DNA of 64,000 bases from Chelydra serpentina (taxonomy: Eukaryota > Chordata > Testudines > Chelydridae), in the NCBI GenBank assembly GCA_037349315.1, contig JBAIAC010000006.1, positions 18,945,501-19,009,500 of the forward strand. Direction: 5' to 3'. Shown here in pieces: positions 1 to 64,000 of this stretch; within the stretch, counting starts at the first letter, position 1; each line of letters opens with the position of its first letter. Made by a program: the position numbers and the translations under genes. Under the pieces are notes generated by a model. The model saw only the letters and a list, made by a program, of their open reading frames with translations, searched no databases and was not told the DNA's origin.

Positions 1-87
1 ACTGTGCATGACTGTTATTCAGTTGTCTGGTGAGCTCTAAACTGTGTTCAGTCTTGGATTTTCTGTATGCATTCTTGTTTGTAGGCT

Positions 88-263
88 TGCTGTGGGATGA
101 GAGAAAGTGACATGCACTTGGTCTCTCTGCCAAAGGAAGAGAGCTCTGTGTAGCTCGAAAGCTTGTCTCTCTCTCTCTCACCAAAAGAAGTTGGTCTAGT
201 AAAAGATATTACCTCCCCCACTGTGTCTCTCTAATATCCTGAGACCGACACAGCAACAACAAC
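88..263 (+). repeat. PLE-type terminal fragment, interrupted by a hAT element
   Basis: The stretch has the layout of the Penelope-like 3' ends seen at 8.2 and 40.3 kb: a GGAAGA box (135-140), a 5-bp hairpin GAGCT/AGCTC (141-145 with 152-156), GAAA (157-160), GCTT, then a pyrimidine-rich tail. It stops at 263 where a hAT element begins and seems to resume at about 1500. Family assignment is by recognition of the layout; no RT coding sequence is attached. Confidence 0.5.
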
Positions 264-1499
264 CAGGGCCGGCTCTAGGTTTTTTGCTGCCCCAAGCAAA
301 AAAAAATTTGGCTGCCCCCACCCCAGCCCTGGTCTCCTCCCCACACCTCCGTGCTATCCCAGCCCTGGTCTCCCTCCCATCCCCTGCCACCCCAGCCCTG
401 GGCTCTCCCACCCCAACTGCACCCTCCTGCCGCCCCAGCCCTGGGTCACTGATAACTCGGTCCCAAGGCAGGTCATTCAGTAGGAATTTGGGATGTGCAC
501 AGAACACAGACAGGATTGGTTCCCATATGGTTACAGAACTGTGGTAAAGTGGAACAATTTTCAGCTTGTGTGATTGAAGGATATCTGGATGCATATTATA
601 AGACTGTCCTACATAAATGAGAAAAAGTTGAGGTGCCTTTATTATTCTTTTGTTCCACTCTTTGTTTCTATGGGGAATTTTCCAATGCAATATCACTGTC
701 TTCCTTTTAAACAAATAAAACTAAAAAAAAAACCCAAAAGACAATGGCTGTTGAAAATAGCAATTCCAGTCCTAACAACCCCTGGGAAGCATTTCTTGCT
801 CAATTTTATCCTACTTTTTCTGCAGCAAGTTACAGGGGATCAGTATATTTGATTTGGGAGAAATGAAGTCACACAGCTGCCCAAAATGAGCTTGAGCACT
901 CCTGGATTTTGAGGGTGCTCAAGTCTGGAATGCAGGTGCTAAATTCCCTTTCTGAGTATTAGCTAAAACTGGAAAGGAAAAGTCAATGTCTGTTTCCATG
1001 GCTCAGATGTGGAAATCCTCCTACGTGCTTTACAGTATCTAAAGCTGGCCAGGTCCTCTAGTAGAGCCTCCCCTCCTGTACTTTTCATTTTAAATTCTAG
1101 TGGGATCCACCTACCTCCCTTGCTAGGCTTCAGATAGAGAGGTGCACTGGCCATTTCGTCCACCCAATTCTTTCTTTGGGGGCTGCAAGGTGAGCTCACA
1201 CCAGTGGAGTGTCCTCTCTTATTTTTTTAATGTTAAAATAGGGTATCCCTACCCTTTACAGCAGCCAACCCAGCTTTCCATTCACAGCAACCCGCAAAGC
1301 TACGTCACTCCCTCCCCCTCCCTTTCCTGTTAATAGCGGCCAAGGAATGCTGGGAAATGTAGTTCTTTCCCTGCTCCAGGGCTGACTCTATAGGCAGGGA
1401 GCTAAGCAAGGAACTACAGCTCCCAGGGCTCCCTGCCGCCCCTGCAAATTCGCCGCCCCAAGCAAATGCTTGTTTTGCTGGTGCCTAGAGCCGGCCCTG
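264..1499. mobile_element. hAT-like non-autonomous DNA transposon with perfect TSD
   Basis: The element starts CAGGGCCGGCTCTAGG and ends CCTAGAGCCGGCCCTG, so the 16-bp termini are inverted repeats. It is flanked by a perfect 8-bp direct repeat, acaacaac (256-263 and 1500-1507), the duplication length of hAT transposons. No transposase frame is visible in its 1236 bp. An inner inverted pair lies at about 1345-1425 (aatgctgggaaatgtagttc against gaactacagctcccagggct), suggesting an older nested element. Confidence 0.8.
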
Positions 1500-1516
1500 A
1501 CAACAACACTGCAATT

Positions 1517-1806
1517 CAGTGTTGCCAACTCTCATGATTTTATTGTTTTTCTTAAAGTCCCAGCTCCTGGAGTCAAGTGGATATGTGATGATTTCAGCCT
1601 TCACTCGTAAAGAAAAAGTATGTTTCTAGACCTTGTGTCTGTGGAGAAAGCTTCAAAATGTGACCCCAGTGCACCCTAAAGGTTCAAAAAGCAGAAGGCA
1701 AATAAAAATCTATTATTTTTACATCACCTCATGATTTTAAAGCCAATCTCATGATTTTTGGCAAGCCTGACTCGTGATTTTTGAACATTTGGGGTTGGCC
1801 ATACTG
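1517..1806. mobile_element. short hAT-like element
   Basis: It begins CAGTGTTGCCAACTC and ends GGGGTTGGCCATACTG, imperfect inverted termini. The flanks ctgcaatt (1509-1516) and ctgcatac (1807-1814) share five of eight bases, as expected for an old 8-bp duplication. The interior repeats a 'ctcatgatttt' motif several times. No coding potential. Confidence 0.5.
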
Positions 1807-2152
1807 CTGCATACTATTACAGCCCTGACATTCCTCTGTAATAGGTTACTCATAGACCTTCTCTACATGGGGATTTCCCTTCACCTTCTACCTAATGTAG
1901 AGAAAATAAGTCTGATTTTACTGAAGCAGTTTTCTCTTGCTTGAAAGCAGGGAAAGTTGCAGTGGCTACAAGCTGCAGTGCAGCTTGCCTCATCTATACT
2001 AGGGGGTTGCGCGGGGGAGTTACACTTCTTGCGGGACACTGATGGCTGGAATCAAGACAAGTCCCCAGAGTGCAAATCTGCGACTCTGTAATAACAGAAA
2101 ATTACAGCAACAAAAGCAACTGTGATACAGCTTCAGTGGGGAAATTGCCCAG
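1807..2152. other. unassigned intergenic sequence
   Basis: No gene or confident repeat. A weak 'ctctacatgggg ... taatgtagag' inverted pair (about 1861-1906) may be a worn MITE end. Confidence 0.4.
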
Positions 2153-2155
2153 ACT

Positions 2156-2361
2156 TAGGCTTGTCTACATTGGGAGGTTGACCAGCACAGCGAATCAGGA
2201 ATAACTTTTCCACTACAGGTGTTCTTGAATAGCTCCCCACATGGACCTTCTCGTTCCAGAACAAGAGTGTCCAAACAGGCAGTTATTCAAGAAGAGCTAT
2301 TGCTCTTAAAATTCACACCCTACCTTATTGTGGAGTAACTTCCCTGTGAAGACAAGCCCTG
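2156..2361. mobile_element. Harbinger-like MITE, old copy
   Basis: It starts GGCTTGTCTACATTGGG after TTA and ends GTGAAGACAAGCCC before TGA. The '(G)GTCTACA ... TGTAGAC' ends and TWA-like flanks recur in at least eight other elements here. No coding sequence. Confidence 0.5.
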
Positions 2362-2905
2362 AAAGCTGCAGGACTGGGCCCTTTGAATGTAAGTATCATT
2401 GATGTCAGAGTAAGTAGTGTCCTGGGCTGTACATATTCTACGAATTGTAGGCAATTCTCCCACTACTGGTCCCATGCCAGTGCAGCTTCATTGAAATGAA
2501 CAGAGCAGTTCACATCCCTCGCAACTATAGCTTCAGTCGCTCAACAGACTTAAAAAGGCAACACTGCATCAGTAACACTCCGTTCACAATTTAACGAAAA
2601 CTGATTCCAAACCATGCATTACAAACATCTCTGAGGCCAAATAAATGATGAACATTGCAATGTAAACAGAAAGGGTTATAACTAATAGCGTTAATAAATC
2701 AAATATTTTTGCATAAATAAACTTAGTCCATGTGTTAGATTTTGAAATAGTCTTCAACCGTACCATTTTTTCAAATCTCCAACCTCAGGAACTTAGTGAA
2801 ACGGTCTGAAAAAAGAAGAGACTTCCCAGATAAAACTGTCAGAAGGGGTGATTTTTAAAATAATTAGAACTTGCTAACTTGCAAGCACTTTAGGGAAAAT
2901 ATTTA
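2362..2905. other. unassigned intergenic sequence
   Basis: AT-rich sequence. A 60-codon open frame on the minus strand (2584-2766) has no recognisable similarity and is not called. Nothing else seen. Confidence 0.4.
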
Positions 2906-2919
2906 TATATTATATATTT

Positions 2920-3018
2920 GGGGCAGGGACCCTCTTTTTGTTCTGTGTTTGTACAGCAACTAACACAATGGGGTCCGGACTAAGGCTCCTAGGCACTAAG
3001 ATAATAATAATAATAATT
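2920..3018 (+). repeat. SINE/LINE-like 3' tail ending in (TAA)n
   Basis: A 'ggggcagggaccctctttttgttctgtgtttgtacagc' type segment is followed by an 'aatggggtcc ... ggctcctaggcacta' block and an ATA/TAA microsatellite, a recurrent amniote repeat tail. A related worn copy is at 3889-3977. The parent family is not certain. Confidence 0.5.
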
Positions 3019-3885
3019 CAAACATAACAAAAGGATTTAATTTGTGCTTTTAATGCAAATCTCAATGCTACCTTAACTATGGGGCTATTATGGTGCTGGA
3101 TGATGCATTGTGATGCCTTGCATTGCCACGAACTCCATTAGCACCAATTAATTGCCAATACAAGAGTAATGATTTATCAAGCTCCTATAGTTATTAATAC
3201 TGCACTTAATGATTGTACAGTATGGCGCTTGATATACAAACCACAAGAGCCCTGCCCTGAGGTTTAGACTCTAATTGATCTCCTTCTCCCCCTCCCCTTG
3301 AGTGTTTATACTTTTCAATTCTTCAAAACTGGTTGAATATGCCATACAAATACAGTGGAGGGAAATGAAAACATGATGCATATTTAAGACATTAATATCA
3401 GAATGTCAATGTGTATGAAACAATAACAGTCAGTATATGTAGTATATAGTATACATGACCAATCGAGGACCCAATATTTTATTTTTAATATATATCTATC
3501 CATTCCCAGATGAAAACTATATTAAACTCAAATTAAAGGTTGAGTACATATCACTAATTTAAGGGTGAAAACAGTCCCCGGGTGCTGTGATTATCTGAAA
3601 AACAAGCATCATAAACCCAGGACATTCAGAGTTAAAGTTAAATTTAAAATAAATCCAAACATAACGAGTTATAGAAATGCACAGTTAAGGCAGGCCGACA
3701 ACTTTAACTCTGCCCTGCAGCAATGTCATGCATCAACATACGATGACTAGCACTTAGTAGTGCGCCGAGTCCCAGGTTAGATGGAACTGATCTTTAAAGG
3801 CACATTAGATAGTTTCAGATTTTCCCATCACCATGTCCCTATAGGACAGATTTCATTAAGAATATAGCTAAATTGATATAAGCTT
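3019..3885. other. unassigned intergenic sequence
   Basis: Nothing recognised. The 61-codon frame at 3565-3750 has no known similarity. Confidence 0.4.
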
Positions 3886-3888
3886 TGA

Positions 3889-3977
3889 CTGCAAGCTTTG
3901 TAGGGCACAGACTGTCTTTTTCTGTTAGTACAGCACCTACCTACTGCAATACAAATAAATAATAATAATAATAATTA
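3889..3977 (+). repeat. second tail-type repeat with (ATA)n
   Basis: The same plan as at 2920-3018: 'gcacagactgtctttttctgttagtacagcacc', then an ATA-rich microsatellite (3955-3978). Confidence 0.45.
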
Positions 3978-3987
3978 ATATCTAAAT

Positions 3988-4361
3988 CAGGGGTGGCCAA
4001 CCTGTAGCTCCGGAGCCGTATGCGGCTCTTTAGAGGTTAATATGCGGCTCCTTGCATAGGCGCTGACTCTGGGGCTGGAGCTACAGGCACCAACTTTCCA
4101 ATGTGCTGGGGGGTGCTCACTGCTCAACCCCCTGCTCTGCCCCAGGCCCTGCCCCCACTACCCCCTCCTCCCCCAAGCCTGCCATGCCCTCGCTCCTCCC
4201 CCTCCCCCACAGAGCCTCCTGTGCATGAGAAACAGCTGATTGTGGTGGTGGGAGGCGCTGGAGGGCAGGAACTGATGGGGGGCTGCTGACGTATTACTGT
4301 GTCTCTTTGGCAATATACATTGGTAAATTCTGGCTCCTCAGGCTCAGGCTGGCCACTCCTG
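3988..4361. mobile_element. hAT-like element with nested C-rich repeat
   Basis: Termini are CAGGGGTGGCCAACC and GGCTGGCCACTCCTG. The flanks atctaaat (3980-3987) and agctaaat (4362-4369) form an 8-bp duplication with one mismatch. About 4057-4270 is a C-rich insert also found at 28983-29255 ('aatgtgctgggggg ... ccccaggccctgcccccac'). No transposase. Confidence 0.72.
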
Positions 4362-4454
4362 AGCTAAATGCTTCAGGGTTTAAACCAATTTATAACTATT
4401 AGGAATTGGGATGATAATCTTCACAGCAGGCAGATGTACTGTAGGGTTTCTTGC

Positions 4455-4556
4455 ATCTTCCTCTAAAACATTTGGTTCTGTCCACTGCTGGCCACAGTAT
4501 ACTGGACTAGATAACCACAGGTTTGAGCCAGTCTGGCAATTTCTGTGTCTCTATGT
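4455..4556 (+). mobile_element. CR1-type LINE 3' tail fragment
   Basis: The segment 'cagtatactggactagat ... ccagtctggcaatttctgtg ... tatgttc' matches the 3' end of chelonian CR1 LINEs by recognition. It is 5' truncated and non-coding. Confidence 0.55.
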
Positions 4557-4559
4557 TCA

Positions 4560-5356
4560 GCCACAAGATCTTTCTTCCTAACGCTTCAATCCCAAAGCTT
4601 CTACTGATCAGGTCTTAAAAACATTAACAACCTGAACTCTCTTGTCCGATCCACATGTGATAGCTTATACAAAAAAACCCAAAAACTATTTCAATAAGGA
4701 GCCCTCACTACTGGACAAGATTATTTATCCCAGCAGAGGATTAAATCCCATTGTACAATTTGTGGCACAGACCATTTAGCACATTTACTTTAAATGCTAT
4801 TCGTTTAAAGAGTATTTTGTTTGCAGAGAGAACAGTTGCATCTCTATAATTAATGGTGATATCAACAAAGGTTGTTTTCACATTCCATTTTTTTGTTACA
4901 TCTTCATTCATAATGCTGCTGCACTGACTGCTTTAGATCATGACCTCTTTGGTGCAGGGATCATGACTGCTTCCTTTATATTTGTAGACTCAAATGCGCA
5001 CTCAGTCATTAAGAATGATATGCAAATGGTTATGCATGTTAATGGTTATTGACTGTGTCCAATAAGAACAAATAGCTAAATTCATGCACCATGTAATATG
5101 GTATGTTTGCTCGTAGGCAAATAAACCCGGTGGTGTATTTTTTGTAAAAGATTTTGGACAATATTCTTGACCAGTAAAACATGGCCTGATTCTGCTCCTC
5201 TTGAAAACAATGGGTGCCTTGCCACTGATTTCAGTGGATGCAGAAATGGGCCGTTAGGGCCTGAGCCAAAGCCCACTGAAGGCAGTGGAAAAACCGCCAT
5301 TGACTTCATGGAGTCATTGACAGAGCGGCAGCGCTCTTCACTTGTATTTCCTAGCT
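4560..5356. other. unassigned intergenic sequence
   Basis: No gene. About 5180-5300 has the 'cctgattctgctcc ... ttgacttcatgg' wording common in old amniote repeats; I could not define its ends. Confidence 0.35.
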
Positions 5357-5362
5357 GATTTA

Positions 5363-5655
5363 GGCCTTGTCTACGTAGAATAGTTGCAGCCATTTCACGT
5401 CAATCGATTTTTTTAACGGCCATAGTTAAAGCAGTGCAAATTCCTATGCTGACATGCTTGTTTTGGATTCAAATGGATCATTTCAGTTTAACGTCAACCT
5501 GTTCCCAGTTGACTTAAGCTAAAGTGAAAAATGCCTCTCTTATGCCAAAATGAGCATCTACACAGAGGGTTTGCATCAGTTTAACGCTATCTGATTAAAT
5601 TCACACCTCAGGTTGTGCCAGTGCAACTCTCCCATGCAGACAGGGCTCAGTCAGA
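5363..5655. mobile_element. Harbinger-like MITE, degraded
   Basis: It starts GGCCTTGTCTACGTAG after TTA; the other end is worn (gcagacagggctcag near 5637-5652). The start belongs to the same group as 17725-18571. Confidence 0.4.
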
Positions 5656-6950
5656 GTAAAACGAGGCCGGAAGCAAAAAGCCACAGTGCTGAGTGGTGAC
5701 AGGCCACAGATAAGTGCTCAAGGATGTGACATCTTGGACATGTCACTAGGAACTGTACTGTACTCAGTGTACAGGGAAGAGTACCACTTGAAGCAGCCCG
5801 TCGTGACTCACCCCAGGAGCGATGACATACAGCGTGTGCTAGAAGAGCTCTTTTCCTGCTGTCTGGCAGAAAGAGAAGTTTTCCAAGCGGGAAAGTGGAA
5901 GGAAAGAGACAAAGAAGGGGGAGTTCTTAACAAACAAAAAATGACGGTTGTACAAGTGAGTAAAGCCTGGCTTTATACACTGCATAACCTTTGGAAACAA
6001 GGCAACTGATTTTTCTTCAGTAGCTTCTGTGTCTTTCTACAGTAGGTACTTCTATGGAGGCCTCATCAGGGTGGTTTCCTAGCCACTGCCTTTGTATAGT
6101 GGTGCGTCAAATCACAACAGACAACTTTACGAATCAAATTGCCGTTCTATTAACCCCTTGAGTGTTATGACTCTGCAAAAGCCCAGAGCCCTCTAATATC
6201 TGATAATTTTACTTTAAAATGATAATTTTACTTAAATGATAGCAAGATGATAATTTTACTTAAAAATGAAGGTGCTACACACTGAGGGACAAGGTGCTAC
6301 ACACCTGAGGGACAAATCCACTGCGGTGGAAGTGGGTGGCACCTCCATTCTTTCATTGGAGTTACACTCAGTTATGCCAAGGGGTTATGCCCTACAAAAC
6401 CCTTCCCCATATGAGTAGCCACTGCTTGTGAAAACAGCCTTGACGTCAGTGAAGTATTTCTATGAGCCAGGACTATCTGTCTAGGAAGAGATAAAGGAAC
6501 AGGCCCTTAAATGCTGGGTCTAAATTGACCTGAGAGTCCTTGTGTATGATGTAACTAAGTCAGTGCTTAATAATTTGTAGTAGCACTTACTGGCATGTTT
6601 AAGTTCTTACACTTAGACCTTTGACATAAACATCCAGGGCACAGCCTCTCTGCTTTAAATAGCTTTTGTCTCTGTTTCGCCCAGTTGCCTAGGTTTCTGT
6701 GCTACTCTCCCTCAGGGCTCTGAGGAAGCTGTGTCATCATCCACCTACAGCTGCAACTGAAAGATTTTCCCAAACCCCAGTATAACTTTTGTTTTAGTTC
6801 AAACTCCGACATCCTTCTCCCACTCCTGCCCTCTTGGATGATGTCCAGAGAGCTCAAGTTACTTCTGAGCGAATATTGGGGGGGGGGGATTTCAAATCAA
6901 ATCATTCTGCCTCAAGGCAGTTCAGAGAAGCTTCTCACAGTTTCAGCCCC
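5656..6950. other. unassigned intergenic sequence with short local tandem repeats
   Basis: Two small direct repeats are seen: 'gataattttactt' three times at 6201-6262 and 'aaggtgctacacac.tgagggac' twice at about 6269-6314. An ORF of 107 codons (5686-6009) resembles nothing known to me. Confidence 0.4.
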
Positions 6951-6954
6951 AGAC

Positions 6955-7212
6955 CAGGTCTACACATAGTTTCTGTAGCAATGTAACTATTTATGTTAGA
7001 GGTATGATTTTTTTTTTCTACTAAAATAGTTAAATGAGTACAACCCTTGGTGTGGATGCAGTTATACCCATATAAAGATGCCTTATACCGGTATAGTTGA
7101 CTCCTTTCCCATACAGGAATCAGCTATACCAGCATAAAAGCACCTTTATACCAAAATAACAGTGTCCACTTTGGGGGATTGTATCATTTTATAGCACTGT
7201 AGACTTCCCAAA
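6955..7212. mobile_element. MITE with 'tataccggtata' interior
   Basis: Starts near 'accaggtctacacatag' and ends near 'actgtagacttcc', imperfect inverted ends. The interior ('tataccggtatag', 'ttataccaaaata') is shared with 24464-24720. Confidence 0.45.
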
Positions 7213-7389
7213 CAGGAGGTCTGTGCAGCACGGTTCTAGCTGGGTCCCCCTATCCTAGCCCCCAACAGGAATTGCTCCAAAGGCTTCAAACACTGGACTG
7301 TGGATACAGGGAGCGAACTTAACTCCCTGCACATCCTGCAGCTTCAGTGCTACTTCAGATTCCTTCTTTCCCCAAACTACCGCTCCAAG

Positions 7390-7853
7390 CAGGGGCCGAT
7401 TAGCCACTGGGCTAACGGGGCCTGTGCCCAGGGGACCCAGCCAATTGGGGGGCACTGGAAAAATGGGCACCCCCTCGCCCTCACATCGCTCCCTCCCACC
7501 GACTGCCAGGCGCTCCTGTCAGAGAGCAGGGTCAGGGCGCGGAGGCTTTCCCCGCTCTGCCCACCTGCCTAGCACTCCTGCCGGGGAGCAGGGCCGGGGC
7601 GCGGGGGCTTTCCCCACTCTGCCCACCTGACCAGCATTCCTTCCGAGGAGCATTGTCGGGGCACGGGGGCTTGCCCCACTCTGACCGCCCGGTGGTCCTG
7701 CCGGGGGGGCGGGGGAAGCTCCGCACCCCAATCCTGCTTCCCCAGCAGGAGTGCCTGGGGGCAGGGTGTGGGGGGGAAATGCAAGTGGAAGGAGTAAGGA
7801 GGGGCCCCTACTTGCTCTGGCTCAGGGCCCCACAAAACCATAATCTGCCTCTG
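7390..7853. mobile_element. hAT-like element with perfect TSD and internal minisatellite
   Basis: The ends CAGGGGCCGATTAG and CTAATGG-like 'ataatctgcctctg' are imperfect inverted repeats. The 8-bp flank gctccaag (7382-7389 and 7854-7861) is a perfect duplication. Inside, about 62-bp units recur three times between 7509 and 7700 ('gcactcctgccgggg ... ccccactctgcccacctg'). The open frames over this region are by-products of the GC-rich tandem array. Confidence 0.78.
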
Positions 7854-8023
7854 GCTCCAAGAGTAGCTTTTTCTTGGGCCTCCAGATCCCCTACAGTGCA
7901 ACAACACTGCAAGTATGGCTTGCAAGTAGGCCAGCCACCTTTCCCCGACTCTAGCCTAATGGAATTTCTGCTTATGACTGTTTGGGAGGTGACTTTGTGA
8001 GAGTGGATGATTGTGTGTAGTGT

Positions 8024-8317
8024 AGTAAACAAACACTATGAATGGCTAGCCAACTACAAAAGCAGTTTCTCCTCCCTTGGTGTTCACACCTCAACTGCTA
8101 GAAGAGGGCTTCACCCTACCTGATTGAACTAACCTCGTTATCTCTAGCCTGACTCTTCCCTGCATACTTATATCTGCCCCTGGACATTTCCACTGCTTGC
8201 ATCCGAAGAAGTGGGTATTCACCCACGAAAGCTTATGCTCCAATAAACTCTGTTAGTCTGTAAGGTGTCTTTGTTGCTTCTACAGATCCAGACTAACACG
8301 GCTACCCCTCTGATACT
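8024..8317 (+). mobile_element. Penelope-like element 3' fragment with 12-bp TSD
   Basis: It ends 'agactaacacggctacccctctgatact', a terminus very common in turtle genomes. It is flanked by the 12-bp direct repeat tgtgtgtagtgt (8012-8023 and 8318-8329). A compact hairpin core lies at 8203-8240: CCGAAGA, stem GTGGGT/ACCCAC (8211-8216 with 8221-8226), GAAA (8227-8230), GCTTATGC, TC. This resembles a hammerhead ribozyme layout with short stem III, a motif known from PLE terminal repeats. Assignment to PLE is supported by the RT remnant at 18.9-20.1 kb but is inferred. Confidence 0.68.
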
Positions 8318-8329
8318 TGTGTGTAGTGT

Positions 8330-9859
8330 GTGATTGTTGGGGTACCATTAAAAGCAGCTATATATTATGGCCCTAAAATTGAAACACCCGTCAAAATGGA
8401 CTCTCAGGAAAATCTCTAATGATGTTTCTTTGCAATGATTCACAAACAAAACTAAACTTTAAATGAAAAAACAAACCCATGTTTAAAGAAGATAAGAAAA
8501 GTAGACATTAAAGAATCACCAATTTCCCCTTCCCTATCTAATAGATTCCGGGTAGCACAGAATAACACATACTGAGATATATAGATATATAATTGAAATA
8601 TAAAATGAAGAATTGTAAATGGTAAAAATAAAAGCTTTGGTAGTTGGGTAATTGAAGTTTGTGCATGTATAATGTATGAATTATTTGAAATCCAAAGGGT
8701 TGATGTGCTAAAAGCCAATTGAACAAAGATTAAGGAATCTGTAATGTACAAATGGTTTTTTTTAAAAAAACAAAACCTAAGTGAACGTGAAAGGCTGGAC
8801 CAGAAACTAAAGAATGAGACTGAAGGATCAGAGAAGGCAACAACTACCACAAAAGGTGAAAGAACTTCCTGGTGCCCCAGAATGTGGTAAATTGGGCCCA
8901 TTTTCCAATTCTGTCTTGTCTGTTATAATTTATCCGGCATAAATGTATGTCCAGACACTATAAGTGACAATAATTCTGTCTGAAATTGTATAAATAAAGG
9001 CAAAATTTGATAAAGCCTAAATTGGGTGGACTTGTGACTCAGTTTTCCAACTTTTTGCCCCCAACGGTGATGGAAAGAACAAGGATGGGGGAGGGGGAAG
9101 AGAATGAACATGATTGAGAATGGACGAATGAGGGAGCGAGGAACAGGATGAGTGACCACAGGAAGGGAAAAACTAGGGCAGCTGGGGATTACGTGGAGGT
9201 AACAGTAAAAACAAAAGAAAGTTGAGAGGAAGATTGAGTAAAGCAGAAAGTTCAGGAAGAGCTGGACAGAGACCACGTGAAAAGGAATGGTTCCGAGCAG
9301 GGCAGAGTATACCATGGACCAAACTAAAATAAACCAGGCAGGAAGAAACAGGATAGAAAGTATTGTAGAGGGTCTGGGAATGTGAGCACAGCAAAAGGCA
9401 TGCAGGGGAGCGCTGTCCACTAGAGCTGGTTGGGAATTAATGCTTTTTCCTATGGGAATTTTCAAGAAAAATTATTTTTTATTGACATTGTTCAGGTTTT
9501 CATCAGAAAACCTAACACCCCACATGATTAATGTTTCATTTTTCACCAACTGAAAACCAACATTTCTTAGCGTAAAGTGAAGTTTTTGGTTTTTTGACAG
9601 AAACAGAAACGTCCAATGAATTTAAAAGCCATTTTCTGTCAATAAAAAAAAGAAGGGGGTCCAGTGAAAAAATTTCTATTGACTCTAGTGTTTATTCCTC
9701 CCCTCCCCTTCATTGTAATGTCTCCCAGCATCCCACTGGAGGAGGTTCTGGTGCAGGAAAAGAAAGGGTGGGGCTTTTCCTTCTACCTCTCCCCCCCTCC
9801 CCATAAGGGGACAACAGTCCCAAAGGGACTAATGGACAGAATGGTTATCTCCCCATCTG
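8330..9859. other. unassigned intergenic sequence
   Basis: AT-rich and repeat-poor. Long minus-strand frames (8452-8901 and 8923-9465) are low-complexity and have no domain I recognise. No gene is supported. Confidence 0.4.
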
Positions 9860-10233
9860 TAGGGTCACCATATGTCCCATTTTGGCTGGGACAGTCCCTT
9901 TTTTAAGCCCTGTCCCAATTTTTTGGGCAAAAGTGGGCATTTGTCCCGTTTGCTCTTGCCCACTTGATCAGTGGGCAAGAGCAAATGGGACAAATGCCCA
10001 CTTTTGTCAAAAAGTGGATGCGGAGGAACATGTTGGGGGGGGGGGCAAGTGGCGATGCCAGCACCATGCAGGAGGGGAGGCAGGGCTCAAGGGAGCAGCA
10101 ATGCCAGCCTCAGCCTCGCAGGGGCGACAGGCAGGGCTCAGGTGAGCAGCGATGCCAGCCCCACGTGAAGAGGGGAGCTCAGGCTAGCCCCATGCGGTGT
10201 CCCGTTTTCCCTTGGGGAAATATGGTTACCCTA
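9860..10233. mobile_element. TAGGGTCACC-type DNA element with long internal palindrome
   Basis: It starts TAGGGTCACCATATGTCCC and ends ATGGTTACCCTA. The termini relate it to the shorter elements at 20953-21074 and 47801-47923. Inside, 9928-9964 and 9970-10006 are inverted copies (about 37 bp, one mismatch) around a five-base centre. Its right end abuts a second hAT-like element at 10237. Confidence 0.6.
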
Positions 10234-10236
10234 GAC

Positions 10237-10645
10237 CAGGGGTCGGCAACCTTTGAGAAGTGGTGTACCAAGTCTTCATTAATGTAAGGTTTCGCGTGCC
10301 AGTAATACATTTTACATTTACAGGGGCCGGCGGACGGAACCCCAGCGGGCGGAGCGGCTCAGCCCACTGCTGGCCTGGGATCCCGGCCGCCAGCCCCACT
10401 CAGCCCACTGCCGGCCTGGATGGACGGAACCCCGGCTCCGTGCTGCCGGTCTGGGGTTCCGTCCGCTGGCCCCTGCCAGCCGGGGTCCCAGCCAGCTGGG
10501 GTCCCGGCCACCGGCCCCGCTCAGCCCGCTGCCAGTCTGATGTTCCGTCCGCCGGCCCCTGTAAATGTAAAATGTATTACTGGCACGCAAAACCTTACAT
10601 TAATGAAGACTTGGTACACCACTTCTCAAAGGTTGCCGACCCCTG
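10237..10645. mobile_element. hAT-like MITE with 104-bp terminal inverted repeats
   Basis: The ends are CAGGGGTCGGCAACC and GGTTGCCGACCCCTG. The inverted arms extend to 10340 on the left and from 10542 on the right, 104 bp each with about one mismatch (ttcgcg against ttttgcg context). The GC-rich centre has repeated 'cggcccactgccggcctgg' wording. Flanks ccctagac and atctacag are only partly alike, so the duplication is worn. Near-identical arms imply recent activity or gene conversion. Confidence 0.78.
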
Positions 10646-10829
10646 ATCTACAGAATTAGATAAGATGCTTCAGTCTGTGCTAAGTAGTTGCTGCTCATAA
10701 TTTCAAAATAATAAAATAGACTATTTCAGCTATGATGTCATAATCTGACATGCCTCAATGTGATAGGACACCTCATATTATGCACTGCTACTAGTGACAC
10801 TCAAACAGATCCTCACAGCTCCTACCACC

Positions 10830-10985
10830 ATGAGGGAGGCAGGAGAGGATTGTTATCTTTACTTGACAGAGGAAGAAACTAAGGCTGAGAAAAGTGAAGC
10901 AACTTGTCTTAGGTAACCCAGCCAGTCAGTGGCAGAGTTGGGAATAGGACCCAGGAGTCCTGACTTTCAAACTAACTCACATTTT
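10830..10985 (-). mobile_element. MIR-like CORE-SINE, minus orientation
   Basis: The order 'tttacttgacagaggaagaaactaaggc', 'gtgaagcaacttgtcttaggtaaccca', 'tcagtggcagagttgggaataggacccaggagtcctgac' is the reverse complement layout of MIR-type SINEs, whose tRNA-like head would lie at the right end. Confidence 0.6.
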
Positions 10986-10989
10986 GAAT

Positions 10990-11680
10990 TTCATACATTG
11001 AATGATCAGAATAAAGTGCTCTTAAATAAGCTACCGACCAACAGTTGTAATTATTCATCAAGTATACTAGAACGTTGGACAGACTCATGAACTGCTCAGA
11101 GACAATTATTGAAGAGAAGCAGCAAGATTAATGAAATACATGATTAGTTATGATGACTTATATGCTTGGTCTTAAAGAGAACAAAAGGACCTGAGTCTCC
11201 TCCCTGTCAATAGCCCTCTGCTCAGCCAGTCAGTACTGAGACTCTGAGAGGTGGGAAGTGGAGGGGTCTCACCAGATGTCCCGAAGGATGGCTCAATCTC
11301 AGAGCACTATTCCAGCCCCACTTCTTTGTGAGGGCCTTCCACAATGAGATCCCTTGATTATATCTGGAATTGATTTTAGGCCAGCCAGAGAAGCGAATGA
11401 TTCTAGAGTTTAAACACTTCTATGATGGGTTTCATTGTAAAACAGGTAAGTGAATGTAAAGAAGTTTTCAAAATGCAGTTCCCCAGTCCAGGCCAAGCAC
11501 AATGGCATAGCTTGAAAATATAACAGCTAGTCTGACTTTCATAAGAACTATAAAAAGAGAGTGCACAGAACCTTCTCCCATTGGACCTAAGCCCACTGAA
11601 GACAATGGGAAAGGAATATTTCAACCTGCCAGCAAAGAATGAAGACAGCAGATTTACATGCTAGGAAGGATGGCCTTGTG
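10990..11680. other. unassigned intergenic sequence
   Basis: Nothing recognised. Confidence 0.4.
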
Positions 11681-11682
11681 TT

Positions 11683-11768
11683 TAAGGTATTGGTCTGGGA
11701 ACCTGCAGTTTTGAGTTCAGTTCCCAGCTTTGCCATTAGCTGGCCGTTAGCAAGTGATACGCAAGGGC
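11683..11768 (+). mobile_element. MIR-like SINE head fragment
   Basis: 'gccttgtgtttaaggtattggtctgggaa ... gagttcagttcccagctttgccatta' follows the tRNA-like head of MIR SINEs, including a B-box-like 'gagttcagttcc'. The rest is missing. Confidence 0.5.
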
Positions 11769-12630
11769 ATTTTGGACATGCAGCAGGGAACGCAAGCACT
11801 CGGTTATGAATGCTCTGCAATCCAGAGACATTCCCAAACCTGAGGATGGGCACTGCAAGAGTTCTGAAAATTGGGTCCCTGAACTGGATGCCCTTTCCCA
11901 CCCGAGTACTCAGGGACTGAGCTATCCAAAAGGCAGCTGTCACAGTACCAAATGTGACAGCTGTTGTTGCTAAATACAAAAGTGTTCCTCCACTGGTGTA
12001 GGGCCCCCAAGCTCTGAGCAGGAAGCTGGCCATGCTCTCTCTGGGGACCCCATACATGACAAGAAGGGCCCACACAGACCACCCCCCGTGGCAGAAGAGA
12101 GCAGAAAATACAAGGGTATTCACCCAGAAGCATGAAAGTAAAGTATGTGGCTTGTCAAGGGTTAAAACAGATCAGGAATTGCATCCAGGTTGAAAAAGAG
12201 CCAGGTCCATTTCCTCAGTCAAGAACCTGGCCCACAGCTTTTAATGTAAACAGCGGGTGAATAGTCACTATGAGAAAGTGACTCTGGGTGTATTTTCAAG
12301 TGAGAACTTCTTAGTATCCCGAAAGGAAGAAAAATAAATCACAAAGAACAAACATTGCCTGACTCAGGGTCTGGAGATCACAAGCTGTCCTGGGCATTTT
12401 TAAATGCACACTCTTAAATGCTAGGGCAAAGTAAAGAACTTTTAACCCACCCCCAAAATCCTTCAAATGAAGGATCAGCTTCTGCATGAAGCTGCCAGTG
12501 AAGTCAATGGCAGTTGTGCATGTGTTGTGTATCTGAGGGCAGAATGCACAGCTTTATAAGTAATAGACTTATTAAGTAATAGTACAGAAATCTGACTTCT
12601 GCCTGGGCTTGTGGGTGTCCTCAACATTTC
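11769..12630. other. unassigned intergenic sequence
   Basis: A minus-strand frame of up to 178 codons spans 11587-12123. Its N-terminal half is hydrophobic (about residues 1-70), but I could not match it to a family and the frame crosses a SINE fragment, so no gene is called. Confidence 0.35.
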
Positions 12631-12639
12631 TTGTAGCAG

Positions 12640-12840
12640 GGATTGTGGTTAGTTACTACAGTGTTGAACTAAGGAAAGGGGAACTGGATTCCATTCCCAG
12701 CTGTGCTGCAGCCTGTGACAATGAGCAAATCCTTTATTCCAATCCAGAGCCATGTGTAAAAAGGGATGATCCTTATTCACCTGTAAGGTGTTTTTAAATC
12801 CCTGATGAAAGGCACTAGTGCCAAATGTTTGTTTTTAATT
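12640..12840 (+). mobile_element. MIR-like CORE-SINE
   Basis: 'gtggttagttactacagtgttgaac ... ctggattccattcccagctgtgctgcagcctgtgacaatgagcaaatcc ... gatgaaaggcactag' follows the head-to-core order of MIR elements with many substitutions. Confidence 0.6.
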
Positions 12841-12855
12841 CTCTGGGGTGCTTGT

Positions 12856-13830
12856 TATAAGAACATAAGAATGGCCATTCTCGGTCAGACCAAAGGTCCA
12901 TCTGGTCCATTATCCTGTCGTCCAACAGTGGCCAATGCCAGATGCTTCAGAGGGAATCAACAGAACTGGTAATCATCAAGTGATCCATCCCCCTGTCATC
13001 CACTCCCAACTTCTGACAGAGGCTAGTGACACTCAGAGCATGGTGTTGCATCCCTGCCCATCTTGGCTAATAGCCATTAATGGATCTATCCTCCATGAAC
13101 TCTAGTTCTCTTTTGAACTACTCCTGTTATAGTTTTGGCCTTCACAACATCCTCTGGCAAGGAGTTCCACAGGTTGACTGTTCGTTGCGTGAAGAAGTAC
13201 TTTTAAACCTGCTGCCTATTAATTTCATTGGGTGACCCCTAGTTCTTGTGTTACGTGAAAGAATAAATAACATTTCTTTATTCACTTTCTCCACATCAGT
13301 CAAGATTTTATAGACCTCTATCATATCCCCCCTTAGTCGTCTCTTTTCCGATCTGAAAAGTCCCAGTCTTTTTAATCTCTCCTCATACGGAAGCTGTTCC
13401 ATACCCCTAATCATTTTTCACAGTAGCAGCCGTGTTAGTCTCTAAGGTGCCACAAGTACTCCTGTTCTTTTTGCTAATCATTTTTGTTGCCCTCCTCTGT
13501 ACCTTTTCCAATTCCAATATATCTTTTCTGAGATAGAGTGACCAAATCTGCATGCAGTATTCAAGATGCGGGCATACCATGGATTTATATAGAGGCATTA
13601 TGATATTTTCTGTATGGATTATCTATCTCTTTATTAATGAGATTAACATTGTTAGCTTTTTTGACTGCCGCTGCACATTGAGCGGATGTTTCAGAGAACT
13701 ATCCACAATGACTCCAAGATCTCTTTCTTGAGTGGTAAGAGATAATTTAGATCCCATCATTTTGTATGTACAGTTCGGATTATGCATTACTTCACATTTA
13801 TCAATATTGAATATATGTTATATTACTACT
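12856..13830 (-). mobile_element. CR1/jockey-type LINE remnant, 3' part
   Basis: On the minus strand a broken frame reads through the C-terminal region of a CR1/jockey-type reverse transcriptase: an 'LEYCMQIW' block, a 'KVQRRATKMI' block, then '[28 protein letters not shown]'-like wording in pieces (13142-13598). The non-coding tail ends near 12856 at 'ataagaacataagaatggcc'. The same family is at 56.99-58.48 kb on the other strand. The frame is interrupted by a 55-bp insertion at 13419-13473. Confidence 0.72.
13419..13473 (+). mobile_element. 55-bp PLE-end scrap with 12-bp TSD
   Basis: The insert is flanked by ctaatcattttt at 13407-13418 and 13474-13485, an exact 12-bp repeat that is single-copy in the matching LINE at 57.9 kb. 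It contains 'gttagtctctaaggtgccacaagtactcc', the chelonian PLE end. Its first 20 bases (agtagcagccgtgttagtc) read in the opposite orientation, so it is a chimera of two element ends. Confidence 0.68.
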
Positions 13831-13849
13831 TTATTTATAAAGAAGGATA

Positions 13850-16185
13850 GAAGTTCATAGTGCTTTATAGGTGCATAAAATGGGGGTGGGGGGGGTTATA
13901 ATCTAAATTCAGTAAAGAACCCACACAAATTGCAAAGCAGATTACTGTGCAAGAAGAGTACTTTCCCACCTCAAGCAGTTATTACACGCCACACGTAGCT
14001 TATGTATCTGCTTAGTGTTGTAACACAAAAATGGTACCTCTGTGAATGTTATCATAGCAGCAATCCACCAGGACCTAATAAACACAAGCCCAGGCAAAAC
14101 AAGAGACTCTAGGATTATGCCACGTTAGTGGGAAGGTCTCCGGGTACCAGCTGATGATTGCTAGTGAGGTGTGGACAGTGATCATTGGGAGAAGACAGAG
14201 AATAATTGCACAGAAGACCATCTAAAAGAGTTTACACAGATGTGAAAATGTTAGAGATGAGGCTTAAACCAGATGTCCTGTTCAAAGCACTTCCAAACTT
14301 TAGACTAGTTCTGGACGGGATCACCACAACTATTTATCCATGACACACAAGATCTTGAGGCGTTTGTATACATTTGAGTGCTCCAAACCCACAGCATATT
14401 TCAAGGAGGGGGGGCGGGGTCTGAGAAATATATGAAGATGTAGACTATGCACAGAAGACAGAGGTAAAGTCAGTCTAATCAATTTATGGCTGCCTGTGAG
14501 ATCTTCTGTTTTGACTAGTAACAGGTCAACCTCAAAGGATTCATCATCATGGACCGGATAAGCAGCCAGACATTTGGCAATAGAGCTGAACTATCCAAAC
14601 CCTGACTTTGCAAAATAAGCCTGGCAATCTCACACAAACAGACTTTCTTGTGAGACTTCTGGCACTGTTGCTTATGATCCTGGGTGGGAATGCCATGGGT
14701 AAAACCTCTCTTGTATTAGTCTAGCAATTGTGCTTGCAGTCCCAGCTAGGAGTACAGGCAGACAAAACTGAAATGCAAATCTTACCTATTTCAGAGCTTC
14801 AAAAGCATGTTGGGGTTAAGCTATGAAGACTGGATTCAGCTCTATACTGAAGAATGGCTTTGGTTCCAAGGACAGGGTGAAGCTGGTTGTGTTCCTGTCC
14901 CTATTGCTGAACATGTAAAGAACAGACAGCATTCGAGGAGAGGCACAATTGTGTAGATTGCCAAGGGAGAACAGGAAAGATGATGGTCCCTAACAAGGAC
15001 TGAACATCTGAGGTGCTTCAGCAGCAATGGTCCCAGGAGACAGCAGATAGGTTTGAAGTTTAGGATCACCTTAAATAATGCCTGATTTCTGACATCAAAA
15101 CTGAAAGTGTTTTAAAGTACTGAGGCCCATACTTTAAGGCAGTACATCAGATGTACTGTAGTAGAACACAATTCCCCCTGCATCTCATGATATGATGTTC
15201 ATCTAACAATCTACCCATTTTACATGACTATAAATTACTGAAGAGGATATAGTGATAAGGGGCCTAGATTCAAAGATTCATATATGGGGGATGTGCATGC
15301 AAACTACAACATGGGGTTCTGAACTGAATTTAATTATGGGATCTTTTCATCCACCCATGGTGGTTTTCCCACAAACTGTCATTCTGAAATTCCCTAGACT
15401 GATGTAGCATTATGCACCTGGCTAATTAAGCCAAGCCGACACTTTTTAAAAAGTCATTGCTGCCTGGTAGGTGATATGATGGTTCGCTGTACTTCTAAAG
15501 ACAAGACATGCAACTGGTTTTGGCAGCTAGGCTCTCTTTTGCAGCATTCCCATGGCAACGAAGGTTACTAATCTAATGTACCTACAGTTATTATACCTAG
15601 GAAAAGCAGCAACGTTGATTTTGTGTGTTCAACGTTTTCCATATGGATTTAAAGCTGCTGCAAGATGCCATTCGGACAGCCTCCATCCTTCATGGAGTCG
15701 TTCTGCCCTGACCTTGAGGGGATCACTTCTAGGATAAGATGATAAATCAGTCTCTGTGTCCATTCAGTCCCTGATCTCTCTGCTGAGACTGCAAACAAAA
15801 GGATCGTTGCAGTGCTGGTAGCACCTGTTCATTGGGAACTGGTCTGATTGCTAAACATATAGCCATGAACAATCTTCAGGTGGTTATGACTTTTGGAAAT
15901 GAGTCTAGGTTCCATCACCATGCCCCTGAACCAACCAGTCCCCTTATTCAGGCACAATAGCTTTAGTAACTATCAGAGTGGACCTTCCTTGTTCCAGAGA
16001 GTTGGTTCTGCAACAAGCAGGCCTTTGAAAGCTCCTTTGTGCCCACTTTATTTGGGAATTAGCTCAATAAATGATTATGAAAAAGCTACTATATAGGATG
16101 AGACTATTTCTGGCAGAGCAGGGCAGCACAGCTTCGGCAGGGTTGGGCAGTCAGAGCTCCTACAAAGAACATTGTGAAATCAGTG
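13850..16185. other. unassigned intergenic sequence
   Basis: About 2.3 kb with no repeat or gene I can support. Short frames such as 14842-15069 and 15552-15737 lack recognisable similarity. Confidence 0.4.
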
Positions 16186-16186
16186 G

Positions 16187-16432
16187 ATATGTCTACACTG
16201 CATCTGGGACAAAGCCTCCTAGCCTGGGTCCCCAGACTTGCAGTAGCAGGGCTCATGCTAGCATGCTAACAATGGCAGTGTAGATGATGTGGCTAGGCTT
16301 CAGAGCCCAAGCTCCAGCCGCAGTGTCTGCACAGCTATTTCCAGTGTGTTGACATAAGGACAGTAGCACAAATCTGTGGACCCAGGCTGGGAGGCTCACT
16401 CCCAGATATGGTATAGACATAACCTAAGGAGG
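16187..16432. mobile_element. MITE with 'atgtctacact ... gtatagacataacc' ends
   Basis: Imperfect inverted termini and an interior of 'agcctgggtcc', 'ggctcatgctagcatgctaac', 'gtgtagatga' are typical of a recurrent turtle MITE group. Non-coding. Confidence 0.5.
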
Positions 16433-16904
16433 TCCTAAAAATCCTTTTTAAACATGATCCATGCTACAGTACTAATTTTCACACAGGAAAGACTGAACCA
16501 CGTGCTAACTAAGCCCGTTGCAATAGACAAAATCTGCCTTCCCATATGCACATGTAGCTACTATTTAATTTAATGAAAGTGTGTGTATCCGAGAGTAGGG
16601 ATTTGCACAAACCACTGACAAGCCTCTAAAAGAGAGGCTATATATTTTCCCACCATTAAATATCTGGATCTTCATGGCTTTAGCATGGACAATAATGGCA
16701 TTCTTGTCATAGTGCTTTTTACTATTTTACCACAATATATAAAATTAATGGGGGGAGGAGGGGCATTAATATTACTCTGCTGATGATTACTGTCCAGTAG
16801 AGATATGTGAATAATGCAGTTTTTAGTTCACGGGCAATTCCAAAAACAATTTTTAAAAGTTGTTTGGGGTTAGACGGAAAACATTTTCTGGTGAATCAAA
16901 AAAG

Positions 16905-17115
16905 TTATAGATTCATGGATTCCAAAGCCAGAAGGGACCATTGTGATCATCTAGTCCGATCTCCTGTATCACACAGGCCATAAAACTTCCCAAAAATAAT
17001 TCCTAGAGCCGATTATTTTAGAAAAACATTCCATCTTGATTTAAAAATTGTCAGTAATGAAGAATCCACCATGACCCTTGATGAATGCTCTAAATTGAAT
17101 ATTTATTTTCTATTC
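16905..17115 (-). mobile_element. CR1-type LINE 3' tail
   Basis: 'agattcatggattccaaagccagaagggaccattgtgatcatctagtc ... cataaaacttccc ... atccaccatgaccctt' is the reverse complement of a CR1-family 3' end with its octamer-like 'attcatggattcc' terminus at the left. Confidence 0.7.
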
Positions 17116-17721
17116 CAAGCCTTTTGGTACCTTTTTAATTTAAAAAAATAAAATTAAAGGAAATTTCAAAACAAAAACTCCATCCAAACCAAAAAATCAA
17201 AACATTTTGTTTCAAAAATGTCTAAACAAAACATTTTGATTTTTCTGGATTTGTACGGGGCAGGAGGGTGTTCAGCTGAACCAATGCAGCAAAACCAATT
17301 CATGAAATGTTTCAGTGTTGCCAAATCTGCATTTTTCATCAAAAAAAAATTCAGCTGAAATATTTTGCCCACTTCTACTGGCCAGTCACATCATACAAGC
17401 AGTACACCTTAAAGGGTATGTGTGTAGTGTTCCCCCAGAACATTTTATGATGTCACACAGCAGTTTTTAAAAAGACAGGGCTGAAACACTGGTGACTGAG
17501 TCTTACATGGTAAAGAGATGCCAAGAGAAATGAAAATGAGATCTGTGGAGTTCCATGAGGACGTTTGAAGGGGAAAGTGCTTCTTTAGTTTCACCTAGAT
17601 TCCGACTTAAAGGAAGATTCGCCATATGGAACTCAGAAGGTATGGCAGGGTCTCACCCTTGCCATTGACTTCTGTGTAAAGATTGCAGCCCTGCCTAGGA
17701 GAGCTCTGGTTGTTCATTCAC
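17116..17721. other. unassigned intergenic sequence
   Basis: AT-rich; nothing recognised. Confidence 0.4.
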
Positions 17722-17724
17722 TAA

Positions 17725-18571
17725 GGCCTTGGCTACACTTACAAGTTACAGCGCAATAAAACTGCTGGCAGCGCTGTAACTCATTAACTGGCTACACTTG
17801 CAAGGCACGTGCAGCGCTGTATCTCCTCAGATACAGCGCTGCATGTACTCCACCTCCCCGAGAGAAACAGCAACTGTTGCGAAGTGGGTGGAACGCTGGT
17901 CTTTCAGTGTAGCCCAGGAACAACGCAGTTACTGATCTCTGGAAGCTGCTTTGTTTTGAAACGGCACTTCCGGGTTGGAGTTTAGAGCTCCGTTCTTGAG
18001 CTGCTACAAACACAGCTTTACAACCACAGCTACTTTTTGCAGGCAGAGGGTGGGAAAGAGGGGAGGGGCTCCGTTAGGAATGCCGGCAGCAAATGCCGGC
18101 AGCTCCGTTAGGAATGCCTTGGACAGAGATGGCGAGGGGGGGGGGGGGGGGGAGAAGAACGGCAGGGGGGAGGGGGAAGGCTCCGTTTCCTCTCTTTTAT
18201 CTGCTCTTTAAAAACAAACAAAGCCCCTGCTGTTTGCTTTCAGTGATTGAGAGAGAGGCAGGGGATGTGGAGGTGTAGAAATAATGAGCTGACACTCTGT
18301 GGAGATTTCAAAAAAAAAACCCTCTCTCTCAAAACGCTCCCTGTCAAAGTCCCCTTCACCCCCCCCCATTTGAAAAGCACGTTGCAGCTACCTGAATGCC
18401 CATAATGCACCGCTCCCAATACAGCTGCAAGTGCCGCAAATGTAGCCACGTCAGTGGTAGTTACTGCGCTGGCGGCTGCCAGTGTGGACAGTCTGCAGCG
18501 CTTTCCCTACTCAGCTGTACGAACACGGGTTTAACTCACAGCGCTGTACATCTGCAAGTGTAGCCAAGGCC
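17725..18571. mobile_element. PIF/Harbinger-like non-autonomous element, 847 bp
   Basis: Termini GGCCTTGGCTACACTT and AAGTGTAGCCAAGGCC are perfect 16-bp inverted repeats. They are flanked by TAA on both sides (17722-17724 and 18572-18574), the TWA duplication of PIF/Harbinger elements. The interior repeats 'cagcgctgtaa' near both ends and contains a G17 run (18136-18152) and a short duplication of 'ctccgttaggaatgcc' (18069-18118). No transposase frame survives. Confidence 0.72.
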
Positions 18572-18574
18572 TAA

Positions 18575-18938
18575 ACTTCAAAAGCTGTTGCAAAGTCACT
18601 TAGCAAGCCCTGGGGAGCACCGACCTGAGCACACTCAAGTAAATCAGCAACCGTGTCAAAGAGGCAAAACTGTTTTTAAAACATCCTCACCTCTTTCGTG
18701 AATTCTTCTGAATATACGGGAATGACTCCAATGGAAAAAGAAAACCCTTTGTTAAAGGAAGCAAACAGAACAATGACTGGCACAGGCAGAAGGCCTGCCC
18801 TTGGTTATCAGTACCAGCTAGGGGCTCCTAGTTAACAATAGAACTTGCTCCAGCAGTCTGGCTGCCAGAGTCAATCACTCAGAGCAGGAACAGTTGCTCC
18901 TAGGGGAGGAAAATACACCACGATTAAATGTTAGCCCT
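18575..18938. other. unassigned intergenic sequence
   Basis: Nothing recognised. Confidence 0.4.
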
Positions 18939-18939
18939 C

Positions 18940-20105
18940 TACTATTGACTCTGTTCATGCTTCTGAGGCAGAGCTGACATCCACATACAGACATCTACTT
19001 CCTGAGCAAATGCAAGAAACGAAACATCATCCCCAGAGGTCTCACTATCCATAACTCTCTGACCACTGCATACAACTCCAGATAGGCTGAACACCTCTGC
19101 AGACAGACCGTAGAAAAACTGAAGAACCACTTACTGCACCTCACATGCTACGGATCACCACAAACAAGAAATCATCACAGGCTCCCACACACTGGAAGAA
19201 AAAAGATCAGGGAAGTTACCGGGAAATCATGCAAGAAATCCAAAACAACTCTAAAAAAACCCTAATGACAGCCCTCCAACCCAAAAACAAAAAGTGGAGC
19301 CAACTACAACTACTCCACAACCCACAGAACACCACCTCAAGGAGAAACCATGGCATCAGTACCCATCACACGGACACTATATGATACCCGAACATCATCA
19401 ATTTACCAGGACTGCCCCTAACTGGAGCTGTATTATCTGTATTCTCTAAAGGGACTGAACAGCCCCACCACAGAACCCGATACCATACTAACATGTGGAG
19501 AACCAGAAGAATTCTTCCTCCTCAAAGAATACTTCCACAATGACGAAACAACTCACAATTACCATGTCCCCATGGACAATCATAAGAAAAAAGAATCATC
19601 ATATGACTGGACATCACAGAGCTGACGAAACCAAACTCTTGATCATTACATTGATTGCTTCAGGGGAAAAAAATCACAGTGAAATCCTTAACAAACATCA
19701 TATCCACCACAATCTTACCACTACCAAGAAGACAGCTCTGTAGTCACCACCAGATAGATAGTGATCAAGCCAGCAGACAAAGGAGGTGTCATCGTAATCC
19801 TCAAACATGCTGACTACATTAATGAGGCCAACTGACAACTTTCTCACATCCCCTACTAGAAAGAACTCAAAGAAGACCCCACACCACAATTTACCCAGGA
19901 ATTTAAGGATATCATTAAATCCTTCCCCAAACAACATCAAGAGAAACTCTGTAAACTCATCCCCCATGAACCCACCCCAAGGACTTTCTACATGCTTTCC
20001 AAGATACACAAACAAGGGACCCAGGCAGACCCATCATATCTGGCCATGGCACTTTTACTGAAGAAATATTGGGACTCATAGAAACCATCCTCAAACCACT
20101 AACCA
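18940..20105 (+). pseudogene. decayed Penelope-like element ORF (RT N-terminal region)
   Basis: Reading across frames on the plus strand gives a KCKKRNIIPRGL block (about 19005-19045), then a long lysine/threonine-rich stretch, then IVIKPADKGGVIVILKHADY (about 19755-19815), and finally YMLSKIHKQG with a nearby GHG-like 'SGHGTLTEEISG' echo (about 19990-20075). These are N-terminal and early RT blocks of Penelope/Neptune-type elements. There are many stops and frame changes, and the catalytic RT core, GIY-YIG domain and 3' end are missing. It is a dead 5' portion, but it anchors the PLE reading of the terminal scraps elsewhere in the window. Confidence 0.68.
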
Positions 20106-20139
20106 CCATAGGTGCCAACTCCATGGGTGCTCTGCTCCC

Positions 20140-20390
20140 CCTCCCCTGTGTAGACAGTGCTATGCCGATGGGAGAGCTTCTCACGTATACATAGCTATTG
20201 CCTCTCAGGGAGATGGGTTAACTACACCAACTGGAGAAGCTATCGGCATAGTAGCATCTTCACTAAGGGCTTGTCTACTTTACAGCGTTGCAACTTTCTA
20301 GCTCAGGGGTGTGAAAAAACACACCCCTGCGTGCTGCAAGTTTCAGCTGTAAAGTGCCCGCACCACACGGAACAAATAGGCACAAGGTAA
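20140..20390. repeat. MITE fragments, two overlapping types
   Basis: 'gtgtagacagtgctatgccgatgggag ... gaagctatcggcatagtagc' (20149-20255) and 'agggcttgtctactttacagcgttgc ... gcaagtttcagctgtaaagtgc' (20268-20359) are inverted-repeat-bearing scraps of the same MITE superfamily as 32259-32530 and 17725-18571. Confidence 0.45.
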
Positions 20391-20944
20391 CGTTGCATAG
20401 TTCCTTCCTCAACCCTCTATCCACTCCCACCCCCATCCTGCGTGAGTTCTTGGGGCAGAAGTTGCGCTGTTAAGGGGCTTCCACATTGCCAGTGGGTGGT
20501 AGTGGGAAATAGTGCAGAAGCAGAGGGGATTCCACATGGATGTTCCTAAGTCCGAGCAGATCCCCAGAGCTCTGTGCTAATTTCAGGGGAGAGGTGGGCT
20601 CCGTGGGCCCAACCGCCTGCCACTCACTCAGGGTGACAAACCTACCCCCTGCAGATAAATGAAGAGGAAATGCCATGAACAGACACTGGTTGTGCTCTCC
20701 TATGTGTGACTAAGGGCCCCAACCCCCCTGTAGAGTTTATTTTTCCACAAAGATGAAACATTTCTCCTTTCAGTCTACATTTTGTTCCTCGTTAATGATT
20801 GCAAGGGATTTGGCCAACGTGGCAGTTTTGAATCTGCTTACGGCCATGCTTGTGTGACAGCCACCGTACCCCAAGGACTGAAGCAGGGACCTTCAGAGCG
20901 TAAAGCAGAGTTGCAACAGGTTGAGCTAAAGCTCACTAGCTGGG
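20391..20944. other. unassigned intergenic sequence
   Basis: Nothing recognised. Confidence 0.4.
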
Positions 20945-20952
20945 GCTGTAAC

Positions 20953-21074
20953 TAGGGTGACCAGATGTCCCGATTTTATAGGGACAGTCCCGATTTTGGG
21001 GTCTTTTTCTTATATAGGCTCCTATTACTCCCCACCCAGTCCCGATTTTTCACACTTGCTGTTTGGTCACCCTA
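20953..21074. mobile_element. 122-bp TAGGGTGACC hAT-like MITE, perfect TSD
   Basis: Starts TAGGGTGACCAGATGTCCC and ends GTTTGGTCACCCTA. The 8-bp flank gctgtaac (20945-20952 and 21075-21082) is perfect. Very similar in sequence to 47801-47923. Confidence 0.8.
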
Positions 21075-21082
21075 GCTGTAAC

Positions 21083-22570
21083 AGACTCATATCCTCTGCA
21101 GGTCGGCACAGAAAGGCACCTGTAGCACACACTCACTAGAGGGTTACAATAGGAAGATGGTGAACGTTGTGGTTCCCAAGGAAAGTTGGTGGAGCCTACA
21201 GTATGACACACTGTTGCTGTACAGAAACCACTAAATATGGGATGGGCTTGGGGTTAGGGCCAGCTGAGATGGCACATTGGGGGGAGATATCAAATAAAAC
21301 AAGGACTGTGAAAAATATCCCTTTGGATAGATAACCTGCCTTCAATTTCCTCTCCTCCCCAGTCCCCTCCATGATGCACAATCACAGCTAATAATGCTCC
21401 TGCATTTACGGTACAATGCACCCAGCTGCATCACCAAGCACATAACAAACTGTACTAACTCGATACGGGAAGGGCTTGGCCCACCTCCAGTGTGAGCTTA
21501 GCCCTTGTTTAGCGGGGCATAGTGACACTTCAGAAGAATGTGAGGTGGGGGAAGGATAGCATAGATAGGCAAGAAATAAGATTCGGTTACCTAGCCTGGA
21601 ATTTGGCCACCACAATGGAGTTCACTTCTCTGCTTTTAGAAAATTAGGACAACCCTGTGCAGGCTCAGCTGTGTTGGTCATTCTCCATCACTCCCTGTGT
21701 ATTCCCTGTCCACCTGCTGGAGGAAGGGGATTTAGCAAGCACACTATACTTGCTTACTCTTATGTGCCTACACCCAATGTCCAGACGGCACATGATCAAG
21801 TGTAAGATGAGATTTTACTGTCGTGCACTGCCACAGAGTCCAAGTAACAATTTAACCCTATAACAGTATGATCCAAGGCCCCATTTCAGCAAAGTACTTA
21901 AGCACATGCCTAAATTAAGCACTGAAATCACTGGACTATTCAAATGCTTCAAGTTAGGCACATGCCTAAACACCTTGCTGAACTGAGGATGTAATTCCTA
22001 ATTCAGATCTTATGTACATTAACAAGAAAAGACCTAAATAGACCCCGCAGCTCTTCATTTTTCCCATTACATGAGCATTTTTATCAATAAACTGAAATCC
22101 AAAGCATTTCTTGAGTCATCGACACTGAAAATTGGAATGTCAAGTAAAATGAAGACTGATAGGGTTATAATTCCGCAGAGAAAAAAGGGGTTCGTCTATA
22201 AAACACTTCTGTCAGCTCCTTGGAAATCTTTCCAGCAAACTCAGCTTCAGAAGGGGGGATTTATTGGTGATTATTAAAAAACAGACGGGGAATGGCCAAC
22301 AGCCTTTTCTTTAAAGACCTCCTCTGTACAATGCAATACGAGAAGTGCTAATGGTATGCCAGCAAGCATGCAACATGCTGCAACTTTGTGTTAAAACTTA
22401 AAATACAAATGTGCTTGCAGATTCCTCTCCTAGAAACATCCTGGACCATCAGAAATGTATTTAAATGTAAGAAATGGGACTAAATCTGCAATTAAGAGCA
22501 GGTTCTACCAACCTTATTCATGCTAAGTAGTCCCATTGAAATCAATGAGCATGAGGTCGGGTGGCAGAAT
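21083..22570. other. unassigned intergenic sequence
   Basis: Nothing confident. About 21875-21990 holds 'aagcacatgcctaa ... ggcacatgcctaaacacc', probably an old inverted-repeat relic. Confidence 0.4.
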
Positions 22571-22577
22571 CTGTTTC

Positions 22578-22798
22578 CAACAGGGCTGCCGACCGGGGGA
22601 GTGGGGCCAGGGGAAGGAGCCAATTGCCCAGGGACCCAGGTGATTTTAAAGGGCCTGGGGTTCCCTGGGTGCCGCCGCTGCTGCAGCAGGCCGGGGCTCC
22701 CAGGCATGCACAGAGTGGTACCAGCAGCAGCAAAAGCTGCTGGGTGGACATGTGGAAGCCCTGGCTGTGCCCATTGACTGTTCTGCCCTGGCGCCTGG
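22578..22798. repeat. GC-rich hAT-like relic
   Basis: Starts CAGGGCTGCCGACC and carries 'caattgcccagggaccca' and 'attttaaagggcctgggg', wording also present at 49080-49385. The right end and target duplication are not clear. Confidence 0.4.
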
Positions 22799-22819
22799 AA
22801 TTGCTGTCACAGAATCTAA

Positions 22820-23120
22820 GGCCAGGTCTACACTACCCCCCCCCCCCCCGTCGAACTAAGGTACGCAACTTCAGCTACGTGAATAACGTAGCTGAAGTCG
22901 AAGTACCTTAGTTCGAATGAAAAAGCACTTACCCGGGGTCCACACGCGGCGCGCAGGCTCCCCCGTCGACTCCGCCTACTCCGTTCGTCGAGCTGGATTA
23001 CCAGCGTCGACGACGGAGCACTTCCTGGTTCGATTTATCGCGTCTTGACAAGACGCGATAAATCGAACCCAGAACATCGATCGTGCGCCTCCGACCGGAC
23101 GCGTAAGTATAGACCTACCC
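22820..23120. mobile_element. Harbinger-like MITE with two internal palindromes
   Basis: Starts GGCCAGGTCTACACTA after TAA and ends AGTATAGACCTACCC before ATA. Palindrome one is about acttcagctacg ... cgtagctgaagt (22868-22899), extended by ctaaggtac/gtaccttag. Palindrome two is ttcgatttatcgcgtc/gacgcgataaatcgaa (23031-23067). The same element, little diverged, is at 31150-31435. Confidence 0.72.
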
Positions 23121-23297
23121 ATAGACTATTAGGGTTGGAAGAGACCTCAGCGGGTCATCTAGTCCAACCCCCTGCTCAAAGCAGGGCCAATCCCCAATTT
23201 TTGCCCCAGATCCGTAAATGGCCCCCTCAAGGATTGAACTCACAACCCTGGGTTTAGCAGGCCAATGCTCAAACCACTGAGCTATCCTTTCCCCCCC
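23121..23297 (-). mobile_element. Cry-type tRNA-derived SINE
   Basis: Read on the minus strand it starts at about 23290 with 'ggatagctcagtggtttgag', a pol III A-box within a tRNA-like head, then a B-box-like 'gagttcaatcc' (23231-23241), and continues into the tRNA-unrelated body 'ttggactagatgaccc' to 'ctatggg'. This is the head and body order of the cryptodiran turtle Cry SINE. It abuts the MITE ending at 23120. Confidence 0.85.
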
Positions 23298-23629
23298 CCC
23301 CTTCACCTTCATAGCCACTCTGTTTCTGCCCTGTAGTGTTTAAAAGTAACCTTCTCTCCCTCCGAGGAAGCAGCAACCTCATAAATATATTTGAGCAAGT
23401 TGCCTAAGCCATAATGAAATTCCAACATCAAACATTGACAACCTGGCAGCTCTTTGAGACCCCTTTAAAATTTGCCTTTATGAATCCCCCGTGCTACATG
23501 TGTACAGATAGAGTAGTGACTTGGGTTGTCACTTTTTAACCTGCAATATATGTGCTGTTTCTAGATGTTTGTTTGAAAATCAAGGCTATATTGACTCATT
23601 ATTATTTTAATAACACATACGCCAGTAGT
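23298..23629. other. unassigned intergenic sequence
   Basis: Nothing recognised. Confidence 0.4.
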
Positions 23630-23637
23630 GTCTAGAG

Positions 23638-23975
23638 CAGTGATACTCAGATCTCAGTGGTTCAGGAGCCAAATTAGCGATCAGCATTACCCAGAAGAGC
23701 CACAGCAGTATGAATTCATTGTTTCATTTACTATAGTACTATATATTCATATTTAAACAGTATGATAGGGGAAATATTTAGTTTATATTCTCACAGTAAA
23801 ATGACTGACCAAGTATTATTATTTTATCAACTACAATTGGTTAACAACATAGTAAAAGCACCCTGATTGGTTAATAATTAAATCACACAGTGTTTTAATA
23901 TCATGTGCTGCAAAGAGCCGAAGGAGGCATTAAAGAGCCACTTGCCGCTCGCGAGCCTCAGTCTGAGTATCACTG
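23638..23975. mobile_element. hAT-like element, perfect gtctagag TSD
   Basis: Ends CAGTGATACTCAGA and TCTGAGTATCACTG are perfect 14-bp inverted repeats. The flanks gtctagag (23630-23637 and 23976-23983) are identical and match the nTCTAGAn target preference described for many hAT transposons. AT-rich non-coding interior. Confidence 0.85.
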
Positions 23976-23987
23976 GTCTAGAGGCTG

Positions 23988-24165
23988 CAGATGAGACCTG
24001 GGACCCATTGTGCCATGCACTGTACAAATACATAGTAAGAGATATGAGATTGGAAACCAAGGCACAGAGAGGTTACTTGGGGAGCCAGGATTAAAACCCA
24101 GGGCTCCTGGTGTCATCCAATGATCTAGCCACTTGACCACGGCTACCTTCCAACTTCTTTTTTTT
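23988..24165 (-). mobile_element. MIR-like SINE, minus orientation
   Basis: 'cctgggacccattgtgccatgcactgtacaaatac', 'ggcacagagaggttact', 'aaaacccagggctcctggtgtcatccaatgatctagccacttgacca' follows the reversed MIR-like order with the tRNA-like head at the right. Confidence 0.55.
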
Positions 24166-24463
24166 TTTAATTAAGCAATATCAGATTACAGAGAATATAC
24201 ACATTTGCATAGGTTTAGTTATTGCTTAAATCAACACCTCAGTCTTGCCTACAGTTGGCAAATATCAGCCCTGAGTGAAAGTGTTACTGCTGAGCTGAAC
24301 AAATTGGGGCTGCTCCTATTTAGCCTCTTGTGATGCGAGAACCAAGGATACACAATGAAATGAAAAGGTAACATTTTAAAATGGAACAAAGGAAATACCT
24401 TTGCACGGTGCATAATTAGCCTGTTGTACTTACTACCACAGGGTCACTGAGATTAAGAATTTA

Positions 24464-24720
24464 GGCTTTGTCTACACACACAAATTGTGCTGCTTTAACT
24501 ACTCCGCTATAGTTAAAGCAGTACAAACCCCCTTGTACAGATGCAGTTATATGGGTATAAAGGTGCTTTATACTTGTATGGCTATTCCTGTATGGGAAGG
24601 GGAATAGACTATAACAATATAAGGCACTTTTGTACTGGTATAACGGCATCCACACTGGGGTTGTACCAATACACCTCACTTACCCGAAACAGCTATACCT
24701 GACCAAAAAGAGTATGTAGG
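24464..24720. mobile_element. MITE with 'ggtataaaggtgc' interior
   Basis: 'gctttgtctacacacac' at the left, 'gtatgtaggccag' at the right, with inner 'ctttaactactccgctatagttaaag' inverted repeat (24492-24517). Related to 6955-7212. Confidence 0.5.
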
Positions 24721-24829
24721 CCAGTCCTCAGCAGGATTCTAAAAAGGGTTAGCTATTCCATGACTAATGAGGATATCACCCACATTCACACTAGTAATAA
24801 TAAACATTCATAAGGGATATTATCAACCT

Positions 24830-25065
24830 TCCTCTTCAGGATAAAGAAACCACTGAGGTGAGGAACAAACTTCCCCTGTGGAAATACTTTTGCAGAAATG
24901 TCCAAGCTTCATCACCTTTCTAAAATGCATCTGGCACTGGCCCCTCTCAGAGGGTCTGCTCCAATGCCCATTGGATAGGAAAGTTTCCCATAGGCCCCAA
25001 GACATTACATTGTACTAGATGGACTATCGGTCTGATCTAGCATGACAATTCCTATGTTTCTATAA
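24830..25065 (+). mobile_element. CR1-type LINE 3' tail, diverged
   Basis: 'ttgtactagatggactatcggtctgatctagcatgacaattcctatgtttctat' (25010-25064) matches a CR1 3' end; the upstream boundary is approximate. Confidence 0.5.
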
Positions 25066-27085
25066 ACCTAAGGGAAAAAAAGGTGTTATAGCAAAAAATA
25101 CTGTCAGACAGCAAACTATGGAACTGCTAGCTGGGGTCATTCTAGAAGAGTTTCCTCTACATTTATTGTACGTGTTGGTGAATCCTGAGCATGTGCCTTA
25201 CAGAAAAAGTAAAGACATGGAAGGAAACAAGAAATGCTATAAACAGGATGGAACACAATCAAATGTAAGACAGAGAGTTGAGTCCAACAATCAGCTTGAT
25301 CATCTAATACCTTACAGGCTGGTCATTTGATGCCATAATTGCATCTGCTTTTGCATCCTGTAAGCTGGGCCTTTCTATAAACAGCAGGCTCTTTGTTATC
25401 ATCACAGTTGCAGGGGGAAAGGAAATGTTTGGAGGGGAATGCATATGAGCAAAGGAAAGGAGAATCAGGTGTAACAACTGGGACCCTCTTCTCATCATTG
25501 GTTTCTTCTTATCTCTATAGAAAAAATTCCACGAATAAGAGTTTCCTCACCTAAACACAAATTGAGGACAAACATGGCAAAACCAACATCTGTAGCTAGA
25601 TAAGAGCTGTGCAATGATACAGATAAAGATGCTCTTTCTTATCCAGTTATCAGGACTGGGAATTTGGCAAAGGAAACATAATTAATGTGAAAGGAAAAGA
25701 ATCCCCCACTCCTCCCCATATTCACTGTTCTGGTGGAAAGCACAGCAGTAGCTGAGTGGCAATTTCCCCATTCACTAAGGAATATTGCCATTTTGGAAAA
25801 AGGGTATGTGGAGAGGAGGCATTAATAAGCTGTTTAAATACAGTCAGATTCATTGGACTCCATTCTTTCCCTTGGGGTAATGAAAGAAGAGAGGAAGGAT
25901 TAGTCAAATATTTTGCCTCTGTAGTTCAGAAGTTCCAGTAAAACAAGATAACTAAGGCACAAGGAGGCATTCACCAGGCACAGGAACCCTGACCCTCAAA
26001 GGTATTTAGGCTCCAACTGCCCATGGATTTCAATAGGAGTTAGGTACCTAAATACATTGAGGACCTGGGCCCCGGGGCTGCAACATTTTGCATTCCATTC
26101 CTTTATTTCAAACAGCCCAGTCCTAGCAATCTGCTTCACAGCCCAAAGCACATACACTGCTAGGCAGTTACCCAAGCTACTAATCCTGGAACAGGCTCAA
26201 GCAAGAGGACAAGAAGTTCATGCATTGCCTCAGCTGCGGAGCAGAGCACATACTTGACTCAGGGATGAAATACCTTTGTCTCTCACTCCAGATTAAAAAA
26301 TTATCCCCAAAACATAATGTTCTGGAACAGATCTAGAAGTTTACCGAGTAAAAAGGCACATACCTCACCTGCCCCTATTTTGGGATAGTTAAGAGATTCC
26401 ACAAATTTAAAATGACTTATGGATTGACAAACAGGGAAGAATATCCTGTCCATTGAGCCAATCAGTCCTCAGTATACACAGGCATCTGGGTTATCCTTCT
26501 TGGGTAGCTAAAAGTGGGAGAATTCAAATACTGCAGTGCTAATTCTCTGAGGAGAAGGCTGTGGAAAGAGAGAGTTTGCAGCAGGGAGCAAAGAGATGAA
26601 GAAAGCCGGGAGTAATTTGCATCGCCCTGTGCCAAAAACACTTAAGGCGAAAGGCTTGGGAGAGGAGTGGGAATAATCCAAACAAAAAGAGAACATTTGA
26701 ATGCTGATTTAAAAGTAAAATAAAATAAATTGCTTCTATAAAAGACTTTCAGAGTTGACTGAATTTTGGAGCGAACTTGAAAAACAAGCCATCCCCTACA
26801 CACACGCAATTAATTAAATCGCCTAGGAAGCACCCGTTTCATTATGCTCCTCGATAAGACCCGAGTGCAATGAGGAAGCACACCTCAGACTTGACAGCAC
26901 AGTCTCAGAAAAGTAATTTGTTGATCCTACATGGAGCTGAGTTATTGCAGGAGTAGGAAGAATTACACTCCATCAGTGCAGTCTGGCTCCATCAGTCAGA
27001 ATCACTGATAGAAGTTTGCCGGCTTTCAATGCCATTATTCCTTCCTTGTTAAAAAAAAGAAAGAAAACCCACTGCTCAGACAGCC
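25066..27085. other. unassigned intergenic sequence
   Basis: Two kilobases without a gene or repeat I can support. Small open frames lack known similarity. Confidence 0.4.
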
Positions 27086-27093
27086 CTCTAGTG

Positions 27094-27407
27094 CAATGGT
27101 TCTCAACCAGGTGTCCAGGGCCCCACAGGGGGCCTCAAGCAGGTTTCAGGAGGGCCGCCAAGCAGGGCCAGCATTAGACTCACTAGGGCCCTGACCCTGC
27201 CACCCGGGGCTGAAGACAAAGCCTGAGAAATGTAGCTTCACGGGGGCCTCTGTGGCATGAGGCCCCAGGCAATTGCCGTATTTGCTACCCCCTAATGCTG
27301 GCCCTGGCTTTTATATGCAGAAAACCAGTTATTGTGGCACAGGTGGGCCATGGAGTTTTTATAGCATATTGGGGGAGCCTCAGAAAGAAAATGGTTGAGA
27401 ACCCCTG
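27094..27407. mobile_element. hAT-like element with nested fragment
   Basis: Ends CAATGGTTCTCAACC and GGTTGAGAACCCCTG. Flanks ctctagtg (27086-27093) and atctaatg (27408-27415) agree at six of eight bases. About 27166-27308 is a nested 'gggccagcattag ... ctaatgctggccc' unit, itself an inverted-repeat element. Confidence 0.7.
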
Positions 27408-27598
27408 ATCTAATGATTTAGCGTTCATTCTCACTGCAAAGCTGATGGGTTACCAGCCGGAGTGAAAGCCTCACTCAGGATTTAGCCTGTAGCCCTGAAT
27501 AGGCTGGCTAGCTTGTATTAAAACACCATTAAACTTCGGTCAGAGGGGTTTGTGAGTTGACTAGAGGGGGTTTAGGGAAATACCTGAGTAAGAGACCA

Positions 27599-27889
27599 AA
27601 CCCTGGTCTACATTTGGGGGCGGAGGGGGAGGGAAATCGACCTAAGATACACAACTTCAGCTACGGGAATAGCGTAGCTGAAGTCGACATATTTAGGTCG
27701 ACTTAACACGGTGTCTCCGTGGCGCTGAGTCGACTGCTGCCGCTCCCCCGTCAACTCCGCAGTGGAGTACTGGAGTTGACAGGAGAGTGTTCGGGGATCG
27801 ATTTATCGCATCTAGACTAGACACGATAAATCGACCCGCAATAGATCGATCGCTACCCACCAATCCAGCGGGTAGTGTAGACATACCCC
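27599..27889. mobile_element. Harbinger-like MITE, older relative of 22820-23120
   Basis: Ends 'accctggtctacatt' and 'gtgtagacataccc'. It carries the same palindromes in diverged form: 'acttcagctac ... gtagctgaagt' (27654-27684) and 'cgatttatcgcatc ... cacgataaatcg' (27799-27833). Confidence 0.6.
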
Positions 27890-28069
27890 AAGCTAACTCT
27901 GCAGTAAGACATACTCTAACGTGTCTGCCTCTTAGGTAGAGCTGGGTAGGAAATGGTTTTCCCATCTTGTGAAACTTTTTGAGGTTTCAACAATCTTCCC
28001 ATTCCACATCAGGGTGAACTTGAGACCTTTCAAATTTTTTGCAAAAAAATGAGAAACCCAGAATAATCA

Positions 28070-28215
28070 ATAGCATAGTAGTTAGGGAACTTAGCTGGGA
28101 TATGGGATACCACAGTTCAAGTCCCTAGCTCTGAATCAGATAGAGGAGGGACTTGAGCCTGCATCTCATACATCCGAAGTGAGGGCCCTAACCATCAGAC
28201 GACTGGCTACTCTGA
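28070..28215. repeat. SINE-like head-to-head fragment
   Basis: 'catagtagttagggaacttagctgggatatgggatacc' is a MIR-like head; 'gggacttgagcctgcatctcatac ... gagggccctaaccatcagacgactggctact' is an inverted tRNA-like head. A similar second half occurs at about 55620-55680. Origin uncertain. Confidence 0.4.
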
Positions 28216-28975
28216 AGTGAGACTCTCACCAGAAATTCCATGCTGAACCTGAGAAGCCTTTCCCAATTAAAAGTTCCATCAAAATTGGTACATTCCTGAA
28301 AAAAGTTTCAATGAATCAACATTTTCCAGTGAAAAACCATTTTGCTGAAAAATATCCAACCAGCTTCCCTAATTGTAGGCATTGCCTACACAGATGCTTA
28401 TTGGGAAATGTACCACTGTTAGTCTACCAAGGGTGCAGCTCCACCAAGAACAGCAACAGTGGGAGACTGATGTGGCTCAGGTGGTTTTAGTGTCTCATCT
28501 AGACTTGCTCTGGGCAGGGTTAGACAACACAGTGTTTAAAACATCACAACCAGTTGTAGCGTTAGCACTTACCATTGGTGGAGCTGCACTAGGAGGCTTC
28601 CCAAAAAAGGCTAGTCTAGATACATCCTTAGTGCTAACCAGGAGGTGGCTCCCTGTGCCCTCAGAACAAGACTAGATTCATTCCAGGTTCTGTTAACCTG
28701 GTTCTACAGGGGCTATGAGACAAGCTTGATTCATATACTGTGTATGAAATTGCTTTTAATAATTAGAAGTAATGCCAATATAGCTGAAATGGAAGCAGGG
28801 AAACCTATAACATGTAATATAAGTATTAATATTAACATAGTTATTTTAAGGTATTGTCAAGCCTAAGTACAAACAAGTTATCAATTGCTCACTTCAAGTA
28901 ATATTGACTTTAGGAACCATGTTAAACTCTCAGACAATTACACCGTGTAGAGAGGGACTGCATTTTGTGGAAAGG
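28216..28975. other. unassigned intergenic sequence
   Basis: Nothing recognised. The 97-codon frame at 28382-28675 has no known similarity. Confidence 0.4.
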
Positions 28976-28982
28976 AGGCAAA

Positions 28983-29255
28983 ACCTTAAGACAGAGGCAC
29001 CGAATTTCTAATGTGCTGGGGGAGAAGGGGTGCTCGACCCCCGCTGTACCCCAGGCCCTGCCCCCACTCCACTCCTTCCCCCAAGGCCCCACCCCCACCT
29101 TGCCTCTTTCCACTTTCCTCTGCCCCCGCTCCACCTCTTCCCACCACTGCTCCACCCACATCCTGCCTCCTCCGCCTCATTCCGCCCCCTCTCCTGAGCG
29201 CACCTCACCCCCACCCATCCCCAGTACTTCCTGCACAAACTGGACCAGGTTTAAT
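28983..29255 (+). repeat. C-rich degenerate repeat
   Basis: Strongly C-rich on this strand. Shares 'aatgtgctggggg', 'ccccaggccctgcccccact' with the insert in the hAT element at 3988-4361. Frames through it on both strands are compositional. Confidence 0.5.
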
Positions 29256-31145
29256 TTTGTAAAAACAAGCTGTTAAAAACATAGAAGAAAAATAGCTGTG
29301 TCTCCATGTTTAATTTGCTGGGGAATTAGTGAATTTACTTTAAAAAGCTGACCCTGTCCATATTGCCGTTGGAGCCATGCTAGTAGTCACTGTGGACAGT
29401 TCTAGAGAAAATCTAGGTCTCAGAAATCCTGTGCAAACAAGGTTACTGCTAGTAGTATTGTTTCAACCATAGGACGAGAACGGCCCAGTTTGTGCATTTC
29501 AAGTGTGCTCTACAGAATTTCCAGACCGTTTTCATAAAATGTTCCAGGCTCTTTTTTCTTATTCGGAACACACTGTTCCCTTTGGCTAGGAGAACATTTG
29601 CTGTCCCCCCCCCCCACCCCCAAATCTAATTTCTGCAGGAAACTTGTGATTTCCCAGCAACAGTCTCCAACTACAAAAGGAATAATACTAGTCTGCAGCT
29701 GCCTGAGTCGAGGCTCTTGTTATTATGGTGCTTAATGACTTCTCTGAGACCTATTCCCAGTAACTCAAGCTCCTTGGTCAAGGGCTTCTGCTTCTGGAAT
29801 ACAACAGACCTACTTCCTCCAGTCCGATTCTTCATTTGCTGAAGTTTTAGTTAAAAAAATCCCCAAGACTCCAGACAACTTTTATTTTCTACTCAAGAGG
29901 CTGAGATTCTGAGCTCTACCTCTGGGAGGCGTAGCACTGAAAAGCACAGCCGGGAGGGAGGAGTTGCCTTTACAGCACCTTTGTGATCTCCCTCTTCTGA
30001 GCATCTCCAGGGCTTGGTGAGCAAATTAGAGCAAGCTGTTTACATCAAAGCATGGTGGTCGGAGTCCACCAAAGCAACAAAAGGCCTGTCCCTGCAGACA
30101 GAGGCGCCCCAGAACCCAGAACTTAATTGAATATGGGGGACAAAAAATGAACAAACAGGGACAAGGCTGCAGACTGACATACCTCCTCTCAACCCAGCAT
30201 GTCCCATATGATGGGACTAGCTACAGAATCTGAGCATAGTGGCTTATGGCTGTCCTATACAGTGTCTGAACTGGGGAAACTCTTTCCCCAGCCAGGTAAG
30301 GGGATTTAAGGGACCATAACAAGAGAGAGAACCCATTGCAGAATGGGTTAATCTGGAATCAGAAATAAACAAACTCAGATAAAAGAGCCTTGCTACAATA
30401 GCAAAACTATACTCTCGCAACTGTTATAACATGGTTTGATGTGGTCTGCAGAATTTGGCATACAGTATATTACTGGAGGTGACTCAATCTAGATCACTGT
30501 CAGGTACCATGGTTACAGCAGTGTCACAGAGTCACCGGGCCGATGCTCTGGAACTACTCCATATGAAGCCAGCCAGAACTCGGGGATGACATGCCTCCTC
30601 TCTCTGAGCATACTGTCACCAGAGCAAGAAGTTTACACAGCTTACACCCTTCCTGGGTCTGACCTCGGAGCATTCAGCATCCCCTTCCACACCGTGAGCT
30701 TCCTGCAGTGAGTCCGCCCACGCAGGGCCAAATCTGCTGATTTCAGACACGGTTTGGGGGAGGGGTTTCCACTCTCAATTATTTAAATTACATTTTTCCT
30801 GGATTATTCCATAATTTCACTAATAACTATTGCTCTCGAGGAAAGAAATGACAGAGGAATGTAAAAATGAACATGTGGCTTCATTTACAGAAGTAGCCAC
30901 TGTGCCAGGATAGAAAATACACTTCATGAAACATTTCAAAGGAGCTTGTCAAATACAGAGTGTTACTGGACATACATCTCAGCTACACAAATATGAGACA
31001 TTGCAGTAATTCCAAACAAAACATTACTGTATGCTATTTCAATCATGCACTAATTAAAGGATCCTTAACTTTACTTCAAAGGTGACCTGCAAAGGAAAAA
31101 TATGGACTTGTGCCATTTTTTCTTTCCTGATGCTACATAAGAAGA
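29256..31145. other. mostly unassigned; two repeat scraps
   Basis: At 30134-30161 'gggggacaaaaaatgaacaaacaggg' resembles the 3' non-coding part of the Tx1-like LINE at 59537-59564. At about 30528-30725 an unclassified repeat ('gtcacagagtcaccgggccgatgctctgg ... gtgagtccgcccacgcaggg') is recognised from turtle sequence but its class is unknown to me. Confidence 0.4.
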
Positions 31146-31149
31146 CTTA

Positions 31150-31435
31150 GGCTAGGTCTACACTAACCCCCCCCGTCGAACTAAGATACGCAACTTCAGC
31201 TACGTTAATAACGTAGCTGAAGTCGAAGTACCTTCGTTCGAACTTACCTGTGGTCCAGACGCGGCGCGCAGGCTCCCCCGTCGACTCCGCCTACTCCGTT
31301 CATCGAGCTGGATTGCCAGCGTCGACGGCGGAGCACTTCCTGGTTCGATTTATCGTGTCTAGACAAGACGCGATAAATCGAACCCAGAACATCGATCCCG
31401 CGCCTCCGACGCGAGAGGTAAGTATAGACGTACCC
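31150..31435. mobile_element. Harbinger-like MITE with perfect TTA flanks
   Basis: Starts GGCTAGGTCTACACTA and ends AGTATAGACGTACCC, with TTA at 31147-31149 and 31436-31438. It carries the same two palindromes as 22820-23120 and is nearly the same along its length, so the two copies are from one recent family. Confidence 0.78.
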
Positions 31436-31438
31436 TTA

Positions 31439-31912
31439 GCCCTGGTCTACAGTACTAGGTTAGGTCGAATTTAGCCGCGTTAGGTCAATTTTATAAGCAA
31501 TGCGGCTACACAACCAACCCCGTTCTGTCGGCCTAAAGGGCTCTTAAAATCGACTGCTGTACTCCTCCCCGACGAGGGGAGTAGCGTTAAAATCAACCTT
31601 GGGTCGAATTTGGGGTAATGCAGACACAGCATTGTGCAATTCGATGGTATTGGCCTCCGGGAGCTATCACAGAATGCTCCAATGTGACCGCTCTGGACAG
31701 CACTTTCAACTCCAATGCACTAGCCAGGTGCATAGGAAAAGCCCCAGGAACTTTTGAATTTCATTTCCTGTTTGGTCAGTGTGGCAAGCTCAGCAGCACA
31801 GGTAACCATGCAGTCCCAGAATCACAAACGCACTCCAGCATGGACTGAACGGGAGACACTGGATCTGATTGCTGTATGGGGAGAAAAATCTGTGCAGGCA
31901 GAAATCTGATCA
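31439..31912 (+). mobile_element. 5' end of a PIF/Harbinger-type element
   Basis: Starts GCCCTGGTCTACAG directly after the TTA flank of the preceding MITE, then a non-coding leader, then a Myb/SANT-like reading frame cut short at 31909. The right end is lost; a different MITE begins at about 31915. Confidence 0.62.
31808..31909 (+). pseudogene. Myb/SANT-like domain fragment of a Harbinger element
   Basis: A 33-codon frame begins at an ATG after 'ggtaacc' and contains TPAWTERETLDLIAVWGE, the first helix of a Myb/SANT (trihelix-like) DNA-binding domain with conserved tryptophans at residues 12 and 24. PIF/Harbinger transposons encode such a protein beside the transposase, and turtle genomes carry many copies of this type. 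The frame ends in a stop at 31907-31909 where the element is truncated, so only about a third of the domain remains. It is not a functional gene. Confidence 0.65.
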
Positions 31913-31914
31913 AA

Positions 31915-32176
31915 AAGGCTTTTTCTACATTAGCACTTTTGTCGGTCAGGGGGGTGTTTTTTCACATAAGTTTCACCAACAAAAGCGCAGGTGTGGACAG
32001 CACTATGTCGGCAGGAGACACTCTCCTGCTGACATAGCTACCACCACTTGTTGGGGGTGGTTTAATTATCTGGCAGGAGAGCTCTCTCCTGCCAGCATAG
32101 AGCAGCTACAAGGGAGACCTTACAGCGGCATAGCTGCAGCTGTGCCACTGTAAGGTCTGTAGAGTAGACATCACCT
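31915..32176. mobile_element. MITE with 'gtcggcaggag' stem
   Basis: Contains long internal inverted pairs ('tatgtcggcaggagacactctcctgctgacata' at 32004-32036, 'ctggcaggagagctctctcctgccag' at 32070-32095, 'accttacagcggc ... gccactgtaaggt' at 32118-32156). Right end 'gtagagtagacatcacctta'. Confidence 0.6.
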
Positions 32177-32258
32177 TAATGTGGGGATGCACGGTGTGGA
32201 CAAGTCTCTTAACTATCAGCTTTGAAGAAAGCTGGGAGGCACAGGACTGAGAGCATGG

Positions 32259-32530
32259 GCTTGTCTAAACTTGAAATGCTACAGCGGCACAGCTGCAGTT
32301 GTGTTGCTGTAGTGCTTCAGTGTAGATACTACCTATGCCAATGGGAGGGGTTCTCATCCACCTCATCAAGAGGCAGTAGCTAGGTAAATGGAAGAATTCT
32401 TCAGTCATCATATAGTGCTGTCTACACCAGGGGTTAGCTTGGCTTACCTACATCACTCAGGGCTGTGGATTTTTCACAGTGCTGAGCAACATAGCTGGGT
32501 CAATCTAACTTTCTAGTGTAGACTAGGTCC
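32259..32530. mobile_element. MITE with 'gggcttgtctaaac ... gtgtagactaggtcc' ends
   Basis: Same superfamily as its left neighbour; interior 'tacagcggcacagctgcag'. Non-coding. Confidence 0.5.
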
Positions 32531-32786
32531 ATGTCTTCCTGGAGCAGCTTGACAGTGTGAAGAGAGATTGGTGAAGAGGATACCTGGATGTCAGCTCCCC
32601 CTGCTTTAGGCTCCTCAGTGACAAAGACACTGGTGATTTTACCAGCAAATCTATGCCAACACCCCCTCCAGTGTTGGGTTTTCTTACCCCAGGACTCTCC
32701 CTATTGTGAACAATTATGAAGTGACCTGCACCTAGGGGAAGTTTCTTCTTAACCTCAATCAGTTAGGGGTTTGCTCAAGACCTGAA
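32531..32786. other. unassigned intergenic sequence
   Basis: Nothing recognised; target sequence of the DIRS insertion. Confidence 0.4.
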
Positions 32787-32789
32787 AAG

Positions 32790-33090
32790 AAAAGGTTACT
32801 CACCTTAGTAACCGGTGTTCTTCGAGATGTGTTGCTCATATCTATTCCAGTTAGGTGTGTGCGCGCGTGCACGGACGTCGGAAACTTTTACCCTAGCAGC
32901 TACCCGTCGGGCCGGCTGGGGAGCCCCCTGGAGTGGCGCCGAAATGGCGCTCTATATAGTCCCCTGCCGGCCCGACCCCCCTCCAGTTCCTTCTTGCCGG
33001 CTACTCCGACAGTGGGGAAGGTGGGGGGGATGGAATAGATATGAGCAACACATCTCGAAGAACACCGGTTACTAAGGTGAGTAACCTTTT
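32790..33090. repeat. DIRS left end: 60-bp perfect inverted repeat
   Basis: 32790-32849 and 33031-33090 are exact reverse complements over 60 bases, separated by 181 bases that hold the GC-rich ITR body with a 'ctatatag' TATA-like site (32951-32958). Confidence 0.85.
32850..32998 (+). repeat. DIRS left inverted terminal repeat body
   Basis: Starts 'gttaggtgtgtgcgcgcg' and includes 'gtcggaaacttttaccctagcagctaccc' and 'ggagtggcgccgaaatggcgc'. It matches, inverted, 38967-39118, with small differences in the CG dinucleotide run and a few bases. Confidence 0.85.
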
Positions 33091-33166
33091 CTTCTTCTTC
33101 GAGTGGTTGCTCATATCTATTCCAGTTAGGTGATTCCCAAGCCTTACCTTGGAGGCGGGATCGGAG

Positions 33167-36100
33167 TTACGGAAAAACAGCTTGTAGGATAGCCCTACCA
33201 AAAGCTGCGTCATTACGTGAATGGCGGTTGATGGCGTAGTGCGTCGTAAAGGTGTGCACCGAAGCCCAGGTTGCGGCCCTGCAGATTTCCTGAAGGGGAA
33301 CGTTGGCCAGGAAAGCCGCCGAGGAAGCTTGCGCTCTCGTAGAGTGGGCTGTGACTGCTGGCATCGGGACCCTCGCCAGGTCGTAGCAGGCACGGATGCA
33401 GGCTGTAATCCATGACGATATATGCTGCGAGGAGACCGGAGCGCCTTTCGAGCGTTCTGCGATGGCGACGAACAGCTGGGATGTCTTACGGAACGGCCTT
33501 GTGCGTTCAATGTAGAAGGCGAGTGCCCTTCTGACATCCAAGGAATGTAGCCGTTGCTCTTTGGAGTTGGCATGCGGCTTAGGGAAGAAGACAGGTAGAA
33601 AAATGTCTTGTGACATGTGGAAGGGCGAGACCACCTTTGGGAGGAAGGACGGATGGGGTCGAAGCTGGACCTTGTCCTTATGGAAGATGGTATACGGAGG
33701 GTCACATAGGAGAGCCTTCAGCTCGGATACCCTTCTGGCTGATGTGATAGCCACTAGAAAGGCGACCTTCCACGACAGATAGAGGAGGGAGCAGGAGGCC
33801 ATTGGCTCAAAAGGAGGGCCTGTAAGTCGAGAGAGGACGAGATTGAGGTCCCATGCTGGAACAGGTGGCTTTATTGACGGATGAACCTTTTCCAGGCCCT
33901 TGAGGAAGCGACGTACCACGGGGTGCGAGAATATTGAGTGGCCCTCCGAGCCTGGATGAAAAGCCGAGATGGCCGCAAGGTGGACCTTCAGGGATCCAAG
34001 TGCAAGGTGGTTATCCTTGAGATGTAACACGTAGTCCAGAATAGACGGCACGGAGGCAAGGTGTGGAGATATGTGCTGTTGAGCGCACCAGAGAGAGAAC
34101 CTTTTCCACTTTGCCTCGTACGTGAGCCTTGTGGTGGGCTTACGGCTCTCAAGGAGCACTCGTCTAACTGGAGCCGAGCAAGCCATCTCCGACCGGTTCA
34201 GCCATGAAGTCTCCACGCTGTCAGATGCAACGAGTGGAGGTCTGGGTGGAGAAGACGACCGCGATCTTGGGAGATGAGGTCGTGGCTGATCGGGGGAGGA
34301 ATGGGGGGCTGTATCGACAGGTCCATCAGGGTCGGGTACCAGCACTGTCGTGCCCAGGCAGGGGCCACCAGAATGACGTCTGCCTTGTCCCTGCGAATCT
34401 TGAGGATGACCTTGTGGAGTAGCGGGAAAGGCGGGAACGCGTAAAGGAGATGACGTGACCACGAGATCGTGAAAGCGTCCACAAGGGAGCCCAGGCCGTG
34501 TCCTCTGAAGGAGCAGAAACTCGGGCACTTCCTGTTGGTTCGAGAGGCAAACAGGTCGAGCTGGGGAAAGCCCCAGGTGCGGAAGATTGAATGGATCACG
34601 TCTGGGCGTGTGGACCAGGAAGCGTCTGCTCAACTGGTCTGCCAGGACATTCTGGACTCCAGGGAGGTAAGACGCCTGGAGAGAGACGGAGTGAGTCAAG
34701 CAGAGGTCCCACAGTAAAAGGGCTTCGCGGCATAGCGGTGATGATCGAGCCCCGCCCTGCTTGTTCAGGTAGTACATTGCAGTTGTATTGTCTGTGAGAA
34801 CCTCGACGCAGCGGCCTTGTAGGTGAGCCAGGAACGCTTGGCAAGCTAGACGAATAGCCCTGAGCTCCTTGATATTGATGTGGAGATCGAGCTCGTGCTG
34901 CAGCCACATGCCCTGCGTTGTTAGTTGCCCAAGATGAGCGCCCCAACCCAGAGCCGATGCATCTGTTACTAGAGTTAGCGTGGGAAGGGGAGGCTGAAAC
35001 GGGACCCCTTCGCGTAACGTCAGTGGGTTTAGCCACCACGACAGGGAGTTCAATGTGTGGGGCGGAACTGTGACAACCATGTCCAGCCTGTCTCTGTTGG
35101 GTCGATAGACAGAAGCCAGCCACGCTTGCAGTGGGCGAAGACGTAAGCGGGCATGTTGGACCACGTACGTGCAGGACGCCATGTGACCCAGCAGCTGAAG
35201 GCATTGCCTTGCGGTGGTGGTCGGGAACCGACGGAGCGAAGTAATCAAGTCCACGATGGCGAGGCGACGAGCCTCTGGGAGGAACGCCCGAGCTCTGGTT
35301 GCGTCGAGGACCGCTCCGATGAACTGGATGGACTGAGTCGGTTCCAGCACTGACTTGCTGGTGTTTAGGATGATACCAAGGTGAGAGAAGGTGTCCCTGA
35401 TCATCTGTACGTGCGTTTGCACCTGTTGACGGGACCGGCCTCGCACTAGCCAGTCGTCGAGGTACGGGTACACGTGAATGTGGTGGCGGCGAAGAAACGC
35501 GGCTACTACTGCCATGCATTTTGTAAAGACACGGGGGGCTGTGCACAGGCCGAAAGGGAGCGCTGTGAACTGGAAGTGTGTCTTGCAAACGACGAACCGG
35601 AGGAATCGTCTGTGAGCCGGTGTAATGGAGATATGGAAATATGCATCTTTCATATCAAGGGCGGCATACCAGTCCCCAGGGTCCAGGGAAGGGATGATCG
35701 TGGCCAGGGATACCATGCGGAACTTCAGGTTGACGATGTATTTGTTGAGGTTCCTCAGGTCCAGAATGGGTCGTAGACCCCCCTTGGCCTTGGGGACAAG
35801 GAAGTAGCAGGAGTAGAAACCCTTTCCCCTGAACTTGTGAGGCACCTCCTCCACCGCTCCGAGTTCGAGGAGCGCTTGTACCTCTTGATAGAGAAGTTGC
35901 TCGTGAGAAGGGTCCCTGAAGAGGGATGGGGAGGGGGGGTGAGGAGGAGGGGTAGAGTGGAAGTGGATAGAATATCCCTCCTCTACCGTCCGGAGGACCC
36001 ATCGGTCTGATGTAATACGGGACCAGGCATGGTAGAATCGGGACAGACGATCCAGGAAGGGTAGAGAGGCAGGACTGAGCAGGAAGGGTAGGCCGTCCTC

Positions 36101-36196
36101 GACAGTCCCTTCAAAATGGGCGCTTAGCACCCGGAGTTGGTTTGTGCTGTCCCTTGTTTTGCCCTTGGGGCGGGCGGTTAGGCCTGCGGCGACCAA
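33167..36196 (-). pseudogene. DIRS RT-RNase H and tyrosine recombinase, fused out of frame
   Basis: One 1009-codon frame. Residues about 120-285 are reverse transcriptase with YLDD at 245-248 and 'ALPFGL' at 212-217. Residues about 405-525 are RNase H with D411, E444, D469 and D520. Residues about 670-1000 are a tyrosine recombinase with R821/R822, H951-x-x-R954, W977 and Y987, so all catalytic positions are present. Residues about 531-660 do not resemble DIRS protein. The expected RT-RNase H C-terminal extension ('LDLFASRTNRKCP', 'APAWARQCWYP') lies instead in another frame, 34599-34198, which has its own stop at 34198. The likely original state was two overlapping frames; a small deletion near 34610 shifted the first into the frame of the second. 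The domain order and lack of an integrase distinguish it from LTR retrotransposons. Confidence 0.85.
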
Positions 36197-38772
36197 AACT
36201 GGTTCGGCGTCGGGAGAAGTCCTGACGCGGTCGAGGCGGGAAAGAGCGCTGTTGGGATGGCTGGGGCTTGAACGGCTTCCTGAGCGTCGCCACGGTATGC
36301 ATCCCCAAGGACTTGATGGTGTTTCTAGTGTCCTTGAGGTTATGCAGGCGTGAGTCCGTCAGGTCGGCGAACAGGCCCTTCCCGTCAAAGGGGAGGTCCT
36401 GGATGGTGTTCTGGACCTCCGCTGGCAAACCGGATGACTGGAGCCATGCGCTCCTCCTCATGGAGATGCCCGTTGCCAGTGTTCGGGCCGCCGCATCAGC
36501 CGAGTCCAGGGCACCCTGTAGGGAGGTACGGGCCACCAGTTTGCCCTCGTCAGCCATAGCTCTAAGTTCTGTTTGGGACTCTGGTGTAAGCTGGTCCTCA
36601 AACTTCCTTAGGGCTGACCAGGTGTTGTGGGCATACCTACTAAGGATCGCTAGTTGGTTGGCGATCCTTAGGGAAAGTCCGGCGGTGGAGTAGACCTTTC
36701 TCCCGAATAGGTCAAGGCGTTTGGAGTCCTTGGACTTGGGAGCTGGGCCTTGCTGTCCGTGCCTCTCCTTGGCATTGACAGCCTCCACCACGAGGGAACA
36801 AGGTGCGGGATGGGTGAAAAGGTATTCAAACCCCTTGTCTGGAACAAAGTATTTCCTCTCCACCCCTCTAGGTGTTGGGGGGATGGAGGAAGGGGTTTGC
36901 CAGAGCGCCGTAGCATTGCCGCGGATGGTTTTGTTCATCGGCAAAGCGACTCTGGAGGGACCCTCTGGCTTCAGAAGCTCATCCACCATCGGGTCGTCCT
37001 TCTCCTCCGCCACCTCCTCTATGGGCAGGTTCATGCTAAGAGCCACAACTCCGGAGTAGCTCCTGCAGGACCTTAAAATCCATAGGCGGAGGCGCAGATG
37101 ATGATGTCCCCGCTACGGCTTCATCAGGAGAGGAGGAAGAGGTTGTGAGAGGGAGGGGAGGCTCAGGCAAGTCGTCCCGCTCTAGGGTGGGCTGCTGGAG
37201 AGGTGAGGGAGACGCCGCCCTTTGTCCCGGGGTTGTATCAGCGGGTGCAGTCTCCTCAGCAGGTGGGCGGGAGATGGTCGCCACAGGAGGGTGGACTCGT
37301 ACCAGCAGACGGGGGGGTAGGGGTGCACCTTGGGCCTCATGGTACGCCCAGGGTGTCCAGAACGGCCACTGGGGCTGCCAGGCGGCCGGCAGAGCTTGCA
37401 CTGGGGCCAGTGGGGTCGCCTCCGGTGTTTTGGAGGGCCCAGCCGAGCTGGTGGAAGATGGTTCCCGGGATGGCCAAGGAGGAGCGGTGCGCGACGTCGG
37501 GTGGTCCCTGGAGGGTCTGAAGCGTGTGGCATGTGGATCACGCGACCTCGATCTGGACAGGGAGCGGTACCGCACCCGCTCATCGCGGTACCGTGGGGAC
37601 TCGCGGTGCCTTGGGGATCGGCGCCGCGGAGACGAGCCCCGGCGCGGAGAGCCCCGGCGCCATGGGGAGTGCCGGTATCGTGGGGACAAGTCCCGGCGCG
37701 AGGTGTCTCGGTGCCGTGCGGAGTCGTGGCCCGGCGTGTCCCGGCGTGGGGACCGGTCTTGGCGCGGGGTGTCCCGGTGTCGTGGGGACGCGTCCCGGCG
37801 TGGGGTGTCCTGGTGCCGCGGGGGTGCATCTCGAGGCGGTGAGTCTGGGTACCGCGGAGAGGGCCCTTGGGGCTGGCGGCGAGGAGATTCCCGTCGCCGA
37901 GGAGAGTCCCAGTGCGTGGATGGGCTCCGGCGTGTAGTCTCCGCCGAGGGTTGAGCCCGTGGTGGGGAGCGGTGCCGGGAAGGCGTCGCGCTCGTCCTGG
38001 ACACCGAGCGGGACCATGATCTGGCAGACCAGGAGGACCTCGAGCGTGAACGGCTCCGAGGTTCCAAGCTGCGAGATCTGTGCCGCGAGTCCGACCGGCG
38101 CTGTGAGTCAGACCGATACACCAGCCGGTGCCGGGACTCCGAACGGCGCCGGGACCTCGAGCGGCGTGAAGGAGGCTGTAGTTGAGCCGACGGTCCGAGG
38201 AACGTCGGCTTGCCTCTGGAGATGACCGGGGGCCGTGCCTGGGTTGGTGCCGGCACGGGAGACGCGGTCATCTCGATCAAGCCCCTGGCAGCCTCAAACG
38301 TGTCCGGCGTCGTGGGTGCAATCAAGACGACTGGGCACGGGGGTGTCTGTGGGCGCGGACTAGCGCTCGTCTGCTCCGGGGCAGCGGGGCAGGGTGGTGC
38401 CGCGGCGACGTCCGGTGCCTTGCGTCCGGAAGAGAGGGAGCGGTGTCGGGGACGGCCCCGGGTTCCCGACGGTGCCCGGCCCCGAGGCGGGCGAGAGTCC
38501 TTGTGCGGTGCCGCAGCCGGCGCCGATGGTGGTGCGCTGCGCACCGAGATGGTAGAGCCCGCACCTTGAGAGGGGCAGAGTGCCGCCTCCATCAGCAACT
38601 GTCTTAAGCGGATCTCTCTGTCCTTTCTGGTGCGGGGCTTGAAGGACTTACACAGCTTGCACTTGTCCGCGGTGTGAGACTCACCCAGACAACGAAGACA
38701 GGAATCGTGGGGGTCTCCGGTGGGCATGGGCCTGTTACAGGATCCACACAGCTTGAATCCTTGTGAAGGCAT
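36111..38772 (-). pseudogene. DIRS gag, split by a frameshift
   Basis: The first part (ATG at 38772, 578 codons) opens with three CxxC pairs: C9/C12, C25/C28 and C38/C41, with H22 and H33 nearby, a zinc-binding module. A long arginine/serine/proline-rich tract follows, residues about 200-440. It stops at 37036. The second part (from about 37046, 311 codons) is in another frame and contains 'KVYSTAGLSLRIANQLAILSRY', the conserved alpha-helical gag region that is also the source of the LAP2-alpha C-terminus in mammals, then a basic RRR/PRPR tail. Acidic DPMVDELL wording spans the junction, so both pieces once formed one protein. A single-base insertion near 37050 is the simplest cause. Gag would package the element RNA; this copy cannot make the full protein. 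Confidence 0.82.
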
Positions 38773-38966
38773 GCCCTATGCCCGGAGGGCTCGGGAGGAG
38801 CCCGGTAACAGTAGCAGAAAAAACTACTGCTAACACTACAACTAAACTAGTCTAATCAATAACAATAAGAACTATTTACACTAAATACAATGAGAACAAA
38901 CAGATAGCTAGGGAGTAGTGGAGCACTTGCGAGCAAGAGAACCACTGTTCCAACTACCGTCACGGC

Positions 38967-39153
38967 GGTAAGAAGGAACTGGAGGGGGGGTCGGGCCGGC
39001 AGGGGACTATATAGAGCGCCATTTCGGCGCCACTCCAGGGGGCTCCCCAGCCGGCCCGATGGGTAGCTGCTAGGGTAAAAGTTTCCGACGTCCGTGCACG
39101 CGCGCGCGCACACACCTAACTGGAATAGATATGAGCAACCACTCGAAGAAGAA
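38967..39153 (-). repeat. DIRS right inverted terminal repeat
   Basis: Inverted counterpart of the left ITR; ends 'atgagcaaccactcgaagaagaa'. The final 39 bases are reverse-complementary to 33092-33130. Transcription of the element would start in this end. Confidence 0.85.
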
Positions 39154-40230
39154 ATGAAAGTTATTCCCAGCTGATGGTAAGAAAAACAAAAGTATGTTTC
39201 CAGGGCAGCAGCATGATTCTCATTACAGCTAATGCAAATTACATATGCAGAAAGAGCATGTGTATGGTAAGGTTGTGGCGGTAGGTGCATTATGCATATA
39301 TAATACAAGAGGATTTGTATAATACTACAGGTAGCTGCTATAATCTTCTGTAGAGAAAAAGATCTGACATGTTCGGATTGAATGCTATTGGACAGTGCTG
39401 AGAACCTCCGCTAAGATATTGAGTGCCTTCATCTTCCATGGAAGTCCATGAAACATAAGCCCAGATTCTGAATGCCTGGAACTGTAGCAAAGAAAAAAAG
39501 GACAGGATTGAACCCCAGTATATATTAAAGAAAAAACTGCATGAAAGCTTAGAATGAGGAGACAAGCCTCTTCTGCAATTCTGGCTTGTAAACACACACA
39601 TCCCCTCTGCATTGCCCCCACATGCATTCTCGGGGCTTTCAGTTGGTTCCCAGAGCAGGAGCACCAACACTGTTATGAAAGGGCTGTGAACTGGAAGAGA
39701 ATTGTGGGTATTATCATGCAAATCAGCCCACCAAGCAACCTTTGTTTCCAAATTCTGAATCCTCCCCTCCCCCACACTGCCACAAGTTTTGAATGAATGA
39801 GTAAATAAATAGTGTCAAACAATGCAACAAACATTTAACACTAAATCCAGCCCAAAGGTGCTTCACATGGAACCAAGATTTAGCTCAAAAAAATACTCAG
39901 TCAAGCTTAGTATGTATAAAAGTGGAGCTGGCTAAACATGTGCTGTAAGCTCCCAGCTAATATCCAAACCATACTGCTGTACTGTCAGCATTAGACCACT
40001 GACAATCCGTCAGTCCCTCTGGTTCTAAAATTTACTACTTACACTCCCTTTTTAGCACTAGTTTGCTATTCCATTCATGTAAGTGAAGCAGATTTACCAG
40101 TGCTTATTTTTATAGCAAATGGTTACTTGCTTCTGAATTATGTCTGAATGGTAAACTGTGCATACATATATACACATCTCATGAAGTGAGCCACAAAGAA
40201 CAGACCTGATAAAAGAAGGGATGAAGTCTC
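39154..40230. other. unassigned intergenic sequence
   Basis: Nothing recognised. The 145-codon minus-strand frame (39338-39775) lacks known similarity. Confidence 0.4.
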
Positions 40231-40242
40231 CTTTTCTAAACA

Positions 40243-40364
40243 AGCGACAAAGGGTCCTGTGGCACCTTATAGACTAACAGAGGTATTGAAGCATAAGCTT
40301 TCGTGGGTGAATACCCACTTCTTCGGATGCAAGCAGTGGAAATGTCCAGAGGCAGATATAAAAA
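40243..40364 (-). mobile_element. PLE 3' fragment with 12-bp TSD, minus strand
   Basis: Inverted copy of the 8.2-kb family, 122 bp. Flanked by cttttctaaaca at 40231-40242 and 40365-40376, an exact 12-bp repeat. Hairpin stem GTGGGT/ACCCAC lies at 40303-40308 with 40313-40318. Confidence 0.75.
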
Positions 40365-40376
40365 CTTTTCTAAACA

Positions 40377-41310
40377 GTCTGCAATCCTCAGGCTGTCACC
40401 AGAAAAGGCACTAGACCTGTCTGCTGCTTTTCACAGGCTGTGGCTTACCACTATAGCATTAGATGTTAATGTGAAAAAAAAATTCCTCCTTCTCAGCATG
40501 AGCTATGATAAACTTGGAGAGAGAAAAAAACACCCATTCCCCTCCTCTTGTGTGTTCTCTACAAGTGTACATACAGTATTGCTTAAAGTTATGCATTTGG
40601 GGGTTGATCCAAGGCCCCACTGAAGTCTATGGAAAAACATCCACTAATTACACTAGACTTTGAATCAAGCCCTTATATATAGATGGTGAGAAAGATACAT
40701 ACACACTGCAGACCAAATCCTGGTCCTGATAATGTCTGGTATGTCCATACTCACCCCCTGTAGATATATCGATTCTAACATTCTCATGGTTTAACTTTGA
40801 GTAGTGATCGACTCATGATAATAAAGCAAAGGATTACACAGGTGAGATCTCTTGTGGCTTCTGAGGGGGAAGCATCGCCTCTTTGAGGTAGCCATGTAAC
40901 CTGCATCTCTACCTAGTAGTCTCTTATGTCTGTGTAAACTGGGCAGAAGAGTCAGTCCTATAACCTGGTACAAATACATCTTCAAGCATTGAACATACTA
41001 CCTAGACCTGTAAGAACTTGTTAAAACATTCATGGACTATATTACAAATGCACTTGAGTAGATATCCTAGTGAGTTAACTGCAGACTGTTTATTTGGGTT
41101 CTACATGTCTGTAGATACTGATACATAACCAGCAATTAAAAAAAAAGATTGACTCTGGAATGGTTTTATACCACTTCACTAAAATATGAAAAGCAGACTA
41201 CAAATATTAATCTTTTGGTTTTAGCTCCTGTTACCAAACAATAAAACCCACAACCAAATTAGTGATGATAGTAAAACCTTAGAGGAATACCTTCACGAAA
41301 TCACCATTCA
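40377..41310. other. unassigned intergenic sequence
   Basis: Nothing recognised. Confidence 0.4.
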
Positions 41311-41311
41311 T

Positions 41312-41455
41312 AGAATCATAGAATCTCAGGGTTAGAAGGGACCTCAGGAGGTCATCTAGTCCAACCCCCTGCTCAAAGCAGGACCAACCCCAACTAGATC
41401 ATCCCAGCCAGGGCTTTGTCAAGCCTGACCTTAAAAACCTCCAAGGAAGGAGGTT
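41312..41455 (-). mobile_element. CR1 LINE 3' end
   Basis: 'catagaatcatagaatctcagggttagaagggacctcaggaggtcatctagtccaacccc ... ccagccagggctttgtcaagcctgacc' is the reverse complement of the canonical CR1 3' end, with the ATTCTATG octamer tail at the left. Confidence 0.85.
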
Positions 41456-44400
41456 TCTTTCAATATAATACATGACCACATTCACTTTTTATCTCCCTGC
41501 AAAAATAGTATCAGTCTTCAATGCACAGAAAAGCAAAACAAACTAAATTAAGCTCTTCTTGGAGAAAAAAAAAAAAAAAAAAAGGCCCATAAAAGACATT
41601 GGGCTAAATTCCCCTCCCAATTACACCCAGGCAATCCCAGTGCAGTAAATGGGGTTACACCAAGGTAAGAAGTGAAAGAAGAATTTGGGCAAAATATGTA
41701 GTTTAATTTCAATTGATAATAATGAACAATTTAAAAAAAAAAAACATGTTTTTACCCAAGCTATTAGTGACTCACCAATTTCTATCTCCCCAAAAGGTCA
41801 TCTCTATCTTTTGCTTGTGTTGGTGAAAATAAATTCTAATAATGGAATATCAAAATGATAAATACTTTTAAAAATCCTTATTTTTAGTGCTGTATCTGCT
41901 ACTGGGCAGGAGGGAAGAGAGAGGAGGGAAGGGAAGGGAAGAGGAAAGTAACAAGACTTCCCTAGGCTACTTCAGGTTCAGTACATCCAAATCATAGAAA
42001 TCTTTGGATTCAAGAGACTTTTAGTTGGAATCTCGGGCCCAGAACTGCACTGGTTACTCAAGCAAACCTCCCACTGACTTCAAGTTGAAATCAACAGGAG
42101 TTCTGGCTATGTAAAGGAGGCTGTGATTAGCTTTATACTCTGGTCTCCTTAAGAGTATTAAAGTTAATGAATATGTGCAGTGTATAGCACAAGACAAAGC
42201 AAACTAAGGCTCTGATCCTGATCCACACAGCTGGACTCTTAATATGAAGAAGACTATAGTGAGATCATAAGTTAACAGATGGTATAAGAAGGTGATGCTC
42301 AGTTAAAACATTCTTTTTCTTAAAGGATTTATTTTTCCCCTTGAGCCAGATACTACAGTCCTTCCTCAGGCAAAACACAGTTGACGTCCAGCCTCGGAAG
42401 CACCTCAACAGTAATTATATAAGGATACAGTAGTGAATTCTTTTGCCTCAGTTTCCCAATGCATAAACTAGAAGTATTAATACTTACCTCACTGGGACAC
42501 TGGAGATTATAGTTTTTTGCAAAGCCTGATAAAACTGTAAAGTGCTACTGTAAGTACAAAGTATCAGTATTATAATCAGATTAAAGAAAAAGGTCACATT
42601 GGGTTTACCAACTTTAGCCTGGAGACCCGCTGTATAATTTAAGGCAGAGTAAGAGTCTGAGTTTGTAGTTCCTTTTTCAGGAACAGAGACTCTGACAATA
42701 ACCCCTTAAGCACAATGCAGATTTTCAAAAGGGACTAGTGATTTTGGGGGTACTTCAGGTTTTGGGTGCTCAAATTAACATACTTTAAGGGGCCTGATTT
42801 TCAGAAGGTGAAGAGCATTCCCCCATAGAAGTCTCCCCCCTTAGAGTGTGTAAAGTTTGGAACCCAAAAATTGAAGCATCCAAAATCATTAGTTATTGCT
42901 GAAAAATCCTGGCCAATATTTTTGACTGAATTAAAAATGCCAGTATTTTCCACTGAAAATCCCTAGAAGCAATTACATTCTCTGAGGACATTTATTGAAT
43001 GTTTTTTAAAAAAGAGTTTCAATGCAATACATTTTTCTTGTCTTTCTACTGATTGAATTTCCAATCTGCAGAACAATGAACCCAACCCTGCTCCTATTTA
43101 AATCAATGGCAAAACTCCCATTGAGTTCCATGGGATGCAGCCTTTTCTGCTGAAACAAAGGAAGCACCACAAAAGGTGTTGTTTTGACAATTATTTACTT
43201 TGTTTATAATCCAGAGGGTACTAGCAAATATTCAGATTCTGTGTAAGTGAAGGGCCTGATTCTCCTGTCACTTATGTTACTCCTGATTTACACTAACTCT
43301 GCTGAAGTCAACGGGGTTACACTGGTAGCAAACTGGTTTAAGAGGAGAATCAGCTCAAGGTCTTAATACGAGACCTCTTTTTAGTCATTTTAGCAAAAAC
43401 TGAATCCTAGAGATCATAATTTTGTGCATGAATCAGCAAGGTATGTACTACATTGCATTAGGATGAATAGATATTTTGTACCTATATAGTTATCACTCAG
43501 GAAGGATACCCCTTAAACAAAATTTGAATATATTCTACAGTTGCAGGTGTTGCACCCCACCTAGTGCCACTTTTAATTGAACATCCAACAATAGAACATA
43601 ATTCTTGTCAAAGAAAAATCCCAAGTGAACCAGGCCAAGAGGGGAAGAAAATAAAAAGATAGGCATTTACTAGCAGAAAAAGTTAATTAGGTCCACCCCC
43701 TCAACCATACATGAGGAACAGTGACTAAACTTGATTTTTTTTAATTTTTTTTTTTAAAGGAATCTTTACTGGGCTGCTCAGGTGCAAGTGTGTCCCCTCC
43801 CTTTTTGGGCTGTAAGCAAGTAAAGCCTGTAGCCCAGCCCTGTTATGCAGGAGAGTAGTTGAGCAGTTAGCCAGTCTTACTTCATTGTCTGGAGCTTGTA
43901 TTTGCATGCAAGATGTATTCACTAGGAAAGAGCTGTTACCTGACTATAATACCATCAAAGTAGTAAGTTTTGCTGCTGGTAGTTACTTTTCCCTTTAAGT
44001 CTACCTAAGACAGAACCATATGGGTTTTGCTTGACACAGGAAAAAACCCAAGTAACAAACAATAAAAATTGTTACTCTAACAGTCCCACAACAGCCCTGC
44101 TGCTGTCTGAATTTAATTCAGTTTGAAGGGGAAAAGTCTGTCCCTACAGTCAAGTGCAACCTATGGAAAACAACATTAGGAGGCAAGTGGGGAGAGTCAC
44201 TGACCCCGCCCTGCAGGACAAAGGCATTTTGTGCTTCTGAACTGGTTACTTACTAAGGAAATGAAGACATCATCTCAGACAAAACAAAAACACTTCCCTC
44301 CCCTGGTCTCCCTACTGCAGAAGCGGATTTCTCTGGAAAGCTCCCCCCAAAAGGATACCCAATGTGTTGCAGAATATACACCTATTTCAGAATTCTGCTT

Positions 44401-44880
44401 CAAAAGATATGCAATCCAGAGAAAATACATATCAAACCTCATCCATCCCAAATTTTATCTGTTAAATTAGTCACTGTATGTAGATAGTAGCTTCAGCTTT
44501 GTTCAGGCAACTATTGAACCACAAGAAACTTCTCATGAACGTCATCATAGAGTCTTTTAATACTTTACATAAAAAACTGCATACACAGCTTATTAACTTT
44601 ATGTAAACATCATACAAGTCTCATTGCTTTTGCCATGTCAGTTAATTAAAAAACCCTAAACAAACAAAACAGTCTTAGTACCACTGTCAAAAAGGGAAAC
44701 CCAAATATCTCAAAGGACAAAACCAGATGGATAAGTTTGTTCACTGAACCAGAGAAGCACAAGTTTAATGGCCGCCCTGTAAAAATAAAATTTAAATAGG
44801 CCCAAATACTTTAAACTGCTCTGGGAGGGGAGAGGAAGGAGCCAGTGTTTCCACTCACTTTTCAAAAGAAATACAGTGGT
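41456..44880. other. mostly unassigned intergenic sequence
   Basis: A19 run at 41565-41583; purine-rich 'ggaagagagaggagggaagggaaggg' at about 41911-41940; a small relic with inverted ends 'cctgattctcctgtc ... gaggagaatcagctc' at about 43256-43356. No gene seen. Confidence 0.4.
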
Positions 44881-46028
44881 TTTATTTGACATTTTTAAAG
44901 AAATCCAAAACAGATGAGGTTACTATGTCAAAAGTGTTCATAATGCTACAGTGTTGTATGCATTTGACAAGTGTTAAAATTAAAAAGTTAACACTTAGTT
45001 GTGCAAAGTAAGTTCTCACTGGAAAATGATTTTTTTTTAAATTAACCAAAGCAACACAATTGCAGAAGACAACTGTAATTGAAGGAGCAGGCACCCAGAT
45101 AATACATGGCTTCTCCCCACCCTTTCCCATCCCACTGTGACTGCCATCAGGAGATTGATGTCTAGGGAAAAGACAGACTGCAAGCAGATCAATCTGTTCT
45201 AGTTCAGCTGGGTGACTTCTACAACTGGAGTCAGTTCAGCTCTTTAAACAGCAGGCTTTAGTCATTCTTGACTGTGTTGGGGAAGGGTGTCTGTTCCTTT
45301 CAATGACAGAAATTCAAGCTGGGCTGAGTAGTTTGGCACCCACTCCCCAGTTTACTTTAAATAATAAACACCTTTCAGTATCCCAGTTCAAACTAAAATA
45401 ATATTTAGGTATCTACACACTGGACAGCCCACCTCTCCCTGATGCCCCTTTCCCTTCAAGTCCTCAAAGAGCTATGTTTCACAGCAGGTACATCGGAAGT
45501 CAGCTCAGTCCAGGAAATCTGCCCCATGGGAAGTGTTTGCTGCTGGCGGTCCGCAGAGAGTTTCAGAAATGCAGCCCCCACCCCAAAGCACGCAGGGCCT
45601 GGGGTGAGAAGAGCGCGCACACAGGAAGGAGGAAGTCTCTTCCAAGTGTCTCATGTGCATTGTTCCCCTCTCACAAAGGAGGCTGTCTTGGTGTAGTAGA
45701 TGCTGGGTTAATAACCCCAGCTGGAGAGACAGGAGAGGAGCTGGGTCCATTCTCTCCCACACACTCCCTCGCTCGCTGCCTAAATCTCAGCAGCCGCCGC
45801 TTTTCCCAGTCCACGAGCGATTGGTTTGCAGGGGGTGGGAGCAGCCTTGGTCTCTAGACGATGAGCGTCTCCCCCAAGGCTCAGGGCATGCAGGCTTCCC
45901 CCCCCCGGGCTAAGCGTGTGGGTCTCCCCGCTTCACCTCCAGTGCGCGGCTCCTAGCGGGGGCCGCCCCCCCACCGCCCCGTGCAGCGTCCCCCCGGTCC
46001 TGGCGGGCGAGCGCCCCCACGGCGCGCC
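44870..46028 (-). other. RHOB: RHOB 3' untranslated region (inferred extent)
   Basis: GC-rich near the stop codon and AT-rich further down. TAAAT on the plus strand (ATTTA on the transcript) occurs at about 45357 and 45780; RHOB mRNA is known to be short-lived and to carry AU-rich elements. The limit is set only by the AATAAA. Confidence 0.45.
44881..44886 (-). terminator. RHOB: probable RHOB poly(A) signal
   Basis: TTTATT on the plus strand reads AATAAA on the minus strand, about 1.14 kb past the RHOB stop. This fits the roughly 1-1.5 kb 3'UTR of vertebrate RHOB. No other AATAAA was noticed between it and the stop. Confidence 0.5.
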
Positions 46029-46619
46029 CTATAGCACCTTGCAGCAGTTGAGGCAGCCGCTCGGGGTGCCGTAGCGTTTCTGCAGGGCGGCGCGGGTGGC
46101 CGTCTCGAAGACCTCGCGGACCCCTTCCTTGGTCTTGGCCGAGCACTCCAGGTAGTCGTAGGCCTGGATGCGGACGGCCATGGCCCGCCCGTCCTCGGTG
46201 CGCACGGGCTCCTGCTTCATGCGGGCCAGCTCGTTGCGGACGTGCTCGTCGTTGCGCAGGTCCTTCTTGTTGGCCACCAGGATGATGGGCACGTTGGGGC
46301 AGAAGTGCTTGACCTCGGGCACCCACTTCTCCGGGATGTTCTCCAGCGAGTCCGGGCTGTCCACCGAGAAGCACATGAGGATCACGTCGGTGTCCGGGTA
46401 GGAGAGGGGCCGCAGGCGGTCGTAGTCCTCCTGGCCGGCCGTGTCCCACAGGGCCAGCTCCACCTGCTTGCTGTCCACCTCGATGTCCGCCACGTAGTTC
46501 TCGAAGACGGTGGGCACGTAGACCTCGGGGAACTCGTCCTTGCTGAAGACGATCAGCAGGCAGGTCTTGCCGCACGCCCCGTCCCCCACCACCACCAGCT
46601 TCTTGCGGATCGCGGCCAT
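46029..46619 (-). CDS. RHOB: Rho-related GTP-binding protein RhoB
   Basis: A complete 196-residue small GTPase in one exon, as in all vertebrates where RHOB is intronless. P-loop GDGACGKT (12-19), switch I with T37 in PTVFENY, switch II DTAGQ (59-63), NKKD (117-120) and SAK (160-162) are all canonical. RHOB-specific marks are [16 protein letters not shown] and the C-terminus CLNCCKVL, with C189 and C192 as palmitoylation sites and C193 as the prenylated CAAX cysteine; these separate it from RHOA and RHOC. RhoB cycles between GDP and GTP, acts on endosomes and the plasma membrane, and controls actin, receptor trafficking and stress responses. The start at 46619 gives the family MAAIRKK N-terminus; an upstream in-frame extension to 46811 is not conserved. 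Codons are very GC-rich, in a CpG island. Confidence 0.97.
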
Positions 46620-47147
46620 GGCCAGGCTCGCCAAGCTCGCCTTGTGGTGCAGCAGGATGATGGAGGCGCCTTCTTCGCCGCCGCCCGCCCCCGGTCCTCC
46701 GCCTCCCGCCCGCTGTCTACAGGGCACCGTGGCGAGCGGGGGTGGGCGAGGCGAGCGGGGGGTTTCGCTCTCCCGCCACGCGCGCGGGGGGGTGAAGCGG
46801 GATCGCCGCACGGCCGCGGTCTCCTCCCCGGGGCGGTGTTACTGCCGCGCGCTCCCCGGCCGGGCTGCGACGAACGGAGGGGGATCGCTGCACCGCACCG
46901 CTGGCTGCCGGGCTCGCTCGCCAACGCGTCCCGCAACCGGGGCTCTCCGCAGGCAGCCCGCCGTCTCCTCTCTCCGTGTGCGCGCGGCTTGCGCCTCTCC
47001 CCGGCCCCCGCTGCTGCTGCGGAGGATCTGCAGCCGCCTGGGTGTATTTTGCGGGGCAGGGTCTTCAGCAACGTGGCCAGCGGGCGCCCGACGCTGCTAC
47101 CGCTCTCAGTCCGGCTCCACCAGTGCGGCAGGCTGCCGCTGGGCGCG
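46620..47147 (-). other. RHOB: RHOB 5' untranslated region (inferred extent)
   Basis: About 530 bp of CpG-rich sequence between the start codon and the predicted initiation zone about 30 bp past the TATA-like site. Antisense and other-frame open readings here come from GC richness. Confidence 0.5.
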
Positions 47148-47149
47148 GG

Positions 47150-47239
47150 TATTTAAAGGGGCCGGCTACTTTCTTAATATAGCCGGCCAATGGCAAGGCA
47201 AAGAGTGAGGTCATCGGTTTGAAGGCGCTCAGCCATTGG
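47150..47239 (-). promoter_or_regulatory. RHOB: RHOB core promoter: TATA, CCAAT boxes, CRE-like site
   Basis: For minus-strand transcription: a TATATTAA-type box (47174-47181), a second AT box TTTAAATA (47150-47157), ATTGG on the coding strand at 47187-47191 (seen as CCAAT on the plus strand, an inverted CCAAT), a forward CCAAT at 47235-47239, and TGACCTCA at 47206-47213. Mammalian RHOB is regulated through an inverted CCAAT box bound by NF-Y, so this layout fits. The TATA-like box lies between 8-bp inverted repeats ggccggct/agccggcc (47160-47167 and 47181-47188). Confidence 0.62.
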
Positions 47240-47430
47240 TGGGGAGCTGCAGGCACGTAGGCGGGGCCAGGCCCGAGTGACTGGCAGCCTGCAACGAGGG
47301 AGGCGAGCGGGCTCGCTGCGAGGGGCTGGACGGAGGTGGGCAGGGCCCGCACGCTCCCGAAGGGTGGCGCGGGAGGGCGTTAAAGGGGCCGTCCCTGCTC
47401 TTCTCCCCCGGGCCGTCCGTGTTCTTCCCA

Positions 47431-47792
47431 GGCGGGGTCCCGCTTCTTGGGAGCTGGAGGATTGATTCCCCTTAAACTCTCCTGAATGGCACATTTCCCG
47501 CCCTCCCCTGCAGTGTCTCCACATCAGTGTGGCTCGGAGCTTCACGAGCAGCCGGGCTGTATCGCTCCGAACAGGGCTCAAGCTAGCTCCTGCCCAGCCC
47601 CATCTCCCCTCGCTCACGGGCTGCAGTTCGTTATGGAGACCAGACGTCACACTTTCCACAAGCTAAACGCTCACTTATCCGGCTGCAAGTGAGGTGGGAG
47701 CAGATCAAGATACTTTGAGGGATCCCTGCTCCATCATGCGCCCCCACCCAGAGGTGAAAGAAAGCCGGGGAGTTATATGGGCTCATGGCTCC
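47431..47792. other. RHOB upstream flank, unassigned
   Basis: Nothing recognised beyond the fading CpG island. Confidence 0.4.
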
Positions 47793-47800
47793 AGCAATAA

Positions 47801-47923
47801 TAGGGTGACCAGATGTCCCGATTTTATAGGGACAGTCCCGATTTTTGAGTCTTTTTCTTATGTAGGCTGCTATTACCCCCCACCCCCATCCTGATTTTTC
47901 ACATTTGCTCTCTGGTCACCCTA
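47801..47923. mobile_element. 123-bp TAGGGTGACC hAT-like MITE
   Basis: Starts TAGGGTGACCAGATG and ends TCTGGTCACCCTA. Flanks agcaataa (47793-47800) and agcaatat (47924-47931) agree at seven of eight bases. Sister copy of 20953-21074. It lies about 0.6 kb upstream of the RHOB promoter. Confidence 0.78.
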
Positions 47924-47931
47924 AGCAATAT

Positions 47932-48555
47932 TGAGAGCCTGGCGGCCCGGCTCCACCAATGTTCGGGGCGGGGTCTCCCCGCTGGCTCCACCTGCTGCTC
48001 CCCCCCCCCCCGCGCCTCCCCTGAGTGTCCCCCGGTCCCCCCAGGTCCTGGAGCATAGCTATCCTGTCTCCCCCGTGCAGCTCCATGCTTCCTCCCTACA
48101 TCAACTGCCCCCGCAGGGTGCTAGCGTCCCCCCTCTACTAGTATCAGGGCAGGCTGCCCTTCCCCCTCAGACTCTTTCATTTTCCAGCGGGACCCTCCAC
48201 CAGTACAGTTTCTCCTCCCTCCCCCCCCCCCCCCCGCCGTCACCACTCCTGCCCAACGCTGGGCAAGGGCAGCCCCAACCACCACCCCCAGTGAGGCTAC
48301 AGTGTGGGGCAGCAGCAGGGGAAGAGGCGCACATGTGATGACAGCCCCCCCCACACACACACACACCACAGAGGACACGAGGGAGATTCCTGGACCTGAG
48401 AGGGGCCGTAGGAGCACGTGTAGTGACAGTGGTGGGGGTGAGTGTGCTGCCAGGGGAGAGAAGGGGGGCTCTACCCCAGAGCTCGCTGCTGCCAGCAGGG
48501 AGAGGGCTGGGGGAATCCTCCTCTGGCTCCAGTCCCAGGGCAGCCTGCCTGCACC
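47932..48555. repeat. C-rich low-complexity sequence
   Basis: Contains C runs (48000-48011; C15 at 48221-48235), and a (CA)n stretch at 48352-48367. Frames on either strand are compositional. Confidence 0.5.
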
Positions 48556-48960
48556 CAACTCATCCCCAGCCCTGCCCCACCCCAGAGCCCACACCCCCAG
48601 CCAGAGCCCTCATCCCCCTACACCCAAACCCTCTGCTCTAGCCCTGAGCCTCTCCAACACCCCACACTCCTCATCCCCAGCCAGAGCCCTCATCCCCCTG
48701 TACCCTAACCCTCTGCCTCAGCCCTGAGCCCCCTCCGACACCCCAAACCCCTCATCCCCAGCCACACCCCAAACCCATCCCCAGCCTCACCCCACAGCCC
48801 TCACCCTGCACCCCCTCCCTCCACACCCCCTCCCAGAACCTGCTCCCTCCCTCCCATCCCCAAACTCCCTCCCAGAGCCTGCACCCCAATCCCCTGCCTC
48901 AGCCCAGGGCCTGCACCCCAGACCTCCTCCCCCACCCAAACTCCCTTCCAGAGCCTTGGG
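48556..48960 (+). repeat. C-rich degenerate minisatellite
   Basis: Repeats of 'ccccagccagagccctcatccccct.tacccaaaccctctgc' wording (48592-48730) decay into 'cctccctcccagagcctgcaccccaa' units. The strand is almost free of G-rich units. Confidence 0.6.
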
Positions 48961-49034
48961 CAGGTAGGGGGCAGAGTTTGGGCAGGGGTGGGTTCTGGGC
49001 ACCACCAAAATTTCTACAAATCTACCACCCCTGC

Positions 49035-49390
49035 CGGCAAGAGCCGGTGCGCCATACTGGGGCGGACCGGCTTCCCCAGGCGGCAATTTAAAGGACCTGG
49101 GACTCCCAGCAGCAGCTGGAGCCATAGGACCTTTACATTGTCACCAGAGCCCCACTGCCAGAGCCTTGGGGCTGCTGCTACCCCAGGGCTCCAGGGACGA
49201 TTTAAAGGGCCCGGACCGGTAGAGGCAGCGGGAGCCCCGGACCCTTTAAATAGTCGCCGGAGCACCGCCACCACTACCCCAGGGCTCCGGTAGGCTTCAG
49301 TGGCTATTTAAAGGGCCCGGGGCTCCCACTGCCTCTACCACCCCAGGCCCTTTAAATCGTCCCCGGAGCCCTGCTGCCCTGAGATCCTCA
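49035..49390. repeat. GC-rich repeat with recurrent TTTAAA boxes
   Basis: 'atttaaaggacctggg', 'atttaaagggcccgga', 'ccctttaaatagtc', 'atttaaagggcccggg', 'ccctttaaatcgtcc' recur in both orientations, making a chain of inverted repeats. Related to 22578-22798; probably the inside of a hAT-type element. Confidence 0.5.
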
Positions 49391-49590
49391 TATGCCAAGT
49401 TTCAGCCCGGAAGGAATATTGGTATGGAGGGATTATAAAACCCTAAAACTAGTAGACTTTAAGTGAACTGTCCTTTGAATCTTAATTTATAGTAATATTA
49501 GTAAGTCTACAAAATGACACAGCTTAGCAGTGGTAAACGGCAGACACCAACAAACACTCTCATCAGGCACAAACAAGAACTTACTAACAA
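49391..49590. other. unassigned
   Basis: Nothing recognised. Confidence 0.4.
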
Positions 49591-50750
49591 CCTAAAAAGA
49601 ACAAGATGTGCACTGGACAGAACATTTCAAAGAATTGCTGAAAAGGGAACCACCTAAAGAGGAAGCAAACATCCAGGAGGCAGCAGAAGATCTCAACACA
49701 GACACTGCAACTAAGGAAGAGATCATACAAGCCATCAAATCCTTAACAAATGGGAAAGCTTCTGGCAAGGATAACTTGAATGCAGAATTGTTCAAGGTAA
49801 ATCCTAAATTAGCAGCATCTATCCTAGCCACTCTATTTACATCAGTCTGGGAAAGGGAAAAAGTGCCAGACGACTGGACCAATGGCGTTATAGTGAAGAT
49901 ACCAAAGAAAGGAACTCTCAGTGATTGTAATAACTGGCGTGGCATCACACTTTTATTTGTGCCAAGCAAAGTACTGTGTAAGATCATAGTCCAGCGTATA
50001 TCAGAGGCAGTTGATAACGTTCTCAGAAAAGAGCAAGCTGGTTTTCGGAAAGGGTGTGGATACACAGACCAGATCTTCATTCTACGAAACATAATAGAAC
50101 AGTGCTTAGAATGGCAATGACAACGCTCCATAAATTTCATAGACTTTGAGAAGGCTTTTGATAGCATTCACAGGATCAGCCTATGGAGCATTCTGCAGGC
50201 ATATGGAATTCCTTTACGTATAATCAACGTCATCAAAAGCTTCTATTTCAACTTTATATGCAGTGTTGATCACAGTGAGCTCAGTTTTGAAGTCAAAAAC
50301 AGGAGTACGTCAGGGTGTGTCATGTCTGCAATCCTCTTCAACATTGCCATTGACTAGGTAATGCAGCGTACAAGAGAAGACATGACAAGAGGCATTAAAT
50401 GGACTCTTCTCATCCCTTGAAGATGACTTCGCAGATGATGTTGCTATCCTATCACATATCCAACACCATATACAAGATAAACAACTCGACTCAACACATT
50501 CAGCCAGCAAGTTGGACTGAAAATCAACTGCAATAAGACAGCTATCATGACCTTTAATATTGCCTCACCATCACCAGTACGGAGAGAGGGTTATGTTCTC
50601 ACCAATGTAGAAACATTTACATACTTGGGCAGCACCATCAGCCAGGATGGTGGAAGAAGCCAGGACATCCGGAACAAAATCAGTAAAGCCAGGAACACCT
50701 TCAGGAGCTTAAATACAGCCTGGAAATTTCTCTCTTTCCCATTTCCCCCA
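49590..50750 (+). mobile_element. non-LTR retrotransposon RT remnant
   Basis: Open at 49608-50120 with 'KASGKDNLNAELFK', 'NNWRGITLLFVPSKVLCKII' and 'QAGFRKGCGYTDQI', early RT blocks of an RTE/jockey-like LINE. After a stop at 50118-50120 the same frame continues with 'FIDFEKAFDSI', a damaged 'GVRQG' region, a lost YADD region around 50430 and 'TNVETFTYLGSTIS' (about 50600-50645). No endonuclease part and no tail. The clade is not assigned. Confidence 0.75.
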
Positions 50751-50759
50751 CTGTCAGGG

Positions 50760-53700
50760 GACTATATTTTGTCTTTGCAGAGTGATGGATTTGATCATTT
50801 CCACCTCTGATTTATGCAATCCTGTTTTGTAACTGGCTGTAAATCCTCTTGTGGTAATTGGTGCACTATCTATTAAAACTATACAGAGCACAATCATGTA
50901 CTCACTTTGACTGATGTTGGGGTCATGTTGGTATAAAAGGGACATCACCACTTCAAAATCACATTTCTATCTGAAAGCCTCCCCCCCCCCCCCTCAGAAA
51001 AATATGATTGTAAAGCTCCAAAACATGACAGTGGGATACACTTTTAATTTTTAATTGGTTAGATTTCAAGGTGTTGGTGTCCCTGTGAATCCACTCACTG
51101 GGCTAACTCTTTCTCCATCATGAGCCCATAACAAGAGGTAAGCCATGTCTGTAGAAAGAAGATCTCACTTCCCATGAGGACATATCCTTCTCATAGTGGA
51201 ACATTTGTGTCTTGTACTGTAAGGAGATAATTGGTGTTTTTTGTAATAACTACTTTATGTATGGTTTTAAAAGGTAATCCAAGTTCATTTGCTGTATAAT
51301 TTAAACCATATTATCTACCTTTGCCGTTTGCAAGTTATTTGAACCTCTTTGAGCATGTGAACAAAAACTATGTTTGGTTTTTTCATTGGAGGTTAGTGCC
51401 ACCATGTGGCAATCTTAATGGTATGTTCTGGTAAGTCAGAACTTTTGCATCTGGGGAGGCAGAAAGAGAATTTGTGAATATTTTGTAAGTATTTCTGTGT
51501 ATTCAGTTTAAGATTTAGTGGTGTTGATGATTTTTAACTTGCTTTTGGACTCCATGAAGAAACATAGCTCAAATTAGATTTTATCATTTTGTAAAAAAAA
51601 AAAAAAGAAATAAATTAACTAGGGTGAAGGAAGCAGCTGCCTGGTTAGTTATGTTTGACATATCAACTATGCTCTGAAATGAATAAAAAAAAGTATTGCT
51701 TATTAATTTAAAAAGAATCCGGGTCTGTTCTTCTCCCAAAATGCTAGTGGGAGTTATCTGTGTTCATTTGAGTCCAGCTCCTGCTCTCCTAACTCACACG
51801 AGTAATCCCATTGAAGTCAGTGGGCCTGATTCTGATTTCATTTGCTTTTCAAGAGAAAGTCCATAGAAGTGCAACAGAGTTACCCACCAATAGCCAATGA
51901 GTCAAGTGAATAGGATCTACTTGGGTAAAATTCTCACTAAGCACTGAGACTTTTGCCCAAGAACGAACTTTTCAGCTTCCGTCTCCAATTAAAACATCAG
52001 CATCAGTGCAATTCTATCAAGGTACCGTACCTTTAAAAATGCACATTTAACATAAGGCCAGTGGGCCACATTCAATGAAACATGCTCACTTACACCAGCA
52101 GTGACATCAGTCCATAAACATTACCTTAAAGTCAAGACATAGACCCAGAAAAGTAATTAGATTCTGAGCTGAGGCTGCTGGAACAGCTATGTGGTACCTG
52201 CACTGAATTGTCTTCCTTGATGCTTAATATATTCAGCTGGTCCAGGAAAATGTGAGGTGACCCTGTTTCAGGAAGGCAGTGATTGGTGATTGGGAGTGGA
52301 GATCTATGTATGTCCTTTTGATTTCCTGTTTGAGCAACGCATCAGGGCGAGTGACAGAAAGGGAGGTCAGCCTCAGAATTCTGTGTGTGTCGGAGTTGGA
52401 TGACTGCAGTGGTGTCTGTAAATTGAGCTAAAGGGATAATAACATACATCAGTGCCTGGGCTTCCTTCTCAAGAAGGTGATTGAGGGCAATGGTGGAAAA
52501 GCAGGAAAGTAAAATTAAAATAGGCAGCTGGGACCAGATGGCTTTTCCTCCTTCCCAAGGTATTTTATGTTATTAAAGGGCCAGTTCTGCCTTTAGGTGT
52601 GTACTAATGGGTCCCACTGAGGTCCATACACATTTTTCAGGGCTGAGTTTGACATGGAGTATCTAGTTCTTATATTCTTTGCATTTCAGATATTGATGCT
52701 TTGGAAGATACTTAATTTTTAAACAATTAGGTTAAGTGGAAAGATAAAAGTGAGGTGGGGGTGGAAAATCCCATTGGATAATGGTGTTTATTTCATTGCA
52801 CTTCCTTCTACCCTTGAGGAAATTGGTAGTAGTATTTATTAAACCCAGACAATTTATGTTCAAGTACAAACATACACTAAAAATGCAAAAACTTAACCAG
52901 GAAGCAATCACTTCTCACTTTGTAAATGACTAGGCAAGTAAGCTATTTCCTGCTGTGGAGTAACACTTACTGAGCAACTCCTATGTGCTAATAACATTAT
53001 ATGTTCACTTGCATATTGAGTCCTCCATACTTTCTCTTCCCATGATGCTAAGACCCCTACCCTATAGTCCTGATGCAGGCAAAAATCCCAGTAAAGTAAG
53101 AAAAGCAGGATCTGGCCTAATATGGTTATTTTGCAATCTTATGCTAAGAAGCCTCTGAGTAGATATGGGAAGAAAGGTTCAAATAATTAGTATGGGGCTA
53201 TTTGATGGAAGAGGAGAGCTTATGGCATTTATAAGGACTGGAATGCTCATTTCATGATGTGGTAGGCTTGTTGCTGTCACAGGTCCATGAGAAAAGCTGA
53301 ATTTAACACTCAAATACTGAAAATGGAGGAATAAAGGAGATACATTCCAGGAATGCAAACACACAAAACAGGAATTGAACAAGAATAGTGTATTTTTGTA
53401 TAAAAAGCACACAAACAGTAGGTGCAGTACATGTAAGAGTGTATCCTGAACAAAGAGGAATTAGCCCGAAAATATGTTAAATAAGTGTATAAACAATCAG
53501 GGTGCAATCTTACAAAGCACTTAGCACCATGCAGAATCGAGCCCCAATGGGTTCACAGTCTAAATACTTTTACTTGGGAAAAACTTATAACTTGGGAAAG
53601 TTACCTTACACGGTGAGCCTTACACTGTGGTTAGGCTACGAGAAATATCCTTGAATGACACCCAGGAGGACTTGTACAATCAACCATAAACGTACTTAAT

Positions 53701-53910
53701 CATAGTCATGTAAATGGATTCAGAACGTCCCTCAGGGCTCCAACTTTAAAAAAGAAAAAGTAAGTCATGAATTCCATGTTCTTATGCTAAAACTATTTTA
53801 AACCTAAAATCTTGTTCCAAACAGATAGCTCTTTAGTAGCGTCTCTAAAATTAAATGAAGGGGTTGCTTATATCTAGGCATTAGCAGATAAGGCTTGCAT
53901 GCACAAAAGG
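50760..53910. other. unassigned intergenic sequence
   Basis: About 3 kb without gene or repeat that I can support. A12 run near 51593-51605; scattered 'cctgattctgatttc' relics near 51825. Confidence 0.4.
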
Positions 53911-53918
53911 AGTTAGGC

Positions 53919-54321
53919 CAGAGGTCCCCAAACTGTGGGGCATGCCCCCCTAGGGGGAACACAGAGAAACATTTGCGGGGGCATGGTGGGGGCCTGGGCC
54001 AACCCCCTTGGGGGATGGGAAGGGAGGGCACCCAGCTCCGCTCCTGGTCCCAGCCCCGGTTGCCAGCCCTGCGCCCAGGGCTCTGCTTGAAGTCCCGTGC
54101 CTGGGTTCCCAGCTGCCGGCCCTGCACCTGGGGCCCCAGCTGCCAACCTCAGCCCCCGGCCAAGGCTCCACTCCTGGCCCCGCTCCCAGCTGTGGCCCCA
54201 GCCTCCCCCTTACACGGGTCTGTGTCCCACCCTCCCAGTACTGTAGCCTGGCCCTGGCTCTGGGGTGGAGGGCATGGATAGAGGTAAGGGGGGCGGGAGG
54301 TAAAAAGTTTGGGGACCACTG
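53919..54321. mobile_element. hAT-like element, perfect agttaggc TSD
   Basis: Ends CAGAGGTCCCCAAACT and AGTTTGGGGACCACTG. Flanks agttaggc (53911-53918 and 54322-54329) are identical. GC-rich interior; the open frames inside are shadows. Confidence 0.85.
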
Positions 54322-54329
54322 AGTTAGGC

Positions 54330-56045
54330 CATCTGTGACACTGAGGGCCACAGTGCCTCACTTTTAGGCACCTAGAACATCACTGCGATTCACAAAGTGT
54401 GAGTTCGACACCTAAGCTCCTATACAATGAATGGGGAGAGATAGGCACCTTAGACTGTGGTTCACAAAAGCCAGTGTGCTAGGCAGGAAGCCACCTGAGA
54501 TAGCAGGTTGGAGATGCTGACCACTGGGGTGCATGCTAAGTACCACCCCTCTCACGGAGTAAGGCATCTGAGTCTAGGCTGCAGGGACTGTGCCTATCTC
54601 TGCTTGCAGTTCTCAGCCGGGAACCCCCGTTGGAGTCAGGCGCCTGTGCTATTTTTTTTGCAAGAAGCCAGAAAGGGTATTTGGGCCAGAGAGACAGAAA
54701 AAAGCTCGTGTGTGTGAGCGAGAGAGAGAGCACAAACATGAGTGACTTTATAGCAGGGGTGGGCAAACGTTTTGACCCGAGGGCCACATCGGGGTGCAAA
54801 ACTGTATGGCGGGCCGGGTAGGAAAGGCTGTGCCTCCACAAACAGCCTGGCCCCTGCCCCTATCTGCCCCCTCCCACCCCCTGACTGCCCCTCTCAGAAC
54901 CTCCGACCCATCCAACCCCCCGAAGCTTGTCCCCTGACCACCCTCTCCCGGGACCCCCAGCCCAAACCATCCCCCCCCCCAGGACCCCATCCCCTATCCA
55001 ACCCCCCTGCTCCCTGTCCCCTGACTGCCCCCCCCCCAACCCCTATCCACACCTCTGCCCCCTGACAGGCCCCCCGGGACTCCCACGCCTATGCAACCGT
55101 CCCATGCTCCTTGTCCCCTGACCGCCCCCACCCGAACCTCCGCCCCATCCAACTGCCCCCTGCTCCCTGTCCCCTAACTGCCCCACCCCCAGGACCTCCT
55201 ACCCCTTATCCAACCCCACCCCCTCACCATGCAGCTCAGTCAGAGCAGCAGGAGCTTGCAGCCCCGCCACCTGGCTGGAGCCAGCCACGCTGTGGCTGCA
55301 GGGGAGAGGGGATAGCAGGGGAGGGGCTGGGGGCTAGCCTCCCCAGCCAGGAGCTCAAGGGCCAAGGAGGACGGTCCTGTGGGCCATAGTTTGCCAACCT
55401 CTGCTCTATAGCCTAAGAGCACTTACCTAGGATGTGCGAGACTCAGAATCCAGTTCCCCAGTTACTCTTTGATTATTTATTCACAGTGCAACAACAGGAG
55501 AGACTTAGGGGGGGCCCACATAAGAGTATCCCACCAATAGCTCACGCGTATCCCACTCATAGCGCACTCCCCTCAGAGGTGGCAGATCCCTGTTCAAATC
55601 CCTTCTCCCCCTCGAGCAGAGCAGGGACTTGAACTGGAGGTCTCCCACACATCACAGGTTGAGGACCCTAACCACTGGGCAAAAAAGTATGAGGGAGTTC
55701 TACCACCCATCTCCCCTGCCCCCAGCTGGCATTCTCAAAGGGTGCCAACTGGATTGGGCCCCACAGGTGACTTAAGCATCCAAATGCCCGTCTTCCCCTG
55801 GTGCATGAGTCGCTCTGAGGCATAGGTGGGAGATAGACAGCTGGATGCCTAGTGTGAGGTAGCAGGGTGCATGCCTGAAGGCAGAAAGTTGGGTGTCTAG
55901 GGAGCTTTTACTGCAAGAATTTAGGTGCAGAGTAAGTTTAGATGCCTAAAAGGTTCAACAGCAGTTTTGTGCATCATAGTAGAGCCAAAACTGGGACTTA
56001 GGCACCTAATTCCTTTTGTGCATCCAAGCTTAAGTGTCTGCATAA
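54330..56045. repeat. old inverted-repeat DNA element, interrupted
   Basis: 'ttttaggcacctagaacatc ... gcgattcacaaag' on the left (54361-54402) and 'cttaggcacctaattccttttgtgcatcc' on the right (55997-56026) are loosely inverted, with recurrent 'taggcacctta'/'tgcctaaa' wording between. A hAT-like element (54754-55403) is nested inside. Boundaries and family are uncertain. Confidence 0.45.
54754..55403. mobile_element. 650-bp hAT-like element
   Basis: Ends CAGGGGTGGGCAAACG and 'gtttgccaacctctg'. Flanks ctttatag (54746-54753) and ctctatag (55404-55411) differ at one base. The C-rich interior has 'cccctgac.gcccc' repeats; frames there are compositional. Confidence 0.8.
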
Positions 56046-56305
56046 CAAATAACCCCTGCAATTAATACTCTCAGCAGATGCCAAATCTATCTACCATAGC
56101 GGCTTATGTAACCCACACACCTCCTGGGTGTGGTGTTCTGTCCCATCTAGTGGCACCAAGACCACTTAGAGAGAGATTAATGAGTCTGCTTTACAGCCTT
56201 AGCTAAGGGCTATATGGCTTTTAGCTCATGCCATAGAGGCTCATGCATTTAGCTCCAGAGGTCCCAAGGTTCACCCACAACCTGGATCTGTCGGTGTTAC
56301 ACTTA
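56046..56305. other. unassigned
   Basis: Nothing recognised. Confidence 0.4.
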
Positions 56306-56309
56306 TATA

Positions 56310-56540
56310 ACCCTTATTACCATAGTATCTGAGTGCCTCGCAATCTCTAGCATATTTATCCTCTAAACACCCCTGTGAGGTAGGGAAGTGTTGTTTTACA
56401 GATGAGGAGTTGAGGCACAGACAGGCTAAATAACTTGCTCAAGGCCATACAGGAAGTCTGTGGCAGAGCAGGGCATTGACTCCAAGTCTCTGAAGTCTCA
56501 AGTTAGCACCCAAACCATTGGACCATCCTTCCTTTCTAGA
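56310..56540 (-). mobile_element. MIR-like CORE-SINE, minus orientation
   Basis: 'tttacagatgaggagttgaggcacagacaggctaaataacttgctcaaggccatacagg ... gtggcagagcagggcattgactcc' is the reversed MIR core with the tRNA-like head at the right. Confidence 0.72.
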
Positions 56541-56985
56541 TTGACTGGGTCGTGAAGACTGGATTACCCTTACTTCTCTAAGTTGTCCCTCCAGATCAGA
56601 AAAAAGGTATATTGGTGTGATGACATGAGGAAGTTTGATATGCTAATATCCCCCATGCTCCGCTAGCTACATAGTTTACTAAAGAGCTTCAGTTTCCTGG
56701 ACTGACAGTTCCAAAGCACTAAATTGGTTGGAACTCTTAGTAATACAAAGATAATTTACTCAGGGAGGGAATTTTGAGCAGTAGTCTTGTGCAATAGAAA
56801 TGAGGAAGTACATAAAGCAACCTCTATATGGCATGGTACAGGATTGCGTAATTGATGTCTTCACCCTCCTTACATTATTACAAGTAAAGTAGATTGCTTT
56901 TAAAAGCAATGATCTCATTCATTCCTCTTTGCTGATTGGCTGGCTAAATTAAGAAACACAGACATTTATTTTAAAAGAGTGCTTA
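56541..56985. other. unassigned
   Basis: Nothing recognised. Confidence 0.4.
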
Positions 56986-56989
56986 GCAC

Positions 56990-58475
56990 GAGAGTCCTTC
57001 AAGAGTGGTAGAGAACTGTGAATTAGTGTTCCAAAGAAAACTGGGGAGATAAGATTAGAGAAAAGCAAATGTCCTGTTGATCTTCAAGAAAAGGAAGAAA
57101 AGTGATCCTGGAATTTACTACCTGTAAGTCTAACTCCTATTCCCAGTAATAAAATAATGGTACATGTATGAAATGAGGGGGAGGGTCGGCTCTCTTAACT
57201 TCTACATGATAACAGACCCCTGAGCAATAGGCAACATGGGTTTATAAAGGATAGGTGGTGCAAGCCAAACTTGGGGTTTTTTGGTGATAAAAATTATGCG
57301 GTTGGTGGAAGATGGGAAAGCAGGACATGTAATCTATTTGGCTATTAGTAAAGCATTCACTACAGTGTTTCACACACCATCACACTTTGAAAATGAAATC
57401 AAATTGTCTTGAAAATTAACACGGTCCTGGGAGTGAGAATCGGCTGAATGCGAACAAAATATAAAATGAGAACCAGCAATAGTCTGAGTTAGGAGATTTA
57501 TCTAATGGGACTCTGCAGGGATCTGTCTTAGGTCCAGTTTTATTTGACATCTTAATTCTGTGATCTAGAAGAGAGAGTAAATAGCATGTCAGTGAAAATT
57601 GTGGACGATGCTAATCATGAAGGACTTGAGAGGACGTATAAAATGACGGGGTCTAAATTAGCTGTTACCACTCAAGAAAGATGTTGGAGTCATTGTGGAT
57701 AGTTCTCTGAAAGCATCCACTCAATGTGCAGCAGCAGTCAAAAAAGCGAACAGAATGTTGGGAATCATTAAGGGATAGATAATAAGACAGAAAATATATT
57801 GCCTCTATATAAATCAATGGCATGCCTACATCTTGAATACTGCGTGCAGATGTGGTCACCCCATCTCAAAAAAGATACATTGGAATTGGAAAAGGTTCAG
57901 AAAAGGGCAACAAAAATGATTAGGGGTATGAAACAGCTGCCATATGAGGAGAGATTAATAAGACTGGAACTTTTCAGCTTGGAAAAGAGATGACTAAGGG
58001 GGCGGGGATATGATTGAGGTCTATAAAATCATGACTGGTGTGAAGGAAGTAAATAAGGAAGTGTTATTTACTCCTTCTCATAACATAAGAACTAGGGGTC
58101 ACCAAATGAAATTAATAGGCAGCAAGTTTAACACAAACAAAAGGAAAGATTTTTTCACACAACTCATAGTCACTCTGTGGAACTCCTTGCCAGAGGATGT
58201 TGTGAAGGGCAAGACTATAACAGGGTTCAAAAAAGAACTAGATTAATTCATGGAAGATAGGTCCATCAATGGCTATTAGTCAGGATGGGCAGTGATGGTA
58301 TCCCTAGCCTCTGTTTGCCAGAAGCTGGGAATGGGCAACAGGGGATAGATCACTTGATGATTACCTATTCTGTGCATTCCCACTGGAGCACCTGGCATTG
58401 GCCACTGTCGGAAGATACTGGGCTACATTGACCTTTTGTCTGACCCACTATGGCCATTCTTATGTTCTTATCGCA
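56990..58475 (+). mobile_element. CR1/jockey-type LINE remnant, 3' half
   Basis: A decayed RT is readable: 'GTLQGSVLGPVLFDILI' (about 57507-57560), a 'VDDANHEG' region, then an open stretch at 57799-58246 with 'LEYCVQMWSPHLKKDTLELEKVQ' in part, 'RATKMIRGMKQLPYEERL' and '[17 protein letters not shown]'. The non-coding tail ends near 58470 at 'atggccattcttatgttctta'. Same family as 12856-13830 on the other strand. Confidence 0.75.
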
Positions 58476-58657
58476 GATAAATAACAAAGATCAAGAAATC
58501 ATAAATATGGGCAGATGGGAATAATACAAAGGGACAGATTCTAATCTAGTGTGATTTGCCTCCTCCTTCTCTCCCTCTCTCCTCAAAGAGTAGTTACAAA
58601 GCATTGGAAGCTTGAAGCTGGAAGGGTTCATTTTGCACCACGTCCAAATTTCAGAAG

Positions 58658-59254
58658 ATGGCTGCTGTTTGGAAAAAGCTAACTGTCGTGGGAGATGTTG
58701 CCTGTGGCAAGACATGCCTCCTGCTTGCCTTCTGCAAGGAACAGTTTCCCAAATGCTATGAGCCAACAGTGTTTGAAACGTACGTCAACGATACCAAGAT
58801 TGATGGGAAGTTGATGAAGCTGATGCTCTTTGATGTAGCAGGGCAGCGCCAAGGTAATTATCAGCACTTCCGTTCGTTGTTCTATCAAGGTACAAATGTC
58901 ATCTTAATGTGCTTCTCAGTGGACAGGCCAAATGCACTGCAGAACATCCTTGACATTTGGATTCCAGAGGTCAAACTGTTCTGTCCCACAGCTCCCATTG
59001 TTCTGGTGGCTACCAAGAAAGAACTGAGGAACGATGAGGGTGTGCTGGAAAGACTTGCTAAAATGGAACAAGAGCCAATAAAGACTGCAGAAGGAAAGGC
59101 CTTGGCTACTAGCATTGGGGCATATGCCTATCTGGAGTGCTCTGCAAAGACGAAAGATGGCATTGAGAGAGTCTTGCAGATTATTGGTCAAGCTGCAATC
59201 CAAGATGGAACAAAGAAGAGAAGAAAGCATCGTGGGTTCTGCAGATTGTTGTAA
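58658..59254 (+). CDS. divergent Rho GTPase, RHOB-like paralogue
   Basis: An intact intronless 198-codon frame starting MAAVWKKL. G boxes: P-loop GDVACGKT (12-19) with Val at 14 where RHO proteins have Gly; switch I EPTVFETY with T37 kept; DVAGQ (59-63) with Q63 kept, then two extra residues compared with RHOB; TKKE (119-122) in place of NKKD; CSAK (161-164) kept. The tail is polybasic (KKRRKHR, 186-192) and ends in a CRLL CAAX box, so geranylgeranylation is expected; RHOB's palmitoyl cysteines are absent. By hand, about 107 of 196 positions match the RHOB in this window, and LVA before the G4 box and AYxYLECSAK are RHOB-like rather than RHOA/RHOC-like. There is no poly(A) tail or target duplication to mark a processed copy. 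Absence of stops at this divergence argues for selection. It could be GTP-locked. Expression is not shown. Confidence 0.75.
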   Translation: MAAVWKKLTVVGDVACGKTCLLLAFCKEQFPKCYEPTVFETYVNDTKIDGKLMKLMLFDVAGQRQGNYQHFRSLFYQGTNVILMCFSVDRPNALQNILDIWIPEVKLFCPTAPIVLVATKKELRNDEGVLERLAKMEQEPIKTAEGKALATSIGAYAYLECSAKTKDGIERVLQIIGQAAIQDGTKKRRKHRGFCRLL

Positions 59255-59393
59255 GAAGGGCAATGTTGTTTTTTTTAAATGTATAAGTACATATATAACT
59301 TATTGAGAAGTTAGATGGTATGTGGGCGTTTTATGAGTATTGCATGAATGCTTTCATGGGGCCAGATTTTCCTCCTCTGTGAAAAAAGCTGGT
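59255..59393. other. flank of the Rho-like gene
   Basis: AT-rich, with no AATAAA seen before the LINE begins. Any 3'UTR would be short or run into the LINE. Confidence 0.4.
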
Positions 59394-59575
59394 GTGACGG
59401 GGCAAGGCCAGATGGCTATAGGAAAGTAGTCCTATTGGGATCCGGGAAGTGGGTGGGCGAAACCCGCACACTGCTAAAGGATCCCCACCTCCAGCCTAAG
59501 GGGAGGGATCCACAGGACCTGGATACCAAGTGATTCCGGGGGACAAAAAATGAAAAAACAGGAACGGGAGTGCGG

Positions 59576-62164
59576 TCAAAGGGTCAAACGAAGTGAACCA
59601 GATGGAGACACCGAGCAGAGAACCCCGGACAGCGCCCACTGCTCCTCAAAGGCGTCAAGGGAGCCAGTGGACGCTGCCCAGAGGAACTCTTCCCGGATGC
59701 GTGAAAGAACAGAGGATCGGAAATAGGCCCCACAGTCACAGGAGCCTCCATCGGCCAACCTCCTCACCCTGGTTTTGTAGATGGCCAGTTTCGCTAGGGC
59801 CAGGAGGAGGTTGACTAGGAGGTCCCGCGACTTCATGGGGCTGCAGATTGGAAGTGCATAAATAAAAAGGTGAGGGGAAAAGTGCAACCAAAACCTCAAC
59901 AAAATGTCTAAGAGGAGCCGGAACAGGGGCTGCAGCCTGGCACACTCCAGATAAATGTGCGCCAGGGTCTCCCTCACGCCGCAAAAGGGGCAGGTGTCGG
60001 GGATAGGGGTGAACCGCGCCAAGTACACGCCCGTGCTCACGGCTCCGTGAAGGAGCCGCCAACTGACATCCCCGGCGGGCCTTGGGACTAAGGAGGAGTA
60101 AAGGCTGGCCCACCGGGGCTTCTCACCCTCTAGAGGTGGCAGGAGGTCCCGCCATTTCGTATCGGGGCGGGACGTGAGGGTGAGGAGATGAAGGGTGTGG
60201 AGCACGAGCGTGTATAGATGTTTCCTTGGAGCGGTCTGGAAGCGGACCGGCTGCAGTTTGTGCAGCTGGCTCGCAGTGAAGGGACAGGGGACCCGATTGG
60301 GTCCACGGGGTAGGGGCCCAATAAAAAGGTCCGGAGGGCTTGGGGTGAAGGGAGGGCAGGGCGTACCCTCTCGCAGGACCCAGTCGAGGTAAACCCGAGC
60401 AGCGGGCGGCAAAGCGGCCTTCACCTCCTGAAGTACGCGCCAGGGAGTACGAGGTCTGGAGAGCCCCATGCGCTGAGCGAGCGTCAGGGGATCCAGCCAG
60501 GCTCCCCGGTCGTAGTCCAGGAGGTCTCCAACCCTAGTGACTTCCACCAGGACCAACCTCTGGCGCACCGAGGGGGACTCCGCCACCTGCACACAGAGCT
60601 GGGGGTTATGTAGCAGGGGCTCCGTGAGGAGATCTGCCCCCTCGGTGGCCACCACGCACCTGGTCGCTGAGAATAGCTTCCAGGTCTGGAGGAGGTCCTG
60701 GTAGAAGACCGGCAGCCCAGAGAGGTTTCGCGGAAGATGGAGATAAAAAAGCTGCCGGTCGTATCGGAGCCCTCGGAAGCGGCGTAGGAAGGCATGCGCC
60801 AATACACTCCACACCGGACTACCTGCACCATAAAGGAGCCTCTGCAGGGCCTAGAAATGGAAGACATGGACCTGAGTGTGTGGACACTTCAGGCCCTGCC
60901 CACCCTCCTCCAGAGGAAGATGGAGAACCCCTTCAGAGACCCAGTGCAGTCCTGACCAAAAGAACTCCAGAATCGACGTCCGGAGGTTGGCCAGGAAACC
61001 CGGGGCCGGGACCAGGGTGTTGAGCCGGTACCAGAGCATGGACAGGACTAATTGATTGATTACCAGTGCCCTCCCTCGAAAGGAGAGGCACCGGAGTAGT
61101 CCTGTCTATCTCCGGATCCGCTCTGTCACCCTGCCCTCTAAACCTTGCCAATTCTCCAGTGGGGATGGATGCGTGGCAGAAAGGTAAACGCCGAGATAGA
61201 GCAGCGGACCCGCGCTCCACCTGATGGCCTGAAGCGCGGGTGGGAGGGAGCTCGCCTGCCACCCGTCCCCTACCACCAGGCCAGAGCTCTTGACCCAGTT
61301 GACCCGGGCAGAGGCGGCCGCCGAGTAGATCGCCTGGCAAGCCTCCACCCGCACCAAGTCGCCCGGGTTCTGGACCACGAGGAGCACATCGTCGGCGTAT
61401 GCCGACAGGACCAGCCACAGCTCCAGCTCTCGGAGCACCAACCCTGTCAACCTTCTGCGGAGGAGACAGAGGAAGGGCTCGATCGCCAGAGCATACAGCT
61501 GGCCCGAGAGGGAACACCCCTGCCGTACTCCCCGCCCGAAGCTGACCAGCTCGGTCAGGGTCCAGTTGAGCCTGACCAGACACTCTGCGGAGGCGTACAG
61601 CACCTGGAGAAAACCCACAAACTGGGGCCCGAAGCCAAACGCTCACAGAGTGCTCAGGAGGTACCCATGATCCACCCTGTCGAACGCCTTCTCCTGATCC
61701 AGAGACAGGAGGGCGAACGACAGACCATCCCTGCACCCAAGCTCCAAGAGATCCCGGACCAGATACAGGTTGTCGAGGATGGTGCGGCCCGGGATGGTTT
61801 AGGTCTGGTCTGGGTGGACCACGTCCGTCAGCACAGACCCCAGCCGCAGCGAGATGGCCTTCGCTACGACTTTATAGTCTGTGCTGAGGAGCGAGACGGG
61901 ACGCCAATTCCGTAAATCGCAGAGGCCCCCCGGAAGACCAAGAAGGGGTGCCGCCAGATCCGTGAGGGGGGTGCCATCTTCTGCGAGGAGGCAGGTGACG
62001 TGTTTCTTAGCCCCCCTCTTTTTCTCCAGGGCGTAGAAGAAGCGGGAGCCGTGATCCCGCATCCATCTCCTTCGGGAGATGGATGCGGGATCGAACGAAG
62101 GCGCCCCGGGCCCGATGATCTTAGAGTTCCCGGAGCTCCTCCCGCTTCTCCCGGCACGCCCCAC
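59576..62164 (-). pseudogene. Tx1-like LINE ORF2: reverse transcriptase and C-terminal zinc region
   Basis: A single frame, broken by four stops. Visible blocks: 'KHVTCLLAEDG', 'LRNWRPVSLLSTDYKVVAKAIS', 'DQEKAFDRVDHGYL', 'RGVRQGCSLSGQLYALAIEPF', 'AYADDVLLV' (the RT active site, about 61400), 'LNTLVPAPGFLANL' and, in the 412-codon tail (60814-59576), CPFCGVRETLAHIYLEC, a CCHC-like zf-RVT motif. Between 'GLPGG' and 'LRNWRP' (about 61930) the N-terminal palm sequence that precedes this block in related LINEs is absent, so an internal deletion of a few hundred bases is likely. Confidence 0.85.
62053..62092. repeat. 18-bp perfect hairpin with TTCG loop in LINE ORF2
   Basis: Left arm 62053-62070 (gatcccgcatccatctcc) and right arm 62075-62092 are exact reverse complements around ttcg (62071-62074). 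It sits where the LINE reading frame changes. Confidence 0.8.
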
Positions 62165-62319
62165 AGAGGGATGGATCCTCAGGGCTGGCGGCCAGACACC
62201 TCTCCAGCTCTAAGACCTCCCGTTCCAACTGCTCTACCGCCGCATCCCTCCGTCGGCTGGCGCCCCGGGTGTAGTCACGGCAGAAGAGCCGGGCCCGCAC
62301 CTTCCCTAGATCCCACCAT

Positions 62320-63176
62320 CACCGCGCCGAGGGAAAGGCGCGCCGCTGCCCTCGCCAGGCCAGCCAGAACTCCCGGAAGGACGCCACGAAACCCACATCC
62401 TCCAGCAAACTGTTATTAAAATGCCAATAGGCCGGCCCCAGCCTCTCTGCGCAGAGAGAGGCCGTCATGGTAGTGAGATGATGATGAGAGAACGGGGCCG
62501 GCCAGACGCTGGAGGAGTGGGCCCGCGAAAGGTGAAAACGTGATAAATAGATGCGGTCCAACCGGGAGTGGCGCGACTGATGGGCCTCAACCCGGACAAA
62601 GGTGAAGGTCGAGATGTCATCCGGGTGGTGGTCGCGCCAGACGTCCACCAGGGAGTGATGTTCGACAATCTCCCTGAGGACGTCCGCGGCGGCCGGGCAC
62701 TGCTCGATCCCCGAGTGGTCCCGTTCCTCAAGGGTATTATTAAAGTCCCCGCCCAGGACCAGGCACTCGCGAGGATCCAAGGTGCCGAGGAAGGTGGACG
62801 CCTGCTGATAGAAACTAAGCTGTTCCGGGCCCGATGTCGGGGCATAGATGTTGACGAGATCGACCACGAGCCCCTCCATACAGACCCGTAGGTGCAGCAG
62901 GCGGCCCGGCACAACCTCGGCAACCCCCAGCACCTCAGGCGGTAGGTCAGGGGAGAACAGGGTCGCCACTCCAGCCTGGCGAACAGAGAGATGGCTGAAG
63001 TAGACTCTGTCCCCCCATTCCAGCCGCCAGCTGTCTTCGGCGGCTGGATCCGTATGGGTCTCCTGCAAGAATACTACAGAGTACCCCCCGTCCCGAAGGA
63101 AGGAGAGCACCTGGCTCCTGCGGAGACCCATCCTACAGCCCCGGGTGTTCAATGTTACAAAGTGGATGGGTCCCAT
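62320..63176 (-). pseudogene. Tx1-like LINE ORF2: AP-type endonuclease domain
   Basis: From ATG 63176: 'VTLNTRGCR' (N-terminal Asn box), 'VVFLQETHT' (catalytic Glu), 'VNIYAPTSG', 'VLGGDFNNTLEERD' (GDFN), 'SRLDRIYLS' (RLDRIY) and 'PFSHHHLTT' (SHH in place of SDH). These are the motifs of the APE-like endonuclease that nicks target DNA in L1/Tx1 LINEs. The frame meets TGA at 62317-62319 and continues in the same frame to about 62090, so the stop is a lesion and not the natural end. Confidence 0.85.
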
Positions 63177-64000
63177 GAGGAGGGCTGAGGGCGATCCTCG
63201 CCGGCAGGGTCGCTCACGGCCCCCGTCGGGCTGCGTAACAATCCGTGACCCACCCCGTAGGTGAGTAGTGAGTCACGGAAAAGGCAGACCCATTGGTAGG
63301 CTGCGGCGGCCTGCTTCCTGGTCCTTTTACCCTCCCCGATGAGGGCCCTCGCGGCCCGGAGGATTTGGTGGAAATCCCCCCATCGCTGGAGAGCGAGCTG
63401 TACTTTTTTGTGGGAGCCCCGGACGTCCTCCAGGAACTCCCGCAGCTTCTCTCACAGCGTATGGGGGGCTGGGGTTACTGGCTCCCGGCTATCGAAAGAA
63501 GGGGCCCCTGACACAACCCCATGGCCCACCGAAACGGATAGGCAAGGGGCGGACCCTTGACACAGCTCCTGCTGGGCCGGCACCTTAGGGCCCACCCTGA
63601 AATTCGGCTTAGTGGGGGGAGGTGGCGGAGGGAGAAGAGCAGCCCCTGGTGGGTCGGGACAAGGAAATACTGGAGCCGCTCCCTGGAGGTCATCTTCCGA
63701 GAAGGGGAGGGAGACCGCCCCAGGGGCGGCAATGTCATAGTGGGAGGTGGAGGAGATTGGGATGGCATCAGGGGCGGGGCAGGGATCAGGCATAGGGGCC
63801 GGGTGGGGGTCAGAAGTAGGGGAAGGGAGGGGGTCATGAGCAGAGCCGTGCTGAGGAACGGGTATAGGATCTTGAGCCGCAGGAGCTGAGCTACTGGGAG
63901 GTGTCTCCGCTTGGTGCAGCTCAGGGATCTGGGAATTGGGAAGGGGACCCCCCACGATGCCGGGCTCTAGTGTGATGGCTTGTGTAACAGCCACGGCATC
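63155..64000 (-). pseudogene. Tx1-like LINE ORF1, C-terminal part, with premature stop
   Basis: Open from the window edge to TGA at 63452-63454; a proline-rich domain fills residues up to there. The same frame goes on past the stop with 'KLREFLEDVRGSHKKVQLALQRW' and 'RTRKQAAAAYQWVCLFRDSLL' to a stop at about 63155, overlapping the ORF2 ATG at 63176. ORF1 of such LINEs encodes an RNA-binding protein. No RRM or zinc knuckle is visible in this part. Confidence 0.65.

Follow-up and report, generated by a model that had tools for sequence, protein, structure and literature searches.

The window, that is the whole 64,000-nucleotide stretch of Chelydra serpentina DNA that was analysed, carries on its forward strand a coding frame for a Rho-type small GTPase that runs from MAAVWKKLTVVGDVACGKT to CRLL over 198 codons with no internal stop. 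An earlier note on this DNA had described an intact Rho frame of this length with a valine at position 14, and this was borne out: codon 14 is GTT and the translated P-loop reads GDVACGKT. T37, Q63, the SAK motif and the terminal CRLL that it had claimed were all found in the frame as well. The product matched the Pfam family Ras with E=1.4e-37, human RhoA chains from the PDB at E ~1e-68, and solved RhoA, RhoB and RhoC structures at ~1e-68 to 1e-64; in NCBIfam only the general small GTP-binding domain was assigned. A chance open frame is ruled out by the Pfam and RhoA chain matches.

Canonical RHOB, whose coding frame is also uninterrupted, lies 12 kb away; apart from it, nothing in the 64-kb window matched the paralogue significantly. 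The two proteins are identical at 107 of 196 aligned residues (54.6%), in good agreement with the divergence of about 45% given earlier. The presence of RHOB in the window had been missed at that time, as had N117T, D120E, T60V, E64R and two extra residues in switch II, changes that weigh as much as Val14. The features of the locus are the following.

46029..46619, reverse strand: RHOB, the canonical paralogue, divergent from the new paralogue and 12 kb apart
58567..58657, forward strand: probably conserved leader directly upstream of the ATG, ending TTTCAGAAG (tblastn)
58658..59254, forward strand: intact coding frame of the putatively RHOB-derived Rho paralogue (translation, Pfam Ras, clade support 100/100)
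58697..58699, forward strand: codon 14, GTT, Val where RHOA, RHOB and RHOC have Gly (Val in 10/10 turtle and 3/3 crocodilian rows)
58832..58843, forward strand: G3 motif DVAG, DTAG in RHOB (T60V in 46/50 rows)
58853..58858, forward strand: two extra switch II residues, GN in C. serpentina, soon after residue 63 (alignment)
58854..58991, forward strand: 138-nt in-frame GT...AG stretch that would equal the piece absent from Trachemys 'isoform X2' (sequence)
59012..59023, forward strand: G4 motif TKKE, NKKD in RHOB, that is N117T plus D120E (T117 in 77/77 and E120 in 73/77 rows)
59240..59251, forward strand: CRLL at the C-terminus, a prenylation signal of the CAAX type preceded by a basic stretch (Cys in 45/50 rows)
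59251..59256, forward strand: splice-donor-like GTAAGA overlapping the stop codon (sequence and the C-termini of relatives)

Compared with the RHOB of the window, the paralogue differs at 31% of first, 25% of second and 66% of third codon positions, and dN reaches 0.36; because dS is saturated, no dN/dS ratio against this RHOB is given. In a tree limited to paralogue, RHOB, RHOA and invertebrate Rho rows, the paralogue and RHOB formed one side of a branch facing RHOA and invertebrate Rho (support 99/87), which is compatible with a position of the paralogue either inside or beside vertebrate RHOB. Where RHOB differs from RHOA and the clade has largely retained one or the other residue, sites 10, 86, 100 and 116 were found to be RHOB-like and 29 and 143 RHOA-like. 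The tree grouping, the RHOB-like residues and the adjacency of both genes, as seen in the C. serpentina window, together favour descent of the paralogue from a RHOB duplication. The duplicate would have arisen beside RHOB and diverged before the turtle-archosaur split, over 200 million years ago, to be inherited by turtles, crocodilians and birds, a place and a date that we infer.

Several traits of the flanking DNA bear on gene structure. The N-terminal extension of the alligator model found its best match in the window at 58567-58641 (tblastn, E=0.002) and that of the crocodile matched the same place at E=0.13 only; a stop and a frame change relative to the alligator model make this upstream match look like leader rather than protein. 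At the other end, six turtle and two galliform rows run past the usual terminus into TCGQKQ or TCRLKT, as if they were spliced at a site matching the GTAAGA of the window, and a TCGQKQ-like 3' exon (at least 4 of the 6 residues) was not found between 59254 and 63980. Taken together, the leader, the donor-like site and the 138-nt GT...AG stretch hint at a transcribed and spliced gene. Rfam gave 0 matches on the whole window.

Mobile-element sequence was also observed in the window. Shortly downstream of the paralogue, LINE-type remains on the reverse strand (59576-63176) hold an endonuclease domain (E 7.4e-16) and a zf-RVT-like match below the cut-off (E 2.3e-4). What looks like a fairly intact retroelement occupies 33167-38772 on the reverse strand, with a 1009-aa reverse-transcriptase and RNase H frame (RVT_1 E 2.1e-21) and, on the 5' side of it, two more long frames without Pfam match. 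Between RHOB and the paralogue lie a reverse-transcriptase fragment on the forward strand (49608-50120, RVT_1 E 1.1e-6, its 29.0 bits being just short of the cut-off, 29.6) and an 80-nt inverted repeat, 86% complementary with arms 30 nt apart (49184-49373).

Orthologues of the paralogue were found in turtles, crocodilians and birds. Among the best 120 of 2421 matches of the protein search, full-length turtle rows from Mauremys, Terrapene, Eretmochelys, Pelodiscus, Gopherus, Chelonoidis and Emydura were 86-92% identical to the C. serpentina protein, the shorter models of Caretta and Trachemys 73% and 70%, and Alligator and Crocodylus 74-75%; ordinary Rho of usual length ranked after the rows of this clade, at 54-58%. 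Bird rows, at 53-66% identity, came from dozens of genera among the matches listed by the protein and profile searches, from kiwi, rhea and emu to fowl, petrels, gulls, cuckoos and condor. In the profile search (best 120 of 2584 matches), full-length clade rows scored at least 320 bits and ordinary Rho of usual length at most 269, longer Rho chains reaching 502, presumably through more than one match each.

None of those best 120 of 2584 profile matches was a lizard, tuatara, mammal or amphibian row. Lizard RHOB and RHOA rows (Phrynocephalus, Salvator) appeared when RHOB served as query, so that lizards are covered by the protein collection, and the matches listed suggest that the paralogue is absent from lepidosaurs. 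Passerines, parrots and falcons, for which many genomes are public, are not named among the listed clade rows, where the members of clusters go unnamed; this is only a hint of possible losses in some bird lineages.

A tree of 43 rows separated 30 clade rows from 13 canonical ones at 100/100. Within turtles, Emydura branched first, then Pelodiscus, then the remaining turtles, and palaeognaths were separate from other birds, which fits vertical descent; the C. serpentina paralogue was placed just outside sea turtles and Testudinoidea. Crocodilian rows grouped with turtles and not with birds (94/83, not starred), and a tree uniting crocodilians with birds lost 3.2 log units against it, which did not suffice for rejection (p-AU 0.33). 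The proteins are already in the databases under names borrowed from RHOA, Rho and RHOB, namely 'ras-like GTP-binding protein rhoA/RHO' or 'RhoB-like', and no description of the paralogue was found in the literature, with coverage of open-licence papers only and incomplete. On the sequences at hand, the best reading would be an atypical, RHOB-derived Rho without a name, known to date only in turtles, crocodilians and birds.

Residues were counted over 77 rows (10 turtle, 3 crocodilian and 64 bird or bird-like), that is all clade rows recognised among the listed matches, including fragments, rows without a named source and several rows per species. The residue at position 14 is Val in all turtle and crocodilian rows, and in the 64 bird rows it is Asp in 53, Glu in 4, Asn in 2, His in 1 and Gly in 1, the remaining 3 being fragments that lack the position altogether. 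Of the 74 rows with a residue at this site, 73 thus have something other than Gly. At position 63, all 13 turtle and crocodilian rows have Gln and no bird row does (0/64); birds carry Lys in 59 rows, Asn in 4 and Glu in 1. Val14 in the common ancestor followed by a change to Asp in birds would be one simple history, since GTT to GAT is a single step; a direct change from Gly to Asp in birds would likewise take one step.

Other changes reach the motifs around the nucleotide. Thr stands at position 117 in 77/77 rows and Glu at position 120 in 73/77, with Asp in the other 4; Thr at 117 is normal in Rac and Glu at 120 is unusual. In switch II, residues 63 and 66 are separated by four residues in 75/77 clade rows as against two in 12/12 canonical rows, the two exceptions being turtle rows, evidently the deleted Caretta and Trachemys models; alignment columns 66-67 are filled in 50/50 clade rows and in 0/12 canonical Rho rows. 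Scored against residues invariant in 12 canonical Rho, the near-fixed differences (at least 90% of 50 rows) include V35E, T60V, P71S, S73F, S88R, E93Q, F171L and A174I, among others. Birds further show D40 in 55/57 and L38 in 47/57 rows, and N41, which crocodilians keep, has disappeared from turtles and from almost every bird row. In leukaemia, RhoA mutations include G14V, N117I, K118E/Q and D120N, according to passages of PMC6321241.

The structural model of the paralogue, predicted from a 55-row alignment to which canonical Rho had been added, has a mean pLDDT of 72.9 (an earlier model from a shallow 24-row alignment, at 60.2, was set aside). Values are under 50 at residues 29-39 and 184-198 and average 53 over the block 61-70; given the low values at 29-39 and 61-70, nothing was read from the modelled switches I and II. 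The first PDB match by Foldseek was RhoA G14V with GDP (6v6v, TMq 0.84), other RhoA entries being close behind. Profile and fold, that is Pfam, matches to RhoA, RhoB and RhoC of the PDB with E <1e-60 and Foldseek, all place the protein among Rho G domains.

Of the residues of a classical switch (Gly14, Gln63 and NKxD), the paralogue keeps Q63 and carries V14, T117 and E120 in place of Gly, Asn and Asp. Substitution of the P-loop Gly and/or the switch II Gln, by which GTPase-deficient atypical Rho proteins are recognised, was found in 77/77 rows, each of which has at least one of the hydrolysis positions 14 and 63 changed. The altered GTPase cycling that had been proposed earlier for this gene is a sound expectation from sequence, because a hydrolysis position is changed in all these rows. 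The reading we prefer, with a probability of roughly 0.68, is that of a protein-coding RHOB duplicate of turtles, crocodilians and birds encoding a largely GTP-bound atypical Rho. The analysis shows the intact frame, the orthologue clade that groups with RHOB, the residue changes and the predicted fold, and we infer the nucleotide state of the protein, its resistance to regulators and its partners.

That the protein has instead become a nucleotide-free pseudo-GTPase, a Rho fold kept as a scaffold in which the loss of Gly14 or Gln63 and D120E reflect the end of all nucleotide handling, is an unlikely alternative in view of the residues that were kept. It draws on the presence of D120E in 73/77 rows, on the combination seen in birds (mostly Asp at 14, mostly Arg or Cys at 15 and mostly Lys at 63) and on D59N or G62E in a few rows; D120E could indeed abolish, rather than tune, guanine binding. 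Against it, every turtle (10/10) and crocodilian (3/3) row and 57/64 bird rows have the complete P-loop set of G12, G17, K18 and T/S19, T37 is present in 10/10, 3/3 and 61/64 (74/77 overall) and K118 in 75/77, and G5 is the slowest region of the clade. The P-loop Lys and the Mg ligands would be of little use to a scaffold that binds no nucleotide. T37 and Y34 are kept nearly throughout the clade, and the switch I core (T37, V38, F39, E40, Y42) is normal in turtles, C. serpentina included.

Rates within the clade indicate constraint. They are lower at the 139 columns that do not vary among 12 canonical Rho than at the 55 columns that do, at 0.88 against 1.18 in 50 rows (a fraction of 0.0004 of 20,000 samples was as low) and at 0.86 against 1.21 in 71 of the 77 rows (0 of 20,000). 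The 50-row test omits 27 of the 77 rows, mostly partial or near-duplicate ones together with the two most diverged, Todus and P0128, both of which the 71-row test takes in. Over these 71 rows, the 21 residues of the G motifs, changed sites included, have a mean rate of 0.65 against 0.96 (0.0017). This test was relied on rather than a narrower one on 15 hand-picked core residues that excluded the changed sites 14, 15, 60, 63, 117 and 120 (0.465 against 0.967, 0 of 100,000). By region, mean rates are 0.37 for G5, 0.56 for G4, 0.74 for the P-loop and 0.93 for switch II; those of G3 (1.03) and switch I (1.17) are at or above the clade average of 0.97, and that of the insert helix is 1.47.

Summed over the 50-row tree there are 4.18 changes per site, or about 827 amino-acid changes, over which neutral evolution, at the 0.058 nonsense per missense that holds for these codons, would have brought about 48 nonsense changes. 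The listed clade frames are open, which is support and not proof, the collection being made of predicted proteins only, in which broken orthologues would be invisible. Conservative replacements, expected at 0.52 of missense changes, made up 0.48-0.70 in nine pairs, eight of them above expectation and Chelonoidis below, an excess that is suggestive only. Two derived residues are fixed, N117T and A174I, each in 50/50 rows.

Constraint fails in places. The DxxG motif is broken in 2/10 turtle rows, by D59N and G62E in Chelonoidis and by D59N with an internal deletion in Caretta; one of the 3 crocodilian models lacks G5, and a core motif is missing from 12/64 bird rows, of which three are truncated fragments. 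The Todus and P0128 rows are diverged, with changes in the K18-T19 region, and one bird row, that of Mesitornis, carries the label LOW QUALITY PROTEIN. At the C-terminus, 45/50 rows have Cys in the CAAX column. The other 5/50 have Phe and are all turtles (Mauremys, Terrapene, Eretmochelys, Gopherus and Chelonoidis), which makes 5/8 of the full-length turtle rows; the Caretta and Trachemys models also have Phe. The Cys is kept in C. serpentina, Pelodiscus and Emydura, with extra residues following in the latter, and 37/40 bird rows end C-x-x-L, two others running past and one being cut short. The loss in turtles means that the lipid anchor is dispensable in some of them or that the gene is relaxing there.

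These failures could be those of a relic in slow decay, functional in the common ancestor and now relaxed and disappearing from one lineage after another, where a slow mutation rate in turtles would have preserved the copy of C. serpentina. To this reading belong the missing CAAX Cys of five of the 8 full-length turtle rows, DxxG broken in Chelonoidis and Caretta, the diverged Todus and P0128 rows, the label on Mesitornis and the absence of passerine, parrot and falcon names among the listed clade rows. However, canonical-invariant columns and the whole G-motif set change more slowly with the diverged rows included, N117T and A174I are fixed in 50/50 rows and 37/40 bird rows keep the C-x-x-L end; slow decay appears slightly less probable than a pseudo-GTPase. 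Finally, RHOB might have left a processed pseudogene or retrocopy that stands alone and is open by chance in C. serpentina. The single coding exon and the retroelement sequence close downstream would fit such an origin, which is highly improbable and already refuted by the relatives in turtles, crocodilians and birds that form one old clade. A leader upstream of the ATG that resembles that of the alligator also speaks against it, and the lack of introns says nothing on this point because the RHOB frame of the window is itself uninterrupted.

The view of the earlier note that this is a host gene and not a dead copy is well supported, by a RHOB-derived clade whose turtle, crocodilian and bird members include predicted proteins of full length, and by lower rates at the sites that ordinary Rho conserves. 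The CAAX box to which it had appealed is a weak argument, since Phe stands for Cys in most full-length turtle rows and the box is not a general mark of the paralogue.

As a GTP-bound atypical Rho, the duplicate would have lost residues of GTP hydrolysis, Gly14 and in birds also Gln63, gained two residues in switch II and altered its guanine-recognition motif, and would have retained the Rho G domain fold and guanine nucleotide binding. Passages of PMC9778661 give GTP hydrolysis rates per second of 3.8e-6 for RhoA G14V and 5.1e-6 for Q63L, as against 100e-6 for the wild type. The same Gly is missing from Rnd proteins and RHOH, to which parts of PMC8305018 and PMC13236570 ascribe a GTPase-deficient, GTP-bound state, and RHOH is presented as insensitive to GAPs with an output set by its level in sections of the reviews PMC8305018, PMC2565660, PMC13236570 and PMC6321241. 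By analogy, the paralogue should be GTP-locked: it would not be switched off through hydrolysis or RhoGAPs, D120E might speed nucleotide exchange, and the largely GTP-bound protein would have its output governed by synthesis and degradation. A normal switch I core beside a remodelled switch II would allow binding of only part of the Rho effector or regulator set, with possible competition with RHOB and RHOA, and the two extra residues would alter contacts with GEFs, GAPs, GDIs and some effectors. A role through part of the effectors, or as a competitor, would be the likeliest outcome.

Changes at Gly14 and Gln63 of RhoA are textbook activating mutations, and a RHOB duplicate that carried changes of this type through turtle, crocodilian and bird evolution would be a natural experiment on how cells cope with a switch that lacks its usual off route. 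It is conceivable, if on balance doubtful, that an extra Rho lineage became permanently GTP-bound or nucleotide-independent before the turtle-archosaur split and serves as a dedicated competitor of RHOB and RHOA signalling. If so, birds would have taken this a step further, with the catalytic Gln replaced as well, and several turtles would have freed the protein from the membrane through loss of its lipid anchor. Bacterial toxins modify the RHOA residues T37, Y34, N41 and Q63, and with N41 lost in turtles and nearly all birds and Q63 in birds, a partly toxin-tolerant Rho would be possible. In practice, the mislabelling of bird and reptile entries as rhoA/RHO or RhoB-like may affect orthologue tables and expression studies of poultry, alligators and turtles.

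Among known systems, the paralogue has in common with RHOB, RHOA and RHOC the fold, the length, the P-loop Lys and Thr, T37, SAK and the CAAX-type end, and with RHOB in particular V10, V86 and A116. It differs from RHOB, to which it is 54.6% identical, by G14V, T60V, E64R, N117T, D120E and the two additional switch II residues, and the extra tail cysteines of RHOB (CLNCCKVL), beyond that of the CAAX box, are gone from the C. serpentina protein. RHOB itself is counted as atypical and constitutively active through palmitoylation in part of a 2026 review (PMC13236570). Rnd1-3 and RHOH likewise lack the P-loop Gly, and they lack Gly and Gln at the same pair of positions according to passages of PMC8305018 and PMC2565660, a state that the bird members of the paralogue share. 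In contrast to them, the paralogue groups with RHOB, in a tree limited to RHOB, RHOA and invertebrate Rho besides the paralogue itself, and has its best PDB matches in RhoA, RhoB and RhoC; it carries Val or mostly Asp where RHOH and RhoE have Ser, plus D120E and the switch II insertion. It looks like a Rho that lost residues of hydrolysis separately from Rnd and RHOH. With the RhoA G14V of the laboratory and of tumours it shares the same change of Gly14 to Val, a valine that is here fixed in a gene of turtles and crocodilians, amid many other changed sites.
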